From: Gammaproteobacteria bacterium
GTDB taxonomy: Bacteria > Pseudomonadota > Gammaproteobacteria > Burkholderiales > Rhodocyclaceae
Direction of reading: 5' to 3'
Length of the DNA stretch: 64,000 nt
NCBI GenBank assembly: GCA_018824085.1
Contig: JAHJHI010000032.1
Location: 1-64,000, forward strand
The position numbers were made by a program, and so were the translations under genes. Positions 1-64,000 of this stretch are shown here, in pieces. The notes under the pieces are model-generated. The model was not told where the DNA came from and did no database searches. It saw nothing but the letters and a program-made list of their open reading frames with translations. Position 1 is the first letter of the stretch, and each line of letters opens with the position of its first letter.

Positions 1-36
1 ATACGCTCGGCGCCCTCAGCTGCGCAGCGGCCTGAG

Positions 37-249
37 GACCCTATTGTTCGCCCACGCTTGGACGAAGGATTCTCGATGTAGCGCCCGAGCCTCTGAAGAG
101 GCTGCGACCATGGTGCGCGCTCGGCCTGCTGAATCAACAGGCGCGCTGCGCTCGCGCCAACATGAATATGGGGGGAAACCTCAGGGTGCGTCTCCTATTG
201 TTTTCCTCCGATATTCACTTGGTATTCGTGGTGCGTCCCCTATTGTTTA
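37..249. repeat. Short dispersed direct repeats, CCTATTGTT core
   Basis: A 20-base unit GGTGCGTCYCCTATTGTTTW occurs at 185-204 and 230-249 (45-base offset, two differences). A third partial copy, CCCTATTGTT, lies at 39-48. I see no supported gene in 1-246. The copies sit just downstream of a small gene read leftwards and next to an IS remnant, so this looks like accessory intergenic DNA. The function is unknown. Confidence 0.5.
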
Positions 250-573
250 TTCCTTTTCCTTACATCGAGGGTCTTGCTCAATGATTTCCAGAAATTCCTT
301 CCATCGAGCTTCAAAGCGAGAGAATGAGGCGGCACCCCTGGAGGTTGCGCAAGCCCGTCTCACGGTTTCAGCAAAGATTGGGTATGAGTGTTCATCCAGT
401 TCAACAGCAGAGATAAAAGTCATCCCCCCCTCATCAAGTGGCTCATACACCAATTCGGCAACTGATTGGTCTTCCGGCAAAAACGAACCTCGAATGCACT
501 CAACGAGATAGTCAAACTCAACCGTACTGATCGCCAATCCCTGGTCATCTGATATCAAAATCGTTCCGGCCAT
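247..573 (-). CDS. Small acidic protein, possible immunity protein
   Basis: A 108-residue protein with no signal peptide or membrane segment, rich in Asp and Glu (motifs LISDDQG, LPEDQS, YEPLDEGGM). I do not recognise the family. Its ATG lies four bases after the stop of the upstream gene fragment at 578-713, so the two were an operon pair. The codon use is less GC-biased than in the rest of the window, suggesting transfer. A small acidic gene directly downstream of a larger gene known only by its C-terminus is the usual layout of a polymorphic toxin and its immunity protein. That role is inference from layout, composition and size. Confidence 0.5.
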   Translation of the reverse strand: MAGTILISDDQGLAISTVEFDYLVECIRGSFLPEDQSVAELVYEPLDEGGMTFISAVELDEHSYPIFAETVRRACATSRGAASFSRFEARWKEFLEIIEQDPRCKEKE

Positions 574-577
574 CTCA

Positions 578-713
578 TCACCTAATCAAGATAACTTTCT
601 GCTGCTGTGCAGATGGAAGATTCTTAACAAGATCGCTCAGCAACTGGTTGTTACGCTCAGTCAAGAAGCGAGTATCCATAGGCACCAAATCGGCCTTCTG
701 CAAGTGCAGATCG
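578..713 (-). pseudogene. C-terminal stub of a larger gene, possible toxin
   Basis: About 45 codons remain, including the motifs LQKADLVPMD and LTERNNQLLSDL and ending in ILIR before a TGA. The frame continues past 713 only by running into sequence that resembles an insertion-sequence end (714 onward), so the native 5' part is gone. The downstream 108-aa gene starts four bases after this stop. It may be the C-terminus of a secreted or contact-dependent toxin; I cannot assign an activity from this fragment. Confidence 0.4.
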
Positions 714-851
714 TGACCTGCTCCTGACTTTTCGGACCAGTTGAAACTTGAGAGGATGGCTTCCAACAGCAGAGGGGAAGTCATGCGCAAGAGCCGTTTT
801 TCGGAAGAGCAGATGGTCAAGATCCTTCGCGAAGCCGACAAGGCGCCGGCA
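714..851 (+). mobile_element. IS3-family insertion sequence remnant (5' end only)
   Basis: From 783 the frame reads MRKSRFSEEQMVKILREAD, the typical N-terminus of the OrfA transposase (helix-turn-helix) of IS3-family elements. After about 23 codons the similarity stops, the frame is garbage, and amiR's 3' end begins at 908. The sequence from 714 (TGACCTGCTCCTGACTTTTC) looks like the element's left terminal inverted repeat. Only this end is left: there is no OrfB, right end or visible target duplication. It is non-functional and marks a deletion or recombination junction between the accessory scar and the amide cluster. Confidence 0.6.
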
Positions 852-907
852 CCTTGGGCAGTCCCTTCGTCGCTTTCAGACAATTCCACATTTGATGGAA
901 CGGGGCG

Positions 908-1546
908 TCAGCCCGAAAGAATCGCATTGGCGTGAATGATGGCCCGTGCGATCTCTTCGGTCGCTACGCGCTTGCTCATCGCCTGTTCGCGGATGATCTT
1001 GTAGGCTTCGGCGTCGGTGACGCCACGCGTGCGCATCAGTATGGCTTTCGCGTCGTTGATCTGGTTGATGCCCTGCAACTTCTGCTCCAGCCGCTGCACG
1101 CGCTTGCGGTAGCCGCGCACTTCCTGCGTGAGGCCGACGGTGAGCACCAGCGACGACAGCACGCCGGTTGATCGCAGCGGAGCGGTGAGCACGCCGGTGG
1201 CGCCCAGGCGCAGCATGGCCTCGAATATCGTCGGATTCTCGTAACCGACGATGGCGATGACGGCCGGCGGTTGTTCGAAGTTGCTGAAGTTCAGCAGCGC
1301 ATGCGTTTCGTGCGACTGGATGGCGTAGTAGACGACGTCGACGTTGTCCGGCAGGTCCTGCACCGGAGGCCAGAAGGTCTGCACCTGACAGCCGATGCGC
1401 TGCAGTTGCTGGATCAGCACTTCGCCGTCGGCATCGCGCGGGTGCAGCACGACGATGCGCAGGTTGCGCAGCTGGGTCAGAAACTCGGGCGTGAGGCGCC
1501 GACCCCGGGCGGACGGGCGTTGGGGGCTATTCACAGACGGTGTCAT
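908..1546 (-). CDS. amiR: AmiR-like ANTAR transcription antiterminator
   Basis: A cytoplasmic RNA-binding antiterminator of 212 residues, close to the usual ~200. Residues ~25-140 resemble a response-regulator receiver fold (LRIVVLHPRDADGEVL) without a phosphoacceptor motif, as in AmiR of Pseudomonas. A coiled coil follows (YRKRVQRLEQKLQ), then the ANTAR domain (INDAKAILMRTRGVTDAEAY, KIIREQAMSKRV). The family binds paired hexaloop hairpins in leader RNA and prevents terminator formation; it is held inactive by AmiC until an amide binds. The start codon overlaps the end of amiC by 20 bases, so the two are coupled. Two matching leader structures lie at 2786-2862 and 8258-8338. Confidence 0.92.
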   Translation of the reverse strand: MTPSVNSPQRPSARGRRLTPEFLTQLRNLRIVVLHPRDADGEVLIQQLQRIGCQVQTFWPPVQDLPDNVDVVYYAIQSHETHALLNFSNFEQPPAVIAIVGYENPTIFEAMLRLGATGVLTAPLRSTGVLSSLVLTVGLTQEVRGYRKRVQRLEQKLQGINQINDAKAILMRTRGVTDAEAYKIIREQAMSKRVATEEIARAIIHANAILSG

Positions 1547-2699
1547 CGATGGAGCTCATGCGCAGGCGCGTGCTCCAGTCGTCAAAGGAGTGGCTGACCA
1601 GATACGGGTCGGCGTCGACGCCGGTCGGCGTCTCGGCAAGGATGGCAAACTGGCCGTCGGCGTCGACCCGCCCGATGCGCGGATACAGGCGCGAGTGGTG
1701 GTTGTGCGGCAGGATGCGTATGCGGCCCTGCGGGGCATCGAATTCGCGGCCGAGCACGTGCGGCAGCAGGATGTGGTACTCGTCCGAGCCCGCGTCGCGG
1801 AACGAGTCGGCGAACACATGCACCTGGTTGTACGACGCCTCCCAGCTCATGTTCGGTTGCACTTGAGTGCCGAACAGCTTGCGGAACAGCGCGACACAGT
1901 TGCGGTTGCGCGGCGTGTCGATCGACTGGAAGTAGGGCCCGGCGGTGTAGTGCCCCTGCGCCACACGCAAACCCATTTCGGATATTTCTTCCTCGCTGGT
2001 GCACAGGCTGGCAATCGGCATCTTCTGCGGGTCAAGACCGGCGTCCGCGTACGCCTGATACAGCATGCGGGTGGTTTTTCCGACCACTGTCGAAAATATG
2101 AAATCCGGCTGCTTCGCCTTGATGTCTCGGATGATGGGCGTGAGCGCGCTTTCCTGCGCGTCGAGGTGAACGTAGCGCTCGCCCACCTTTGCGCCACCCT
2201 GACGGTGGTGCACGAAGTCGCTCATGATGCGGTTCGACTCGTACGGAAAGATGTAGTCGCTGCCCACCATATAGACGCGTGCGCCGAATCGGCTGGACAT
2301 GAATTCGGCGAGCAGCGCGCTGTTCTGGTTCGGCGCGCCGCCGGTGTAGATGATGTTGTTCGAGTATTCGAAGCCCTCGTACATCGTCGGGCAGAACAGC
2401 AGGCGGTTCCACTGCTCGACCACCGGCAGCACCGCCTTGCGCGTGCTCGACATGTAGCAGCCGAAGATGACATTCACCTTGTCGTCCTGGACCAGCCGTA
2501 TGGCGAGCGAGCGGAACAGCTGCGGATTCGAGCGCGGATCGTGGTAGACCGGAACGAGTTCCCGCCCGAGAATGCCGCCGGCATCATTGATCTCGCGGAT
2601 GGCGAACAGCGTGCCGGCGAGCATCGTGTTTTCGATGCGCGACGTCACGCCCTCTCGCGAGAAGAGGACGCCGACCTTGATCGGATCGTTATTGGACAA
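1527..2699 (-). CDS. amiC: AmiC-like cytoplasmic amide sensor / negative regulator
   Basis: A periplasmic-binding-protein fold (type I, Leu/amide-binding) used as an intracellular sensor: there is no signal peptide. Motifs strongly match Pseudomonas AmiC: FGCYMSSTRKAVLPVVEQ, PTMYEGFEYSNNIIY, GGAPNQNSALLAEF, VGSDYIFPYESNRIM, FSTVVG, APQGRIRI and the C-terminal DDWSTRLR. About 390 residues, family-typical. I chose the TTG at 2699 (MSNNDPIKVGVLF), where homology begins; an upstream TTG at 2720 is also open. By analogy AmiC sequesters AmiR and releases it when ligand binds. No amidase gene is nearby. The facing operon encodes a dimethylformamidase, so the ligand may be a formamide; that is inference. 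Confidence 0.9.
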   Translation of the reverse strand: MSNNDPIKVGVLFSREGVTSRIENTMLAGTLFAIREINDAGGILGRELVPVYHDPRSNPQLFRSLAIRLVQDDKVNVIFGCYMSSTRKAVLPVVEQWNRLLFCPTMYEGFEYSNNIIYTGGAPNQNSALLAEFMSSRFGARVYMVGSDYIFPYESNRIMSDFVHHRQGGAKVGERYVHLDAQESALTPIIRDIKAKQPDFIFSTVVGKTTRMLYQAYADAGLDPQKMPIASLCTSEEEISEMGLRVAQGHYTAGPYFQSIDTPRNRNCVALFRKLFGTQVQPNMSWEASYNQVHVFADSFRDAGSDEYHILLPHVLGREFDAPQGRIRILPHNHHSRLYPRIGRVDADGQFAILAETPTGVDADPYLVSHSFDDWSTRLRMSSIDDTVCE

Positions 2700-2746
2700 G
2701 GGTTTCCCGCCGATTAACAAAAAAACGTGATCGATACTAACAGAGC

Positions 2747-2775
2747 TTGACGTCGTGAAAGTCCCTCTCTACCAT
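2747..2775 (+). promoter_or_regulatory. Sigma70 promoter of the dimethylformamidase operon
   Basis: TTGACG (2747-2752), a 17-base spacer and TACCAT (2770-2775). Predicted transcription start is about 2782-2785, just before the first leader hairpin. The same TTGACG-N17-TAYCAT arrangement precedes the second leader at 8218-8246, which supports both calls. Confidence 0.75.
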
Positions 2776-2785
2776 AGCTCCATCA

Positions 2786-2831
2786 CTTCGCGCCGCCAGC
2801 ACTGCCGGCGCGAAGTTGGGCAAAAGGGCCT
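2786..2831 (+). promoter_or_regulatory. ANTAR-type dual-hexaloop antiterminator leader, copy 1
   Basis: Hairpin P1: a 10-bp stem (2786-2795 with 2806-2815) whose apex can close by a C-G pair on the six-base loop AGCACT (2798-2803). Two bases later, hairpin P2: stem 2818-2821 with 2828-2831 around the six-base loop AAAAGG (2822-2827). The P2 3' arm is also part of the terminator 5' arm, so P2 and terminator exclude each other. This is the architecture of AmiR/NasR/EutV target RNAs. As I recall, those loops favour A at position 1 and G at position 4; here position 4 is A in every loop. The likely ligand is the AmiR encoded at 908-1546. Confidence 0.75.
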
Positions 2832-2866
2832 GCACGAATCTCCGGATTCGGCAGGCCCTTTTGTTT
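2822..2866 (+). terminator. Attenuator terminator upstream of dmfA1
   Basis: A 12-bp arm AAAAGGGCCTGC (2822-2833) pairs with GCAGGCCCTTTT (2851-2862); the interior CGAATC/GATTCG also pairs. A U-rich tract follows (TTTTGTTTTGG). It sits ~115 bases before the first gene, so by default transcription would stop before dmfA1. It shares its 5' arm with hairpin P2. Confidence 0.85.
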
Positions 2867-2980
2867 TGGTTTTCCGGTTTTGTTTGGCTTTCGTCTTTTT
2901 CGTGATTTGGCTGCTTGGCGCCAGCGCCGGTCCCTTGCGGCAGGAGTTTTCAGACATTCAATACCTGAAGGAGATGGACC

Positions 2981-3421
2981 GTGATATCGATACCAAAGAA
3001 AGGGACGCCGGAACGTGACCGGCTGATCCGGGAGCACCTGGCGTGCGTGCAATCCATGCATGGCGTGGCGGGCTTTTCCGTCCTCAAGTGCGCGACACCC
3101 GGCGACACGACCGACGTGACCGGCGGCGTGCATGAAGACCCGCTGCTGCGCCGCGTACTGCTGCGCATGCGTGGCGCGTCGCCCAAGGGCAAGCTCATCG
3201 TCATCTGCACGAAGATCGAGGCGGAGTGGCGCATCGGCCGCCTGTCCGGCATCCGCGGCGTGCCGCCGGTGTTCGTCGACGACACCGTCTACACCAGCGA
3301 ACAGGACATCCAGCACGCCATCTTCCTGATGCGCCTGGACGAGATGGACGAAAGCGACGGCATGCCCGAGCACTACCACGACGGCTACAAGCGTCGCGAC
3401 GACAACTGGCCGGTCACCTGA
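2981..3421 (+). CDS. dmfA1: N,N-dimethylformamidase, small (alpha) subunit
   Basis: A cytoplasmic small subunit of 146 residues; the family is roughly 130-150. It lies immediately before the unmistakable large subunit, as in known dimethylformamidase (DMFase) operons. The N-terminal half is basic and helical (RDRLIREHLACVQSMHG); the middle holds KLIVICTKIEAEWRIGRLSG; the C-terminus is acidic and His-rich (MPEHYHDGY). The start is GTG at 2981, set by a strong AAGGAG Shine-Dalgarno at 2968-2973; an ATG at 2974 is in another frame and soon stops. With the large subunit it should hydrolyse dimethylformamide to dimethylamine and formate. The assignment rests on context and family resemblance. Confidence 0.82.
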   Translation: MISIPKKGTPERDRLIREHLACVQSMHGVAGFSVLKCATPGDTTDVTGGVHEDPLLRRVLLRMRGASPKGKLIVICTKIEAEWRIGRLSGIRGVPPVFVDDTVYTSEQDIQHAIFLMRLDEMDESDGMPEHYHDGYKRRDDNWPVT

Positions 3422-3443
3422 GCACGATCCGGCCCGTCCCGTA

Positions 3444-3471
3444 GCTGTTCCGGCATCGACGCCCGGACAGC
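3444..3471 (+). other. Intercistronic hairpin between dmfA1 and dmfA2
   Basis: GCTGTTCCGG (3444-3453) pairs with CCGGACAGC (3463-3471) with one bulged T and a nine-base loop. There is no U-tract, so it is not a terminator. It may set mRNA stability or relative output of the two subunits. The 119-base gap ends with the dmfA2 ribosome site (CTGGAGAAACC). Confidence 0.4.
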
Positions 3472-3540
3472 GATTTCCGAATATTTCAAGCAACGCATCC
3501 GACCCCCCGGAGGGCGGCGCTCGACCTGGAGAAACCAACA

Positions 3541-5937
3541 ATGTGTGCAATGCGACTGACCGGATACGCCGACAAATTCGGTGTGCATCCCGGCGATACG
3601 ATCAAGTTCCTCGTCAATTGCGACGGACCGAAGAAGTACCGCGCGTCCATCGTGCAGATGATCAACGGTGACACCAATCCGCGCGGTCCCGGCTTCATCG
3701 AGAAGGCGGTGAAGGCGGACTGTGAAGGCGACTACGACGGCATGAAGCAGGTCGTCTATGGCGGCTCCTACGGCTTCGTGCCGGACGCGCCGCAACTCAA
3801 TGTCGACAGCTTCACGCTGCAGTGCTGGATCTGGCCGACCACGCCGAAGACCGACAAGCGCTACTGGAAGCATGGCGCCCAGGGGCTTGTCACGAAGTGG
3901 TCGGGCGGCAAGGGCTACGGCCTGTTCGTCAATGCCGACGGCTGCGCCGAGTTGCGCATCAACGGTGAGACATACACCACGGGCGCGCCGCTGCGCGACC
4001 ACGCCTGGCACTTCGTTGCCGCCAGCTTTGACGCGGAGAGCGGCGAGGTGGTGCTGTATCACGAGCCGCAAGTGGTGTACGCACTCGACCCCGAAATCCC
4101 GCCGGTCAAGGCGACGTTCAAGGGCAAGGTCGAACACACTGACCAGCCGCTGGTGATCGCCGGCTTCGTCGACCACCTGGAACCGGGGCCGCTGGGCCTG
4201 TCCTCGCTGCCGCAGGGTGTCATCGTCGGCGGCCACTACAACGGCAAGATCGACAGCCCGCGCCTGTGCCGCCGCGCGCTGTCGCGGTTCGAGATCGAAA
4301 TGATGAAGGGCGGCGCGCAGCCGGGCCTGACCGAGCGCCGCAACGCCGGCCCGACCGGCGCGCTGTCGGAAGCCATCGTCGCCGCCTGGGATTTTTCCGA
4401 CGGCATCGACACGCTGGTTGCGAAGGACGCCGGCCCATACCGGTTCGACGCGACGCTGGTCAACTGCCCGACGCGTGCGCTCACCGGCTACAACTGGGCC
4501 GGCCAGACCTTCGACTGGAAGGTCGCGCCGAAGGAATACGGCGCCATCCACTTCCACGACGATGATCTGGACAACGCGCGCTGGCAGACGAGTTTCGAAT
4601 GGAAGGTACCGGCCGGCATCAAGAGCCGCTTCTACGCCGCGAAGCTCACGACACCGGAAGGCGACGAGGAATACATTCCGTTCTGGATCGTGCCGAAGAT
4701 CGGCCAGGAGCAATCGAAGATCGCCGTGATGGTGCCGACGATCAGCTACATGGCCTATGCGAACGAGCACGTCGCGTGCAACGCCGGCGGCGCCGAACTG
4801 TTCGTCTATCGCGTGCCCATCATGCAGCAGCAGAACATGTTCCTCGCCGAGCACCGCGAGTACGGCGGTTCGATCTATGACACGCACACGGACGGCAGCG
4901 GAATCTGCCTGTCGTCGCGGCTGCGTCCCATCCTGAGCATCCGCCCGAAGTACGACCACTTCCTCGCGCAGGCGCCCTGGCAGTATCCGGCCGACCTGCA
5001 CCTCATCTGCTGGCTGGAGCAGATGGGCTACGAGTACGACGTGTTCACCGACGAGGACGTGACCTACGACGGTCTGGCCCGGCTGGAAAACTACAACGTC
5101 ATCATTACCGGCTCGCACCCCGAGCACAATTCGGGCACCCAGCTCGACGCCCTGCACAACTACACGCAGCGCGGCGGCCGCCTGATGTACATGGGTGCTG
5201 ACGCCTGGTACTGGGTGCATTCCTTCCACCCGGCGTACGACGCGCTTGGTCGCGGCGTGGTCACCGAGATGCGCCGCTGCGAATCCGGCATCCGCACCTG
5301 GCGCGCGGACCCGGGTGAGTACTACCACCAGGGCACCGGCGAACTGGGCGGCATGTGGCGCTATCGCGGGCGTTACCTGCACTCGGTGGCCGGTACCGGC
5401 ATGTCGTCCGAAGGCTTCGACATCTCGTCCTACTTCTCGCGCACGCCGGAAAGTCTGGATGCACGCGTGAGCTGGGCCTTCGACGGCATCAGCTACGAGG
5501 AGAACCTGGGCAACTTCGGTCTGGTCGGTGGCGGTGCCGCGGGTCTGGAACTGGACATCGTCGACACCATGCTCGGTTCGCCGCCGCACATCCTGACCGT
5601 CGCCACGTCGGCCGGGCGCCACACCGAGGCCTATCTGCTGGTGATGGAGGATTTCGGCTTCAACCAGCAGGGTCTGGACGGAACCGTGCATCCACGCGTG
5701 CGCGCCGACATCACCTTCCACGAGACGCCGAACGGCGGCGGCTGCTTCGCGTTCAGCTCCATCGCCTATTGCGGCTCGCTGCCGTGGAACAACTGCGACA
5801 ACAACATTTCGCGTCTCACCAAGAACGTGCTCGACCGCTTCATGCAGGACGGCCCGCTGCCGGCCGCGCCGAAGGACGCGTTCAAGCACCGCGGTCGCGC
5901 GGACTACGAGTCGCCGGCGCTCGCGTCGTCAAGCTGA
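3541..5937 (+). CDS. dmfA2: N,N-dimethylformamidase, large (beta) subunit
   Basis: A catalytic subunit of 798 residues (about 760 in characterised enzymes). After an N-terminal beta region, residues ~90-185 form a LamG/concanavalin-like domain (SFTLQCWIWPTT, KGYGLFVNADG, HAWHFVAASFD). The C-terminal half is the DMFase-specific catalytic domain. The published enzyme has a mononuclear iron held by two Tyr and one Glu. From memory of that numbering, the counterparts here are Tyr406 (ISYMAY), Tyr446 (GGSIYD) and Glu528 (GSHPEH), all present. It hydrolyses dimethylformamide and related formamides in the cytoplasm. Three further genes follow on the same transcript. Regulation is probably by the AmiR leader upstream. 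Confidence 0.9.
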   Translation: MCAMRLTGYADKFGVHPGDTIKFLVNCDGPKKYRASIVQMINGDTNPRGPGFIEKAVKADCEGDYDGMKQVVYGGSYGFVPDAPQLNVDSFTLQCWIWPTTPKTDKRYWKHGAQGLVTKWSGGKGYGLFVNADGCAELRINGETYTTGAPLRDHAWHFVAASFDAESGEVVLYHEPQVVYALDPEIPPVKATFKGKVEHTDQPLVIAGFVDHLEPGPLGLSSLPQGVIVGGHYNGKIDSPRLCRRALSRFEIEMMKGGAQPGLTERRNAGPTGALSEAIVAAWDFSDGIDTLVAKDAGPYRFDATLVNCPTRALTGYNWAGQTFDWKVAPKEYGAIHFHDDDLDNARWQTSFEWKVPAGIKSRFYAAKLTTPEGDEEYIPFWIVPKIGQEQSKIAVMVPTISYMAYANEHVACNAGGAELFVYRVPIMQQQNMFLAEHREYGGSIYDTHTDGSGICLSSRLRPILSIRPKYDHFLAQAPWQYPADLHLICWLEQMGYEYDVFTDEDVTYDGLARLENYNVIITGSHPEHNSGTQLDALHNYTQRGGRLMYMGADAWYWVHSFHPAYDALGRGVVTEMRRCESGIRTWRADPGEYYHQGTGELGGMWRYRGRYLHSVAGTGMSSEGFDISSYFSRTPESLDARVSWAFDGISYEENLGNFGLVGGGAAGLELDIVDTMLGSPPHILTVATSAGRHTEAYLLVMEDFGFNQQGLDGTVHPRVRADITFHETPNGGGCFAFSSIAYCGSLPWNNCDNNISRLTKNVLDRFMQDGPLPAAPKDAFKHRGRADYESPALASSS

Positions 5938-6008
5938 TGCAAAGGCATCCGGACGGACGCCTGCGCCCGTCCGGATTTCACGAGTGGTTCCGCAAGAGGA
6001 GTCGTCAG

Positions 6009-7046
6009 ATGGAATGCATGACTGAACGTCCCGTCCGCCCGCACGGCGGCGCGGCACTGGCAGGACGCGCGTTCGACGTGGAGGCCTTCCGCTCGCTCGA
6101 TTTCGCGCGGCGCGAGGACGACGCGATCTGGACACATGAATGGGTGTGCATCGGCAGTGTGGCCGACATCCCCGGTGTCGGTGATCTGCTGCCCTTCACC
6201 GTGGGGGATCACGCAATCCACGTGCAGCGCATGCCCGGTGGTGAGCTGGCCGGGCGCTTCAACAAGGCGCAGCACGGCGGTTGCCGGGTGGTGCCGCTGC
6301 AGTGCCGGCAGGGCGCGAAGACGCCATGCTCCTTCACGTCGTGCGGCCACAGCCTGGACCGCCCGGCGATCCCCGCCGGCGAGCTCGACGTCGGCGCGCC
6401 GGCGATGTACCAGTACCTCGGGTTGCGTCCGGAGCGTCTGCTGCCGGTGCGCATCGCGACGCTGGGCCCGCTGCTGTTCGCGAATCTGGACCCCGGCGGC
6501 GAGCCCTTCGACACGACGGCATCAGCGGTGCGGCAGGCACTGCCCGCGCTTGCCGGCGAGGATTGGCGAGAGCCGCAGCAGCAATGGCACGCGTGCGATG
6601 CCAACTGGAAGCTCGCCGGCCAGCACCTGGTCGGGGCGTCACCGAGCGCGCCGCTGTCCGGCAACGACGTGCTCCTTGTCCAGACCGATGACGGCGGCAC
6701 GCGCGCGCTCTGGCTTTTCCCCAATCTGGTCGTGCTGGCGACGGCGGCGAGCCTGTGCGTCGTCGTGCTGCAGGCGACCGCACTGACACGAACGCTGTGC
6801 CGGGTGGTGACGTTCGCACGCGGCGACCGCGCACCCGCGCCATGGGATGTCTTGCTCGCAGCGCGGCTGGGCGCCGCCGCCCGCGCGCAGGCGGCGATCG
6901 AAGGTGGTGGCATACGTGGTCGCGGCAGCGACCCCGCGCAGCATCTCGACCCCGGCGGGCGCTGGCTGGAAGCGCAGGTACTGGCACGCATGGCGGCGCA
7001 CGACGCCGCCTCACCGATGGACCGACAGGGGGAGCCCCGCACATGA
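6009..7046 (+). CDS. Rieske-oxygenase-like protein with degenerate cluster motif
   Basis: A 345-residue protein with the layout of a ring-hydroxylating oxygenase alpha subunit: the N-terminal motif IWTHEWVCIGSVADIP, a Rieske-like domain (~35-140), then the NWKLAGQHL element of the catalytic domain. The Rieske ligands are damaged: the expected Cys-x-His reads A87-Q-H89, and Cys-x-x-His reads C107-S-F-T110. The usual ENF and His-His-Asp iron ligands after NWK are also absent (QHLVGASPS). It is thus probably not a functional oxygenase in the standard sense. The start at 6009 follows AAGAGGAG. It is in the dimethylformamidase operon, its stop overlapping the next ATG. A role in metallation or assembly is speculation. 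Confidence 0.75.
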   Translation: MECMTERPVRPHGGAALAGRAFDVEAFRSLDFARREDDAIWTHEWVCIGSVADIPGVGDLLPFTVGDHAIHVQRMPGGELAGRFNKAQHGGCRVVPLQCRQGAKTPCSFTSCGHSLDRPAIPAGELDVGAPAMYQYLGLRPERLLPVRIATLGPLLFANLDPGGEPFDTTASAVRQALPALAGEDWREPQQQWHACDANWKLAGQHLVGASPSAPLSGNDVLLVQTDDGGTRALWLFPNLVVLATAASLCVVVLQATALTRTLCRVVTFARGDRAPAPWDVLLAARLGAAARAQAAIEGGGIRGRGSDPAQHLDPGGRWLEAQVLARMAAHDAASPMDRQGEPRT

Positions 7047-7738
7047 ATGCATTGATGGAAACCCGCAGCACCGGGTCGCTCGACGACGCGGTGGCCGCGT
7101 ATCACGGTGGCGACATGGCGATGGCCGTCCGCCTGTTCGAGCAACTGGCCGAGGCTGGAGACATCGAGGCGCAGGCCTGGACCGGTGCGCTGCATGCAAA
7201 TGGAGAAGGCGTGCCGGCCGACCTTGCGCTCGCCTTTCGCTGGTATCTGCGCGCGGCCGAGGGCGGTCACGTGCCGGCGCAGACCAATGTCGGCGCGATG
7301 CTGATGATGGGTTCGGGCGTGCCGGTCGATCCGGCACAGGGACTGCGCTGGCTGCGTGCCGCGGCGCAGGCCGGAGACGCGATGGCGCAGAGCAATCTCG
7401 CCACTGTGTACTTCAAGGGGCAGGGCGTTCCGCAGGACGAGGCCGAGGCATTCAAGTGGTACCGGCAGGCAGCCGGGCAGGGGCATTTCCCCTCACAGGC
7501 GCGGCTGGGTTTCATGTACGCAAACGGGCTTGGCGTGGGCAAGGACCGCGCGCAGGCCTTTGCCTGGCTGTCGCTCGCCGCGCAGCATGGCGTCGGCAGC
7601 GCGCTCAACGCGCTCGAAGGCATGATCGGCCAGATGTCGGCCGAGGAGAAGCAGACCGGCGCCGCGCTGTTCGACCAGTGGCGCAACCGTACGGCGGCGG
7701 TGTCGTCGCCGGCGCGGCTGATTCCGGTTCCGGGGTGA
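7043..7738 (+). CDS. Sel1-like repeat (TPR-type) protein
   Basis: A 231-residue helical repeat protein. Sel1 units of ~36 residues recur: AQAWTGALHANGEGVPADLA, AQTNVGAMLMMGSGVPVDPA, AQSNLATVYFKGQGVPQDEA, SQARLGFMYANGLGVGKDRA. There is no signal peptide, so it probably acts as a cytoplasmic protein-protein scaffold. Its ATG overlaps the stop of the Rieske-like gene (ATGA), and the 104-aa gene follows five bases after its stop. It presumably assists assembly or stability of the multimeric dimethylformamidase; this is inferred from operon position only. Confidence 0.82.
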   Translation: MNALMETRSTGSLDDAVAAYHGGDMAMAVRLFEQLAEAGDIEAQAWTGALHANGEGVPADLALAFRWYLRAAEGGHVPAQTNVGAMLMMGSGVPVDPAQGLRWLRAAAQAGDAMAQSNLATVYFKGQGVPQDEAEAFKWYRQAAGQGHFPSQARLGFMYANGLGVGKDRAQAFAWLSLAAQHGVGSALNALEGMIGQMSAEEKQTGAALFDQWRNRTAAVSSPARLIPVPG

Positions 7739-7743
7739 GCGCG

Positions 7744-8058
7744 ATGAGCTACAGCGTGCAGCAGATCAAGTTCGAGTGCCTCAGCTACATCAAGGAGTTC
7801 GGCGCGCGCATGGACGACTGGGCGATCGGCATGGCGGACGATCCGGAACACGCGCTGTTCGGCCTGTGCGGCATCGACCCCGAGCGCGACATCTGGATAT
7901 GGAAGCCGGCGCTGTCGGTCAACGCGGCGCGAACCGTCGTGGACTTCATGACCCAGCGCTATCGCCTGCACGCGGCCGCGTCCTCGAGTGCGCCGCCGTG
8001 CGGGCGCTGCGTCTTCATGTACCGGCGGCGGATGGCGGCTCCCGGCACCAGCGGCTGA
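7744..8058 (+). CDS. Conserved-looking 104-aa protein of unknown function
   Basis: A small soluble protein that I cannot assign to a family. Features: an acidic N-terminal half (YIKEFGARMDDWAIGMADD), CGIDPERDIWIW in the middle, and a basic Cys-containing tail (PPCGRCVFMYRRR) that could bind a metal through its CxxC. It begins five bases after the Sel1 gene's stop and is the last gene of the dimethylformamidase transcript, upstream of a GC-rich hairpin. It may be an iron-handling or assembly helper, but nothing in the sequence proves that. Confidence 0.65.
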   Translation: MSYSVQQIKFECLSYIKEFGARMDDWAIGMADDPEHALFGLCGIDPERDIWIWKPALSVNAARTVVDFMTQRYRLHAAASSSAPPCGRCVFMYRRRMAAPGTSG

Positions 8059-8082
8059 GCGCATGGATGCAGCCCGGCCCGT

Positions 8083-8120
8083 GCCGGCATCGGCCGCTTC
8101 GTGCGCCGGTGCCGGCCTTT
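8083..8120 (+). terminator. Possible terminator of the dimethylformamidase operon
   Basis: A 12-bp GC-rich stem GCCGGCATCGGC (8083-8094) with GCCGGTGCCGGC (8105-8116) and a 10-base loop, followed by only CTTT. The stem is strong but the U-tract weak, so termination may be partial and allow read-through into the next unit. Confidence 0.5.
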
Positions 8121-8217
8121 GCGCGCCCGTGAAATGCCTTCATCATCAATGTCTTCCGTGCACGTCGTCCGTGCGCGGATGTGGACGAAATTCCTGAAAA
8201 AAACCGCTCGCCGGTGC

Positions 8218-8246
8218 TTGACGCGTCACATCGGCCTGCCTATCAT
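8218..8246 (+). promoter_or_regulatory. Sigma70 promoter of the urtA-like/urease unit
   Basis: TTGACG (8218-8223), a 17-base spacer and TATCAT (8241-8246), near consensus. Predicted start is ~8253, a few bases before hairpin P1. The -35 overlaps a perfect 10-base palindrome TGACGCGTCA (8219-8228) that could also be an operator. Confidence 0.82.
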
Positions 8247-8257
8247 CGATTCAACTT

Positions 8258-8302
8258 CACGCGCCGCCAGCATTGCCGGTGCGTGACAAGGCAAAAGGGC
8301 CT
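8258..8302 (+). promoter_or_regulatory. ANTAR-type dual-hexaloop antiterminator leader, copy 2
   Basis: Hairpin P1: a 9-bp stem (8258-8266 with 8277-8285, one G-T pair) whose apex closes on the six-base loop AGCATT (8269-8274), one base different from copy 1. Hairpin P2: AGGC (8289-8292) with GCCT (8299-8302) around the six-base loop AAAAGG (8293-8298), identical to copy 1. The P2 3' arm lies inside the terminator 5' arm. Stem pairing is conserved despite base differences from copy 1, for example the closing C-G/A-T pairs. AmiR is the likely binding protein. Confidence 0.78.
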
Positions 8303-8338
8303 GCCCTGGATCTCCGATCCGGGCAGGCCCTTTTTTTT
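8293..8338 (+). terminator. Attenuator terminator upstream of the urtA-like gene
   Basis: AAAAGGGCCTGCCC (8293-8306) pairs with GGGCAGGCCCTTTT (8321-8334); the interior GGATC/GATCC pairs as well; eight T residues follow (8331-8338). It is a strong intrinsic terminator ~100 bases before the start codon, mutually exclusive with P2. Confidence 0.9.
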
Positions 8339-8435
8339 CGCCTGACCGACATGTATTTCCGCGCCGGCAACGACGGTGGTGCGAGCACAAGCAGTTTTGT
8401 TCCATGTGTTTTTTCACTCTCCATCGAGGCTCAAC

Positions 8436-9611
8436 ATGAAAAATCAATTCAGGCGTGAATTCGTCAAAGGTCTGGCGCTGGCATCCGTCGCTGCGCCCTG
8501 GATGGTGCGCACGGCGCTCGCTGCAGAAACGGTGAAGGTCGGCATCCTGCATTCGTTGACCGGCACCATCGCGCTGGCCGAAGCATCGGTCGTCGACGCC
8601 GAGAAGCTTGCCATCGACGAAATCAACGCGTCCGGCGGCGTGCTCGGTCGAATGATCGTGCCGGTGGTCGAGGACGGCGCGAGCGACTGGCCGACGTTCG
8701 CCGAGAAGGCGCGCAAGCTGCTCGACCGCGACAAGGTGTCCGCCGTGTTCGGCTGCTACACATCGGCCTCGCGCAAGGCGGTGCTGCCGGTGTTCGAACA
8801 GATGAAGGGCCTGCTGTACTACCCGACCTACTACGAAGGCCAGGAGCAGTCGCCGAACATCCTCTACACGGCGCACGAGGCGACGCAGCAGTGCATCCAG
8901 GCGTGCAACTGGCTGCTGGCGAACCGCGGCAAGAGTGTCTATCTGGTCGGCTCGGACTACATCTGGCCGCGCGTCACCAACAAGATCGCGCGCCCGACCA
9001 TCGTCAAGGGCGGTGGCAAGGTCGTCGGCGAGGAGTACATGCCGCTGGGCAGCACGTCCTTCGGTTCGCTGATCAACAAGATCAAGGTGACCAAGCCCGA
9101 CATCATCCTCAGCACCGTCGTCGGTGGCTCCAACGTGGCCTTCTACAAGCAGCTCAAGGCGGCCGGTGTGAACTTCAAAAAAACCACTGTGATGGCGTTT
9201 GCGGTGACGGAGGAAGAGGTGTCGGGCATCGGCAACGAGAACGTCGAGGACGTGCTGACCTGCATGAGCTACTTCCAGAGCCTCGATAACCCAGCGAACA
9301 AGAAGTTCGTCGCGGCCTTCAAGGCGAAGTACGGCGACAAGCGCGTCACCGGTGACACGCTGGCCAGCGCCTACACCGCCGTCCATCTGTGGAAGGCGGC
9401 GGTCGAGAAGGCGAAGAGCTTCGATGTCGAGAAGGTGGTCGCCGCGTCGGCCGGGCTCGAATTCGAAGGGCCGGAAGGCAAGGTGAAATTCCACGAGAAG
9501 AACCATCACCTGTGGAAGCAGGCCCGTATCGGCGCATTCGGCGCCGACGGCCAGGTGAAGATCCTGTACGAGTCGCCGCTGATCGAGCCCAACCCGTATC
9601 CGACGCTGTAA
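8436..9611 (+). CDS. UrtA/FmdD-like urea or short-amide ABC substrate-binding protein, Tat-exported
   Basis: A periplasmic solute-binding protein of 391 residues. The N-terminus FRREFVKGLALASVAAPW carries a twin-arginine motif; cleavage is likely near ALA-AE (~30). The body matches the urea/short-chain-amide binding family: GILHSLTGTIALAE, EINASGGVLGR, FGCYTSASRKAVLPVFEQ, YYPTYYEGQEQSPNI, VGSDYIWPR. The start at 8436 has GAGG six bases upstream; longer upstream frames lack this. It resembles AmiC, so sensor and importer share a fold. No permease or ATPase gene accompanies it, unlike urtABCDE; the partners must be elsewhere or it has another role. Urease genes follow after a hairpin. Confidence 0.88.
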   Translation: MKNQFRREFVKGLALASVAAPWMVRTALAAETVKVGILHSLTGTIALAEASVVDAEKLAIDEINASGGVLGRMIVPVVEDGASDWPTFAEKARKLLDRDKVSAVFGCYTSASRKAVLPVFEQMKGLLYYPTYYEGQEQSPNILYTAHEATQQCIQACNWLLANRGKSVYLVGSDYIWPRVTNKIARPTIVKGGGKVVGEEYMPLGSTSFGSLINKIKVTKPDIILSTVVGGSNVAFYKQLKAAGVNFKKTTVMAFAVTEEEVSGIGNENVEDVLTCMSYFQSLDNPANKKFVAAFKAKYGDKRVTGDTLASAYTAVHLWKAAVEKAKSFDVEKVVAASAGLEFEGPEGKVKFHEKNHHLWKQARIGAFGADGQVKILYESPLIEPNPYPTL

Positions 9612-9619
9612 GGCCGCGG

Positions 9620-9651
9620 GCACGCCTTCGTGCATCGGTGCGAAGGCGTGC
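9620..9651 (+). other. Intercistronic stem-loop after the binding-protein gene
   Basis: A perfect 11-bp stem GCACGCCTTCG (9620-9630) with CGAAGGCGTGC (9641-9651) and a 10-base loop, without a U-tract. It lies eight bases after the stop codon. Such hairpins often protect the upstream message, giving more binding protein than downstream enzyme. Confidence 0.6.
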
Positions 9652-9695
9652 AACGGCAGTGAACACTCCGACAACTGGACCTATGGCCTGAACCC

Positions 9696-10193
9696 ATGCT
9701 CAGACTGACAGACATCGTCGGCAATGCCGCCGACCCCGATATCGCGGACCGGCTGCACGACATCGACCATGACGGCGGCGTCGAGCGCGTGCGCCTGTCG
9801 CGCAGCGACCTCGCGCGCCGCCGCCAGCGCCTGGTGACCGATCGCGGCACCGAGTTCGCGTTGTTGCTGGACCGCTCCGCATCGCTGGAAAACGGCTCGG
9901 TGCTGCTGCTCGAAGCGGGGCGCGCCGTGCTCGTCGTGCTTGAACAACCGCAGTGGCTGGTGCTTCGAGCGGCGCATGTGGCGGGCGCGCTGGAGATCGG
10001 TTACTTCGCCGGCAACATGCACTGGAAGGTGCGCTTCGAGAACGACTGCATCTGGATCGCTCAGGAAGGACCGCGCGACACCTACCTGAAACGCGTCGCG
10101 CATCTGCTGGCGCGCGGCGACGCGGTGGTTCTGGACACCTCCGACGCGCTGGCCGGCGGCGTGCGCCACCTCCATGTACCTCATGCGCACTGA
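9696..10193 (+). CDS. ureE: Urease accessory protein UreE (nickel chaperone)
   Basis: A 165-residue nickel-binding metallochaperone that delivers nickel to the UreD-UreF-UreG complex. The start MLRLTDIVG is typical. The two domains are visible: the N-terminal beta domain (RVRLSRSDLARRRQRLVTDR) and the metal-binding domain (YFAGNMHWKVRFEN, where the NxHW motif holds the conserved His). The C-terminal tail is only mildly His-rich (RHLHVPHAH), unlike Klebsiella UreE. It is first of the urease genes; the order is unusual, since accessory genes normally follow ureC. ureF starts one base after its stop. Confidence 0.85.
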   Translation: MLRLTDIVGNAADPDIADRLHDIDHDGGVERVRLSRSDLARRRQRLVTDRGTEFALLLDRSASLENGSVLLLEAGRAVLVVLEQPQWLVLRAAHVAGALEIGYFAGNMHWKVRFENDCIWIAQEGPRDTYLKRVAHLLARGDAVVLDTSDALAGGVRHLHVPHAH

Positions 10194-10194
10194 C

Positions 10195-10941
10195 ATGAAC
10201 GCGCCGCAGATTCCCTTTCATATGCCCGCACCTTCCGGCGACGGCGGTGGCGACGCGTCGGCCATGCTGAACATGCTGCAATTCGCCGACAGCTTCTTCC
10301 CGAGCGGCGCGACGTCATTCTCGTGGGGACTGGAGTCGCTGAAGCTCGACGGCAAGGTCGCTGGCGCCGAACAGGTTTTCGAACTGCTGAGCAGCCATGT
10401 CGAACAGCGCTGGGCCGGCTTTGACCGGCCGCTGATGCAGGCCGCGCGCGACGCGTGGTCACAGCGCGGTGCCGCCGCGTTGGGCGAGGCGATGGAACTC
10501 GACCGCCTGTGCGAAGCGATGAACCTTGCGCGCGGCTGGCGCGACGCGAGCCGCCGGCTCGGTTTCACGCAGTTGCGTGTGCATGCCGACCTCGGCCTGG
10601 GCATCGCGCAGGTGTACCTCGACCAGGTGCGCGCAAGCGGGCTGCCCGGCCACCTGCCGGTGGTGCAGGGCTTGCTGTGGGGCGCCTACGGCCTGTCGCC
10701 GGCGGGTTGCGACGCGATGGTGGCCAGCGGCCTGTGCACGACGGTGGTCGGCGCGGCGTTGCGCATGGGCCTGATCGGCCACACCGACGGCCAGCGCCTG
10801 ATCGCGCGTGCGCGCCCGCTCATTGCGCGCGTCATCGCGAGCCCGGTGCCGTCGCTCGACGAGCTGTGGACCGGCGCGCCCGCGCTCGATGTCGCGGCCA
10901 TGCGGCACGAGCCGCGCCGCGCGCGACTGTTCGCCAACTGA
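10195..10941 (+). CDS. ureF: Urease accessory protein UreF
   Basis: A helical urease maturation factor of 248 residues that gates GTP hydrolysis by UreG. Family motifs: LQFADSFFPSGATSFSWGLE, then a long helical bundle with MNLARGWRDASRRLGFTQL and GHLPVVQGLLWGAYGL. I used the ATG one base after the ureE stop; an in-frame ATG at 10174 inside ureE is possible, and neither has a clear ribosome site, pointing to translational coupling. Confidence 0.9.
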   Translation: MNAPQIPFHMPAPSGDGGGDASAMLNMLQFADSFFPSGATSFSWGLESLKLDGKVAGAEQVFELLSSHVEQRWAGFDRPLMQAARDAWSQRGAAALGEAMELDRLCEAMNLARGWRDASRRLGFTQLRVHADLGLGIAQVYLDQVRASGLPGHLPVVQGLLWGAYGLSPAGCDAMVASGLCTTVVGAALRMGLIGHTDGQRLIARARPLIARVIASPVPSLDELWTGAPALDVAAMRHEPRRARLFAN

Positions 10942-10968
10942 CATGTACACCGTGAACGGAGAATCCCC

Positions 10969-11679
10969 ATGCTGCTGACGCCCACCGAACTGGAGCGCCT
11001 CACGCTGTTCAATGCCGCGGAACTTGCGCGCCGCCGGCGCGCGCGCGGCCTGCAGCTGAACTGCCCGGAGGCGATCGCCATCATCGCCGACGAGATACTC
11101 GAAGGCGCGCGCGACGGTCGCACCGTTGCCGAGCTGATCGGCTTCGGCTCGCAGATACTGAACAGCGACGACGTGCTTCCCGGCGTTCCCGCGCTGATGC
11201 CGATGATCCAGGTGGAAGCCGGTTTTCCGGACGGTACCAAACTGGTGACGGTGCATGACCCGATCCGCCCCGGGCCGTGCGCGCAGGCGCAGGCACCGGC
11301 CGGCCCGCAACGCACGCCGGGCGAAATCATCGCCGCCGACGGTGACATCGAACTGAATGCCGGGCGCCGGCGCGCCACGCTGCGCGCGCTCAACACCGGT
11401 GACCGGCCGATACAGGTGGGCAGCCATTTCCACTTCTTCGAGGTGAATCGCGCGCTGGAATTCGACCGCGCGCTGGCCTGGGGCATGCATCTGGACATCG
11501 CGGCCGGCACCGCCGTGCGCTTCGAGCCGGGTGAGGACAAGGAAGTGACGCTGGTGGCATTCGGCGGTACCGGCGAGGTGTTCGGACTGAACCGCCTGGC
11601 CGACGGACAGACGGCGGACGGCAGCGGGCTTGCCGACGCGCTGGAGCGTGCGCGCCGTGCCGGCTTCCGGGGCGCCTGA
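10969..11679 (+). CDS. ureAB: Urease gamma-beta fusion subunit (UreA-UreB)
   Basis: A structural subunit of 236 residues in which gamma (UreA, residues 1-100: [39 protein letters not shown]) is fused to beta (UreB, ~115-236: [52 protein letters not shown]). The joint is a short Ala/Pro-rich linker. Most proteobacterial ureases have separate ureA and ureB; fusion is known in Helicobacter and some actinobacteria and betaproteobacteria. The start has GGAGA upstream. Together with UreC it hydrolyses urea to ammonia and carbamate in the cytoplasm. Confidence 0.95.
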
Positions 11680-11711
11680 ACAATGAGCACGCAGACACGG
11701 GAGACGATGAC

Positions 11712-13424
11712 ATGGCACGGCTGACCCGCCGCGATTACGCGGCAATGTACGGACCGACCACGGGTGACATGGTGCGCCTGGGCGACACGTCGCTGCTGGC
11801 CGAAATCGAGCATGACCACACCACGCCGGGTGACGAGTGCCTGCACGGCGGCGGCAAGACGCTGCGCGACGGTCTGGGCATGATGGCCGGACTCACGTCG
11901 GCGCAGGGCGCGCTCGACATGCTGATCAGCAACGTCGTCGTCATCGACGCGGTCGTCGGCATCGTCAAGGGCGACATCGGCATCAAGGACGGACGCATCG
12001 TCGCCATCGGCAAGGCCGGCAATCCGCACGTGATGGACGGCGTGCATCCGCAGCTGCTGGTGGGCAACGCAACCACCGTGCGCGACGGCGAGGGGCTGAT
12101 CGCCACGGCCGGCGGGCTGGACGTGCATGTGCATTTCGACTCCGCCCAGCTGGTGGAACATGCGCTGGCGTCCGGCATCACGACGATGTTCGGCGGCTCG
12201 CTCGGGCCGATCACCGTCGGCATCGACTGCGGCGGCGCCTGGAACGTCGCGCGCATGCTGCAGGCGTCGGAACAGTGGCCGATGAACTTCGGCTTCCTCG
12301 GGCGCGGCAATTCGTCCCGCCCGGAATCACTGGTCGAACAGATGAAGGCCGGCTGCATCGGCCTGAAGATCCACGAGGACTGGGGCGCGACGCCGGCGAC
12401 GATAGACACCTGCCTGACGGTCGCCGACGAGATGGACTTCCAGGTGCAGCTGCATACCGACACGCTGAACGAATCCGGCTTCCTCGAAGACACCCTCGCC
12501 GCGACGAAGGGCCGCACCATCCACATGTATCACACCGAAGGTGCCGGCGGCGGACATGCGCCGGACGTGATCTGCGTGGCCGGGTTGCAGCACTGCCTGC
12601 CGTCGTCGACCAATCCGACGAACCCGTACACGGTGAATACCTTCGACGAGCACCTGGACATGATCATGGTGTGCCACCACCTGAATCCGGCGGTGCCGGA
12701 GGACGTGGCGTTCGCCGAAAGCCGCATCCGCGCGCAGACCATCGCGGCCGAGGACGTGCTGCACGACATGGGCGCGATTTCGATGCTGGGCTCCGACAGC
12801 CAGGGCATGGGGCGCATCAACGAAGTGATCTGCCGCACCTGGCAGCTGGCCAGCAAGATGAAGGACCAGTTCGGCCGCCTGCCGGAAGAGCGCACGCGCA
12901 GCGCCGACAACGAACGCATCCTGCGCTACATCGCGAAGTACACGATCAACGCCGCGCGCTCCTTCGGCGTCGACCACCACGTCGGTTCGCTGGAGCCGGG
13001 CAAGATGGCGGACGTCGTACTGTGGCGGCCGGCCTTCTTCGGCATCAAGCCGGAAATCGTCGTCAAGGGCGGTTTCATCGCCTATGGCGCGATGGGCGAT
13101 TCGGCAGCGTCGCTGATGACCTGCGAGCCGCTCATCATGCGGCCGCAGTGGGGCGCCTTCGGCCGCGCGCCGCAGGGGCTGTCGGCCAACTTCGTCTGCG
13201 CCGCGTCGCTCGACGGCGATCTTGCCGGGCGGCTCGACCTGCGCAAGCCGCTGCTGGCGGCACGCGGCACGCGCACGCTGCGCAAGTCCGACATGGTGCG
13301 CAACGCCGCCTGCCCGAACATTTCCGTCAACCCGCAGACGTTCGAAGTCAGCGTGGATGGGCGTGTGATCGGCTGCGAACCGGCGGATCGCGTGCCGTTG
13401 AACCGTCTCTACATGATGAGGTGA
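11712..13424 (+). CDS. ureC: Urease alpha subunit UreC
   Basis: The catalytic subunit with the di-nickel site, 570 residues (usual ~567-570). All key residues are visible: HVHF gives metal ligands H139/H141; GLKIHEDW gives the carbamylated K219 and H221; [14 protein letters not shown] and HTDTLN supply further His; the flap is MVCHHLN with C321; GSDSQGMGR gives D362. Maturation should need the accessory genes around it (E, F upstream; G, D downstream). UreG starts four bases after its stop. Confidence 0.98.
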
Positions 13425-13428
13425 TGCG

Positions 13429-14070
13429 ATGACCGCACAAATGGATGCGCGCGCTGCACCGCGCGGCGCGGCGCGCGTCGGCATCGGCGGCCCGGTCGGC
13501 TCGGGCAAGACCGCGCTGCTCGAACAGCTCATTCCGCGCTTCATTGCGCGCGGCACCGACATCGCCGTCATCACCAACGATCTGGTGACCGACGAGGACG
13601 CGGAGCGCGTGCGCCGCACCGGGCTCATCGCGCCCGAGCGCGTGCTGGCCGTCGAAACCGGCGCCTGTCCGCACACCGCGATACGCGAGGACCCGACGCT
13701 CAACCTCGCCGCCGCCGACGAACTGGACCGCCGCTACCCGGGGCTGGAGCTCATTCTGGTGGAGAGCGGTGGCGACAATCTGGCGTCGTCTTTCTCGCTC
13801 GATCTGGTCGACTACTGGCTGTTCGTCATCGACGTGGCCGGTGGCGACGACATTCCGCGCAAGCGCGGTCTGGGCGTGGTGCAGTGCGACCTGCTGGTCA
13901 TCAACAAGACGGATCTCGCGCCGCATGTGCGCGTTGACCTTGCCCGCATGGTGCGTGAAGCGGACGAGGTGCGCGCCGGGCGCGCGACCCTGCTGACCAA
14001 TTGCGCGAGCGGTGACGGCGTGGATGCCGTCGTGGAACGGATTGCGCGGGAGGTGCTGTTTGACCACTGA
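13429..14070 (+). CDS. ureG: Urease accessory GTPase UreG
   Basis: A SIMIBI-class GTPase of 213 residues that drives nickel insertion into apo-urease. The P-loop is [17 protein letters not shown]; the metal-binding motif reads [13 protein letters not shown] (Cys-Pro-His intact); [12 protein letters not shown] and [13 protein letters not shown] supply the remaining GTPase elements. The N-terminus has a short Arg/Ala-rich extension rather than a His tract. ureD begins inside its last codons. Confidence 0.97.
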
Positions 14071-14962
14071 GGCCGACCTCGCCGAGCGGCCACCCGGGAC
14101 GGTGCCGGCACCCGAGGTGCCGGACTCGCGCGCGGCGCGGCCGTGCTTCGAGCTTGCGTTCCGGCGCGACGGCAGCGGTCGCAGCTTCGTCGGTGCGCAG
14201 TACGTGCGCTATCCGGTGCACGTCGGCCGCGGCCTGCATACGGATGGCGCGGCGCCGGACATGTGCGTGGTCTATCTGCAGTCTGTGTCGGGCGGCCTGT
14301 TCGAGCACGATCAGGTCGACGGACGGATCGAGGTTGCGGCGGGCGCCGCCGCCCACGTGGCGACGCCGGCCTCCACCGTCGTGCATGCGATGAGCGGCGG
14401 CAGCGCCGGGCAGACGGCCGCGCTGATCGCCGCGCCGGGTGCGCTGCTCGAATACATGCCGGCGCCGGTCATCCTGTTTCCGGGCAGCCACCTGCGCAGC
14501 CGCACCACGGTGAGCCTGGCGCCGGATGCGCTGGTGCTGGTCGCGGAAACCTTTCTCGCACACGACCATGCAGGCGGCGGCGACGGCTTTGCGCGATTCG
14601 AGTCGGCGGTGGACGTGTCGGACGAGGCGGGCACTTTGCTTGCGCGCGAGCGCATGCGCATCGACGGTGATGCCTGGCGCGCCGCAACGGTTGCGGTGGC
14701 GGCGGGCATGCGGGTGCACGGCAGCCTGTGGGTGCTGCGGCGCGGTGCCGGAGACGTGCTGCATGCGGCGCTACTCGACGCAGCGGCCGCCGCGGAGGCG
14801 GACGGCGCCTACGCGGGTGCGTCGCGGCTGCCGGGGGACGCGGGCGTCGTGTTTCGCGTGCTCGGGCCCGACGCGGTCAGCGTCGAGCGCGCGCAGCATC
14901 GAGCGTGGTCAGCCGTGCGGACTGTTCATGCCGGCAGGGCGCCGGCGCTGCGACGACGCTGA
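14060..14962 (+). CDS. ureD: Urease accessory protein UreD
   Basis: A urease maturation scaffold of 300 residues; with UreF and UreG it forms the pre-activation complex. Motifs: [64 protein letters not shown]. The start is TTG at 14060, chosen because GGGAGG (14048-14053) lies six bases upstream; it overlaps ureG by 11 bases. ureD is usually first in urease operons but is last here. The C-terminus is Ala/Arg-rich and poorly conserved. The downstream gene is convergent. Confidence 0.9.
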
Positions 14963-15072
14963 GCGGCGTCGCGGCACATCGATCCCGATGGCGGGGCGCA
15001 GTGGATGACGGATGGGTCAGCCGCTCGCGCCTCGTCTTCGGGACCCCTTGCGGCCCGCCGACGGCGTCGCCG

Positions 15073-16515
15073 CTACAGCCGGAAGTTGAGTTCCTCGCCG
15101 CCGTCCGGATTGCTGCCGGTGATGGTGGCGGTGCGGAAGTTCAGGTCGACGAACAGGTGGCACGTGTGGTCGCCGTTGCGCCAGCCCATCGACACGCTGG
15201 AGTCGTTGGAGTAGTGCAGTTCGAATTGGCCGTCGAAGGCCGGGTGGGTGGAGCGCAGCTTGAGAAGTGTGAGCTGGCGCCGCGCCACTTCCGTTTCGAG
15301 CGCGGCGACCGCTTCGTCCATCGAATAGAAGTGGCGGTTGATGTCGCGCGCTTCGCCGGTCGCCTCCATCAGTTCCGTGTCGTTGTCGCCGGCCAGCAGG
15401 CCGACGTAATAGACCTGCGGAATGCCGGGCGTGAACAGCTGGATGGCGCGCGCCGTGATGTAGGCGTCGTCGTTGCGCTGCAGCGCGTCGTAGAAGGTGC
15501 AGGTGAGCTGGTAGATGGCGCCGACGCTGTGCACATTGGCGGCGGAGCGGCGCAGGATCGGGTCGGCGCTGCGCTCGGACACGTTCTTGATGAGCGCCTC
15601 GATGTGGTAGCGCGGCAGGATGTCCTCGACGTCCGGGATACAGATGCCGTCATGCGTGTCGAGTACGGTCACCTGATTGTGCGGGCACATGCGCAGCCAG
15701 GCTTTCAGGTAGTGGCTGTTGGCGTCGAGCAGCGAATACAGCAACAGCGGCGGCAGCGCGAAGGCGTAGCTCCACATGCCGCGCCGGGCGATCGCGTACT
15801 GGTAGCTCGGGTGGTCGTGCACCTCGGGCAGGATTTCGACGCCGTTGTCGGCCGCCATCACTCGGAAGCGTTCCAGCAGCTGCCAGACGTCCGGCTCCAC
15901 GAGGAAACAGCTGGTGCCGATCTTCTTCGTCGTGTAGCCGAAGGCGTCCAGGCGCAGCATGCCGACGCCGCGCTCGGCGAGGAAGCGGATGGTGCCGGCC
16001 ATCATGTCGAAGGCCGCGTTGCCGCTGTAGTCGAGGTCGATCTGGCGTTCGCTGAAGGTGCACCACACGCGTCCTTCGCTGCCGTCGCCGAAAGTGACGG
16101 TGCGGAACGGCTCCTTCTCCTTGCGGATGTGTATCTTCGCCAGATCGTCCTGGCTGATGTCGCCCATCGCATCGACGTCGACGAACAGCGGCGCGTACTG
16201 CGACGCGTCACCCTTTTCCACGAAGTCGACGAACTCGCGGGATTCGTCCGAAATGTGGTTGAGCACGAGGTCGAGGCAGATGTCGTGATGTTTCGCGATG
16301 CGTTCGACGTCTGCCCAGCTGCCGAAGGTCGGCTCGATCTCCCTGTGCGTCAGCGGCGAGAAGCCGCCGTCGTCGTTCGACGGAAACGGGGGCAGCAGAT
16401 GCAGCCCGCCGATGGCGTCCCCCAGGTGTCCTTCCATGAAATCCGCGAGGTCGCGCAGCGTGCTGCCGATGCGGTTCGGATAGGCGATGAGCTGGACCTT
16501 GTTGTTGAGCGGCAT
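15073..16515 (-). CDS. Sucrose phosphorylase-family glycoside hydrolase (GH13)
   Basis: A cytoplasmic 480-residue alpha-retaining phosphorylase. It aligns with sucrose phosphorylase along its length: KVQLIAYPNRIG, HLLPPFPSNDDGGFSPL, LVLNHISDES, the nucleophile D190 in GMLRLDAFGY, the acid/base E231 in EILPEVHDH, FALPPLLLYSL, VTVLDTHDGI and PQVYYVGLLAG. Relatives split sucrose, sucrose-6-phosphate, glucosylglycerol or glucosylglycerate with phosphate, and the sequence alone does not choose among them. It stands alone, convergent with ureD, with no sugar transporter or regulator adjacent. An endogenous compatible solute is therefore as plausible a substrate as external sucrose. Confidence 0.88.
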   Translation of the reverse strand: MPLNNKVQLIAYPNRIGSTLRDLADFMEGHLGDAIGGLHLLPPFPSNDDGGFSPLTHREIEPTFGSWADVERIAKHHDICLDLVLNHISDESREFVDFVEKGDASQYAPLFVDVDAMGDISQDDLAKIHIRKEKEPFRTVTFGDGSEGRVWCTFSERQIDLDYSGNAAFDMMAGTIRFLAERGVGMLRLDAFGYTTKKIGTSCFLVEPDVWQLLERFRVMAADNGVEILPEVHDHPSYQYAIARRGMWSYAFALPPLLLYSLLDANSHYLKAWLRMCPHNQVTVLDTHDGICIPDVEDILPRYHIEALIKNVSERSADPILRRSAANVHSVGAIYQLTCTFYDALQRNDDAYITARAIQLFTPGIPQVYYVGLLAGDNDTELMEATGEARDINRHFYSMDEAVAALETEVARRQLTLLKLRSTHPAFDGQFELHYSNDSSVSMGWRNGDHTCHLFVDLNFRTATITGSNPDGGEELNFRL

Positions 16516-16634
16516 TCGGTGTCCTCCGGACGTGGTCTGTCTCTTGAGGGACGTCCGCAGACGCCTCGGGTTCCCGCGTCCAAGATACGGAAGACGCCGT
16601 TGCGGGGCAAGCGCGTGGCCGCCCGCGCGCCGGT

Positions 16635-17237
16635 TCAGCGCGACGCTGCGGGGAGGATGCGCAGGCTGTCCATGAGCCGGGTCGCCTCTGCGGCGCCGCG
16701 GTCGTAGTAGTGGCCGCGCGGTGCCGCGAACATCATGAGGTAGAGGCGCCGGTCGACGATGGCACCCGTGGCAATGCCGCTGCGTTCGACCTCCTCGCTG
16801 CGCGCGATGTAGTGGAATCCGAAGCGGAAGCCTTCCGCACCGGACACCTCGGCGGGCTCCAGCGTCAGCAGTTCGAAACGCCCGCCGTTGCCGGCCAGCA
16901 TCGTTTCTGTCAGCGCCACGACATCCTCGGCGCTCATCGACGCGCGAAAGGCCGGCGGCTTGCGGTCTCGCGGTGCGAGGTCGTCCAGCGGATCGCCGTC
17001 GGCCACGCCGGCGAAATAGGTGAGCGTGTCGAGAGCAACGCCGTGCTGCGTCCAGACTTCACGATGGGAGCCGCCGTTCGGCGTGAACCGGTTCCACGCT
17101 TCGCCGGCGTCCACTTCCATTGATTTGCGTACGACAACCGCTGCCGGGTCAACGCGGGTGAACACCGAGCCGCAGCCGGTGAGGGAAAGGGCGATTGCAA
17201 GGGCGACGGCGAGGAGAAGAGGTCTTTTTCCGGTCAT
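16635..17237 (-). CDS. Putative outer-membrane lipoprotein
   Basis: A 200-residue secreted lipoprotein: signal peptide MTGKRPLLLAVALAIALSLT followed by the lipobox LTGC (Cys ~22). The mature part has no family that I recognise; it carries EAWNRFTPNGG and RFGFHYIARSEEVERSG. Its start overlaps the stop of the M48 protease (ATGA), making it the third gene of a coupled envelope operon. A role in envelope maintenance with that protease is inference. Confidence 0.75.
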   Translation of the reverse strand: MTGKRPLLLAVALAIALSLTGCGSVFTRVDPAAVVVRKSMEVDAGEAWNRFTPNGGSHREVWTQHGVALDTLTYFAGVADGDPLDDLAPRDRKPPAFRASMSAEDVVALTETMLAGNGGRFELLTLEPAEVSGAEGFRFGFHYIARSEEVERSGIATGAIVDRRLYLMMFAAPRGHYYDRGAAEATRLMDSLRILPAASR

Positions 17238-18400
17238 GGCGTTTCGATATAGCGGCGGATCATGGGCGCGTCCGGCGCCTCGGGTTTCAGGTTCAGGTAG
17301 TGCGCGTAGGCGTCTCGTGCGCCGTCCGTGTCGCCCCGGCTGCGCAGCAGCTGACCGCGCAAGCGCTGAGCTTCGGGCGGTCGTCCGGGCTTGCCGTCCG
17401 CTTCGTCCAGCGCGGCAAGCGCGAGCCCGGCGTCATCCGGCTTGCCGCGCGCCCGGAGTGCTTCGGCGCGCGCATAGAGCAGCAAGCCGTCGCGTCCGTT
17501 CTGTGCGAGCAACTGGTCGAACAGGCGCAGCGAGCTGTCGGGCACGCGCCGGCGCAGTTCGTCGCGGACCATCAGCAGCCGTACCGGCTCGATGTGCGCA
17601 CGGTAGCGCTCCGCATGGGTGGCGCCGGATGCGCCGTCACCGGTCAGCGCACGGGCGGCCGCTTCCAGTGTTTCGCGACGTTCGTCCGGCGCCGGATGGG
17701 TGGCGAACAGGACGGCGCCGCCACCGTTCTCGCCCTTGTCCTCTTCGATGAGCTGCGCCCACACGCGGGATGCTTCCATCGGGTCATAGCCCGCGCGATG
17801 CATCAGCTCGAGACCGATGACATCGGCTTCGCGTTCGTTGTCGCGCGAAAACGCGAACGTGCTGGCGAGGATGCCCAACTGAGCGACCTGACCGATGCTG
17901 CCGGCGCCGGCGGCGCCGAGCGCGATGCCGAGGAACTGGGCGAATCCGGATTTGGAACGCGCGTCACGCATTCTCGCGACGCTGTGGCGTTGCAGGTAGT
18001 GGCCTATCTCGTGTCCGAGCACGGCAGCCAGTTGCGCCTCGTTGGCCGCGCGCAACAGCAGGCCGCTCCAGACCTGCATCATGCCGTTGGGCGCCATGCT
18101 GGCGTTGAAGTAGGGGGTGCGCACGAGGTAGACGCGCATGTCCGGACAGTGGTCCGCTGCGAGCCGGCACGCGATGCCGGACACATACTGGTGCAGCGCG
18201 CTGTCGTCGAGCAGGAAACGCGAGCGCTTGAGCTTGTCTTCCTCGCGGTCCATGAGCGCCCACAGTCCGCCTTCATCGCTGGCGATGTCGGGCTGTTCGA
18301 AGCGCCCGGGCAGCGCGAATTCGCTGCGCGCCGCCTGCGGTACCAGGCCCAGCAACCCGGCTGCGCCACAGCCGCACAGCAGGTGACGACGGCGCATCAT
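17234..18400 (-). CDS. M48-family zinc metalloprotease with C-terminal TPR-like region (BepA/YfgC-like)
   Basis: A periplasmic metalloprotease of 388 residues. The N-terminus RRRHLLCGCGAAGLLGLV is a signal peptide (possible twin-arginine and lipobox features). The catalytic motif HEIGH lies in AAVLGHEIGHYLQRHSV; a downstream Glu in DNEREADVIGLELM is the third zinc ligand. The C-terminal ~120 residues contain helical TPR-like pairs (ALRARGKPDDAGLALAALD, RGDTDGARDAYAHYL). Relatives control assembly and turnover of outer-membrane proteins. It is flanked by a secreted protein and a lipoprotein in one operon with overlapping start and stop codons. Confidence 0.87.
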   Translation of the reverse strand: MMRRRHLLCGCGAAGLLGLVPQAARSEFALPGRFEQPDIASDEGGLWALMDREEDKLKRSRFLLDDSALHQYVSGIACRLAADHCPDMRVYLVRTPYFNASMAPNGMMQVWSGLLLRAANEAQLAAVLGHEIGHYLQRHSVARMRDARSKSGFAQFLGIALGAAGAGSIGQVAQLGILASTFAFSRDNEREADVIGLELMHRAGYDPMEASRVWAQLIEEDKGENGGGAVLFATHPAPDERRETLEAAARALTGDGASGATHAERYRAHIEPVRLLMVRDELRRRVPDSSLRLFDQLLAQNGRDGLLLYARAEALRARGKPDDAGLALAALDEADGKPGRPPEAQRLRGQLLRSRGDTDGARDAYAHYLNLKPEAPDAPMIRRYIETP

Positions 18401-19074
18401 CAGCGCGGGAAATTCTGGAGCAGCGCGTTGATCGACTCTTCGGCGGGTTCGGCTTCGCGCAGGTCACCGGCGCCGCGTATCAGCCGGTTGAACCACACGA
18501 TCCGGCCGCTGCGCAGATCGGCCAGCGACGCGTAGCCGACCTGGAACCCGCCGGGCAGTCCGACGCCCAGCATTGCGGCAAGAATGATGGCTGCCTTGCG
18601 TTCGGCGGTGGCGTAGCTGTCGCGCACGTAGATGAACAGCGCGTAGTCGGCGCCGCTTTGTTCGCGCAGCCAGGTGGTGTCGGCGCCGATGTTCCAGTCG
18701 AGCGACGCGCCTTTTGTGGGCAACGTGTAGAGGTCGAGATAGTGGTGCAGCGCGATGGCGCCGGCGACGGCGCCGTGCAGGTGATTGAGCGCAATGCTCC
18801 GCGGCTCGGTGGCGCCGTCCTCCGCCAGTGTCTGGCCGAGGCCGGATTCGCGTTTCTGCAGCGACGCGCGCATGTGGCCCAGCGCCTGCGACGTCCATTG
18901 CGCCTGCGGTTCGGGCATGCCGCCCGCGCCGAGCGTGAACAGTTCGACGTCGAGCGGCATCAGCACGATGCGCGCGTCGTCGGGCAGACGATCGAACGAC
19001 GGCGCCTTCACGGCCTGGGCATGTGTCATCTGGGCCAGCAGTGCGGCGGCCAGCAGGAAAAGGAGACGGGTCAT
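18400..19074 (-). CDS. Secreted protein of unknown function, envelope operon
   Basis: A 224-residue exported protein: signal peptide MTRLLFLLAAALLAQMTHAQ, with cleavage likely after AQA. The mature part includes RIVLMPLDVELFTLGAGG, SGADYALFIYVRDSYATAER, VGYASLADLRSGRIVWFNR and RGAGDLREAEPAEESI. The last segments read like proteins that report an ability to form or repair envelope structures, but I do not recognise a family with certainty. The start at 19074 was chosen for the signal peptide; the longer open frame upstream is non-coding. Its stop overlaps the M48 gene start. Confidence 0.7.
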   Translation of the reverse strand: MTRLLFLLAAALLAQMTHAQAVKAPSFDRLPDDARIVLMPLDVELFTLGAGGMPEPQAQWTSQALGHMRASLQKRESGLGQTLAEDGATEPRSIALNHLHGAVAGAIALHHYLDLYTLPTKGASLDWNIGADTTWLREQSGADYALFIYVRDSYATAERKAAIILAAMLGVGLPGGFQVGYASLADLRSGRIVWFNRLIRGAGDLREAEPAEESINALLQNFPR

Positions 19075-19217
19075 CGGGGCAGGCTTGTGCGCAATGGAAG
19101 CCGGGATTCTAGAAGACGGCAGGGCGGTCCGGCATGCAACGGGTGACGGATTGCAGGGCGGCGTGCGATGTGCTTGCGCCGGCGGACCGGCTTCACGGGG
19201 CGCCGCGGCCGGACCGG

Positions 19218-19223
19218 TATAAT
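19218..19223 (+). promoter_or_regulatory. Candidate -10 element for ttcA
   Basis: TATAAT 48 bases before the ttcA start, in the divergent gap between the envelope operon and ttcA. No convincing -35 at 16-18 bases, so confidence is modest. Confidence 0.4.
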
Positions 19224-19270
19224 GCCGGCCTGCATCGGGTCGTGCCCGTCCGGGTGCGCGAAGGGAATCC

Positions 19271-20215
19271 ATGTCCGAAGTCACATTACTGCCGAACGTC
19301 GCGGCCGAGCCGTCCAATACCTTCCTGAAGTTCCGCAAGCGGCTTGAGCGGGGCGTCGGGCAGGCGATCGCCGACTATTCCATGATCGAGGACGGCGACG
19401 TCATCATGGTGTGCATGTCCGGCGGCAAGGACTCCTACACGATGCTGGACGTGCTGCGCAGCCTGCGCGAGCGCGCGCCGGTCGATTTCCGCCTGGTCGC
19501 GTTCAATCTCGACCAGAAGCAGCCCGGTTTCCCGGACCACATCCTGCCGGAGTACTTCCGCTCCATCGGCGTGGAGTACCGCATCGAGACCGAAGACACC
19601 TATTCGATCGTCAAGGACAAGATTCCGGAAGGCAAGACGACGTGCGGACTGTGCTCGCGGCTGCGCCGCGGCATCATCTACCGCGTGGCGTCCGAGATGG
19701 GGGCGACGAAGATCGCGCTCGGTCACCATCGTGACGATCTGCTGGAGACGCTGTTCCTCAACATGTTCTTCGGCGGCAAGATCAAATCCATGCCGCCCAA
19801 GCTGGTCAGCGACGACGGCCGGCATGTCGTCATCCGGCCGCTCGCCTACTGCAGCGAGCGCGACATCGAACGCTTCGCGCGCGTCATGGCGTATCCCATC
19901 ATCCCGTGCAATCTGTGCGGCTCGCAGGAGAACGCACAGCGCAAGCAGGTGAAGGCCATGCTGCAGGAGTGGGCGCGGCTGTATCCGGGGCGCATCGAAT
20001 CCATGGCCACGTCGCTGCGCAACGTCGTGCCGTCGCATCTGGCGGATGGCAGACTGTTCGACTTCGCCGGTCTGCGCCAGGGCAGCGTCGTCGACGAAGG
20101 CGACACCGTTTTCGACCCGCCGGAACTGCCGACGCGCAACTGGGTCAGTGACGACGCGATGGGCGCCATCCCGGTCGTCCAGAGCGATCGCGCGACGGGC
20201 GGCGGCTGTGCTTGA
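19271..20215 (+). CDS. ttcA: tRNA 2-thiocytidine(32) synthetase TtcA
   Basis: A cytoplasmic tRNA-thiolating enzyme of 314 residues; it puts sulfur on C32 of certain tRNAs. The PP-loop ATP site is [12 protein letters not shown]. The iron-sulfur cluster cysteines lie in [12 protein letters not shown] and [14 protein letters not shown]. Other family motifs: [19 protein letters not shown] and [15 protein letters not shown]. The C-terminal tail is short and variable. It is followed 43 bases later by a tyrosine phosphatase gene, probably co-transcribed. Confidence 0.96.
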
Positions 20216-20258
20216 GCGCTGGATGCGTCGTCCGCTGCGCGCCGTACGGAATCCTGAC

Positions 20259-20738
20259 ATGAAAATTCTTGTGTGCTGCATGGGCAACATCTGTCGTTCC
20301 CCGACCGCCGAAGGCGTGCTGCGTGCCCGCGTCGAGGCGGCCGGGCTGGCTCACCGGATCGACATCGAATCGGCCGGCACCCATGCCCATCATGTGGGCA
20401 GCAAGGCCGATCCGCGTGCCATGGCCGCAGCGCATGCGCGCGGCGTCGATCTGTCGGGCATCCGAGCACGCCGGGTCGGCGTCGAGGACTTCATCCGCTT
20501 TGACCGCATCTATGCGATGGATCGCGACAACCTGCGCAATCTCGAACGCAAGTGTCCGGAAGACCTGCAATACAAGCTCGCGCTCTTCATGCAGCACGCC
20601 GAGCGTCACGCCGAAGACGAGGTGCCCGACCCCTATTACGGCGGACCGGCCGGATTCGAGCGCGTGCTCGATCTGATCGAGGATGCGTCCGACGGGCTGG
20701 TGCGCGAATTGCAGCAGCGGTTCGCCGCCGGATCCTGA
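20259..20738 (+). CDS. Low-molecular-weight protein tyrosine phosphatase
   Basis: A 159-residue cytoplasmic phosphatase. The N-terminal P-loop VCCMGNICRSP contains the CX5R signature (C7, R13). The general-acid Asp is in EVPDPYYGGPAGFERV near the C-terminus. Length and layout are canonical. Substrates in betaproteobacteria are mostly unknown; no capsule genes are nearby, so an exopolysaccharide Wzb role is not supported by context. Confidence 0.93.
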   Translation: MKILVCCMGNICRSPTAEGVLRARVEAAGLAHRIDIESAGTHAHHVGSKADPRAMAAAHARGVDLSGIRARRVGVEDFIRFDRIYAMDRDNLRNLERKCPEDLQYKLALFMQHAERHAEDEVPDPYYGGPAGFERVLDLIEDASDGLVRELQQRFAAGS

Positions 20739-20824
20739 GCGGCGGCGTCCCTGCGGTTTTGCGCCGCTTGCTTCGCTGATTGCCGCGCCCGCGGAAAGTC
20801 GCGAGAAAACCCTGCTCCAAATGA

Positions 20825-20851
20825 AACGGGCCCGACATCGCCGGGCCCGTT
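20825..20851 (-). terminator. Intrinsic terminator downstream of rne
   Basis: AACGGGCCCG (20825-20834) and CGGGCCCGTT (20842-20851) form a perfect 10-bp stem with a seven-base loop. Read leftwards it is followed by TTTCATTT and lies ~40 bases after the rne stop. It may also stop the convergent phosphatase transcript. Confidence 0.7.
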
Positions 20852-20889
20852 GATGCCGCGCGGTGCGCGGCCCTTTCACTCAGCGACGG

Positions 20890-23800
20890 TCAGTCGTCGC
20901 GTGTTTCCACCTGCTTCATCGGCTCATTGCTGACAACAGGTGCCGGACGGCGACGGCGGCCAAGCTGCACCGGCTCTTCGACGAGCGGCGCGCTGGCACC
21001 CTGACCGGCCTGCGTCTCCACCATCACCAGACCGCTGTCGGCCAGCGTGCTCTGCAGGTCGATGGCGGCCGGTTCAGCTGCCATTGGTTCCGGTGTGGCA
21101 GGCGCCGCTGCAACCGGCGCCGAACCGAAGCTCTCCATCGCACGCACGAGCGTGGATTCGTTGCTTGATGCCAGCGGCTCGGCAACCGGCGCCGGCTCGA
21201 CCGGCATGGGTGCCGGTGTGTCGAGCTGCGCGTCGACCGGGGGACGGTCGTTCAGCGCAACGGCCGGCGAGTCACTCAGCAGTACGGCGGGTGCGTCTTC
21301 GATGACGACGGCCGGCGTGTCTTCGATGACGACCGGCGGCGTGGCGACCGATGCAAGCAATGCCGGTACCGGCTGTTCTTCGGTGTCGGCGACCGGAGCC
21401 GGTTCGACGGCCGGGGCCGCGCTGGCGGCCACTTCCATCGGAACAGGTTCGTTCGCCGGTGCGGCCGGCGTGAGCTCTTCCGCCTGAACAGGCATGACGA
21501 CGTCCACCGGTGCGTCCGGCGCCGTCGGCTCGGCGGCGAGTTCAAACGCAGTCTGAACGACGGGTCGTTCCACAGACGTTTCGTTTGCGGCTGCGCTGAC
21601 GACGGCGAGATCGCCCTCGACGGCCGTGACATCCGCAACCGCGGTGCCTTCAGCGCCTTCCGGACGGCGTTCGCCACGTTCGCGGCGACCGCCGCGGCGG
21701 CGGCGGCTGCGCGGTGCAGCGCCTTCGGTGCCCTCTGCCGGCGGTGTATTTTCGGGCTGCGTCGATGCGCTGTTCAGCGGCAGATCAACCTGTTGCTGTT
21801 CACGGACGTCGTTGGCGGCGCGTTCACGCTGGGCACGGGGTTCACGCGGCTCGCGCGGTTCCCTCGGCTGACGTTCGCGCGCAACGGGATTGCCTTCGGC
21901 ATCCGTGGCACGCGGTTCGCGCGCCTTGCGGCTACTCTCGGCACGACCTTCACCCTTGGCCTGCACTTCACGCACTTCACGCGGTTCACGCGCTTCGCGT
22001 GGCTCACGACCTTCGCGACCTTCGCGACCTTCACGACCTTCGCGACCTTCGCGACCTTCGCGACCTTCGCGACCTTCGCGACGATTGCGGCTGCGACCAC
22101 GCTCGCCCGATTCACTCCGCGATCCGCGTTCGCGCGACGTGGCCGGCTTGCTTTCCGGCGAGGGGGCCGCTGCGGGCGGTGCGACCGGTTCCGGGCCACG
22201 GAACCAGGCAGCGATGCGCTGGAACAGGCCGGCTGCGGGTGCGGCGACCTGGGCGGCGACCGGTGCGGCGGGCGCCGGTTCGGTGGCGGCCGGAGCGGGC
22301 TGGTCTGGCGTGATGTGCTTGATGGCCGCTTCCTGACGCTTGGGCTTGCCGTCGGCAGCGGTTGACGGAGATTCGTAGCTTTCCGTCGCCGTGCTCGCCA
22401 CCATCTGGTAGGACGGCGTCACCGTGCCTTCGAGATTCAGCTGGTCGTGGCGCAGGCGCACGATTTCGTGTGCCGGCGTCTCGAGATCCTTGTTCGGGAT
22501 CAGGATGAGATTGACCTTGTGGCGCAGTTCGATCGCGTTGATGTCGGCGCGCTTCTCGTTGAGCAGGAAGGTGGCGACATCGACCGGAACCTGCGTGTGC
22601 ACGGCGCCGGTGTTCTCCTTCATCGCTTCCTCTTCGAGGATGCGCAGGATGTGCAGCGCGGCCGATTCGGTGGAGCGGGTGTGTCCGGTGCCATTGCAGC
22701 GCGGGCACGGGATGTAGCTGGTTTCGGCCAGCGCCGGGCGCAGCCGCTGGCGGGACAGTTCGAGCAGGCCGAAACGACTGATCTTGCCCGTCTGCACGCG
22801 CGCGCGGTCGTGGTGCAGCGCGTCGCGCAGGCGGGTTTCCACCTCGCGTTGGGCGCGCGGGTTTTCCATGTCGATGAAGTCGATGACGATCAGGCCGCCG
22901 AGGTCGCGCAGACGCAGCTGGCGGGCGATTTCGTCGGCTGCTTCACAGTTCGTGCGCAGCGCGGTTTCTTCGATGTCGCTGCCCTTCGTGGATCGGCCGG
23001 AATTGACGTCGACCGACACCAGCGCTTCGGTGTGATCGATGACGATGGCGCCGCCGGACGGCAGGGTGACCTGGCGCGAGTAGGCGGATTCGATCTGGTG
23101 CTCGATCTGGAAGCGGGAAAACAGCGGCACGTCGTCGCGGTAGCGCTTCACGCGCGACACGTTGCCCGGCATCACGTGTTCCATGAAGGTGTAGGCCTGG
23201 TCGAACACTTCGTCCGTGTCGATCAGGATTTCACCGATGTCCGGCTGGAAGTAGTCGCGGATCGCGCGGATCACGAGACTGCCTTCCTGATAGATCAGGA
23301 AGGCGCCGGTCTGCGACTGCGCAGCACCCGAAATGGCGCTCCACAGCTGCAGCAGGTAGTTCAGATCCCACTGGAGTTCTTCCGCGTTGCGGCCGATGCC
23401 GGCCGTGCGGGCGATCAGGCTCATGCCCGCGGGCACTTCGAGCTGGTCCATCGTTTCGCGCAGTTCGGCGCGGTCGTCACCTTCGACGCGGCGCGACACG
23501 CCGCCGCCGCGCGGGTTGTTCGGCATCAGCACCAGATAGCGGCCGGCCAGCGAAATGAAGGTGGTGAGTGCGGCGCCCTTGTTGCCGCGTTCGTCCTTGT
23601 CGATCTGGACGATGAGTTCCTGGCCGACGCTGAGCGCGTCCTGGATGCGGGCGCGGCCCGGCTCAAGATCGGGTTTGAAATAGGACTTGGAAACTTCCTT
23701 GAACGGCAGGAAGCCGTGGCGGTCAGCGCCGTAATCCACGAAACACGCTTCGAGACTGGGCTCGATGCGCGTAATGACGGCCTTGTAGATATTGCTTTTG

Positions 23801-23910
23801 CGCTGTTCCTTGCTGGCGGATTCAATGTCGAGGTCTACAAGCTTCTGACCATCGACAATCGCGACGCGCAGTTCCTCTGCCTGCGTCGCATTGAAGAGCA
23901 TTCGTTTCAT
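20890..23910 (-). CDS. rne: Ribonuclease E
   Basis: The endoribonuclease of mRNA decay and rRNA/tRNA processing, 1006 residues. The catalytic half is highly conserved: S1 domain (IYKAVITRIEPSLEACFVDY, GFLPFKEVSKSYF), 5'-sensor, DNase I-like region (GGLIVIDFIDMENPRAQREV) and the zinc-link CPRCNGTGH. The C-terminal ~450 residues are low complexity: an Arg/Glu scaffold with Gly-Arg-Glu triplets coded by a 9-bp DNA repeat, then an Ala/Pro/Val-rich tail. The start at 23910 has GGGAGAAG upstream. It is divergent from rluC across 375 bases, the same pairing as in enterobacteria. Confidence 0.97.
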   Translation of the reverse strand: MKRMLFNATQAEELRVAIVDGQKLVDLDIESASKEQRKSNIYKAVITRIEPSLEACFVDYGADRHGFLPFKEVSKSYFKPDLEPGRARIQDALSVGQELIVQIDKDERGNKGAALTTFISLAGRYLVLMPNNPRGGGVSRRVEGDDRAELRETMDQLEVPAGMSLIARTAGIGRNAEELQWDLNYLLQLWSAISGAAQSQTGAFLIYQEGSLVIRAIRDYFQPDIGEILIDTDEVFDQAYTFMEHVMPGNVSRVKRYRDDVPLFSRFQIEHQIESAYSRQVTLPSGGAIVIDHTEALVSVDVNSGRSTKGSDIEETALRTNCEAADEIARQLRLRDLGGLIVIDFIDMENPRAQREVETRLRDALHHDRARVQTGKISRFGLLELSRQRLRPALAETSYIPCPRCNGTGHTRSTESAALHILRILEEEAMKENTGAVHTQVPVDVATFLLNEKRADINAIELRHKVNLILIPNKDLETPAHEIVRLRHDQLNLEGTVTPSYQMVASTATESYESPSTAADGKPKRQEAAIKHITPDQPAPAATEPAPAAPVAAQVAAPAAGLFQRIAAWFRGPEPVAPPAAAPSPESKPATSRERGSRSESGERGRSRNRREGREGREGREGREGREGREGREGREPREAREPREVREVQAKGEGRAESSRKAREPRATDAEGNPVARERQPREPREPREPRAQRERAANDVREQQQVDLPLNSASTQPENTPPAEGTEGAAPRSRRRRGGRRERGERRPEGAEGTAVADVTAVEGDLAVVSAAANETSVERPVVQTAFELAAEPTAPDAPVDVVMPVQAEELTPAAPANEPVPMEVAASAAPAVEPAPVADTEEQPVPALLASVATPPVVIEDTPAVVIEDAPAVLLSDSPAVALNDRPPVDAQLDTPAPMPVEPAPVAEPLASSNESTLVRAMESFGSAPVAAAPATPEPMAAEPAAIDLQSTLADSGLVMVETQAGQGASAPLVEEPVQLGRRRRPAPVVSNEPMKQVETRDD
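22012..22082 (-). repeat. 9-bp tandem repeat inside rne (Gly-Arg-Glu codons)
   Basis: About eight contiguous copies of TTCGCGACC on the plus strand (one copy TTCACGACC), in frame with rne. They encode repeated Arg-Glu-Gly in the C-terminal scaffold. Because the unit is nine bases, copy-number slippage would keep the frame. Similar degenerate Pro-Arg-Glu triplets continue on the rne 3' side (21830-22010). Confidence 0.9.
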
Positions 23911-24285
23911 CAACTTCTCCCGCGCGCACCGCACACGGGCAGGACAAACCGCTCGTCAAGTAAATAACGTCTTTCGTGTCGGCTGCAATCGGGTTCTATC
24001 GATGGGGACGGACGGGGACGTGGAGGGGTCTGCCAACTCTCAATGCAGCCGCGCTTTCGCAGCTGCCTGGGGGATTCTGCCTGTACGGTACTCGCGCTAC
24101 TCAGTACACTCGCTACTTTGGGTGAGCGGGATTAACCCGTGATCCTGTTTTCGTCTGTCCAAGAAAGACCGCATGAAGCACTGCACCGACCACTTAGATA
24201 CCGGCGTCCACCACTTCGGGCTGGATGTGCTCCGGGCTGCGACTGCATCGAAATCAGACCGAAAACGCACCGCAGTATATTTGAA
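23911..24285. other. rne-rluC divergent intergenic region
   Basis: 375 bases without a supported gene. It must hold the promoters of both genes and the long rne 5' leader, which in enterobacteria mediates RNase E autoregulation through RNA structure. Visible here: a palindromic GGGATTAACCC (24128-24138) and related CGCTACT repeats at 24097-24103 and 24110-24116. I could not assign clear -35/-10 pairs. rluC's start lacks an obvious ribosome site. Confidence 0.5.
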
Positions 24286-25278
24286 ATGAAGGAGTTGGGT
24301 AAAGCTCCGAAGGTTTTGCGGCATGTCGTGGATGTGGAAGAGGCCGGACAGCGCATCGACAACTTCCTGATGCGGGTGTGCAAGGGTGTGCCGAAAAGCC
24401 ATGTATATCGCGTGCTGCGCTCCGGCGAGGTTCGCGTGAACAGCCGGCGGGTCGATCAGACCTATCGGCTGGTCGAACTCGACGAAGTGCGCATTCCGCC
24501 GATGCGGCTCGCCGAGCCGGGCGCCGTCGCCCCGATTCCTGCGCGTGATTTCGACATCCTGTACGAGGACGACGCCTTCCTGGCCATCAACAAGCCGGCC
24601 GGCATGGCGGTGCACGGTGGCAGCGGCGTCAGTTTCGGTGTCATCGAGAGCCTGCGCCGCTCGCGCCCTCAGGCAAAGCTGCTTGAACTCGCGCACCGGC
24701 TCGACCGCGAGACGTCGGGCATCCTGCTCGTTGCAAAGAAGCGCTCCGCACTGACCTCGCTGCACGACGCGTTCCGCGACGGCGGCATGGACAAGCGCTA
24801 CTACGCGCTTGTGAAGGGGCGCTGGCTCAATCCGGTGCAGCACATCCGGCTCGCGCTGACCAAGTACCTGACCGAATCTGGCGAACGGCGGGTCACCGTG
24901 GACAGCGATGGCAAGCATGCGCATTCGATCGCCGAGCTCGAGGTGCGCTGGCCCGGATACAGCCTGCTGGGCGTGCGCATCAAGACGGGGCGCACACACC
25001 AGATCCGCGTGCATCTGGCGCACAGCGGATTCGTCATCGCCGGCGACGAGAAGTACGGTGATTTCGCGCTGAACAAGACCCTGCGCAAGGAGGGGCTGCC
25101 ACGGATGTTCCTGCATGCGCACAGCCTGTCGCTCGACCATCCGCTCAGTGGCGAGCGCCTCCACATCAATGCGCCGCTGCCAGAGGATCTCGCCGGATTC
25201 GTCCGCCGGCTTGATGCACACGACAAACGCGAGTTCGACCGTACCGGAGCCGGAAGTACACATGCCCGCGAATTTTGA
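24286..25278 (+). CDS. rluC: 23S rRNA pseudouridine synthase RluC
   Basis: Isomerises uridines of 23S rRNA; 330 residues. It has an N-terminal S4 RNA-binding domain (~15-80: GQRIDNFLMRVCKGVPKSHV) and an RsuA/RluD catalytic domain with the signature HRLDRETSGILLVAK holding the catalytic Asp. Also NKPAGMAVHGGSG and TGRTHQIRVHLAHSG. The start MKELGKAPKV was chosen because S4 homology begins shortly after; the open frame extends upstream without typical sequence. It is divergent from rne and overlaps the following phosphatase gene by 17 bases. Confidence 0.93.
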   Translation: MKELGKAPKVLRHVVDVEEAGQRIDNFLMRVCKGVPKSHVYRVLRSGEVRVNSRRVDQTYRLVELDEVRIPPMRLAEPGAVAPIPARDFDILYEDDAFLAINKPAGMAVHGGSGVSFGVIESLRRSRPQAKLLELAHRLDRETSGILLVAKKRSALTSLHDAFRDGGMDKRYYALVKGRWLNPVQHIRLALTKYLTESGERRVTVDSDGKHAHSIAELEVRWPGYSLLGVRIKTGRTHQIRVHLAHSGFVIAGDEKYGDFALNKTLRKEGLPRMFLHAHSLSLDHPLSGERLHINAPLPEDLAGFVRRLDAHDKREFDRTGAGSTHAREF

Positions 25279-25918
25279 CCTGATCGTCTTTGACTGGGAC
25301 GGCACCTTGCTGGATTCCGCTGCCGCCATCGTGCACGCCATTCAGAGTGCCTGTGTGGATATCGGCGCGACAGTTCCCGATGCGCCGACGGCGCGGTCGG
25401 TCATCGGTCTGGGCCTGGTCGATGCGCTGGCGCGCGCGGTGCCGGACCTGCCTGCATCCCGCCATCAGGAACTCGCCGGACGCTATCGCTACCATTATCT
25501 GGCGCGCGACCACGAACTGGTGCTGTTCGACGGGGTGTCCGAGTTGCTGACGACGCTTCAGTCGCGCGGCCACACTCTGGCCGTGGCCACCGGAAAGAGC
25601 CGTGCCGGGCTGGATCGTGCGCTCGGCCACACCGGCATCGGCCGCTTCTTTGCAGCGACGCGCTGTGCCGACGAATCGGTGTCGAAGCCGGCGCCCGACA
25701 TGGTGCTGGAGCTGATGGACGAGCTGGCGTTCGATCCGTCCCGCACACTGGTCGTCGGTGACACCACGCATGATTTGCTGATGGCTCGCCATGCGGGCTG
25801 CGCGTCGGTTGCCGTCACTTACGGCGCCCATCCGCTGGCCGAACTGCTCGGTGCGCAGCCGCTCGCGCATTGCGAAAGTGTGGATGAACTGGATGTGTGG
25901 CTCGCATGCCACGCCTGA
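25262..25918 (+). CDS. HAD-family phosphatase (phosphoglycolate phosphatase-like)
   Basis: A 218-residue HAD hydrolase. Motif I FDWDGTLLDS, motif II-type ATGKSRAGLD, the Lys in SVSKPAPDMV, motif IV VVGDTTHDLLMA. The small helical cap after motif I resembles phosphoglycolate phosphatase; specificity cannot be read from sequence. It overlaps rluC by 17 bases and the next gene overlaps it, forming a coupled rluC-HAD-Rieske-sppA operon common in betaproteobacteria. Confidence 0.88.
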   Translation: MPANFDLIVFDWDGTLLDSAAAIVHAIQSACVDIGATVPDAPTARSVIGLGLVDALARAVPDLPASRHQELAGRYRYHYLARDHELVLFDGVSELLTTLQSRGHTLAVATGKSRAGLDRALGHTGIGRFFAATRCADESVSKPAPDMVLELMDELAFDPSRTLVVGDTTHDLLMARHAGCASVAVTYGAHPLAELLGAQPLAHCESVDELDVWLACHA

Positions 25919-26256
25919 AGGTATGCACGTCCGGAGAACTCGTTGACGGCGGTGCCGGCGTGCGGTTCGAGTTCGAACGTCCAGGCGGCTTGCAGAAGGC
26001 ATTTGCCATCCGCTTTCGGGGGCAGGTGTATGGCTACGTCAATCGGTGCGCTCACGTGCCGATCGAGCTCGACTGGAATCACGGCGAGTTCTTCGATACT
26101 TCAAAGCTATACTTGATCTGCTCCACGCACGGTGCCCTGTACACGCCGGAAACCGGGCATTGTGTGGCCGGCCCGTGCCGCGGCCGGCGACTCGAAGCCG
26201 TGGTGCTTGAAGAATCCGGTGGGCTGGTCTGGATGCCCCACGTACCTGTTGATTGA
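25906..26256 (+). CDS. Rieske [2Fe-2S] ferredoxin-like protein
   Basis: A small (116-residue) electron-transfer protein with an intact Rieske motif: the Cys-x-His is in YVNRCAHVPIEL, the Cys-x-x-His in LICSTHGALY. It starts at ATG 25906, inside the HAD gene; an in-frame GTG at 25897 is also open. The partner is unknown. It contrasts with the degenerate Rieske-like protein at 6009-7046. Confidence 0.85.
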   Translation: MPRLKVCTSGELVDGGAGVRFEFERPGGLQKAFAIRFRGQVYGYVNRCAHVPIELDWNHGEFFDTSKLYLICSTHGALYTPETGHCVAGPCRGRRLEAVVLEESGGLVWMPHVPVD

Positions 26257-26264
26257 TTGAGAAA

Positions 26265-27230
26265 ATGTCCGAATCAGAAACGCAGTCAGGAAAGCGAAGC
26301 GACCCCGTATGGGAGCGAGAGGTGATCGAGCGTCTGGCGCTGGCATCCGTCACCGAACAGCGGCGCCGGCGCCGCTGGGGCATCTTCTTCCGGCTTGTGG
26401 GCTTTGCCTATCTGGGAGTGTTGCTGTTTGCCGTGATCGATTGGGGGACTTTGTTCAATCAGGCGGAACATCGCCGGCATACGGCGCTGGTCGAACTCAG
26501 TGGCGTGATCGCGCCGGGTGGCGAGGCGAGTGCGGATGATGTCGTGTCGTCGCTGCAGTCGGCTTTCGACGACAAGAACACACAGGGGGTCATCCTGCGC
26601 ATCAACAGCCCTGGCGGGAGCCCGGTGCAGAGCGGCATCATCAACGACGAGATCCGCCGGTTGCGCGATATCCATCCGGATGTGCCGCTGTATGCGGTGG
26701 TCGAGGACATCTGTGCTTCGGGCGGCTACTACGTGGCGGTTGCGGCCGATCGCATCTTTGTGGACAAGGCCAGCATCGTCGGTTCGATCGGCGTGCTGAT
26801 GGATGGCTTCGGTTTCACCGGCCTGATGGACAAGCTCGGCGTCGAGCGCCGTCTGCTCACGGCGGGCGAGAACAAGGGTTTCCTTGATCCGTTCTCGCCG
26901 CAGCAGGAGCGCCATCGCGAACACGCCCAGGAGTTGCTGGGCGACGTGCATCGGCAGTTCATCGATGTCGTGCGCAAGGGGCGGGGAGATCGGCTGAAGG
27001 AATCGCCCGAAATGTTCTCCGGCCTGATGTGGACCGGTGAGCGCAGTATCGAACTCGGCCTGGCCGATGCGCTGGGCAGCGTCGAATATGTTGCACGCGA
27101 GGTGGTGCAGGCGGAAGACATCGTCGACTACACGCAGCGCCAGAACATCGCCGAGCGCTTCGCCAAGCAGTTCGGCGCCAATCTGGGTGAAAGCGTGGCC
27201 GGCGCCTTCTCGCACATCGGTCTGCGCTGA
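26265..27230 (+). CDS. sppA: Signal peptide peptidase SppA (S49 protease)
   Basis: An inner-membrane serine protease that degrades cleaved signal peptides, 321 residues (short, single-domain form). A basic cytoplasmic N-terminus (EQRRRRRWGIFFRL) leads into one transmembrane helix (VGFAYLGVLLFAVI). The nucleophile Ser is in EDICASGGYYVAVAAD; the Lys base is probably in TAGENKGFLDPF. The conserved LRINSPGGSPVQSGII is the oxyanion region. Last of the rluC operon; the start at 26265 is preferred over a TTG 12 bases upstream. Confidence 0.92.
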   Translation: MSESETQSGKRSDPVWEREVIERLALASVTEQRRRRRWGIFFRLVGFAYLGVLLFAVIDWGTLFNQAEHRRHTALVELSGVIAPGGEASADDVVSSLQSAFDDKNTQGVILRINSPGGSPVQSGIINDEIRRLRDIHPDVPLYAVVEDICASGGYYVAVAADRIFVDKASIVGSIGVLMDGFGFTGLMDKLGVERRLLTAGENKGFLDPFSPQQERHREHAQELLGDVHRQFIDVVRKGRGDRLKESPEMFSGLMWTGERSIELGLADALGSVEYVAREVVQAEDIVDYTQRQNIAERFAKQFGANLGESVAGAFSHIGLR

Positions 27231-27247
27231 GGGGCGCGGGCGAGGCC

Positions 27248-27976
27248 TCAGGCGGCGAGCAGCAGGAAGAGAGTCGGGCGCCGGTCGATGCGTTCGACGT
27301 CGTCCGCTGTCCACTGCGACACCGCGAGCGTGCGCACGAACTGGTCAGGCGCGGTCAGTGCGCTGGCGATGCACAGTAGCGTGTCCTCGCGGCAGTGGGC
27401 ACGGATCGCTTCAAACATCCTCAGATTGCGATACGGCGTTTCAATGAACAGCTGGGTCTGCCGGAGCTGGGTTGATGCCTTCTCCAGCGCGGCCAGTGCG
27501 CGGGCGCGGGCGACATCGTCGACCGGCAGGTAACCGTGAAACGCAAATGACTGGCCGTTGAGGCCGGAAGCCATCAGTCCGAGCAGTATCGACGACGGCC
27601 CCACCAGCGGGGCGACCTCGATGCCCATGGCGTGCGCCGTGCGTGCCGCGAGTGCGCCCGGGTCGGCCACCCCGGGGCAGCCGGCGTCGGAAATCACGCC
27701 CGCACTTCGGCCGGCCAGCAAGGGTGCGAGTTGCTCGCGCAACAGGGCGCCGTCCTTCTCCGGCGGCAGTTCGACGATTTCAAGTTCACGCAACGGTCGC
27801 GGGTGTTCCAGGCGCTTCAACGTGGCGCGAGCGGATTTCGCGTTCTCGACCAGAAAGTAGTCGAGCGAGTGGGCGCGGTCGCGTACTGACGCCGGTGTGT
27901 CGGACTGCCAGTGCGCCGACGCGTCAAGTGCGCTGGGCAGCATGAACAGAGTGCCGGCTGATGTGTTCGAAGTCAT
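27248..27976 (-). CDS. Tetrapyrrole-methylase-fold SAM methyltransferase (RsmI paralogue)
   Basis: A 242-residue SAM-dependent methyltransferase with the RsmI/YabC fold: SDAGCPGVADPGALAART, LVGPSSILLGLMASGLNG, FAFHGYLPVDDVARARAL and FIETPYRNLRMFEAI. It differs from RsmI proper (16S C1402) by a shorter C-terminus and the motif SDAGCPGVADPG, so it is probably a paralogue of unknown rRNA or small-molecule target. It overlaps the yceF stop by four bases and is convergent with sppA. Confidence 0.85.
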   Translation of the reverse strand: MTSNTSAGTLFMLPSALDASAHWQSDTPASVRDRAHSLDYFLVENAKSARATLKRLEHPRPLRELEIVELPPEKDGALLREQLAPLLAGRSAGVISDAGCPGVADPGALAARTAHAMGIEVAPLVGPSSILLGLMASGLNGQSFAFHGYLPVDDVARARALAALEKASTQLRQTQLFIETPYRNLRMFEAIRAHCREDTLLCIASALTAPDQFVRTLAVSQWTADDVERIDRRPTLFLLLAA

Positions 27977-28563
27977 GGCAGCGGGTAGCCGATTTCGCGC
28001 AGCAGCGCACTCAGGCGGATCAGCGGCAACCCGACCAGTGCCGTCGGATCGTCTCCGCTCAGTCGTTCCAGCAGTGCGATGCCGAGTGCTTCTGATTTGG
28101 CGGCACCCGCGCAGTCGAACGGTGTGTCGATGTCGACGTAGCGTTCGATTTCATCCGGGGTCAGGGCCCGGAACGCCACTTCCGTGGGTACGCTCGCTTC
28201 AAGGTGTCTGCCGGTACGCGGGTCGATGACGCAGAGCGCAGTGTCGAAAACGACCGTGCTCGCGCTCAATTCGGCCAGTTGGGCGATGGCGGCCGCGCGG
28301 TTGCCCGGTTTGCCGTAATGCTGGCCGCGGCACGACGCGACCTGATCGGAGCCGATGACGCACGCGTGCGGGAAGCGGGCGGCAATGGCGTCGGCCTTCA
28401 GTCTGGCAAGGCGCCGCGCCTGGGCTGCTGCCGGCTCGCCGTCCAGGCGTGATTCGTCCACGTCGGGCGAATGGGTTGTGAACGGCAGGGTCAGCCGCAT
28501 GAGCAGTTCGCGGCGGTATGGTGACGACGAACCGAGAATGAGCGGCGGGAGTGTTTCAGGCAT
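27973..28563 (-). CDS. yceF: Maf-type 7-methyl-GTP pyrophosphatase (YceF)
   Basis: A 196-residue nucleotide pyrophosphatase that hydrolyses 7-methyl-GTP, of the YceF/Maf-2 subgroup. Motifs: LILGSSSPYRRELLMRL, SPDVDESRLDGEP and GSDQVASCRGQHYGKPG with the catalytic Asp. It starts at MPETLPPL (28563); the upstream in-frame sequence is promoter DNA. It is divergent from yceD, the same neighbourhood as in E. coli. Confidence 0.9.
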   Translation of the reverse strand: MPETLPPLILGSSSPYRRELLMRLTLPFTTHSPDVDESRLDGEPAAAQARRLARLKADAIAARFPHACVIGSDQVASCRGQHYGKPGNRAAAIAQLAELSASTVVFDTALCVIDPRTGRHLEASVPTEVAFRALTPDEIERYVDIDTPFDCAGAAKSEALGIALLERLSGDDPTALVGLPLIRLSALLREIGYPLP

Positions 28564-28608
28564 GTTCGTACGCAGTGCGAAGGGACTCGGCGAAGGTCGA
28601 TGAACGCT

Positions 28609-28638
28609 TTGACAGAAACCGGGCCGGAATAGTATCAT
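28609..28638 (+). promoter_or_regulatory. Sigma70 promoter of the yceD-rpmF-plsX-fab operon
   Basis: TTGACA (28609-28614), an 18-base spacer and TATCAT (28633-28638), near consensus, 44 bases before the yceD start. It lies in the yceF-yceD divergent gap. Confidence 0.85.
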
Positions 28639-28681
28639 TTCGGGTTTGTTTCTCCGCCCGTTGCTGTCACCGGGCGTGCCC

Positions 28682-29248
28682 ATGAGCGTTGAAGATACAG
28701 TGGATGGCGGCCGTGGCGCGCATCGCGGCAGGAACGGCGCGATGCTGCGGCGCCTGCCGGAGCGGCTGGATGTCGCGCAATTCGTCCGGGCGCATGAATC
28801 CATGTCTGGAGTGGCAGCCTACGATGACTTCTCTCGTATTGCCGCCGAGTGCTCGGGGGGTGGCGATGTGGCATGGTCCATCGCTGGCTTGGTCGATGCG
28901 GAAGGCGTCTGTTGGCTAACGCTTGAGGCGGAAGCTGCGTTGAGGATGCCGTGCCAGCGCTGTCTGACGGATGTCGAGGTCGATGTGCGCAGTCGCTCGC
29001 GCTTCCGGTTGGTTTTTGCGGGCGAACAGTGGGGTGACGAGGATCTCGAGGACGACAGTTTCGAGGCGCTCGAGATTGACGGGCCGCTGGATCTGAAGGC
29101 ACTGGTCGAGGATGAGGTGTTGTTGGCGCTTCCGTCGGTTGCCTTGCACGAGCGGTGCGACATGCCCGGTGCGCAAGAGAATGCGGATGATTTGAAAGCA
29201 GTCCGGCCATCGCCTTTTGCGGTGCTCGGCAAATTGAAACGGGCCTGA
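28682..29248 (+). CDS. yceD: YceD family protein (DUF177), 23S rRNA accumulation
   Basis: A 188-residue DUF177 protein, almost always directly upstream of rpmF; YceD influences 23S rRNA accumulation. It contains the family's CxxC in RMPCQRCLTDVEVDV and the acidic segment EDDSFEALEIDGPLDLKAL, ending in PSPFAVLGKLK. I start at ATG 28682; later ATG at 28742 is an alternative. Confidence 0.88.
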   Translation: MSVEDTVDGGRGAHRGRNGAMLRRLPERLDVAQFVRAHESMSGVAAYDDFSRIAAECSGGGDVAWSIAGLVDAEGVCWLTLEAEAALRMPCQRCLTDVEVDVRSRSRFRLVFAGEQWGDEDLEDDSFEALEIDGPLDLKALVEDEVLLALPSVALHERCDMPGAQENADDLKAVRPSPFAVLGKLKRA

Positions 29249-29336
29249 GTGTCCGCACCGGTGGTGCTTGCCGGGCGGAATGGTACAGGTTCAGGGTTTG
29301 TCAGGTTTTTTATCCGGGTATCCGGGGGAGTAGTTC

Positions 29337-29516
29337 ATGGCTGTCCAGCAAAACAAGAAGTCACCGTCGAAGCGCGGCATGCATCGTGCCCACGATTTCC
29401 TGACGGCGCCGGCAACGGCGGTCGAGTCGACCACCGGTGAAGTGCACCTGCGCCATCACATTTCGCCGAGCGGTTTCTACCGCGGCAAGAAGGTGCTCAA
29501 GACGAAGGGCGAGTGA
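29337..29516 (+). CDS. rpmF: 50S ribosomal protein L32
   Basis: A 59-residue ribosomal protein, short enough to be missed by length-limited gene finding. It begins [20 protein letters not shown] and contains [18 protein letters not shown], canonical for L32. There are no zinc-binding cysteines, as in the E. coli protein. It sits between yceD and plsX as expected; a GGGGGAG ribosome site lies ~10 bases upstream. Confidence 0.97.
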
Positions 29517-29609
29517 GAGCACTCGTCGCGGAACCGGTAGCCGGCGTGTTGCCGGCGATCTCGGGCTACAGTGCATTTTGGGTGACCGTAAAGTGATCGG
29601 GGCCGCGGC

Positions 29610-30623
29610 ATGAGCTACACCGTTGCCATCGACTGCATGGGTGGTGATCACGGTCCGTCGGTGACGGTGCCGGCGGCGCTGGCTTATGTTCGTCGGGACC
29701 CATCCTGCAGCCTGCTTCTCGTCGGGCTGCAGGACGTGCTTGATGCCGAGTTGAAGCGGCTTGGCGCGCTGCACGAGCCACGCCTCACGGTGGTCCATGC
29801 GTCCGAAGTCATCAGCATGGACGAACCGCCTGCACAGGCTCTTCGGGGCAAGAAAAATTCGTCCATGCGGGTCGCAATCGATCTCGTGAAGGAGGGGCGG
29901 GCGCAGGCCGCGGTGTCCGCCGGCAATACCGGCGCACTGATGGCCATCTCAAAATTCGTCCTCAAGACCCTTCCGGGCATTGATCGACCGGCGATTGCGT
30001 CGATATTGCCAACGATGAAGGGCCATACCTATGTGCTTGATCTCGGTGCGAACGTCGATTGCACCGCCGAGCACCTGTTCCAGTTCGGTCTCATGGGCGC
30101 CATGCTTGTGTCGGCGCTGGAGTCGCGCGAGCGTCCGAGTGTCGGCTTGCTCAATATCGGCGAAGAAGCCATCAAGGGTAACGAGACCGTGAAGGGTGCT
30201 GCCGAGCTCTTGCGCGCGAGCGATCTCAATTTCTATGGCAACGTCGAAGGTAACGACATATACAAAGGCACGACCGATGTGGTCGTGTGCGACGGCTTCG
30301 TCGGCAACGTCGCGCTGAAGACGTCCGAGGGACTGGCCCAGATGATTGCCACGTTCCTGCGCGAGGAGTTCAGCCGCGGGCCGCTGCGCAAGCTGATGTA
30401 CATCGTCGCGCGTCCGGTGATCCAGGCCTTTCGCAGGCGGGTTGATCATCGTCGTTACAATGGCGCCAGCCTGTTGGGGCTGCGCGGTGTCGTCGTCAAG
30501 AGTCATGGTTCCAGCGACGCATACGGTTTTGAACAGGCGGTGGCGCGTGCCGCCGACGCGGTGCGAAATGATCTCATCGCCCGCATTACGCATTGCATGA
30601 CACGTACCGAGGTAGCTGCATGA
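29610..30623 (+). CDS. plsX: Phosphate acyltransferase PlsX
   Basis: A membrane-associated 337-residue enzyme that converts acyl-ACP to acyl-phosphate for phospholipid synthesis. Motifs: [71 protein letters not shown] and GNIYKGT-like [20 protein letters not shown]. The stop overlaps the fabH start (ATGA). Confidence 0.97.
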
Positions 30624-31582
30624 ATTTCTGCCGCATCACCGGCACGGGCGGCTATCTGCCCGGTGCACCGGTGTCGAACGACGATCTGGTGGCGCGCGGC
30701 ATCCAGACGTCGGATGAATGGATCGCCGGGCGGACCGGTATCCGCTTCCGCCATTTTGCTGCCGATGATGAACAGTCGAGTGACCTGGCGCTTCAGGCAA
30801 GCCTGCGTGCATTGCAGGCGGCGGGGTGCGCGCCAGACGACATCGACCTGATCATTGTCGCGACCTCGACGCCCGACCAGGTTTTCCCCAGTACCGCCTG
30901 TCTGCTCCAGAACAAGCTTGGCAACCGCACTGCAGTGGCATTTGACGTGCAAGCCGTGTGTTCGGGGTTTGTCTATGCGTTGACGCTCGCTGAAAAGTTC
31001 ATCCGCTCCGGTTCGCACAGACGGGCACTGGTCGTCGGTGCCGAGGTGTTCTCGCGCATTCTCGACTGGGAAGACCGTGGCACCTGCGTGCTGTTCGGAG
31101 ACGGTGCGGGTGCGGTGGTGCTGGAAGCGTCGAACGAACCGGGCATCCTGTCGTCCGTCCTGCACGCTGACGGCCACTATCACGACATCCTTTCCGTTCC
31201 CGGACAGGTTTGCAACGGTGGCGTGTCGGGCAAGCCGTTGCTGCAGATGGACGGTCAGGCCGTCTTCAAGTTCGCCGTGCGCGTGCTTGGCGATACGGCC
31301 GTGGAGCTGATGGACGCCGCAGGCCTGCCGATGTCGGCGCTCGACTGGCTGGTGCCGCACCAGGCAAATATACGCATCCTTCAATCGACAGCCCGTCGCC
31401 TGGATCTGCCGATGGAGAAGGTTGTCGTGACGGTCGCCGAGCACGGCAACACGTCTGCTGCTTCGGTGCCACTGGCGCTCGACGCGGCCGTGCGGGACGG
31501 TCGCATACGCGCCGGCCAAAATGTGATGCTCGAGGCGGTCGGCGGCGGCTTTACGTGGGGTGGCGTGCTGTTGCGCCTCTGA
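30620..31582 (+). CDS. fabH: 3-oxoacyl-ACP synthase III FabH
   Basis: The initiating condensing enzyme of fatty-acid synthesis, 320 residues. The triad is visible: Cys in [12 protein letters not shown], His in [10 protein letters not shown], Asn in [11 protein letters not shown]. The N-terminal [17 protein letters not shown] and [10 protein letters not shown] are typical. It starts at 30620 ([10 protein letters not shown]), overlapping plsX; fabD follows eight bases after its stop. Confidence 0.97.
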
Positions 31583-31590
31583 CGACAATC

Positions 31591-32535
31591 ATGGATACGC
31601 AGAAACTCGCATTTGTTTTTCCTGGCCAGGGTTCGCAGTCAGTCGGCATGATGTCGGCCTATGGCGAAGATGCCGAAATCCGTCGTACGTTCGACGAGGC
31701 GTCGGCTGCGCTCGGAGAGGACCTTTGGGACATGGCGCTGAACGGCCCGTCAGAACGGCTGTCGCTGACAACCAATACGCAGCCGCTGATGCTCACGGCG
31801 GGTGTCGCCGTGTTCCGCTGCTGGATCGCGCGTACCGGACGGCGTCCGGACATGGTCGCGGGCCACAGTCTGGGCGAATACGCCGCGCTGGTGGCTGCGG
31901 ACGTGCTCGCGCTGTCCGACGCCGTGCCGCTGGTGCGTCTGCGTGCGCGCGCCATGCAGGACGCGGTGCCGGCGGGCACCGGCGCGATGGCGGCCGTGCT
32001 GGGTCTCGACGCCGATGTCGTCGTGGCCTGCTGCCGTGAAGCGGCTGGTGACGAGGTCGTGGCCGCAGTCAATTTCAATTCGCCGGAGCAGACCGTGATT
32101 GCCGGGCACGCTGAGGCGGTGCAGCGCGCGATGGCGCTTCTTGCTGCGCGTGGCGCAAAGCGCACCGTTGCATTGCCCGTGAGCGCGCCGTTTCATTGCA
32201 GCCTCATGCGTCCTGCCGCCGAACGTCTTGCGGCGGCGCTGCCTGCCGTCGAGTTTCGCCGTCCGGCAATCGCATTGATCAACAACGTCGACGTTGCGTC
32301 GCCGTCCGAGCCCGACGCTGTCCGCGATGCGCTCGTGCGTCAGGCGGCTGCGCCGGTGCGCTGGGTCGAGGTGATCCGGCGCATGGCGGAACTGGGCGCC
32401 GGATGCGTGGCCGAATGTGGCCCGGGCAAGGTGCTCGCCGGATTGACGAAACGCATAGACCGCAACCTGACCGGTGTGGCGCTCGCTGATGCGGCGTCGC
32501 TGGAGCAGTTGGCGCAACAGATCGGAGTGGAGTGA
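31591..32535 (+). CDS. fabD: Malonyl-CoA-ACP transacylase FabD
   Basis: Loads malonyl groups on ACP; 314 residues. Catalytic Ser is in VAGHSLGEYAALVA, the His in PVSAPFHCSLMRPAA; the N-terminal FVFPGQGSQSVGMM is the oxyanion region. Its TGA overlaps the fabG ATG by one base. Confidence 0.97.
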   Translation: MDTQKLAFVFPGQGSQSVGMMSAYGEDAEIRRTFDEASAALGEDLWDMALNGPSERLSLTTNTQPLMLTAGVAVFRCWIARTGRRPDMVAGHSLGEYAALVAADVLALSDAVPLVRLRARAMQDAVPAGTGAMAAVLGLDADVVVACCREAAGDEVVAAVNFNSPEQTVIAGHAEAVQRAMALLAARGAKRTVALPVSAPFHCSLMRPAAERLAAALPAVEFRRPAIALINNVDVASPSEPDAVRDALVRQAAAPVRWVEVIRRMAELGAGCVAECGPGKVLAGLTKRIDRNLTGVALADAASLEQLAQQIGVE

Positions 32536-33281
32536 TGGGCGTGCTTGAAGGACAGATTGCGCTGGTGACTGGCGCGAGCCGCGGCATTGGTCGTGCCATT
32601 GCATTGGCACTGGGCGCGGCAGGTGCAACGGTGATTGGCAGCGCCACGACGGAGGCGGGAGCCCGGGGCATCCAGGATGCGCTGGACGACGCCGGCATCA
32701 AGGGGCGTGGCGTCGTCCTCGACGTGACGGACACGGCCGGTGTGGCGGCTGTGATGGCCGCCGTCGAGAGGGATTTCGGTGCCGTGGCCATCCTGGTCAA
32801 CAACGCCGGCATCACGCGTGACAACCTCGCGATGCGCATGAAGGACGACGAATGGCAGTCGGTGATCGACACCAATCTGAAGGCGGTGTTCACAATGTCG
32901 CGCGCAGTCATGAAGGGAATGATGAAGGCCCGTACGGGACGCATCATCAACATCACGTCGGTGGTGGGCGAAACAGGCAATCCGGGCCAGGCCAACTACG
33001 CCGCGGCGAAGGCTGGCGTGGCCGGCATGAGCATGGCGCTGGCGCGTGAGCTGGGGTCGCGCAACATCACGGTCAATTGCGTTGCTCCGGGTTTCATCGC
33101 GACCGACATGACGCACGCGCTCGGCGACGCCGCCCGCGACGCGCTGCTCGGACAGATTCCGCTCGGACGACTCGGAAATGCCGACGAAGTCGCGGCTGCA
33201 GTCGTGTTCCTCGCGTCACCACAGGCGGCCTATGTGACCGGCAGTACTCTGCACGTCAACGGCGGCATGTTCATGCACTGA
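32535..33281 (+). CDS. fabG: 3-oxoacyl-ACP reductase FabG
   Basis: An NADPH-dependent short-chain dehydrogenase, 248 residues, reducing 3-oxoacyl-ACP. NADP site [30 protein letters not shown], catalytic Ser/Tyr/Lys in [20 protein letters not shown] and the terminal [13 protein letters not shown]. It starts one base into the fabD stop codon. Confidence 0.97.
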
Positions 33282-33287
33282 TTTCAG

Positions 33288-33316
33288 CAGCGGGGGGCCG
33301 CACAGGCGGCCCGCTG
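33288..33316 (+). other. GC-rich hairpin between fabG and acpP
   Basis: GGCCGC (33296-33301) with GCGGCC (33306-33311) around loop ACAG, extended by CAGCG/CGCTG with three bulged G. No T-run follows, so it is not a clear terminator. It may stabilise the fabG end or partially attenuate, letting acpP be expressed separately from its own promoter. Confidence 0.45.
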
Positions 33317-33342
33317 CGACCGGCGAAGTGGGGCAGGCTTTC

Positions 33343-33351
33343 TGTTACACT
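33343..33351 (+). promoter_or_regulatory. Candidate extended -10 promoter for acpP
   Basis: TGTTACACT: an extended -10 (TG-N-TACACT) 65 bases before acpP, followed by a T-run and a strong GGAAGGAG ribosome site. Consistent with the very high expression needed for acyl carrier protein. Confidence 0.5.
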
Positions 33352-33415
33352 CGCGCCACTTTTTTTAGCGCTCTTACGCTGTCGTCAGAGCCTTACACAG
33401 GGAAGGAGTACCGCA

Positions 33416-33661
33416 ATGGAAAACATCGAACAGCGTGTCAAGAAGATCGTTGCCGAGCAACTGGGCGTGAACGAAGCCGAGATCAAGAACGAGTCGTCGT
33501 TCGTCGACGATCTGGGCGCCGATTCGCTTGACACGGTCGAGCTGGTGATGGCTCTCGAAGAAGAGTTCGAGTGCGAGATCCCCGACGAAGAAGCCGAGAA
33601 GATCACCTCGGTCCAGCAGGCCATCGATTACGTGAATGGCCATCTCGCCAGCAAGGCCTGA
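33416..33661 (+). CDS. acpP: Acyl carrier protein
   Basis: An 81-residue acidic carrier protein of fatty-acid synthesis. Ser37 in [15 protein letters not shown] receives 4'-phosphopantetheine from the AcpS encoded at 47547. Four-helix layout is typical. Start ATG 33416 has GGAAGGAG upstream; fabF follows 23 bases after the stop. Confidence 0.98.
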
Positions 33662-33684
33662 TTGTTCATCTGACGGAGTCCGTT

Positions 33685-34923
33685 TTGGCACGTAAAAGAA
33701 TCGTCGTAACCGGGATGGGCATCATTTCCCCGGTTGGCAACACCGTGGGGCAAGCCTGGGAGAACATCCTGGCCGCCAGGTCCGGTATCCGGAGCATCAC
33801 ACGCTTCGATACCACGGACTTTCCGGTACGGATCGCAGGCGAGGTGCGCGATTTCGACGTCGCCAACTATCTGTCTCCCAAGGAGGCGCGCCGCTTCGAT
33901 ACCTTCATTCACTACGGTATCGCGGCGGCGATGGATGCCATCAGCGATGCCGGACTGACGGCATCGCCTGCGGATGCGGAGCGTGTGGGGGTGTGCATCG
34001 GTTCGGGCATCGGCGGTTTGCCGATGATCGAGGAGACGCACAACGCCCTGTTGGCCGGTGGTCCGCGCAAGGTGTCGCCGTTCTTTGTTCCCGGATCAAT
34101 CATCAACATGATTTCCGGCATCATTTCGATCAACTACGGTTTCAAGGGCCCGAATTTTGCGACCGTCAGTGCGTGTGCGACAGCCAATCATTCGATTGGC
34201 GAGGCCATGCGGCTGATCGAATACGGTGACGCGGACGTGATGATTGCCGGGGGCGCCGAGTCGACGATCTGTCCGCTGGGCATTGCCGGGTTCGCATCGG
34301 CCAAGGCATTGTCGACCCGCAACGACGACCCGGAGAGCGCAAGCCGTCCGTGGGATGTCGGCCGGGACGGCTTTGTTCTGGGCGAGGGTGCTGGTGTGCT
34401 CGTGCTGGAAGAGTACGAATACGCCAAGGCACGGGGCGCACGCATCTACTGCGAGTTGTCCGGCTACGGAATGAGTGCGGATGCCCATCACATCACCGCA
34501 CCCAGTGAGGATGGCGAAGGCGCGGCGCGCAGCATGTCCAATTCGATGCGCAACGGCGGCGTGGCGCTCGACGAGATCGATTACATCAACGCGCACGGCA
34601 CTTCGACACCGCTTGGTGACATAGCGGAGACGGTGGCGGTCAAGCGCTGTTTCGGCGAGCATGCGAAATCGCTTTGCGTCAGCTCGACCAAATCGATGAC
34701 GGGCCATGCGCTGGGCGCTGCGGCGGGAATAGAGGCGATATTCACTGTTCTGGCCGTGCATCACCAGATCGCACCGCCGACGGCGAACCTGCGCGAACAG
34801 GACGCCAAGTGTGATCTTGACTATGTGCCTCTGGTGCCTCGCGAGATCCCGATTCGCGCCGCGATGTCGAATGCCTTCGGCTTCGGCGGAACCAACGCGA
34901 CACTGGTTTTCAAGCGCTTGTAA
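33685..34923 (+). CDS. fabF: 3-oxoacyl-ACP synthase II FabF
   Basis: The elongating condensing enzyme, 412 residues. Cys in TVSACATANHSIGEAM, His in NAHGTSTPLGD and in SMTGHALGAAAG, GFGFGGTNA-like AFGFGGTNATLV at the end. The start is TTG at 33685, read from CGGAG seven bases upstream and homology beginning ARKRIVVTGMG. Last fatty-acid gene of the operon. Confidence 0.97.
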   Translation: MARKRIVVTGMGIISPVGNTVGQAWENILAARSGIRSITRFDTTDFPVRIAGEVRDFDVANYLSPKEARRFDTFIHYGIAAAMDAISDAGLTASPADAERVGVCIGSGIGGLPMIEETHNALLAGGPRKVSPFFVPGSIINMISGIISINYGFKGPNFATVSACATANHSIGEAMRLIEYGDADVMIAGGAESTICPLGIAGFASAKALSTRNDDPESASRPWDVGRDGFVLGEGAGVLVLEEYEYAKARGARIYCELSGYGMSADAHHITAPSEDGEGAARSMSNSMRNGGVALDEIDYINAHGTSTPLGDIAETVAVKRCFGEHAKSLCVSSTKSMTGHALGAAAGIEAIFTVLAVHHQIAPPTANLREQDAKCDLDYVPLVPREIPIRAAMSNAFGFGGTNATLVFKRL

Positions 34924-34932
34924 GGTTGCGCG

Positions 34933-35421
34933 TTGAACCGCGACACGATCGCCGGTTTTGCGCGTGTGGACCTTGGGGGGTCACGTCTTTGCGACGTGGC
35001 CCTTTTGTTTTTGGTACTGCTGTCCTGCGTTCCCGTGGCGCTGCATCGCGATGCGCTGTCGTTTGCCTTGAGCGGCGCGGGGATGCTGGTCACTGCGCTC
35101 GCAGTGCGTCGTGCCCGACGCACCAATTATCTATTCAGTGCGGATGGTCTGGCGCTTGAATGCGGCATGAAGGGCTCACCGGCACTGAGCGGTCAACCGG
35201 TGGCAGCCCGCATGGGGCGTTGCTGGGTGTCGTTCACGGTGCGCCGTGGCAGCGGGCGCCGGCGCTCCTCGATACTGCTGTTCTCGGATCAGTTTTCCGA
35301 CGCGGCGGACTATCGCCGTTTCAGGCTGTGGCTGCGTTCAGCTCTTCGTGCTGACGAACCCGGCGGGGACGAAGGATGGTCGGGCTGGCGACGTTACTGG
35401 CGTCGGGATAGTCACGACTGA
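34933..35421 (+). CDS. YgfX-like small membrane protein
   Basis: A 162-residue protein with two adjacent hydrophobic helices ([19 protein letters not shown] and [18 protein letters not shown]), followed by a soluble basic part with [10 protein letters not shown] and [20 protein letters not shown]. This layout and the location between fabF and nadB/rpoE resemble the YgfX family, a membrane partner of SdhE in E. coli; sequence identity is low, so the name is tentative. It starts with TTG. Its last ~100 bases lie antisense to the nadB 3' end, so the two genes share coding DNA and transcripts collide. Confidence 0.65.
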
Positions 35422-36937
35422 AATGCAGGCCGCGACTTTCGTGACGCTGCATGGCGCTGCGCACGATGAGGTGGGCTGTCATCACGAGATTGCGCAATTC
35501 GATCAGGTCGTTGCTGATGCGGAAATTGACGTAGTACTCCTCGATTTCGCGTTCCAGCAGACGGATCCGGTGCAAGGCGCGTTCGAGGCGCTTGTTGGTG
35601 CGAACGATGCCCACGTAGTCCCACATGAAACGACGCAGTTCGTCCCAGTTGTGGGCGATCACGACTTCCTCGTCGGCGTCTGTCACGCGGCTTTCGTCCC
35701 ACGCCGGCAAGTGTGGCGGTGCCACGGGCGAGCGCGACAGGATGTCCTGCGCCGCGGACTCCGCATAGACCAGGCACTCCAGCAGCGAATTGCTGGCGAG
35801 ACGATTGGCTCCGTGAAGGCCGGTGTAGGACGTTTCGCCGATGGCGTACAGACCGTCAACGTCCGTTCGTGCACGCTGATCCACCTTCACGCCGCCGCAG
35901 GTGTAATGCGCGGCAGGCACCACCGGTATCGGCTCGCGCGTGATGTCTATCCCGAGTTCGAGGCAGCGCGCGTGGATGTTGGGAAAGTGGCTGACCAGAA
36001 AGTCGGCGGGTTTGTCCGACACATCAAGATAGACGCAGTCGAGGCCGCGCTTCTTCATTTCGTAGTCGATCGCACGGGCCACGACGTCACGCGGCGCCAG
36101 TTCGGCTCGTTCATCGTGCGCCGGCATGAAGCGTTCGCCATCGGGCAGTCGCAACAGGCCGCCTTCACCGCGCATCGCCTCGGTGATGAGGAATGATTTC
36201 GCGTGCGGATGATAGAGGCAGGTCGGATGGAACTGGATGAACTCCATGTTGCCGACCCGGCAGCCCGCCCGCCAGGCCATGGCGATGCCGTCGCCGGTCG
36301 CTGTATCCGGATTGGTGGTGTAGAGATAGACCTTGCCGGCGCCGCCGGTTGCCAGCACCACGACGGGCGCGGCAAACGTGACGACGTGATCGGCTTCGAT
36401 ATCGAGCACGTAAGCGCCTACACACCCCAGTTCCGGGCGGCCGAGTTTCCAGCCGACGATGAGATCGACAGCGAGATGGCTTTCGAAAATGTGGATGTTC
36501 GCATGTGATCTGACCTGGCTGGTCAGTGTCGTCTGGATCGCCGAGCCGGTCGCATCATCGACATGAACGATGCGACGATGGCTGTGGCCGCCTTCGCGTG
36601 TCAGGTGGTAGCCAAGCGCGCTCCGTTCGTCGCGGGTGAAGGGCACGCCGCGCGATATGAGCCATTCGATGGCCTGGCGGCCGTGCTCGACGACGAAACG
36701 GGTGGCATCCGCGTCGCACAGACCGGCTCCCGCGACCAGCGTGTCGCGGATGTGGTGCTCGACCGAATCCTCGCTGTCCAGCACCGCCGCGACGCCGCCC
36801 TGCGCCCAGCTCGACGCGGAATCCTCGACGTGCTGTTTGGTGATCAGGGCCACGCTGCGGCCTGCCTCGGCAAGGCGCAGGGCCAGCGCCTGTCCGGCCA
36901 GTCCGCTACCAAGTACCAGAGCGTCGAATGTCTGCAC
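35321..36937 (-). CDS. nadB: L-aspartate oxidase NadB
   Basis: The flavoenzyme opening NAD synthesis, oxidising aspartate to iminoaspartate; 538 residues. FAD site [29 protein letters not shown]; substrate region [17 protein letters not shown]; active-site His-Arg in [19 protein letters not shown]. The C-terminal helical domain continues to 35321, overlapping the convergent ygfX-like gene by 101 bases. It starts with GTG at 36937. No nadA or nadC is adjacent. Confidence 0.95.
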
Positions 36938-37127
36938 GGGGAGTGAGCAGTTTCATGAGAAGGCCGCACTATATCGCAGCATGCCGCGCGCTGCGCTAGG
37001 CGTCGGGGCGGGCAGAGCCGGTCGGCAATGAAAGACCGGATGAACTTTGTGGACATCGCCCGGTCGATTGCAGCATGGACGCGATAATGAACCCCCTTCA
37101 AGTTGTTCCCAGGCCTGTGCGCTCGGA

Positions 37128-37133
37128 TATACT
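37128..37133 (+). promoter_or_regulatory. Candidate -10 element of the rpoE operon
   Basis: TATACT 58 bases before rpoE. The best -35-like hexamer, TTGTTC (37103-37108), is 19 bases away, so the pair is imperfect. I could not find a clear sigma-E-type (GGAACTT/TCTGA) promoter here. Confidence 0.4.
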
Positions 37134-37191
37134 GCGCGCCAGTTCAAAAGCTCTGCCCGTGAAAGAACCGGGCAGCAGAGCAACAGCACAG

Positions 37192-37791
37192 ATGAGCGAG
37201 CGAGAGGTAGACCAGTTATTGGTCGAACGCGCACAGCGCGGCGACAAACAGGCCTTCGGCCTGCTTGTCAGCAAGTACCAGCGCAAGCTCGGGCGATTGC
37301 TGTCGCGGCTCATCCGTGACCCCGCCGAGGTCGAGGATGTTGCCCAGGAAGCCTTCATCAAGGCCTACCGGGCATTGCCTTCGTTTCGCGGAGAAAGCGC
37401 GTTCTACACGTGGCTTTACCGGATCGGCGTGAATACGGCCAAGAATTATCTGGTGTCTCAGGGGCGCAGGGCCCCGACGAGCACGGAGTTCGATTCGGAA
37501 GAAGCCGAGAATTTTGACGACAGCGACAACCTCCGGGACAACAACACGCCCGAGCGGCTGCTGCTGACCAAGCAGATCGGCGAGACGGTGACGGCTGCAA
37601 TGCAGGCGTTGCCGGAAGAGTTGCGCACGGCAATCATGCTGCGTGAGCTGGAAGGCATGGCTTACGAGGAAATTGCCGCCGTGATGGAATGCCCGATCGG
37701 GACGGTGCGGTCACGCATCTTCCGCGCCCGTGAGGCGATTGCCGAGAAGCTGCGCCCGCTGCTCGATACGGCGCCCGACAAGAGGTGGTAA
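37192..37791 (+). CDS. rpoE: RNA polymerase sigma factor RpoE (sigma-E)
   Basis: The extracytoplasmic-stress sigma factor, 199 residues (family-typical). Region 2: DKQAFGLLVSKYQRKLGRLL and DPAEVEDVAQEAFIKAYRAL; region 4: LPEELRTAIMLRELEGMAYE, CPIGTVRSRIFRAREAI. I start at MSEREVDQLLVERAQ, the family N-terminus; an upstream in-frame ATG at 37075 is unlikely. It heads rpoE-rseA-rseB-rseC-mucD; RseA holds it inactive at the membrane. Confidence 0.95.
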   Translation: MSEREVDQLLVERAQRGDKQAFGLLVSKYQRKLGRLLSRLIRDPAEVEDVAQEAFIKAYRALPSFRGESAFYTWLYRIGVNTAKNYLVSQGRRAPTSTEFDSEEAENFDDSDNLRDNNTPERLLLTKQIGETVTAAMQALPEELRTAIMLRELEGMAYEEIAAVMECPIGTVRSRIFRAREAIAEKLRPLLDTAPDKRW

Positions 37792-37796
37792 CACGC

Positions 37797-38303
37797 ATGA
37801 ATGAGAATCTGAGCGCATTTGTTGATGACGAGCTTGATCAGCGCCTGTCCCAGCAATTGCTTGACCGCCTGCATGCCGATGCTGATCTGAGGGACGAGTT
37901 CGCCCTGCAGGTCATGATCGGTGATGCATTGCGCGGTGATGCCGGTCCGGGTGCAGGCTTCACGGCGTCCGTCATGAGCCGGCTTGACGATGAACCGACA
38001 GTGCTCGCGCCAGTTGCGCGCCGTCAGGCGTCCAGCGCACAGCGGTTCTGGATGCCGGCGGCAGCGGCGGTGGCCGGCGTTGCGCTGGTGTCGTGGCTGG
38101 GGCTGGACCTGATGTCGTCCGGCGAGCCGATGCAGGTTGCCACGGCAGCCGCTACGAATGCACCGGTTCAGGCGACTTCGCGTGTCGAGGCGCCGCTGCG
38201 TGCCTATCTGGTCGCCCATCAGGGGTATTCGCCCACCGGAAGCATGCAGGGCGTCGCGCTTTACGCGCGCGGGGTTTCGGATATCCAGAACGACGAACGT
38301 TGA
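37797..38303 (+). CDS. rseA: Anti-sigma-E factor RseA
   Basis: An inner-membrane anti-sigma factor, 168 residues. The cytoplasmic N-terminal domain (NLSAFVDDELDQRLSQQLLD) binds sigma-E; one transmembrane helix (FWMPAAAAVAGVALVSWLGL); a short periplasmic C-terminus is the site of regulated cleavage. Start at ATG 37797 behind AGAGGTGG. rseB starts on its last stop base. Confidence 0.92.
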   Translation: MNENLSAFVDDELDQRLSQQLLDRLHADADLRDEFALQVMIGDALRGDAGPGAGFTASVMSRLDDEPTVLAPVARRQASSAQRFWMPAAAAVAGVALVSWLGLDLMSSGEPMQVATAAATNAPVQATSRVEAPLRAYLVAHQGYSPTGSMQGVALYARGVSDIQNDER

Positions 38304-39274
38304 TGATCTTTCAAGCAGCCCGCCTGCTGGCATTCCTGCTGCTCGGCATCCCGCTTGCCTCGGCGCAGACGCAGTCCGAAGCGCTTGCCCTCATGAATCG
38401 CGCCGTGCAGGCGTCACAGCACACGGCCTACCTCGGCACCTTTGTCTATCAAAGCGGTTCCAGTGTCGAAACGTCGCGCATTGCCCACTATGTGGACGCC
38501 GACGGCAATTCGATCGAACGCCTGGAGGTCCTGGACGGCAGTCCGCGCGAGGTCGTACGCATCAACGACGAGGTTCGCTGCTACCTGCCCAAGGAAAAGG
38601 TCGTCATCGAGGACCGGCGCGGTTCGCGCAAGACCTTTCCGTCGCTGTTGCCGCAATCGGTCGGTGCGCTGACCGACTTCTACTCGGTCAGCAAGGGGCC
38701 TTCGGGGCGCGTCGCCGGATTTTCGGCCGAATCGGTCCTGCTGCAGCCGAAGGATGGTTTCCGCTACGGCTACGTGTTCTGGATCGAGGCAAAATCCGGG
38801 CTTCTGCTCAAGGCCCGCATGGTGAATGAACGCGGCGAGGCGATCGAGCAGTTCGCATTCGCCCAGTTGCAGATCGGCCTGCCGCTTACCCGCGACGATG
38901 TGCGCTCCCGCCTGGCGTCGCTGTCGGAAGGATGGACGGTGCACTCGGCCAATACGACATCCGGCCAGAATGTCGACGTAGGCTGGGCCGTGAGCAATGA
39001 CGTGCCGGGATTCCGGCAGGTTGCAGGGATGAAGAGGTCGCTCGGTCCTGATCGTCCCGACATGGTCCATATGGTCTTCTCCGATGGATTGGCAGCGATT
39101 TCCGTGTTCATCGAACCCTTCCGGAAGGAAGACGGTTCCTTTACCGGGCCGATGAAGCACGGCGCCGTCAATGTGTTCAAGCGCAGGGTGGCCGGTTACG
39201 TCGTCACTGCGCTGGGCGAGGTGCCGCCGCACAGCCTGCAGCGCATGGCCGAGGGTGTGGAGCAGAAACGCTGA
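38303..39274 (+). CDS. rseB: Periplasmic sigma-E regulator RseB
   Basis: A 323-residue periplasmic protein that shields RseA from proteolysis and senses mislocalised lipids. Signal peptide MIFQAARLLAFLLLGIPLAS with cleavage after SAQ. The large lipid-binding domain is recognisable from YLGTFVYQSGSSVETSRI; the small C-terminal domain includes VNVFKRRVAGYVVTALGEVP. Overlaps rseA and rseC by one base each. Confidence 0.93.
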   Translation: MIFQAARLLAFLLLGIPLASAQTQSEALALMNRAVQASQHTAYLGTFVYQSGSSVETSRIAHYVDADGNSIERLEVLDGSPREVVRINDEVRCYLPKEKVVIEDRRGSRKTFPSLLPQSVGALTDFYSVSKGPSGRVAGFSAESVLLQPKDGFRYGYVFWIEAKSGLLLKARMVNERGEAIEQFAFAQLQIGLPLTRDDVRSRLASLSEGWTVHSANTTSGQNVDVGWAVSNDVPGFRQVAGMKRSLGPDRPDMVHMVFSDGLAAISVFIEPFRKEDGSFTGPMKHGAVNVFKRRVAGYVVTALGEVPPHSLQRMAEGVEQKR

Positions 39275-39702
39275 TGGAAGTGCGGCAGGGTCTGGTGCGG
39301 CGCGTGTCGGACGGCATGGCCTGGGTCGAGATCGAACGCCAGGGTGGCTGCGGTCGATGCGCAGAGTCAGGCGGCTGCGGCCGCTCCTGCGAGGCGAACG
39401 CCGCAACCTACTGCCTGCCGGTCAAGCCGGACGTAGGCCCTGGTGACCGGGTGCTCGTGTCGGTTCCGCAGCGTGCGCCGCTCGTGGCGGCGCTGATGTC
39501 CTACGGTGTCGCGCTGGCGGCGCTGTTCTGCGGCGCTGTGACTGCCCGTCTCCTTGCCGGCGAATCCGATGCCGCCGTTGCGGCCGGTGCCGCGTGCGGA
39601 CTTGCGGCCGCCGTGTTCTGGCTGCGCCACGCCCGTGCCCGGGCGTCCCTTCTTCTTTCGGTTACCGGTCACGTCGACCGGGTTCATCCTTCAAAGCCAT
39701 GA
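39274..39702 (+). CDS. rseC: RseC/MucC-family membrane protein
   Basis: A 142-residue inner-membrane protein with a Cys-rich N-terminal part (QGGCGRCAESGGCGRSCEAN) that may bind a metal or cluster, and two transmembrane helices (ALMSYGVALAALFCGAVTA; AVAAGAACGLAAAVFWLRH). The family modulates sigma-E and is linked to electron-transfer complexes; the exact job is uncertain. Overlaps rseB by one base and mucD by four. Confidence 0.9.
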   Translation: MEVRQGLVRRVSDGMAWVEIERQGGCGRCAESGGCGRSCEANAATYCLPVKPDVGPGDRVLVSVPQRAPLVAALMSYGVALAALFCGAVTARLLAGESDAAVAAGAACGLAAAVFWLRHARARASLLLSVTGHVDRVHPSKP

Positions 39703-41138
39703 AATCGCTACTGACTGCGGCCCTGTTCGGGCTTTCTTCCGCATTTTCCTTCGTTGCGCCGGCCCAGGCGCAGCGTGAGCTGCCTGATTTCGCGGAGCTC
39801 GTCGCCCGCCAGGGACAGGCCGTCGTGAACATCAGCACCACGCAGCACGTCAAGGCGCGGGCCATGCCGCAGCTGCCACCGGGCATCGATGAAGATGATC
39901 CGATGTTCGATTTCTTCCGCCGCTTCATTCCGCAACAACCGGGCGCACCCGGCGCCGGTGCGCAGGACGCTCGCTCGCTCGGGTCGGGTTTCATCGTGTC
40001 GCCGGATGGCTATCTGCTGACCAATGCGCACGTTGTCGACGAGGCGGACGAAATCACGGTGAAACTGACTGACAAGCGCGAGTTCAAGGCGCGCGTGATC
40101 GGCGCCGACAAGCGCACCGACGTCGCCCTGCTCAAGATCGACGCCAGCAGCCTGCCGGTGGTCAAGTTCGGCGACGCGACGCAGCTGCGCGTGGGCGAGT
40201 GGGTCGTTGCCATCGGCTCGCCCTTCGGCTTCGAGAATTCGGTGACGGCAGGCATCGTGTCGGCCAAGGGCCGTTCGCTGCCGCAAGAGAATTTCGTGCC
40301 TTTCATCCAGACCGATGTTGCGATCAACCCGGGCAATTCCGGCGGCCCGCTGTTCAACATGCGCGGCGAGGTGGTTGGCATCAATTCCCAGATATACAGC
40401 CGCAACGGCGGTTTCATGGGGCTGTCGTTCGCCATTCCGATCGATGTCGTCATGGACGTGCAGGCGCAGTTGCGCGCGACCGGGCGTGTGCAGCGTGGCC
40501 GCATCGGCGTGGTTATCCAGGAGGTGACGAAGGAGTTGGCGGATTCTTTCGGAATGAAGCGCGCGGAAGGTGCGCTGGTCAGTTCCATCGAACCGCGCGG
40601 ACCGGCCGACAAGGCCGGCGTCGAGCCTGGCGATGTCATCGTCCGCTTCGGCGGCAACGTCGTGGAGAAGTCGGGCGATCTGCCGCGCCTCGTGGGCGGC
40701 ACCCGGCCGGGCACGACGTCGCAGGTACAGGTCTGGCGCAACGGCGCGCTGCGTGACATCCGGATCGACGTGGCCGAGCTGAACGATGACAGCATCGATC
40801 CGCGTCGCGGCCGGCGCAATGATGCGCCCGAAGCCAGGCCCAAGGCCAACCGTCTGGGCCTGGTGCTGTCCGAGCTGACGCCGCAACAGCGGCGCGAACT
40901 GAACGTCGACAGCGGGCTGCGCGTGGAAGATGTGACCGGCGGCGCGCGTTCCGAACTGCGTCCGGGTGACATCATCCTGGCGGTGATTGCGCGCGGCAAG
41001 CAGACGGCGGTCAGTACGCTGGAGCAGTTCAATGCGCTGCTGTCGAGCATGGAGCGCAAGGTGGGCATGACGGTTCTGGTGCGCCGCGGGGACAACCAGA
41101 CCTTCCTGACGTTGCGCGCGCCGGATGACAGCAAGTGA
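39699..41138 (+). CDS. mucD: DegP/MucD-type periplasmic serine protease
   Basis: A periplasmic HtrA-family protease/chaperone, 479 residues. Signal peptide MKSLLTAALFGLSSAFSFVA (cleavage AQA). Triad: His in LTNAHVVDEAD, Asp in KRTDVALLKID, Ser in NPGNSGGPLFN. Two PDZ domains follow (~280-370 and ~390-475). Last of the sigma-E operon, as mucD is in pseudomonads. It overlaps the glutaredoxin-like gene by four bases. Confidence 0.95.
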   Translation: MKSLLTAALFGLSSAFSFVAPAQAQRELPDFAELVARQGQAVVNISTTQHVKARAMPQLPPGIDEDDPMFDFFRRFIPQQPGAPGAGAQDARSLGSGFIVSPDGYLLTNAHVVDEADEITVKLTDKREFKARVIGADKRTDVALLKIDASSLPVVKFGDATQLRVGEWVVAIGSPFGFENSVTAGIVSAKGRSLPQENFVPFIQTDVAINPGNSGGPLFNMRGEVVGINSQIYSRNGGFMGLSFAIPIDVVMDVQAQLRATGRVQRGRIGVVIQEVTKELADSFGMKRAEGALVSSIEPRGPADKAGVEPGDVIVRFGGNVVEKSGDLPRLVGGTRPGTTSQVQVWRNGALRDIRIDVAELNDDSIDPRRGRRNDAPEARPKANRLGLVLSELTPQQRRELNVDSGLRVEDVTGGARSELRPGDIILAVIARGKQTAVSTLEQFNALLSSMERKVGMTVLVRRGDNQTFLTLRAPDDSK

Positions 41139-41392
41139 GTACCGGGGCGCGAGGACTGACAGTGTATCTGCGCCGCTGGTGCCACCTGTGTGACGACCTG
41201 CTGGCGGAGCTGTCGCCGCTCATCGAGTCCCACGGTGTCGTGGTGCATGAAATCGATATCGATGAACATCCCGAGTTCGAGGATGCGTATGGCGAGCATG
41301 TGCCGGTGCTGTGTGCCGATGACCGGGAGCTGTGCCGCCACCGCCTCGATGCGGGGGCGGTGCGGGCCTATCTGCTAGAATCGCCGGCTTGA
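41135..41392 (+). CDS. Glutaredoxin/thioredoxin-fold small protein
   Basis: An 85-residue thioredoxin-fold protein with a CxxC redox motif (YLRRWCHLCDDLLAEL) and a conserved cis-Pro region (EHVPVLCADD). The DUF836/glutaredoxin-like family commonly sits between mucD and lepA in betaproteobacteria. GTG start at 41135 inside the mucD stop. Partner unknown. Confidence 0.85.
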   Translation: MSTGARGLTVYLRRWCHLCDDLLAELSPLIESHGVVVHEIDIDEHPEFEDAYGEHVPVLCADDRELCRHRLDAGAVRAYLLESPA

Positions 41393-41419
41393 TCGCAAGG
41401 CTGGTCCGACCGACCAGAC

Positions 41420-41445
41420 AAGGGTGCTGCAGAAGCACCCTTTTT
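41420..41445 (+). terminator. Intrinsic terminator after the sigma-E operon
   Basis: AAGGGTGCT (41420-41428) pairs with AGCACCCTT (41434-41442), followed by TTTTT to 41445. A second hairpin, CTGGTC/GACCAG (41401-41417), precedes it. It separates the mucD transcript from lepA, though lepA begins only 22 bases later, so attenuation into lepA is possible. Confidence 0.85.
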
Positions 41446-41467
41446 AATTCCAGTTCCCACTCCGACG

Positions 41468-43261
41468 ATGCAGTTCATCCGAAATTTCTCCATCATTGCC
41501 CACATTGATCATGGCAAGTCCACGCTCGCGGATCGACTGATCCAGCGCTGCGGAGGGTTGTCGGATCGCGAGATGGAGGCGCAGGTGCTCGACTCGATGG
41601 ACCTTGAGCGCGAGCGCGGCATCACCATCAAGGCCCAGACGGCTGCGCTGCACTACAAGTCCAAGAGCGGTCAGGTCTATCAGTTCAACCTGATCGACAC
41701 GCCGGGCCACGTCGACTTCTCGTACGAGGTGAGCCGCTCGCTGTCCGCCTGCGAAGGTGCGCTGCTGGTTGTTGATGCGTCGCAGGGCGTCGAGGCGCAG
41801 ACGGTTGCCAACTGCTACACCGCGCTGGATCTGGGCATGGAAGTGGTGCCGGTGCTCAACAAGATGGATCTGCCGCAGGCGGATCCCGAGAACGCCAGGC
41901 AGGAGATCGAGGACGTGATCGGCATCGACGCGGCCGACGCCATTTCCTGCTCGGCCAAGACCGGCATGGGGATCGACGACATCCTTGAGATGGTCATCAC
42001 GCGCATTCCGCCGCCCAAGGGGGACCCGGCGGCGCCGCTGAAGGCGCTTATCGTCGACTCCTGGTTCGACAACTACGTCGGCGTCGTCATGCTGGTACGT
42101 GTCATGGACGGCACGCTGCGCCCGAAGGACCGCATGCTGCTGATGTCCAACGGCGCGCAGTACCAGTGCGACCAGGTCGGCGTGTTCACTCCGAAATCGG
42201 TGCAGAAGACCAGCCTGTCGGCGGGCGAGGTGGGTTTCATCATTTCCGGCATCAAGGAACTGAAGGTCGCCAAGGTCGGCGACACGATCACGCTGGCGGA
42301 CAATCGCGCAGCCGCGGCGCTGCCCGGCTTCAAGGAAATCAAGCCACAGGTGTTTGCCGGCCTGTACCCGGTGGAGGCGAGCGAGTACGACCAGTTGCGC
42401 GAGGCGCTGGAGAAGTTGCGCCTGAACGATGCATCGCTGCAGTACGAGCCGGAGGTGTCGCAGGCACTGGGTTTCGGTTTCCGGTGCGGCTTCCTCGGCA
42501 TGCTGCATATGGAAATCGTGCAGGAGCGCCTGGAGCGCGAGTTCGACATGGACCTCATCACCACCGCGCCGACCGTGGTCTACGAGGTGCTGATGAGCGA
42601 CGGCAGCATCGTCATGGTGGAAAACCCGTCCAAGCTCCCTGATGTGTCGAAGATCGCGGAGGTGCGCGAACCCATCATCAAGGCGGTCATTTTCATGCCG
42701 CAGGATTACCTCGGTGCGGTCATCACCCTGTGCGAGCAAAAGCGCGGCAGCCAGGTAAACATGCTCTATCACGGCCGTCAGGTGCAGCTGACCTACGACC
42801 TGCCGATGGCCGAGGTGGTGTTCGATTTCTTCGACAAGCTGAAGTCGGTGTCGCGTGGCTATGCGTCGCTCGATTACGAGTTCAAGGAATACCGCGCGGC
42901 CGACGTGGTCAAGCTGGATCTGATGGTGGCCGGCGAGAAGGTGGATGCGCTGTCCGTCATCGTGCACCGCGCGAGTGCGGCGCATCGCGGACGCGAGGTG
43001 GCGTCCAAGATGCGCGAACTGATACCGCGCCAGATGTTCGACGTGCCGATCCAGGCGGCGATCGGTGCGCACATCATTGCGCGCGAGACGATCAAGGCCC
43101 TGCGCAAGAATGTGCTGGCCAAGTGTTACGGTGGCGACATTTCCCGCAAGAAGAAGCTGCTGGAAAAGCAGAAGGCCGGCAAAAAACGCATGAAGCAGGT
43201 GGGCAATGTGGAGATTCCGCAGGAAGCCTTCCTTGCCGTGCTGCGTGTCGACGACAAATAA
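41468..43261 (+). CDS. lepA: Elongation factor 4 (LepA)
   Basis: A ribosome-associated GTPase, 597 residues. G1 [16 protein letters not shown]2 [12 protein letters not shown]3 [15 protein letters not shown]4 NKMDLPQAD. The unique C-terminal domain is present ([20 protein letters not shown]). First gene of a long housekeeping run with lepB 18 bases downstream, the common bacterial arrangement. Confidence 0.98.
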
Positions 43262-43279
43262 ACCGACTGGACTCCTACC

Positions 43280-44092
43280 TTGAATTTCGCACTGATACTT
43301 TTTGTGCTGTGTGTGGCCACAGGCATTCTGTGGGTGATGGACAAGCTGGTGTTTGCGCGCAAGCGCCCGGTCGGCGCGCCGGATCCATGGTGGGTGGAAT
43401 ACGGAGCCAGTTTCTTTCCGGTCATCATCGTCGTATTCACTTTGCGCAGCTTTCTGGTCGAACCGTTCCGCATTCCGTCGGGTTCGATGATTCCGACGCT
43501 GCTGGTCGGCGACTTCATCCTGGTGAACAAATACACCTACGGCATTCGCCTGCCGGTGCTCAACACCAAGATCGTGCCGATGAATGATCCGCAGCGCGGC
43601 GACGTGATGGTGTTCCGCTATCCGGCCGATCCGTCGGTTGATTACATCAAGCGCGTCGTCGGTCTGCCGGGCGACAAGGTCGCCTACGAAAACAAGCGCC
43701 TGACGATCAACGGCGTGGAAGTGCCGGCGACGCCGCGCGAGGATTACCTGCACAAGGATCGCGCCTACTACGCGAGCCAGTTCACCGAAACGCTGGGGGA
43801 TGTCGAGCACGCCATCCTGAATGATCGCGATGCGCGTGCCGACGTGCCGATGGCGCTGGATTTTCCGGGCCGCGAGAACTGTGTCTACAATCACGAAGGG
43901 GTGCGCTGCGAGGTGCCGGCGGGCCACTACCTGGTGCTGGGCGACAATCGTGACCAGAGTGCGGACAGCCGTGTATGGGGCTTCGTGCCGGACGAGAACA
44001 TCGTCGGCAAGGCCTTCTTCATCTGGTTCCACGCCGACAGCATCGTGCCGCCGAGCGGCATCGACTTCGGCCGCATCGGCAGCTTCAGGTAA
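43280..44092 (+). CDS. lepB: Signal peptidase I (LepB)
   Basis: An inner-membrane Ser-Lys protease removing Sec signal peptides, 270 residues. Two N-terminal transmembrane helices (FALILFVLCVATGILWVMDK; ASFFPVIIVVFTLRSFLV). Catalytic Ser69 in RIPSGSMIPTLLVGD; Lys124 in YIKRVVGLPGD; box E GDNRDQSADSRVWGFV. It starts with TTG at 43280. Confidence 0.96.
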   Translation: MNFALILFVLCVATGILWVMDKLVFARKRPVGAPDPWWVEYGASFFPVIIVVFTLRSFLVEPFRIPSGSMIPTLLVGDFILVNKYTYGIRLPVLNTKIVPMNDPQRGDVMVFRYPADPSVDYIKRVVGLPGDKVAYENKRLTINGVEVPATPREDYLHKDRAYYASQFTETLGDVEHAILNDRDARADVPMALDFPGRENCVYNHEGVRCEVPAGHYLVLGDNRDQSADSRVWGFVPDENIVGKAFFIWFHADSIVPPSGIDFGRIGSFR

Positions 44093-44119
44093 GCCGCACC
44101 TATACGGAGGAGGAAAGCG

Positions 44120-44497
44120 ATGCATCGCAAGCAATCGGGTCTGAGCATGGTGGGCTTCCTTCTGGTCGCCGCCGTGGTCGCGCTGGTCGTCATTCTTGGC
44201 ATGAAGTCGGTGCCGGCCGTCATCGAGTACTACACCATCCTCAAGAACGTGAAGGCGGTCGCCAATGGGGCCGAGGTGCGCGGCGCCGGCACCGTGGCCG
44301 ACTACCGCAACGCGTTCAGCAAGCGCTCCATCATGGACGAGATGTCCAGCGTCACGGCGCAGGACCTCGAGATCGCAAAGGATTCATCCGGCGTCGAAAT
44401 CTCCTTTGCGTACAGCCGCAAGGTGCCGCTGTGGGGGCCGGTGAGTCTGATGTTCGATTTCGAAGGATCGGCCTCGGGGTCGAACGTCGTACCGTGA
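44120..44497 (+). CDS. DUF4845 single-pass membrane protein
   Basis: A 125-residue protein with an N-terminal pseudopilin-like transmembrane helix (GLSMVGFLLVAAVVALVVIL) and a periplasmic domain ending FDFEGSASGSNVVP. DUF4845 proteins are regularly located between lepB and rnc in beta- and gammaproteobacteria; function unknown. rnc starts in its stop codon. Confidence 0.85.
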   Translation: MHRKQSGLSMVGFLLVAAVVALVVILGMKSVPAVIEYYTILKNVKAVANGAEVRGAGTVADYRNAFSKRSIMDEMSSVTAQDLEIAKDSSGVEISFAYSRKVPLWGPVSLMFDFEGSASGSNVVP

Positions 44498-45171
44498 CCC
44501 TTGCCGAACAGGTCGAGCGCGGGCTCGGCCACACCTTCGCATCGCGTACCCTGCTGACGCAGGCGCTTACCCACCGCAGCTTTTCCGCGACCCACAACGA
44601 ACGCCTCGAATTCCTCGGCGACGCGGTGCTCGATTGCATCGCGTCCGACCTGCTGTTCGAGCGCTTCGCGGACCTGCCGGAAGGGGTGCTGTCACGTCTG
44701 CGCGCGAATCTGGTGAAGCAGGACACGCTGGCCGCCATGGCGACGGAGCTCGACCTCGGCAGCGCGCTGCGGCTGGGTGACGGCGAGGTCAAGACCGGCG
44801 GGCGCACCCGTCCGTCGATACTGGCCGACGCGCTGGAAGCGCTGATCGGCGCCGTATTCATGGAGTCGGGTTATCCCGCGGCACGCGTCGTCGTGGCGCG
44901 CCTGTTCGGAGACCGCCTCACCCGGCTCGATCCGAGGGCCGACGCGCGCGACCCGAAGACCGCGCTGCAGGAATGGTTGCAGGCACGCCATGCGGCGCTG
45001 CCGGTGTATGAGATCAGCGCGGTGACCGGTGAGGCGCATGCCCAGGCCTTCCGTGCTCGCTGCCGCGTGGACGCGGTCGGCATTTCCACCGAAGGCGAAG
45101 GCAGCAACCGGCGCCACGCCGAGCAGGCAGCCGCCGCTCGCGCGCTTGAACAACTCCAGGGACAGGCATGA
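44494..45171 (+). CDS. rnc: Ribonuclease III
   Basis: Double-strand-specific endoribonuclease, 225 residues. Signature ERLEFLGDAVLDCIASDLLF holds the metal ligands, with the partner Glu in DALEALIGAVFMESG. dsRNA-binding domain ~150-225 (DPKTALQEWLQARHAALPVY). GTG start overlaps DUF4845 by four bases; stop overlaps era by four. Confidence 0.96.
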   Translation: MTLAEQVERGLGHTFASRTLLTQALTHRSFSATHNERLEFLGDAVLDCIASDLLFERFADLPEGVLSRLRANLVKQDTLAAMATELDLGSALRLGDGEVKTGGRTRPSILADALEALIGAVFMESGYPAARVVVARLFGDRLTRLDPRADARDPKTALQEWLQARHAALPVYEISAVTGEAHAQAFRARCRVDAVGISTEGEGSNRRHAEQAAAARALEQLQGQA

Positions 45172-46058
45172 GCGACATCACCCATTGCGGCTTCATCGCC
45201 ATCGTCGGCCGGCCAAATGTCGGCAAGTCGACGCTGATGAACCGGCTGATCGGGCAGAAGGTGAGCATCACGTCGGCCAAGGCGCAGACGACGCGCCACC
45301 GCATTCACGGCGTGATGACGCGCGACGCGCATCAGTTCGTGTTCGTCGATACGCCCGGCTTCCAGACCAAGCACCGCAACGCGCTCAATCGGGTGATGAA
45401 CCGCTCGGTGACGCAGGCGCTGGCCGACGTCGACGTCATCCTCTTCGTCATCGAGGCCGGGCGCATGACCGATGCCGACGAGGAGGTCATGGCCTTGCTG
45501 CCGCTGGACCGCCCGGTATTGCTGCTGCTGAACAAGACCGACAAGACAGGTGACCGCGCGAAGCTGCTGCCCTTTGTCGAACGCATCGCGAAGCTGCGGG
45601 AGTTCCACGCCATCCTGCCGGTCAGCGCGCAGCGCGGCGACGGGCTCGATGTTCTGCTGAAGGTGGCGGGCGAGCTGCTGCCGCAAGGCCAGGCGATGTT
45701 CGACGCCGACGATTTCACCGATCGCAGCGAACGTTTTCTCGCCGCCGAGTACATCCGCGAGAAGCTGTTCCGGCAGCTGGGCGAAGAACTGCCCTACGGC
45801 CTGGCGGTCGAGATCGAACGCTTCGAGGCCGAAGGCGATCTGCGACGCATTGCCGCGTGCATCATCGTCGGTCGCGACGCGCACAAGGGCATCGTCATCG
45901 GCCGCAACGGCGACGTGCTCAAGACGGTCGGGTCGGCCGCCCGTGGCGACATGGAAAAGGTGTTCGGCTCCAAGGTGTTTCTCGAACTGCATGTGAAGGT
46001 CCGCAGCGGCTGGGCCGACGACGAGCGCGCGCTGAAAAGTCTGGGCTACGAACCGTGA
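45168..46058 (+). CDS. era: GTPase Era
   Basis: A 16S rRNA-binding GTPase for 30S assembly, 296 residues. G1 IVGRPNVGKSTLMNRL, G3 VDTPGFQTKHRNALN, G4 LLNKTDKTGD; KH domain with IVIGRNGDVLKTVGSAARGD. Coupled to rnc and recO by four-base overlaps. Confidence 0.97.
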   Translation: MSDITHCGFIAIVGRPNVGKSTLMNRLIGQKVSITSAKAQTTRHRIHGVMTRDAHQFVFVDTPGFQTKHRNALNRVMNRSVTQALADVDVILFVIEAGRMTDADEEVMALLPLDRPVLLLLNKTDKTGDRAKLLPFVERIAKLREFHAILPVSAQRGDGLDVLLKVAGELLPQGQAMFDADDFTDRSERFLAAEYIREKLFRQLGEELPYGLAVEIERFEAEGDLRRIAACIIVGRDAHKGIVIGRNGDVLKTVGSAARGDMEKVFGSKVFLELHVKVRSGWADDERALKSLGYEP

Positions 46059-46789
46059 CGTCGGGCAAGCAGCGGGTGGACGGCCAGCCCGCCTTCCTGC
46101 TGCAGGCCCACCCCTACCGCGAAACCAGCCTGGTGGTTGACGTGTTCAGCCGCGACTACGGCCGCATCGGTCTCGTGGCGCGTGGCGCAAAGCGTCCGCG
46201 GGCCGCGTTGCGCGGCGTGCTGGTCGAATTCCAGCCGCTTGAGCTGGGCTGGTTCGGGCAGGGTGAGCTGCGCACGCTGGCGCGCGCCGAATGGCAGCGC
46301 GCCTGGCCCATGCTGGCGGGGCCGAGGCTGTTGCTGGGCTACTATCTGAACGAGTTGCTGCAGCGCCTGCTGGCGCGCGAGGATGCGCATCCCGCGTTGT
46401 TCGACCTGTACGCCGATACGCTGCAGAAGCTCGCGCTGGCACCGCGCGACGACCAGCGGCATGAAGCCTTGCTGCGCGGATTCGAAAAGGCCTTGCTGCG
46501 TGAACTCGGTTACGGGCTCACACTGGATGCCGATGCGCACGGCGAGGCGGTCGACGCCGGCGCAAGCTACGTCTACCGGGCGGAGCAGGGGCTGCTTGAA
46601 GGCGAGGGCGGGTCCGACGGCGAGTTGTTGCTCAGCGGCGCCCAGGCCCTTGCGATACAGGCCGACGACTACACCGATCCGCAGGTCGCGCGACTGGCCA
46701 AATCGCTCATGCGCAGCCTGCTCGCGCACTATCTTCAGGGACAGGAACTGCGCACACGGCGCGTCTTCATAGAACTACAGGACATCTGA
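46055..46789 (+). CDS. recO: DNA repair protein RecO
   Basis: Loads RecA with RecR in recombinational repair; 244 residues. OB-fold N-terminus ([38 protein letters not shown]) and a helical C-terminus. No zinc-finger cysteines are seen, as in many proteobacterial RecO. GTG start overlaps era by four bases. Confidence 0.93.
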
Positions 46790-46794
46790 ATACC

Positions 46795-47550
46795 ATGATC
46801 GAACTGGGCGTCAATATCGACCACGTGGCAACCCTGCGTCAGGCGCGCCGCACCTATGAACCGGACCCGGTGTGGGCAGCGGTGGAGGCGCACCTCGGTG
46901 GCGCCGACGGCATCACCGTGCATCTGCGCGAGGACCGTCGCCACATCCAGGATGACGACGTGCGGCGCCTGCGCGATCTGGTGCACATCAAGCTGAATCT
47001 GGAAATGGCGGCGACCGAGGAAATGGTCGGCATCGCGCAGGGGCTCAAGCCCGAGATGGCGATGCTGGTGCCCGAGGGACGCCACGAGGTCACGACCGAG
47101 GGCGGGCTGGACATCGTGGCGCAGGAAGCGCGCCTGCACGGCGTGGTCAACCGGCTGCGCGACGCCGGCATCGTCACCAGCGTGTTCATCGACGCCGAGC
47201 TGCCGCAGATCGAAGCGGCGGCACGCATCGGTGCGCAGGTCTGCGAAATCCATACCGGACCCTATGCGCATGCCTTCCATGGTCTGGGTCGGGACCGGGA
47301 GTCGCAGGCCGTCGTGGTGGAACTCGACAAGTTGCGCGTCGCCGGCAAGGCGACGCGCGACCTCGGCATGCGCTTCAACGCCGGTCATGCGCTGAACTAC
47401 GCCAACGTGCAACCGGTGGCAGAACTGCCGGGCGTGCGCGAACTGCACATCGGCCACGCCATCGTCAGCCGTTCGGTCTTCGTCGGCCTGCGCGAGGCGG
47501 TGCGTGAAATGAAGCAGCTGATGAGAGAGGCGGCGGGGAGATCTGCGTGA
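46795..47550 (+). CDS. pdxJ: Pyridoxine 5'-phosphate synthase PdxJ
   Basis: Forms the pyridoxine ring; 251 residues. Motifs [51 protein letters not shown] and [18 protein letters not shown]. Common recO-pdxJ-acpS order. The acpS GTG overlaps its stop. Confidence 0.97.
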
Positions 47551-47936
47551 TCTTCGGCGTCGGCACCGACCTGTGCGCCGTCCGGCGCCTCGAGCGCATG
47601 GTGGCACGCAATCGGGACGGTGTCGCGCGACGCCTGCTTGCGACGTCGGAAGCGGATGCGTTTGCCCGCGCTCGCGAGCCGGCGCGTTTTCTCGCCAAGC
47701 GCTTTGCCGCAAAGGAGGCGCTGGGCAAGGCGCTCGGCACCGGCATCCGCGTGCCGGTGCTGCTGCGCTCGATCGCGATCACGCACGACGATCTCGGCAA
47801 GCCGGTATTCGCCTTCGACGACACGCTGCGTGAATGGCTTGCGCTGCGCGCGCTGCGCGCCCATCTTTCGCTGTCCGACGAAACTGATTACGCGCTGGCC
47901 TTCGTGGTGGTCGAGCGCGTGGAGAACACTGCATGA
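47547..47936 (+). CDS. acpS: Holo-[acyl carrier protein] synthase AcpS
   Basis: Transfers phosphopantetheine to AcpP; 129 residues. Metal-binding Asp in [15 protein letters not shown] and Glu in [19 protein letters not shown] start overlapping pdxJ by four bases; nagZ overlaps its end by four. Confidence 0.96.
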
Positions 47937-48967
47937 AGCACACCGCCCCCGGCCCCGTCATGATCGACGTGGCAGGCTTCGAACTCGACGCGGAAGACCG
48001 CGAGCTGCTGGCGCACCCGAGCGTCGGCGGCGTCATCCTGTTTGCGCGCAACTTCGGCGACGCGCAACAACTGGCCGCGTTGACCGCTTCCATCCACGCA
48101 CTGCGCAGCCCGCCGCTGCTCATCAGCGTCGACCACGAAGGGGGCCGCGTGCAGCGCTTCAGGCGCGACGGTTTCACGCCTCTGCCGGCGATGCGTGTAC
48201 TCGGCGAGCGCTACATGAACGATGCGCAGGGCGCGCTGGACGCGTCGCGTGCCGCAGGCTTCGTGCTGGCGGCGGAGTTGCGCGCGCGGGGCGTCGACCT
48301 GTCCTTCACGCCGGTGCTCGATCTGGATTTCGGGCGCAGCGGCGTCATCGGCGACCGTGCCTTCCACGGCGATCCGGCCATCGTCGCGCCGCTTGCCGGC
48401 GCGCTGGCCGAGGGGCTGCGCGCCGCCGGCATGAAGTCGGTCGGCAAGCACTTTCCGGGGCACGGCTGGGCGGAAGCCGATTCGCACGTGGCGATTCCGG
48501 TCGACGAACGCGACTTCGACACGATCTGGAGCACCGACATCCAGCCCTATCTGCAGCTCGGTCGCCAGATTGACGCGGTGATGCCGGCGCACGTGATCTA
48601 TCCGGCCGTCGATAGCCTGCCTGCCGGCTTCTCGCGCAAATGGGTGCAGGACATCCTGCGCGGACGGCTGGCCTTCGAAGGTGTCGTGTTCAGCGACGAT
48701 CTGTCGATGGAGGGCGCGTCCGTGGTCGGTGACGTGGTGGCGCGTGCCGAAGCCGCCTGGGATGCCGGTTGCGACATGGTGCTGGTGTGCAATGCGCGCG
48801 ATCAGGCGGTCAAGCTGATAGACGGCTGGCAGCCGGCATTCGACAGCGTGCGCAGTGCGCGCGTCGAGTCCCTGCTGCCGCGCGCCGCGTTTCCGCCGGT
48901 CGGCACGCTGGCGCAGGATGCGGGCTACCGCGACGCGCTGGGCCGGGTGCAGCGCCTGAGCGCCTGA
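47933..48967 (+). CDS. nagZ: Beta-N-acetylhexosaminidase NagZ
   Basis: A cytosolic GH3 enzyme of peptidoglycan recycling, 344 residues. Motifs DVAGFELDAEDRELL, SVDHEGGRVQRFR, KHFPGHGWAEADSH (His of the catalytic dyad) and the nucleophile Asp in VVFSDDLSMEGAS. pdxJ-acpS-nagZ is a frequent betaproteobacterial trio. Confidence 0.95.
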   Translation: MKHTAPGPVMIDVAGFELDAEDRELLAHPSVGGVILFARNFGDAQQLAALTASIHALRSPPLLISVDHEGGRVQRFRRDGFTPLPAMRVLGERYMNDAQGALDASRAAGFVLAAELRARGVDLSFTPVLDLDFGRSGVIGDRAFHGDPAIVAPLAGALAEGLRAAGMKSVGKHFPGHGWAEADSHVAIPVDERDFDTIWSTDIQPYLQLGRQIDAVMPAHVIYPAVDSLPAGFSRKWVQDILRGRLAFEGVVFSDDLSMEGASVVGDVVARAEAAWDAGCDMVLVCNARDQAVKLIDGWQPAFDSVRSARVESLLPRAAFPPVGTLAQDAGYRDALGRVQRLSA

Positions 48968-49013
48968 TGCGCCACGGCGATCATTCCGGCACCGGCCGCG
49001 CAGCCGCGACACG

Positions 49014-50792
49014 ATGACGTTCGACGCCAGGGCCTATCTGCCGACGGTGCCCGAGTCCCCCGGCGTCTATCGCATGATAGGCGGCGACGAGGAGGTGCTC
49101 TACGTCGGCAAGGCGAAGAACCTGCGCCGGCGCGTGTCGTCGTACTTCCAGCGCACCGCGTCGAGCCCGCGCATCGGCATGATGGTGGCGCAGGTCGTGC
49201 GGGTCGACACCACGGTGACGCGCTCTGAGGCGGAAGCGCTGATCCTTGAAAACAATCTGATCAAGAGCCTCCGCCCGAAGTACAACATCCTGTTCCGGGA
49301 CGACAAGTCCTACCCCTACATCAAGCTCACGCGAGATGCCTATCCGCGCATCACCTTCTTTCGCGGCACGGTCGGGCGCGACGCACGCTACTTCGGCCCC
49401 TTGCCCAATGTGTGGGCCGTGCGTGAAACGATACAGCTGGTGCAGCGTGCCTTCCTGCTGCGCACCTGCGAGAACAGCGTGTTCGCCAACCGCTCGCGTC
49501 CCTGCCTGCTGCACCAGATTCACCGCTGCTCGGCGCCCTGCGTCGAGCTGGTGTCGAAGGAACAGTACGACGAGGACGTGCGTCTGACCACGCTGTTCCT
49601 GAACGGCCAGCACAACGAGGTGATCGACCGCCTGTCCGAGCAGATGAATGCGGCAGCCGAAGCGCTGGCCTTCGAGAAGGCGGCGCAGGTGCGGGACCAG
49701 ATCAAGGCGCTGAGCCGCGTGCTGCACAAGCAGTTTGCCGACAGCGCGCGCGACGAAGACCTGGACATCGTTGCCGCGATCGAGCGCGACGGCGCGGCCT
49801 GCGTGAATCACGCCATGGTGCGTGGCGGGCGGCATCTCGGTGACCACGCGCACTTCCCCGCGGCCGGCAAGGGCTCGGCCGCCGACATGCTTTCCGCGTT
49901 CATCGCGCAGCACTACGCGCAGCAGACGGCGCCCCGGCGCGTCGTCGTGAACGTGCTGCCGGACGACGACGGCGAAGCACCGCTGCCGGGCACGACGCTC
50001 GCGCTGGCACGCAACGAGCGCGAGCGCGCGTGGATCGACATGGCGCTCAAGGGCGCCGAGCTCGCATTGCAGATCAAGCTCGATTCCGGCGCGCGCGCCA
50101 CGTATCGCGTGCGCGCGCTGGTCGACGCGCTTGAACTCGACGTGGCCCCCGAACGCATCGAGTGCTTCGACATCAGCCACACGATGGGCGAGGCGACGGT
50201 TGCGTCCTGCGTCGTGTGGGCGCAGGGCGCGATGCGCAACAGCGAATACCGCCGCTACAACATCGAGGGCATCACGCCGGGCGACGACTACGCGGCGATG
50301 CGCCAGGTGCTCACGCGCCGCTACGAAAAGGTGGCGAGCGGGGAGGGCGCGCGCCCCGATCTCGTGCTGATAGACGGCGGCCGCGGTCAGCTCGGCGTCG
50401 CCGTCGAGGTCATGGCAGAGCTCGGTCTCGATCTGCCGCTGGTCGGCGTGGCCAAGGGCGAGGAACGCAAGATGGGCGCGGAGGAACTGATACGGCCGGG
50501 CCGCAGCGACGGCCTGCTGCTCGGACCGGAGCATCCGGCGCTGCACCTGATCGCCGAGATACGGGACGAGGCGCACCGTTTCGCCATCGCCGGGCACCGC
50601 GCCCGGCGTGCCAAGAAGCGGCTGACCTCGACGCTGGAAGACATCGCCGGCGTCGGTCCGGCACGACGCAAACGCCTGCTCACGACCTTTGGTGGCCTGG
50701 CCGGCGTGCGCAACGCAACGGTTGAAGATCTGTGTCGTGTCGAAGGGATCAGCCGCAAGCTCGCCGAACAGATACAGCGCCAGTTAAACTAG
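49014..50792 (+). CDS. uvrC: UvrABC system protein C
   Basis: Dual-incision nuclease of nucleotide excision repair, 592 residues. GIY-YIG domain ESPGVYRMIGGDEEVLYVGK; UVR motif ~200-240 (EQMNAAAEALAFEKAAQVRD); RNase H-like C-terminal nuclease (CFDISHTMGEATVASCV, LIDGGRGQLGVAVEV); two helix-hairpin-helix motifs at the end. pgsA follows five bases later. Confidence 0.97.
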   Translation: MTFDARAYLPTVPESPGVYRMIGGDEEVLYVGKAKNLRRRVSSYFQRTASSPRIGMMVAQVVRVDTTVTRSEAEALILENNLIKSLRPKYNILFRDDKSYPYIKLTRDAYPRITFFRGTVGRDARYFGPLPNVWAVRETIQLVQRAFLLRTCENSVFANRSRPCLLHQIHRCSAPCVELVSKEQYDEDVRLTTLFLNGQHNEVIDRLSEQMNAAAEALAFEKAAQVRDQIKALSRVLHKQFADSARDEDLDIVAAIERDGAACVNHAMVRGGRHLGDHAHFPAAGKGSAADMLSAFIAQHYAQQTAPRRVVVNVLPDDDGEAPLPGTTLALARNERERAWIDMALKGAELALQIKLDSGARATYRVRALVDALELDVAPERIECFDISHTMGEATVASCVVWAQGAMRNSEYRRYNIEGITPGDDYAAMRQVLTRRYEKVASGEGARPDLVLIDGGRGQLGVAVEVMAELGLDLPLVGVAKGEERKMGAEELIRPGRSDGLLLGPEHPALHLIAEIRDEAHRFAIAGHRARRAKKRLTSTLEDIAGVGPARRKRLLTTFGGLAGVRNATVEDLCRVEGISRKLAEQIQRQLN

Positions 50793-50797
50793 CCCGC

Positions 50798-51370
50798 ATG
50801 TTCACACTTCCAACCGCGCTCACGTGGGCGCGCATCCTGCTGATCCCGCTGTTCGTCGGCGTGTTCTTCCTGCCCGACAGTACGCTGGTGATGGCAGACA
50901 AGAACCTGGCGGCAACGCTGGTATTCATCGTCGCAGCCGTTACCGACTGGCTTGACGGCTATCTTGCGCGCACGCTCAACCAGACGTCCGCCTTCGGAGC
51001 CTTCCTTGATCCGGTGGCCGACAAGCTCATGGTCGCGGCCGCGCTCATCATGCTGGTCGAGCTCGACCGCACGAGCACCGTCATCGCCTTCATCATCATC
51101 GGCCGGGAAATCACCATTTCGGCACTGCGCGAATGGATGGCCAAGGTCGGTGCCGCCCGCAGTGTCGCGGTGTCGATGATCGGCAAGATCAAGACCACCG
51201 CACAGCTCATCGCCATCCCGATGCTGCTTTTCTACCGCCCGCTTTTCGGCGTGGACGTCGCGTGGTTCGGCCGCTGGCTGATCTGGATCGCCGCCGTGCT
51301 CACCGTCTGGTCCATGGCCTACTACATGCGAAAGGCATGGCCGGAACTGCGCGCGCGCAAGGTCATCTGA
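50798..51370 (+). CDS. pgsA: CDP-diacylglycerol-glycerol-3-phosphate 3-phosphatidyltransferase
   Basis: Inner-membrane enzyme of phosphatidylglycerol synthesis, 190 residues with several transmembrane helices. CDP-alcohol phosphotransferase signature DWLDGYLARTLNQTSAFGAF-LDPVADK. uvrC-pgsA-tRNA is an old conserved order also seen in E. coli. Confidence 0.95.
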   Translation: MFTLPTALTWARILLIPLFVGVFFLPDSTLVMADKNLAATLVFIVAAVTDWLDGYLARTLNQTSAFGAFLDPVADKLMVAAALIMLVELDRTSTVIAFIIIGREITISALREWMAKVGAARSVAVSMIGKIKTTAQLIAIPMLLFYRPLFGVDVAWFGRWLIWIAAVLTVWSMAYYMRKAWPELRARKVI

Positions 51371-51399
51371 GCGGTGACGCAAATTCTGCGGCGCATGTA

Positions 51400-51427
51400 T
51401 TGACAGTTTTTCCGGGCGCCCTATAAT
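51400..51427 (+). promoter_or_regulatory. Strong sigma70 promoter of the tRNA cluster
   Basis: TTGACA (51400-51405), a 16-base spacer and a perfect TATAAT (51422-51427), 14 bases before the first tRNA. The GC-rich GCGCGCC between -10 and start resembles a stringent discriminator. Confidence 0.9.
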
Positions 51428-51440
51428 GCGCGCCTGTCTT

Positions 51441-51516
51441 GCGGGAATAGCTCAGTTGGTAGAGCGCAACCTTGCCAAGGTTGAGGTCGCGAGTTCGAGC
51501 CTCGTTTCCCGCTCCA
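51441..51516 (+). tRNA. tRNA-Gly (GCC), copy 1
   Basis: 76 bases with encoded CCA. Acceptor GCGGGAA/TTCCCGC, anticodon loop CTTGCCAAG with GCC, T-loop GTTCGAGC. Identical in sequence to the copy at 51676-51751. Confidence 0.98.
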
Positions 51517-51525
51517 AGATTCAAG

Positions 51526-51551
51526 AAGGGGAAGCTCTGCTTCCCCTTTTT
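51526..51551 (+). terminator. Terminator between tRNA-Gly copy 1 and tRNA-Cys
   Basis: AAGGGGAAGC (51526-51535) with GCTTCCCCTT (51539-51548), loop TCT, T-run to 51551. It implies that tRNA-Gly 1 is largely transcribed alone, or that the downstream tRNAs get read-through. Confidence 0.85.
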
Positions 51552-51567
51552 ACTTGGCTACACCTCA

Positions 51568-51641
51568 GGCGAGGTGGCAGAGTGGTCATGCAGCGGCCTG
51601 CAAAGCCGTGGACGCCGGTTCGATTCCGACCCTCGCCTCCA
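51568..51641 (+). tRNA. tRNA-Cys (GCA)
   Basis: 74 bases with encoded CCA. Acceptor GGCGAGG/CCTCGCC, anticodon GCA at 51600-51602 in CTGCAAA, T-loop GTTCGATT. Only 34 bases separate it from the next tRNA. Confidence 0.97.
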
Positions 51642-51675
51642 AAGACAGAAAGATCGGTGCGCCACGCACCGGTAC

Positions 51676-51751
51676 GCGGGAATAGCTCAGTTGGTAGAGC
51701 GCAACCTTGCCAAGGTTGAGGTCGCGAGTTCGAGCCTCGTTTCCCGCTCCA
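51676..51751 (+). tRNA. tRNA-Gly (GCC), copy 2
   Basis: 76 bases, identical to copy 1, with encoded CCA and anticodon GCC. It is followed by a terminator nearly identical to that after copy 1, suggesting that tRNA plus terminator was duplicated around tRNA-Cys. Confidence 0.98.
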
Positions 51752-51763
51752 GACAGCAGAAAA

Positions 51764-51791
51764 AAGGGGAAGCCTCTGGCTTCCCCTTTTT
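51764..51791 (+). terminator. Terminator after the tRNA cluster
   Basis: GGGGAAGCC (51766-51774) with GGCTTCCCC (51778-51786), loop TCT, five T after and A-tract before, so it may also terminate the convergent antiporter gene whose stop is at 51845. Confidence 0.9.
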
Positions 51792-51844
51792 CGTTCACTT
51801 TCCCCCGGATACAGAATCATCCCGCGCCGCGGCTTGCCGTTCGC

Positions 51845-52930
51845 TCAGGGCAGGGCGCGCGGCCTGCGCAGGTGGCGGAAGGTGATGAGAGCCAGCGTGA
51901 TGGCGGTCAGCGGCAGTGCGATGGTGCCCATGGCGAAGCGGTAGTCGCCGAGCGCGTCGTGCTCACTCGCGGCCAGCACCAGATAGAGCGTGTAGGCGAC
52001 GTAGTAGGCGAAGAACAGCGCGCCTTCCCAGCGTGCGATCAGGTTGCCGGTCATGAAGATGGGCAGGCAGGCGATCGCCACCACGGCCATGACGGGAATG
52101 TCGAACGAAAGCATGGATGGCGCCAGCAGCAATTCCGTCGGCGCGAAGATGGCCGACACGCCGAGCGCGCACAGGATGTTGAAGATGTTGCTGCCGACGA
52201 CGTTGCCGACCGCGATGTCACGCTGGCCGCGCAGCGCTGCGGTGATCGACGCGGCGATTTCGGGCAGCGACGTGCCGGCTGCGACCACGGTCAGGCCGAT
52301 GACGGCTTCGCTGATGCCGACATGGCGCGCGAACACGATGGCCGCGTCGACCATGAGGTTCGACCCGAGCACCAGCAGCACCAGCCCCCCGGCCATGAGC
52401 GCGAGCTGGGCCGGCAGTTTCGCATCCCAGGTGCTTTGTTCGCTGTCGCCGCCCGGCGCGTAGTCGTCCTGCTGTTCGCGTGACTGGCGGCGGCTCTGCA
52501 CGATGAGGAAGGCCGTATAGACGATCAGCAGCGCGACGAACAGCATGCCTTCGCCGCGCGAGATGCCGCCGTCCAGCGTCAGCACCGTGAACAGCAACGT
52601 CACGCCGATCATGATGGGCACCTCCTGCCGGATCAGCTGGCGGTCGACCAGCAGTGGCGTGATGAGCGCCGACAGGCCGAGGATCAGGAGCACGTTGAGG
52701 ATGTTGCTGCCGACCACGTTGGCGACCGCCATGTCGGTCTGGCCGTTCCAGGCGGACTGTACCGACACCGCCAGCTCGGGCGAGCTGGTGCCGAAGGCGA
52801 CGATGGTCAGGCCGACGACGAGCGGGGAGATGCCGAAGGACAGCGCAAGCTTCGATGCGCCGCGCACGAGGGCTTCGGCACCGGCGATCAGCGCGACGAT
52901 GCCGAGCGCGAAGAAGAGGGTGGTCATCAT
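51845..52930 (-). CDS. CaCA-family Na+/Ca2+ antiporter (YrbG-like)
   Basis: An inner-membrane cation/calcium exchanger, 361 residues with ~10 transmembrane helices. The two inverted alpha-repeats are plain: VGLTIVAFGTSSPELAVSV with NVVGSNILNVLLILG, and IGLTVVAAGTSLPEIAASI with NVVGSNIFNILCALG. A charged cytoplasmic loop (QSRRQSREQQDDY) joins the halves. Stands after a DNA glycosylase gene with a nine-base gap. Confidence 0.92.
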   Translation of the reverse strand: MMTTLFFALGIVALIAGAEALVRGASKLALSFGISPLVVGLTIVAFGTSSPELAVSVQSAWNGQTDMAVANVVGSNILNVLLILGLSALITPLLVDRQLIRQEVPIMIGVTLLFTVLTLDGGISRGEGMLFVALLIVYTAFLIVQSRRQSREQQDDYAPGGDSEQSTWDAKLPAQLALMAGGLVLLVLGSNLMVDAAIVFARHVGISEAVIGLTVVAAGTSLPEIAASITAALRGQRDIAVGNVVGSNIFNILCALGVSAIFAPTELLLAPSMLSFDIPVMAVVAIACLPIFMTGNLIARWEGALFFAYYVAYTLYLVLAASEHDALGDYRFAMGTIALPLTAITLALITFRHLRRPRALP

Positions 52931-52939
52931 GATGCGGTG

Positions 52940-53482
52940 TCAGGACGGGTTGTTTTTGGCAGAGCCTTCGAGTGGTGCCGTGCGATTTGGTTGCAGCGCT
53001 TCGCGCCAGGCAACGAGTTTTGCATCCATCGAGAGGCTGGCGTGCGCCGGACTGGTGGATGGCAGGCGCACCATGTCGAGCCGGCGCACGTGCGGCATGA
53101 CGTCGCGCCGGAAGCGCGTCTGCGCGAGAGCGCCGTTGAAGGCGACGCGCCCGATCAGCGGATGGGCCTGCAGGAAGGCGGCGAAATCGTTGGCTTGCGC
53201 GCTGCGCAGATCGATGGCGGTGTCCAGGCTGCCCTGACGCTCGCAACTCGCCAGCACGTCCCACAGCGCGACGCCGGCGCGCATGAGCACGGCGAGGCGC
53301 TCTTCATAGGCGAGCTGCGGACCGGCGCCGAACAGCGCGCCCATGATGGGCCAGAAGCCGTTGCGCGGATGCGCGTAGTAGCGCCCGGCCTGCAGCGACG
53401 CCAGACCCGGCATCGATCCGAGTATGAGCAGGCGCGCGGTGGCCGGGTCGGCGACCGGCGCGAAGCAGTGGATGCGTTCCAC
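52940..53482 (-). CDS. Hypoxanthine-DNA glycosylase (UDG superfamily)
   Basis: A 180-residue base-excision enzyme for deaminated adenine. The family hallmark LLILGSMPGLASLQAGRYYA, HPRNGFWPIMGALFG gives the catalytic pocket; TSPAHASLS is the DNA-intercalating loop. It is compact and lacks other domains. The thioredoxin gene upstream is three bases away, so they share a transcript. Confidence 0.88.
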   Translation of the reverse strand: MERIHCFAPVADPATARLLILGSMPGLASLQAGRYYAHPRNGFWPIMGALFGAGPQLAYEERLAVLMRAGVALWDVLASCERQGSLDTAIDLRSAQANDFAAFLQAHPLIGRVAFNGALAQTRFRRDVMPHVRRLDMVRLPSTSPAHASLSMDAKLVAWREALQPNRTAPLEGSAKNNPS

Positions 53483-53485
53483 GTG

Positions 53486-54358
53486 TCAGCGGTTGAGCGC
53501 GGCGGCCAGTTCGCGCCGATAGTGGCGAACCAGTTCGTGATTGCCGCCGAGCAGCGCGAACAGGTCGAGCAGCGCGCGCCGGCCCGCGTCATCGTCGAAG
53601 GCGCGGTCGCGGCGCACCACTTCGAGCGCCTGTTCCATGGCGCCGGCCCAGTCCTCGCGCGCCGCCAGCGCCGCCGACCAGGCGAGCCGCGCGGCGAGGT
53701 CGGCCGGATTGCGCGCGATGCGCGCCGCGTAGTCCTCGCCGTCACCGTCCGGCTGGCGCCGGGCCACCGCGATGCGTGCGTAAAGCGTGCCGATGCGCGC
53801 GCGGTCTTCCTGTTCGTAGGGCAGGGCGTCCAGTGCCGCCTGCGCTTCGTCCAGACGGGCGAGCGCGATCAGCGCCTCCACGCGCCCGAGAATGGCCGGC
53901 TCGAACCGGGCGTCAAGCGCCAGTGCATCGTCATGCAGCGCCAGCGCGGCCATGGCCTCGCCGCGCGCGAGCGCCGCCTGTGCCTGCTCGTGCAGCGGCT
54001 CGGCCGGTGACGGCAGCAGCGCATCCATGAAGAGGCGCAGTTCGCGTTCCGGCAGCACGCCGGTGAACTCATCCACCACGACGCCGCCGGAAAAGGCCTT
54101 CACGTTGGGAATGCCGCGCACCTGGAAGCGGCGCGCCAGCTCCGGATTGTCGTCCGAATTGATCTTCGCCAGGCGCATGCGGCCGGCGTACTCGGCGGCC
54201 AGCGCTTCCAGCTTCGGTGTCAACGCACGGCAGGGCTGGCACCAGGGTGCCCAGAAGTCGACGAGCACCGGCTTGCGATGCGACGCATCGATCACGTCGC
54301 GCTGGAAATTGGTCAGGTGGACCTCGATGACGTCGGCGCTTGTGACATCGACGGACAT
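53486..54358 (-). CDS. Thioredoxin-TPR chaperone (CnoX/YbbN-like)
   Basis: A 290-residue cytoplasmic protein: thioredoxin domain ~10-115 with the active site WAPWCQPCRALTPKLEAL and cis-Pro RGIPNVKAF, then helical TPR-like repeats (~125-290). Many CnoX have SxxC; here the redox pair CxxC is complete, as in several betaproteobacteria. It protects substrates from oxidation and passes them to GroEL in E. coli. Start MSVDVTSADV at 54358. Confidence 0.9.
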   Translation of the reverse strand: MSVDVTSADVIEVHLTNFQRDVIDASHRKPVLVDFWAPWCQPCRALTPKLEALAAEYAGRMRLAKINSDDNPELARRFQVRGIPNVKAFSGGVVVDEFTGVLPERELRLFMDALLPSPAEPLHEQAQAALARGEAMAALALHDDALALDARFEPAILGRVEALIALARLDEAQAALDALPYEQEDRARIGTLYARIAVARRQPDGDGEDYAARIARNPADLAARLAWSAALAAREDWAGAMEQALEVVRRDRAFDDDAGRRALLDLFALLGGNHELVRHYRRELAAALNR

Positions 54359-54640
54359 GGTTCTGGACTCCTGTTGTGACGAAGGTTCGACGCGGCGACC
54401 GATGCGTGCCGCCCGCACGAATGCTAGTGCGAATCGGCTGACATCCGCCAGTCCCGCGCTGTCACGACGCTGCCGGGAGTCCTACGGCGCGCGCGCCGGG
54501 GGCCGACAGCCGCCCCGGCAGCCGCTGCGTAATCTGGACACGTCTGATCACGCATCGCAACGCGGACAACACAACGCCGCCGTGATGCCGCCCCCCGGTT
54601 CCGGCGACGACGGAGCCTGAACAGCCAAAAGGAGAACACG

Positions 54641-55048
54641 ATGACCCAGCACAAGACACTGACGATGATGTGCTCGTTTGCCCTGCTGCTTGCCACGATG
54701 CCCGCTGCGGCAGCCGATGCCGATGCCGAAGACGCCGCCGAAGCCCGCGCGGAGGCGCGTTACGAGGCGGCGAAGGACAGCGCCGAGCGCAATTACAAGG
54801 GTGCGATGGCGCGTTGCGACGCGCTGAGCGGCGATGCCGAGGACGTGTGCGAAAAGGACGCCGAGGTGGCACGCGATGCGGCGATGTCGGAAGCGAAGAT
54901 CCAGCTCAAGTCCGACGAGGCGCGCGCCGACACGATCGAGGACCGCATGGAGGCCGAGTACGAAGCCGCCAAGGCGCGCTGCGGTTCGATGGACGGCAAG
55001 GCGGAGGACGCCTGCGTCGCGGAAGCCAAGGTGAAGTACGCGCAGTAA
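54641..55048 (+). CDS. Small periplasmic Ala/Glu-rich protein with duplicated Cys-pair module
   Basis: A 135-residue exported protein: signal peptide (LTMMCSFALLLATMPAAAAD). The mature part is predicted to be helical and strongly charged. A unit repeats twice: AKDSAERNYKGAMARCDALS then GDAEDVCEKDAEVAR, and EYEAAKARCGSMDGKAEDAC; in each, two Cys are ~10 residues apart and could bridge a helical hairpin. GGAG ribosome site at 54630-54633. I do not recognise a function; a stress or metal-related periplasmic role is guesswork. Confidence 0.8.
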   Translation: MTQHKTLTMMCSFALLLATMPAAAADADAEDAAEARAEARYEAAKDSAERNYKGAMARCDALSGDAEDVCEKDAEVARDAAMSEAKIQLKSDEARADTIEDRMEAEYEAAKARCGSMDGKAEDACVAEAKVKYAQ

Positions 55049-55111
55049 GCAGCGCTGCGCCGGGCGGCGCGGCGCTGCCGCACTGGTCCGGCCGGCAGCG
55101 GGGCAAAGCCG

Positions 55112-55117
55112 TATAAT
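55112..55117 (+). promoter_or_regulatory. Candidate -10 element of purL
   Basis: TATAAT 56 bases before the purL start; no good -35 at standard spacing. A purine-repressor site is not evident. Confidence 0.45.
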
Positions 55118-55172
55118 CGCGCATTGAATGGCGTGCGTGCGCGTCCGGCTCATCCTCCCCGCTGCTTCTTCC

Positions 55173-58100
55173 ATGGCCCATATCCTCAAGCTCCGCGGCT
55201 CGCCCGCGTTTTCCGACGCGCGCCTTGCGCGGCTGACCGCCGATTGCCGCGCGGCAGTGCCCCGGCTGCGCGCGCTGCGCGCGCTGCGCGCCAGCCAGTA
55301 CTTCTTCGTCGAATGCGTTGCCGAACCGGACGCCTCCGAGCTTGAGCGCCTGTGCGCGCTGCTCGGCGCCCAGCCGGCGGAACCGGTGGCGGGCGACGTG
55401 CTGCTGGTGACGCCGCGTCTGGGCACCATTTCGCCGTGGTCGTCGAAGGCGAGCGACATCGCGCGCAACTGCGGGTTGTCCAGCGTGCTTCGCATCGAGC
55501 GCGGCGTGCTGCACGAGATCGAATTCGCGCGCGGCCTGCTGGGCGTGACGACGCCGGACGAGGCCGAGCGCGCGGTGCTGGCCGGGCGGCTGCACGACCG
55601 CATGACCGAATCGGTGCTCAATGCGCCGGACGAGGCCGACGCGCTGTTCAGCCACGTGCCGCCGCGTCCGCTGGTCAGCGTGTCGCTGGCCAAGGGGCGC
55701 CCGTCACTGGAGCGCGCCAACAGCGAACTTGGCCTGGCGCTGTCCGAGGACGAGATCGACTACCTGCTCGACGCCTACACGCGGCTGGATCGCGCGCCGA
55801 CGGACGTCGAACTGATGATGTTCGCGCAGGCCAATTCCGAGCACTGCCGGCACAAGATATTCAACGCGAGCTGGACCATCGACTACGCCACGCAGGACAT
55901 GAGCCTGTTCGGCATGATCCGCGAGACGCATCGCGCGACGCCGCAACACACGGTGGTGGCCTATTCGGACAACGCCGCGGTGATAGAGGGCGCGACGACC
56001 GGACCGGTCGAGCGCTTCTACCCCGACCGGGATGGCCGCTGGAGCTGGCACAGCGAATCGATGCACTTCCTCGCCAAGGTGGAAACCCACAACCACCCGA
56101 CCGCGATTTCTCCCTTTCCGGGTGCGGCAACCGGCGCCGGCGGCGAAATCCGCGACGAAGGCGCGACCGGGCGCGGCGCGCGTCCCAAGGCCGGGCTGGC
56201 CGGTTTCTCCGTTTCCAACCTGAACATTCCGGGCTTCGAGCAGCCCTGGGAGCGCGTCGACGGCGAGATATACGGCAAGCCGGAGCGCATCGCGTCGGCG
56301 CTGCAGATCATGATCGACGGTCCGCTCGGCGCGGCCGCGTTCAACAACGAATTCGGCCGCCCCAATCTTGCCGGCTACTTCCGCACCTTCGAGCTGCCCT
56401 TCATGGGCGAGATGCGCGGCTATCACAAGCCCATCATGATTGCCGGCGGCATCGGCAACATCAGCGCACGCGATGCCTTCAAGGTCGAGTTCCCGGCGGG
56501 CACCAGGCTCATCGTGCTGGGCGGCCCGGCGATGCTGATCGGCCTCGGCGGCGGCGCAGCGTCGAGCATGACGACCGGCAGCAATACGGCCGACCTCGAC
56601 TTCGCGTCGGTGCAGCGCGGCAACCCGGAGATCGAACGCCGGGCGCAGGAGGTCATTGACCGCTGCTGGCAGATGAAGGACAACAATCCGATCCTCGCCG
56701 TGCATGACGTCGGTGCGGGCGGGCTGTCCAACGCGCTGCCCGAACTGGCCTGGGGCGCCGGTCATGGCGCGCGCTTCGACCTGCGTTCCATCCTCAGCGA
56801 AGAGTCGGGCATGAGCCCGGCCGAGTTGTGGTGCAACGAATCGCAGGAGCGCTACGTGCTCGCCGTGGCGGCCGAGCGGATCGAGGAATTCGGTGCGCTG
56901 TGCGAGCGCGAGCGCTGCCCGTACGCCGTGCTCGGCGAAGCCACCGGTGACGGCATGCTGACGGTGGAGGATGCGCACTTCGGCAGCAAGCCGGTCGACA
57001 TGTCGATGGACGTGCTGCTCGGCAAGCCGCCCAAGATGCATCGCAACGCGTCGCGCCGTGGCGCGTTTGCGCCGCCGATGGACGTTGCCGGCCATGACCT
57101 GAAGGAGATCGCCTACCGCGTGCTGCACATGCCGTCGGTCGCCAGCAAGTCCTTTCTCATCACCATCGGTGACCGCAGCGTCGGCGGCCTGACCGCGCGC
57201 GACCAGTTCGTCGGCCCGTGGCAGGTGCCGGTGGCCGACGCGGCCGTGACCTGCGAAGGGTTCAGCGGCTATCGCGGCGAAGCGTTCGCGATGGGCGAGC
57301 GCACGCCGGTGGCGCTGCTCAGCGGCCCGGCATCCGGGCGCATGGCGATCGGCGAGGCGATCACCAATCTTGCCGCGGCCGACGTGCGCAGCTTCGACCG
57401 CATCAAGCTTTCCGCGAACTGGATGGCGGCGGCCGGCCACAAGGGCGAGGACGCCGCGCTGTTCGACACGGTGAAGGCGGTCGCGATGACCTTCTGCCCG
57501 GCGCTCGGCCTGTCGATTCCGGTCGGCAAGGACAGCCTGTCGATGAAGACGCGCTGGCGCGACGGCGACACGGACAAGGAAGTGGTGTCGCCGCTGTCGC
57601 TCATCATCACCGCGTTCGCGCCGGTCGACGACGTGCGCAAGACGCTGACGCCGCAACTGCTGGTCGACCCCGAAGTCGATACCGAACTGCTGCTGCTCGA
57701 CCTGGGCCAGATGAAGAACCGCCTCGGCGGCTCGGCGTTTGCCCAGGCCTGCGGTGTCAGCGGCGAACACGCGCCCGACGCCGACGCGCTGCTGCTCGGC
57801 CGCTTCCTGCCGGCGATCCGCACGTTGCGCGACGCCGGCCTGCTGCTCGCCTACCATGACCGCTCGGACGGCGGCCTGTTCGCGACGCTGTGTGAAATGT
57901 CGTTCGCATCGAAGGTCGGCCTGTCGATCAATCTTGATACGGTGGCCTACGACCCCTTGCTGGTGGACGTCGATTCGCTGGCCAAGAAGGCCGACGCGGT
58001 ACGCGGGCGCTTCAACGACCGCATCTTCGGCGCGCTGTTCAGCGAAGAGCTGGGCGCCGTGCTGCAGATCCGCGTGAGCGAGCGCTCGCGCGTCATGGAC

Positions 58101-59153
58101 ATCCTGCGTGAAGGCGGGCTGTCGGGTGTCACGCACGGCATCGGCAGCCCGAACGACCGCGATGAAATCCGCGTATGGCACAACGCAAAGGTCGTCTTCA
58201 GCGAGCCGCGCGCCGACCTGATGAAGGCCTGGTACGGCGTGAGTCACCATATCGCGGCGCTGCGCGACGACGCCGACTGCGCGCGCGAGGAATACGCGCT
58301 GCTCGACGACGCGGACGACGGCGGCCTGTTCTCGGCGCTGACGTTCGAGGCGCAGGAGGACGTCGCTGCGCCCTTCGTCTCCAGGGGCGTGCGGCCGAAG
58401 ATCGCCATCCTGCGCGAGCAGGGGGTGAACGGCCAGGTCGAGATGGCCGCGGCGTTCGACCGCGCCGGCTTCGATGCGCACGACGTACACATGTCCGACC
58501 TGATGGCCGGACGCGTGTCGCTGGCCGATTTCAAGGGGCTGGCGGCCTGCGGCGGCTTTTCCTATGGTGACGTGCTCGGCGCAGGTTCCGGCTGGGCCAA
58601 GTCCATCCTGTTCAATTCGGCGCTGCGGGATGCCTTCGCGGCCTACTTCGAACGCGAGGACAGCTTTGCGCTGGGCGTGTGCAACGGTTGCCAGATGATG
58701 AGCCAGCTGCGCGACATCGTGCCCGGTGCCACGCACTGGCCGCGTTTCGAGCGCAACCGCTCGGAGCAGTTCGAAGCGCGCCTGACGATGGTGGAAGTCA
58801 TGGATTCACCGTCCATCCTGCTGCGCGGCATGTCCGGCTCCAGGCTGCCCGTCGTCGTGTCGCACGGCGAAGGACGCGCCGCGTTCGATGACCTGCAGGC
58901 ACAGTCGATGGCGCGCGTGGCGATGCGCTTCATCGACCACGACGGCCACGTGGCAACACGCTACCCGCGCAACCCGAACGGCTCGCCGGACGGCATCACC
59001 GCGCTGAGCACGGACGACGGACGCGTCACCATCATGATGCCGCACCCGGAACGCGTCTTCCGCAGCGTGCAGATGAGCTGGCATCCGGCGCACTGGGGCG
59101 AGGACAGCCCGTGGATGCGCATGTTCAGGAACGCGCGGGTGTGGGTGGGTTGA
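55173..59153 (+). CDS. purL: Phosphoribosylformylglycinamidine synthase (single-chain PurL)
   Basis: Large single-chain FGAM synthase of purine synthesis, 1326 residues (usual ~1300). N-terminal PurS-like domain (~1-150), linker, two AIRS-like halves with [38 protein letters not shown] and [11 protein letters not shown], and a C-terminal class I glutamine amidotransferase: nucleophile Cys in [13 protein letters not shown], His/Glu in [10 protein letters not shown]. Start [13 protein letters not shown] at 55173; the upstream in-frame ATG lies in promoter DNA. Monocistronic, with a terminator at 59177. Confidence 0.97.
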
Positions 59154-59176
59154 TCCGCCCTGCGGTGAAATGAAAG

Positions 59177-59198
59177 AGCCGGCGCAAGCCGGTTTTTT
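59177..59198 (+). terminator. Intrinsic terminator of purL
   Basis: AGCCGGC (59177-59183) with GCCGGTT (59188-59194), loop GCAA, six T to 59198. Lies 24 bases after the stop and between convergent genes. Confidence 0.88.
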
Positions 59199-59237
59199 CA
59201 TTGCCGCTGCCGCGTTGCGTGCGAGGGGCGTGTCCGG

Positions 59238-60137
59238 TCAGTCCGGGCCGGCGTCGCGGAGCGGTTCGCCCAGCAGCGCCTCGAAGGCAAGCGCGGCCGG
59301 ACCGAGCGGGCGCTCGGGCAGGCGTATCCGGTAGAGCGTGCGCTGGATGGGCGCACCGCCCGGATGCACGCGCCGCACGCGGCCGAGCGCGAGCTGGTCG
59401 CGCGCGCAGATGCGCGGCACCAGTCCCAGACCGCGACCGGCAGCCACCGTCTGCACGATCGCCTCGTTGCTGCCCACCTCTATCGTGCGCGCCGGCGTCA
59501 GTCCCAGTTCGTCGAGCACGCGGTCGGTCGCCGAACGGCTGCCGGAGCCGTATTCGCGCACGATCCACGTGTGATCCGACAGCGCTGCCGGATGGAAGGC
59601 GCCTTGTGCCGGCTGAGACGGCTCGCGCGGCGCGACGATGACCATTTCCTCGTGCCGCCAGATGCGGCTGTTCAGCCGGGTGTCGGACACGTCCCCTTCG
59701 ACCAGCGCGACATCGACCCGGCAGTCGAGCAGCAGGTCGGCGACGTTGCGGGTGTTGCCGCCGATGACGCGCAGATCGATGCCCGGATGACGCGCGTGGA
59801 AGGCGACCAGCAAGGGCGGCAACCAGTACGTGGCGACGGTGGTACTGGCGCCTATCGTCAGCTGTCCGCGTTCGAGCGAGCTGAACGAGCGCAGCGTCTC
59901 GGCGGCGTCGCGTTCCAGCGCGAAGATGCTGCGGCCGTATTCATACAGCGCCTGGCCGGATTCGCTCGGCCTGAAGGTCTTGCCGCGGCGGTCCAGCAGC
60001 ACCGTCTCCAGCTGTGACTCAAGCTCGCGTACCGCCCGCGACGCAGCCGGCTGCGTGATGTCCAGCGCTTCCGCCGCGCGGGAGAAGCTCCGGGCTTCAA
60101 CGACACGGACGTAGATGCGCAGCAGATGCAGGTTCAT
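59238..60137 (-). CDS. LysR-family regulator (CbbR/YeiE-like)
   Basis: A 299-residue LysR-type activator: N-terminal helix-turn-helix (FSRAAEALDITQPAASRAVR) and an effector domain starting GQLTIGASTTVATYWLPPLL. The effector domain resembles CysB/CbbR/YeiE regulators that sense small anions. It is divergent from a YeiH-type transporter gene, the layout of E. coli yeiE-yeiH. A perfect palindrome in the gap contains its own ribosome site, fitting autoregulation. Confidence 0.9.
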   Translation of the reverse strand: MNLHLLRIYVRVVEARSFSRAAEALDITQPAASRAVRELESQLETVLLDRRGKTFRPSESGQALYEYGRSIFALERDAAETLRSFSSLERGQLTIGASTTVATYWLPPLLVAFHARHPGIDLRVIGGNTRNVADLLLDCRVDVALVEGDVSDTRLNSRIWRHEEMVIVAPREPSQPAQGAFHPAALSDHTWIVREYGSGSRSATDRVLDELGLTPARTIEVGSNEAIVQTVAAGRGLGLVPRICARDQLALGRVRRVHPGGAPIQRTLYRIRLPERPLGPAALAFEALLGEPLRDAGPD

Positions 60138-60139
60138 TC

Positions 60140-60154
60140 ATTACCTCAGGTAAT
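60140..60154. promoter_or_regulatory. Palindromic candidate LysR operator
   Basis: ATTACCT-C-AGGTAAT, a perfect 7-1-7 palindrome in the 49-base lysR-yeiH gap. Read leftwards its GAGG is the Shine-Dalgarno of the lysR gene, so binding there should repress lysR while the site is upstream of yeiH. Confidence 0.65.
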
Positions 60155-60186
60155 CATCTTGTTATTTGCATGATATAGGTGAATGA

Positions 60187-61251
60187 ATGGGCGGCGCGTA
60201 CGCTGCATCCATGTTTTCCGCACACACACCAGAACCCGTCACGGCCGCGGCTGCCGCGCCTTCATCCCGTGGCATTGCAGGCGGGCTTGTCGCCTGTACC
60301 GCCGTAGCGGCGCTGGCGGCGCTGGTCGCCGCGCAGCCGGGCATGACGGCACGCGGATTGGGCTGGCTGCCGCTGGCGGTCGCGCTCGGCATCGTCGCCG
60401 GCAATCTGTGGCCGGCGCTGCCGGTGCGCGGGGCGGCCGGACTGGCGCTGGCGCGCGGCCCGCTGATGCGCGCCGGCATTGCGCTCTACGGCCTGCGCGT
60501 CGGCATTCATGAACTGGGCAGCGTCGGCTGGAGCGGTCTGGCCATGGCGCTGTTCATCGTCATGTCCACGCTGGCGCTGGCGCGCGCCGCCGGACGGCGG
60601 CTCGGGCTCGACGCGCAGTGCGCGCTGCTGATCGGCTGCGGCAGTGCGATCTGTGGCGCTGCGGCGGTGGCGGCGGCGGACAGCGTGATCGGCGCCCGGG
60701 CCCGCCACGTGTCTGCGGCGGTGCTGGCGGTGGTCGTGTTCGGCACGTCCGGCATGTATCTGCTGCCGCTGCTGCAGTCTGCCAGCGGTTTGAGTGACGC
60801 GTCGTTCGGCATGTGGGTGGGGCTGACGGTGCACGAGCTGGGCCATGTGGTGGCCGGCGCTGCGGCGGCCGGGCCCGCGGCGGCGGCGGCGGCGCTGGTC
60901 GAGAAGATGATGCGCGTGATGCTGCTGGCTCCGGTGGTGATGCTGATCGCCGCACGGATGAACGCCGGGCGCAGCGGTGCGGCGCGCATGCCGGCGGTGC
61001 CGGGTTTCCTGTACGGGTTTGCGCTGATGATCGCGCTCAATGCCGCTCAATTGCTGCCGGGATGGTTGCAGTCCTTCGGTGGCGAACTGGCGCAGGCACT
61101 GCTGGCCGCCGGTCTGGCCGCACTCGGCGCGAACACGCGGCTGGCCGACATGGCCGGCGCGGGCTGGCGGGTGTGGGCGCTGGCGACGCTGCTGTGGATC
61201 TATCTGCTGCTGGCCGGCTTCGCGCTGGTCAGTCTGGTGGCCTGGCTGTGA
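60187..61251 (+). CDS. YeiH/UPF0324-family membrane transporter
   Basis: A 354-residue integral membrane protein with ~10 helices. Motifs LGWLPLAVALGIVAGNLWPAL, RAGIALYGLRVGIHELGSVG, LIGCGSAICGAAAVAAADSV and GLTVHELGHVVAGAAAAG are those of the YeiH family, thought to export sulfate, sulfite or sulfonate-like anions; direct evidence is limited. The start is ATG 60187 or 60211. Divergent from its probable LysR regulator; the exporter and AprA-like genes downstream share the sulfur theme. Confidence 0.88.
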   Translation: MGGAYAASMFSAHTPEPVTAAAAAPSSRGIAGGLVACTAVAALAALVAAQPGMTARGLGWLPLAVALGIVAGNLWPALPVRGAAGLALARGPLMRAGIALYGLRVGIHELGSVGWSGLAMALFIVMSTLALARAAGRRLGLDAQCALLIGCGSAICGAAAVAAADSVIGARARHVSAAVLAVVVFGTSGMYLLPLLQSASGLSDASFGMWVGLTVHELGHVVAGAAAAGPAAAAAALVEKMMRVMLLAPVVMLIAARMNAGRSGAARMPAVPGFLYGFALMIALNAAQLLPGWLQSFGGELAQALLAAGLAALGANTRLADMAGAGWRVWALATLLWIYLLLAGFALVSLVAWL

Positions 61252-61416
61252 GCATGCACGCACAGACGCGGGGCGGATGCGGCGGTGGCGCACCGGTGCG
61301 GTGTGGCCGCGCGCGCACCGGCGATCATCCTGCGTCGGGCGCTTTCCTCGCGCTGGCGCTGCTTTGCGGGCAACGGGGGCAGGGGGGCGGGCTCTGGCAT
61401 GCCGATTGCTCGACAC

Positions 61417-61434
61417 AACCTGTCATAACAGGTT
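61417..61434. promoter_or_regulatory. Palindromic operator upstream of the TauE/SafE gene
   Basis: AACCTGTCATAACAGGTT: 6-bp arms AACCTG/CAGGTT around a six-base centre (TGTYATRACA-like). A nearly identical half (GTCATAACAGGTT) recurs at 62466-62478 ahead of the GntR gene, so GntR is the probable ligand. The 266-base gap (61252-61517) shows no gene. Confidence 0.65.
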
Positions 61435-61517
61435 GGTGCGCAAGCGCCAGTCCGGATCTCCGCCATCGCCGCACGGAGCGTCGTCGGCGCAGGTCACCGT
61501 CACCGGAATCGTCACCC

Positions 61518-62408
61518 TTGGATACAACACTCTTCGACACGCTCTGGCCGCACCGCGAACCGGTGACCTGGCTGGTCATCGTCACGGCGGTGGCCGCTGG
61601 CGGCATGCTGCGCGGCATCACCGGTTTCGGCGCTGCGCTGATGATGGCGCCCCTGTTGTCCCGCGTCGTGACGGCGCAGGAAACGTTGTGCCTCGTCACG
61701 GTGCTCAACGCGCTGCCGCTGACGAACGCGCTGTCCGCGCCGGTGCGCCGCCTGGTGGATCACCGGCTGTTGCTGCCGATGGCGGGCGCCGCCTGCGCGG
61801 GCATCGTCCCCGGGCTGTGGCTGGTCAGCGTGGTGCCGGCGCAGATGTTCGGGCAGGTGGTCGGTGCCGCTGTGATTGTCAGCGCGCTGTCGCTGCTGCT
61901 CGGATTCCGGCTGGTGAGGCAGCGCTCGACGCCGATGTCGCTCGGCGTCGGCGTGTTCAGCGGCGTGCTGACCGGCTTCGGCGGCGTCGGCGGTCCGCCC
62001 GCCATCCTCTATGTCATGGGTATCGAGCGGGACGGCCATCGGGCGCGCGCGAGCTTCCTCGTCTATTTCGGCTGCATCTATCCGGTCGCGTTGCTGGGCG
62101 TCGCGGTGTCCGGCCTGCTGAGCGTGTCGCTGCTGCTGCAGGGCCTCGTGCTGGCGCCGCTTTTCCACTATGCAGGGCGCGTCGGCGAGGTGCTTTTCCG
62201 CCGCCTTTCGGTGCGCGTCTTCAGGCCGCTGGTGCTCGTTCTGCTGGTGCTTGCCGGCGCGATGGCGGCCTGGCCCGCAGGTGTCGATTCGCGGCACACA
62301 GGCGCGCCTGCAAGCGTGGTGCAAGGGCACCTTTGCAGTGCGGCAGTTGCGACGCCAATGTGCGGCACGCCCGATGTGGAAGCTTCTGTTTTCCATATAA
62401 AACAATGA
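61518..62408 (+). CDS. TauE/SafE-family sulfite/anion exporter
   Basis: A 296-residue integral membrane protein with ~8 helices. Family signature repeats: LRGITGFGAALMMAPLLSRV and SGVLTGFGGVGGPPAILYVM. The family exports sulfite or organosulfonates formed during organosulfur use. Start TTG at 61518 (MDTTLFDTLWPHREPVTWLV); the frame is open far upstream but that part is non-coding. The last ~45 residues after the final helix are Cys-containing and atypical. Probably controlled by the GntR regulator downstream. Confidence 0.85.
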   Translation: MDTTLFDTLWPHREPVTWLVIVTAVAAGGMLRGITGFGAALMMAPLLSRVVTAQETLCLVTVLNALPLTNALSAPVRRLVDHRLLLPMAGAACAGIVPGLWLVSVVPAQMFGQVVGAAVIVSALSLLLGFRLVRQRSTPMSLGVGVFSGVLTGFGGVGGPPAILYVMGIERDGHRARASFLVYFGCIYPVALLGVAVSGLLSVSLLLQGLVLAPLFHYAGRVGEVLFRRLSVRVFRPLVLVLLVLAGAMAAWPAGVDSRHTGAPASVVQGHLCSAAVATPMCGTPDVEASVFHIKQ

Positions 62409-62453
62409 ATTGAAGTATTTGCTGCGATGCGGGAAAAATGGCATCGCGTTTGC

Positions 62454-62478
62454 TTGACATGACTCGTCATAACAGGTT
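62454..62478 (+). promoter_or_regulatory. GntR promoter with overlapping operator half-site
   Basis: TTGACA (62454-62459) and, 17 bases on, a poor -10 (TTCTTC). CGTCATAACAGGTT (62465-62478) fills the spacer, matching 13 of 14 bases of the operator upstream of the exporter gene. Binding here would block RNA polymerase: autorepression. Confidence 0.6.
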
Positions 62479-62497
62479 CTTCACATGGAGCTGATAC

Positions 62498-63277
62498 GTG
62501 GCACCCAACCGCAAACAGATGATCGTGCCTGTGCGCACGGACCCGGCAGACGAGGTGTCGTCGGTGTCGCAGATGCCGCTCTTCACGCAGATCCGCGAAA
62601 TCCTGCGCCGGCGCATTCTGGACGGCAGCTATCCGCCGCATTCGCAGATGCCGTCGGAGAGCCAGATGATGACGGCATTCCGGGTCAGCCGCATCACGAT
62701 ACGGCAGGCACTGGGCGACCTGCAGAAGGAAGGGCTCATCTTCAAGGTGATGGGCAAGGGCAGCTTCGTCGCAAAGCCCAAGGCGTTCCAGAGCCTGTCG
62801 CGACTGCAGGGCTTCGCTGAAGCGATGTCCTCGTCCGGTTACGAAACCTATTCGATGCTGCTCAGCGCCCGCGAGATGCCGGCCAGCAAGATCGTCGCGC
62901 AGCGGCTTCAGCTCAGGGCCGATGCGCCGGTGTTCGAGATCCAGCGGTTGCGCTACCTGAACCGCGAGCCGATCTCGGTCGATGTGAGCTACTTCCCGCC
63001 CGCCATCGGCGAGCGGCTGGTGCAGGCCGACCTGGCCACGCGCGACATCTTCGTCATTCTCGAGAACGACCTCGGCCGCAACCTCACGCACGCCGAGCTG
63101 CAGATCGAGGCGATCTCGGCCGACGAGTCGCTGGCCCGGCATCTGGACATCCGCGAGGCCTCGCCACTGCTGCGCATCGAGCGCCTGACCTATGACGACG
63201 GCAAGCCGATCGATTTCGAGTTCCTCTACTACCGCGGCGACGCCTTCCAGTACCGCCTGCGGATTGATCGCAGTTGA
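62498..63277 (+). CDS. GntR/HutC-family regulator with UTRA domain
   Basis: A 259-residue repressor: winged helix ~25-95 (FTQIREILRRRILDGSYPP, MMTAFRVSRITIRQALGDLQ, EGLIFKVMGKGSFVAKPK) and a C-terminal UTRA ligand domain (~110-255: IQRLRYLNREPISVDVSYFP, ISADESLARHLDIREASPLL, EFLYYRGDAFQYRLRI). GTG start at 62498, seven bases after GGAG. The ligand is probably an intermediate of the neighbouring flavoprotein's pathway. Confidence 0.9.
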   Translation: MAPNRKQMIVPVRTDPADEVSSVSQMPLFTQIREILRRRILDGSYPPHSQMPSESQMMTAFRVSRITIRQALGDLQKEGLIFKVMGKGSFVAKPKAFQSLSRLQGFAEAMSSSGYETYSMLLSAREMPASKIVAQRLQLRADAPVFEIQRLRYLNREPISVDVSYFPPAIGERLVQADLATRDIFVILENDLGRNLTHAELQIEAISADESLARHLDIREASPLLRIERLTYDDGKPIDFEFLYYRGDAFQYRLRIDRS

Positions 63278-63367
63278 TGCAAAGGCGCGCTGAAAAAGCA
63301 ACGACGAAGTCCTTCGTTCCCCGCCGGCGCGCCGTTTGACAGAGTGCAGCACCTTCAAGGAGACATC

Positions 63368-64000
63368 ATGAAACGCATCGATATGGAGTTCGACCTCGTC
63401 GTCATCGGCGGGGGTACGGGTGGCCCGATGGCCGCCGTCAAGGCGAAGGAGAAGAATCCGAAGTTGCGGGTACTGCTCATCGACAAGGCCAACGTGAAGC
63501 GCAGCGGCGCGATCTCGATGGGCATGGACGGCCTGAACAACGCCGTCATACCGGGTCACGCGACGCCGGAGCAGTACGTCAAGGAAATCACCATCGCCAA
63601 CGACGGCATCGTCGATCAGGAAGCGGTGATGGCCTATGCCGCCAACAGCTTCGACATGATCAACGAACTGGACCGCTGGGGCGTCAAGTTCGAGAAGGAC
63701 GAAACCGGCGACTACGCGGTGCGCAAGGTGCATCACCTGGGCAGCTACGTGCTGCCGATGCCGGAAGGCCACCACATGAAGAAGATCCTCTACCGCCAGC
63801 TGAAGAAGGCGCGGGTGGAGGTGACCAACCGCGTCGTCGTCACCCGCGTGCTGACCGGCGCCAGCGGCGAGGTCGTCGCCGTCATGGGCTTCGACTGCCG
63901 CACCGCCGACGTCTATGTCATCAAGACACGGGCGGCCGTGATCAGCACCGGCGCGGCCGGGCGCATCGGCCTGCCGGCGTCGGGTTACCTGATGGGCACC
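63368..64000 (+). CDS. AprA-like/fumarate reductase-type flavoprotein, 5' part (runs off window)
   Basis: The first 211 codons of an FAD-dependent oxidoreductase; no stop before the window end. FAD-binding VIGGGTGGPMAAVKAKEK, then KANVKRSGAISMGMDGLNNA, PGHATPEQYVKEITIAND, GIVDQEAVMAYAANSFDMIN and STGAAGRIGLPASGYLMG. The SGA(I/T)..GM(D)G.N motif and the overall pattern resemble the adenylylsulfate reductase alpha subunit rather than succinate dehydrogenase. AAGGAG five bases before the ATG. Sited after a GntR regulator and a sulfite exporter, it probably works in sulfur-compound oxidation; a beta subunit (ferredoxin) would be expected next. Confidence 0.85.
   Translation, partial: MKRIDMEFDLVVIGGGTGGPMAAVKAKEKNPKLRVLLIDKANVKRSGAISMGMDGLNNAVIPGHATPEQYVKEITIANDGIVDQEAVMAYAANSFDMINELDRWGVKFEKDETGDYAVRKVHHLGSYVLPMPEGHHMKKILYRQLKKARVEVTNRVVVTRVLTGASGEVVAVMGFDCRTADVYVIKTRAAVISTGAAGRIGLPASGYLMGT

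Follow-up and report, generated by a model that had tools for sequence, protein, structure and literature searches.

Described ANTAR attenuators

In P. aeruginosa the AmiC and AmiR genes lie within the attenuated operon. The amiE/AmiC-AmiR system of that organism resembles the locus described here in its AmiC-type sensor, its AmiR with pseudo-receiver and ANTAR domain, and its attenuator ahead of nitrogen-releasing enzyme genes; AmiR is released from its complex with AmiC by amide (PMC3369931). In the E. faecalis eut system, EutV on the RNA hairpins P1 and P2 prevents a terminator; this depends on P1, P2, their closing pairs, the linker and two loop bases, A at position 1 (A1) and G at position 4 (G4), and G32A and G56A in its targets lower induction (PMC3369931). 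EutV is phosphorylated by EutW, whereas AmiC is presumed to hold AmiR. In the EutV complex G4 flips out and stacks on Tyr164, and in P2 it is held by Arg142, Lys149 and Glu160; affinity fell 60-fold in E160A and 55-fold in Y164A (PMC8934654). G is the usual base at loop position 4 (PMC3369931; SELEX, PMC7496416), as an earlier sequence-only reading of this DNA had supposed, and conservation of A1 and G4 in the consensus of actinobacterial ANTAR RNAs is given only as ‘more than 50%’ (PMC8164766).

The K. oxytoca nasF/NasR pair shares dual hexaloops, a C-G closing pair and A1 with the leaders described here (SELEX, PMC7496416), and differs in that NasR senses nitrate itself, prefers G4 (PMC7496416) and has Glu at the position of EutV residue 160. 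Nitrogen genes and urea transporters were likewise among the targets of predicted ANTAR regulons (Ramesh 2012, PMC3369931), and a dimethylformamidase (DMFase) regulon is not mentioned in the available part of that paper. Its search model kept A1 and G4 in each loop, so leaders with A at position 4 (A4) could have been missed or down-ranked.

Locus organization

The window (the whole stretch of DNA analysed, 64,000 nucleotides) comes from a methylotroph genome whose nearest named relatives are Methyloversatilis, with AmiC identity of 80-88% at seven loci (L069-L075). The following genes were annotated:

908 to 1546, minus strand: amiR, AmiR_N pseudo-receiver plus ANTAR, 212 aa (Pfam AmiR_N 124.6 bits, ANTAR 48.8 bits)
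1527 to 2720, minus strand: amiC-like sensor, Peripla_BP_5/UrtA-type (Pfam PF13433, 444 bits; start codon uncertain)
2981 to 3421, plus strand: dmfA1-like, N,N-dimethylformamidase small subunit (by position; best PDB match 6lvb_B weak, E 0.14)
3541 to 5937, plus strand: dmfA2, N,N-dimethylformamidase large subunit (Pfam DMFA2_C 302.9 bits; PDB 6lvb_A, E 5e-155)
6009 to 7046, plus strand: ORF with weak similarity to Rieske oxygenase large subunits (NCBIfam GbcA 35 bits, far under cut-off; Pfam match absent)
7043 to 7738, plus strand: Sel1-repeat protein (profile search)
7744 to 8058, plus strand: small ORF kept in seven Methyloversatilis loci (family match absent from Pfam and NCBIfam profiles)
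8436 to 9611, plus strand: urtA, urea-type ABC substrate-binding protein (TIGR03407, 524 bits, over cut-off; ORF opens at 8376, ATG at 8436)
9696 to 14962, plus strand: ureE, ureF, ureAB (fused), ureC, ureG and ureD (profile searches)

An AmiR at 908-1546 had been proposed by the sequence-only reading, and Pfam bore this out: a protein with AmiR_N and ANTAR domains is encoded together with a periplasmic-binding-type sensor (PF13433). By sequence, P. aeruginosa AmiR (1qo0_D) was the best solved-structure match to the window AmiR. The sensor scored below the UrtA cut-off (317 vs 492.75), and a signal peptide was not evident in it by eye. The putative DMFase large subunit is homologous to the solved subunit 6lvb_A over query residues 5-777.

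The amiR and amiC genes run leftward (908-2720), and dmfA1A2 with three further ORFs (to 8058) and urtA with the urease genes (to 14962) run rightward. Unlike the arrangement in P. aeruginosa, the window amiCR genes are divergent and would putatively serve two operons, DMFase and urtA-urease. The order leader, dmfA1, dmfA2, Rieske-like ORF, Sel1, ORF, leader, urtA was identical at all seven named loci (L069-L075). At L080 and L082 amiC is divergent from urtA (at L082 together with urease) and dmf is absent from the DNA fetched; the dmf unit, carrying a second leader, was therefore probably inserted between amiC and urtA.

Leader anatomy and folding

Each rightward unit is preceded by one copy of a promoter-leader module, copy 1 (2747-2870) ahead of dmfA1A2 and copy 2 (8218-8338) ahead of urtA-urease. 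Their parts, all on the plus strand, are:

2747 to 2775: promoter 1, TTGACG (2747-2752), N17, TACCAT (2770-2775) (pattern scan)
2785 to 2816: P1 hairpin of copy 1, loop AGCACT (2798-2803) (RNAfold, covariance model)
2818 to 2831: P2 hairpin of copy 1, putative antiterminator, loop AAAAGG (2822-2827) (RNAfold, covariance model)
2818 to 2866: intrinsic terminator 1 with U-run, excludes P2 (hairpin scan, RNAfold)
8218 to 8246: promoter 2, TTGACG (8218-8223), N17, TATCAT (8241-8246)
8257 to 8286: P1 hairpin of copy 2, loop AGCATT (8269-8274) (RNAfold, covariance model)
8289 to 8302: P2 hairpin of copy 2, loop AAAAGG (8293-8298) (RNAfold, covariance model)
8293 to 8334: intrinsic terminator 2, excludes P2 (hairpin scan, RNAfold)

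Both terminators were called by a dedicated hairpin scan and RNAfold; a simple pattern scan of 2650-3000 detected promoter 1 and no terminator-like site. P2 overlaps the terminator in both copies. Full leaders folded in RNAfold into P1 plus terminator (z -8.1 and -7.0) and leaders ending before the terminator 3' arm into P1 plus P2; P2 and the terminator are therefore mutually exclusive, as in known ANTAR attenuators. The P1 stem has 11 pairs and one mismatch (C.C at the second pair from the loop in both copies), and P2 has four pairs, including a G-U in copy 1; both were read with six-base loops. The term hexaloop is adopted from known ANTAR targets, since for naked RNA a pair is predicted between A1 and U6, the outermost bases of the P1 loop.

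The loop-to-loop spacing is 24 nt in both copies, equal by residue numbers to that of E. faecalis eutP (A29 to A53, PMC3369931). The P1-P2-terminator order, the C-G closing pairs and A1 are likewise shared with the eut leaders, and the window P2 GGCAAAAGGGCCT resembles the eut 13-mer AGCAANGRRGCUY. These likenesses and the RNAfold alternatives upheld the ANTAR-type anatomy proposed by the sequence-only reading. That reading had also described twin modules with near-constant loops and with stem bases that differ while pairing is kept. The coordinates could be read directly; the loops are AGCAYT in P1 and AAAAGG in P2 of both copies; and the P1 copies differ at 4 of 12 counted positions, three of these being compensated on both sides of the stem and the fourth a G-C/G-U exchange. 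All four window loops begin with A. G4 is absent, with A4 in every window loop, whereas the eut loops and those of P. aeruginosa amiE (A1/G4; Ramesh 2012, PMC3369931) carry G4; the window leaders are thus a variant, not a canonical member, of the ANTAR-target leaders.

By eye, a TTGAC-N17/18-TANNAT promoter ends 22 bases ahead of loop 1 in the 16 copies from the window and L069-L075, and an automatic promoter scan was concordant in 15 of them. P1 would lie at the extreme 5' end of the RNA, as the inferred transcription start is a few bases past the -10 box. Some relatives have an additional dyad upstream of the leader.

Leader scans and covariation

AmiR_N was over cut-off in 26 of 399 genomes of the order, from which 28 surrounding regions were fetched; a scan with an AmiC alignment gave 232 relatives, the best 80 of which were retained. 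From the fetched loci 51 distinct leaders were read, 28 of them with the C.C mismatch at the second P1 pair. The fetched loci amount to 1.59 Mb, with overlaps counted twice, and contain 64 sites with P2 and terminator; P1 was in register at 58 of these, C-G closed in all 58, compared with 10 such sites, two with P1, in five dinucleotide shuffles of the same DNA taken together. The leader-reading and shuffle scans demanded a P1 of at least 4 pairs with A1 in its loop and a P2 with the core GCA.....GC, and the scan yielding the 51 leaders preferred a spacing of 24-25 in ties. A recount that favoured no particular spacing, closing pair or first base of the P1 loop (the P2 core, A1 of P2 included, and the terminator still being demanded) gave 55 distinct sites, one without P1. 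Among the 54 with P1, the longest P1 being taken at each site, spacing was 24 in 28 and 25 in 11 (39 of 54), A1 was found in 48 and C-G closure in 50.

Changes on both sides were seen at 8 of 11 pairs in the 38 leaders that come from other genera (shuffles averaged 6.7, and 58 of 500 reached 8). For the same leaders the covariation score was 0.415, compared with 0.137 for shuffles, none of the 500 reaching 0.415, and with no more than 0.111 after sliding, and cells with both-side changes numbered 71 vs 22.5 shuffled, no shuffle reaching 71. A covariance model built from these 38 leaders scored the window copies at 42.4 and 40.4 bits, the next best match in the window being 14.6. A covariance-model search with the ANTAR leader model had been suggested at the outset; no Rfam family passed its threshold in the window, and the other-genera model found both copies. 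By sequence, the window copies are members of a leader family associated with AmiC-AmiR loci, in which the commonest distance between the loops, 24 nt, is that of eutP.

Only two leader copies were found in the whole genome, the top 150 of 4813 candidates having been scored. Weaker model matches (at most 21.8 bits) lacked a matching loop-terminator set; those at 19-22 bits resemble coding stretches and were rejected as leaders. Beside the other two ANTAR genes (19.5 and 16.7 kb scanned), one weak dual-loop candidate (L047, first stretch) was rejected; its loop spacing was 17, out of the family register, and later filters gave none.

Distribution of leaders and AmiR

Among 13 genomes of the genus to which this genome belongs, exactly two leaders were found in 11 and none in two (model, E 0.01). 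AmiR_N was present in those same 11, and both AmiR-less genomes were without a leader. This genus-wide co-occurrence (11/11 with, 0/2 without) is the strongest link between leader and AmiR. DMFA2 was present in 12 of the 13, including one genome (G405) from which AmiR and leader are both absent. G402 and G406 each have a second DMFA2 gene, far away from every leader match.

At least one leader was found in 34 of 39 searched AmiC-bearing genomes (E 0.01; usually one, five misses) and in 21 of 23 genomes of a second AmiC-bearing set (E 0.05; two misses). As 12 and 2 genomes of these sets had supplied leaders to the model, their removal leaves 22 of 27 and 19 of 21, the second set including one genome twice. 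One of the misses, L082, apparently has a leader by eye. Leaders were not found at L114, L121, L137, L094, L076 and L077/L063, nor at L044 and L046 within the DNA fetched. In a class-wide sample 2 of 369 genomes had a leader, one being this genome and the other (L241) having no terminator in the stretch examined; this sample is a soft control, because filters and threshold were stricter and fewer candidates were scored.

Plain intrinsic terminators or repeated terminator elements, with an RNA-binding regulator absent, would account for part of the similarity, since the terminators are strong and alike; this explanation is very improbable given P1 mostly at one distance, a near-constant closing pair and, in the genus, occurrence only alongside AmiR. 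An attenuator worked by a ligand-binding riboswitch or by another protein would find a place for the additional upstream dyad of some relatives, but it too is improbable: there are two small hairpins and no large conserved core, and the spacing, the closing pairs and the linkage to amiR fit ANTAR targets.

Proposed antitermination regulon

From the observed anatomy, covariation, conservation and AmiR co-occurrence we infer that the locus is very probably a two-operon ANTAR antitermination regulon, in which ligand-bound AmiC would free AmiR to hold P1/P2 and stop termination at both operons. When inducer is absent, AmiC would hold AmiR and RNA polymerase would stop at the terminator. Binding of a small amide or urea by AmiC (DMF, formamide or urea; the choice is a guess) would release AmiR, and free AmiR would bind the P1 and P2 loops and keep P2 folded, the terminator would be prevented, and dmfA1A2 and urtA-urease would be switched on together. 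Loop base 4, canonically G, is A here, accompanied for P1 by the Asp that replaces the Glu contacting this base in EutV.

Points against this AmiR model are the P2 stem of only about four pairs; the lack of G4 in both loops, whereas G32A and G56A weaken EutV induction (PMC3369931); the leaderless AmiC genomes (5 of 39 and 2 of 23); and the missing counterparts of EutV R142, K143, K147, N173 and R177 in the window AmiR. Counterparts of K149, Y164, R168, M172 and R175 are retained.

The mechanism and the AmiC-AmiR pair are already known. As far as searched, what is new is the probable regulon joining DMFase and urease in two operons, the branch of leaders with A4, and the association with AmiR residue 160 described below, a plausible recognition variant: among the matches listed in open-licence papers, no AmiR-controlled DMFase leader and no residue-160/base-4 rule was recognised. 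Dimethylformamide breakdown and urease would thereby join the processes under probable AmiR control, and a branch of ANTAR targets could escape leader searches in which G4 is fixed.

Association of P1 loop base 4 with AmiR residue 160

By residue alignment, D178 of the window AmiR corresponds to EutV Glu160, the window protein thus having Asp where EutV and P. aeruginosa AmiR have Glu. When leaders were compared with 14 chosen AmiR residues, P1 had G4 where residue 160 was Glu and A4 where it was Asp, Lys, Ala or Ile. Over 85 loci there were 50 E/G4, 32 non-E/A4, two E/A4 (L095, L130) and one D/G4 (L085), so that the rule fits 82 of 85 (Fisher p 7e-20, ancestry ignored); two loci duplicate others (L129, L050), leaving 83. 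Predictions were written for 25 AmiRs before their leaders were fetched, and 22 yielded a leader. Of these, 21 were as predicted, with G4 for 15 of 16 Glu160 proteins (L130 being the exception) and A4 for all 6 of the others; the seven-base loop of L110 was scored as G4. Two of these predictions do not count as blind, because the leader of L110 had been seen earlier and L100 is identical in DNA to L050, whose leader had already been read. Of the 20 blind predictions 19 were correct; these are not independent, several being from Achromobacter or Variovorax.

Residue 160 ranked first of 574 columns (195 AmiR and 379 AmiC) by mutual information with the base (0.759), followed by the next AmiR column at 0.564 and the best AmiC column at 0.537; the AmiC columns served as a control, because AmiC, as the neighbour of AmiR, should have much the same ancestry. 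On an AmiC+AmiR tree built without the residue-160 column, each trait changed five times, giving 4 independent pairs on supported branches. Generally 2-3 of these were as predicted; a contrary pair occurred in 5 of 200 pairings in one direction and in 0 of 200 in the reverse. The sign test was not significant (median p 0.5 one way, 0.25 the other); on the AmiR tree there were 3 pairs (median p 0.5, not significant). With only about 3-5 independent switches, the link falls short of proof when ancestry is taken into account.

From the sequences compared, loop base 4 in P1 and AmiR residue 160 appear to have changed together. As a near-even but tentative call, this may reflect an ANTAR code at the flipped-out base, in which Glu160 would read G4 and Asp, Lys or Ala would go with A4, separating the Methyloversatilis AmiR regulon from the Glu160 NasT-like ANTAR protein of the same cell, and which could be swapped by one mutation per side; the own RNA target of that NasT-like protein was not found. 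A reading that is quite possible, while short of probable, keeps the leaders ANTAR-type and makes base 4 neutral in AmiR, with the conserved Tyr stacking any purine and only shared ancestry behind the Glu/Asp pattern. The few independent switches with non-significant sign tests (4 and 3 pairs on the two trees), the exceptions L095, L130 and L085, and a P2 base 4 that is A in 39 of 46 leaders irrespective of residue 160 speak for neutrality, and the top rank of residue 160 over columns of AmiC, with its much the same history, and the 60-fold loss of affinity in EutV E160A (PMC8934654) against it.

The variant specificity suggested by the sequence-only reading for both loops therefore held in part: A4 of P1 tracks the changed AmiR residue, whereas A4 of P2 is common in the clade whatever the protein. 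P2 base 4 was A in 39, G in 6 and T in 1 of 46 distinct leaders (spacing 23-25) and was rejected as a specificity base; it sits in the terminator A-tract, and pairing with the U-run may explain the A. R142 was rejected as the partner of base 4, being lost in most of the clade irrespective of that base. The proposed Glu160/base-4 code would offer a natural test case for how an ANTAR domain chooses its RNA and, if the residue/base pair is swappable, orthogonal attenuators for laboratory circuits. The only ANTAR-RNA structure known to us is that of EutV.

Further rows agreed with the rule outside the 85-locus table: L043 (E160, G4); L051, L053, L054, L055, L058 and L066 (E160, P1 AGGGCT, L066 by eye); L082 (G160, A4, by eye); L148 (A160, A4), a near twin of L138; and a second L109 leader with G4, adjoining another AmiR with E160. 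Rows with a truncated AmiR (L068, L096) or with DNA identical to another row (L060, L089, L098) were left out of the table. The L128 genome has seven AmiR_N proteins and four further leaders outside the table whose fit is unclear, one of them with G4 and adjoining a D160 AmiR that lacks the conserved Met and Arg.

In a check of 13 alphaproteobacterial regions, weak candidates were rejected at L300 (spacing 32), L301 (E160, 3-pair stems; it would be A4, contrary to the rule) and L303 (D160, C at position 4), and seven regions had no leader. Candidates were accepted in the other three (L295, L296 and L297); all have E160 and G4 in P1 (L297 twice), in agreement with the rule and outside the 85-locus table.

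ANTAR proteins and leader copies

Besides AmiR, the genome that holds the window (G000) encodes two further ANTAR proteins, on contigs C9 and C16 (loci L001, L002):

G000:C9:17311-17469 and G000:C16:21994-22149, further ANTAR proteins

One of them carries Glu at position 160 (EutV numbering) and gave the impression of being NasT-like. The other lacks the Tyr and Met that EutV requires for RNA. In one Pararobbsia alpina genome (G811, locus L128), seven AmiR_N proteins and five leader matches were found; on the RNA-binding face of one of these AmiR proteins (L266), the conserved Met and the conserved Arg have been lost. Paraburkholderia loci were seen to carry leaders in back-to-back pairs on opposite strands, with about 200 bases between them:

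L132:2834-3095, opposite strands, paired leaders
L145:2904-3163, opposite strands, paired leaders
L147:2875-3162, opposite strands, paired leaders

Upstream of P1

By eye, a ACGAGAAATCGTC-like dyad was seen approximately 25-45 nt 5' of P1 at loci L179, L184, L186, L190, L191, L200 and L201, the dyad being present in several Comamonadaceae and their relatives; by the same inspection it was not seen upstream of P1 in the Methyloversatilis copies. It is possibly the site of another regulator or part of the promoter.

Other genes and elements of the window

Family matches to a Rieske-like ORF (6009-7046) were weak, and its identity to the counterparts at seven Methyloversatilis loci (L069-L075) was 54-67%, against 94-95% for DmfA2. 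Judged by sequence, the ORF may encode an oxygenase that is either changing fast or decaying. The urtA gene (8436-9611) precedes the urease genes, with urtBCDE absent between them.

Adjoining the 3' end of amiR, positions 780-890 resemble, by eye, the first part of a truncated IS3-type transposase gene, which suggests the edge of an island. A GTGCGTCNCCTATTGTTT motif is repeated left of amiR (184-202 and 230-248, by eye). Three tRNA genes, two of them identical in sequence, lie in tandem at 51441-51748.
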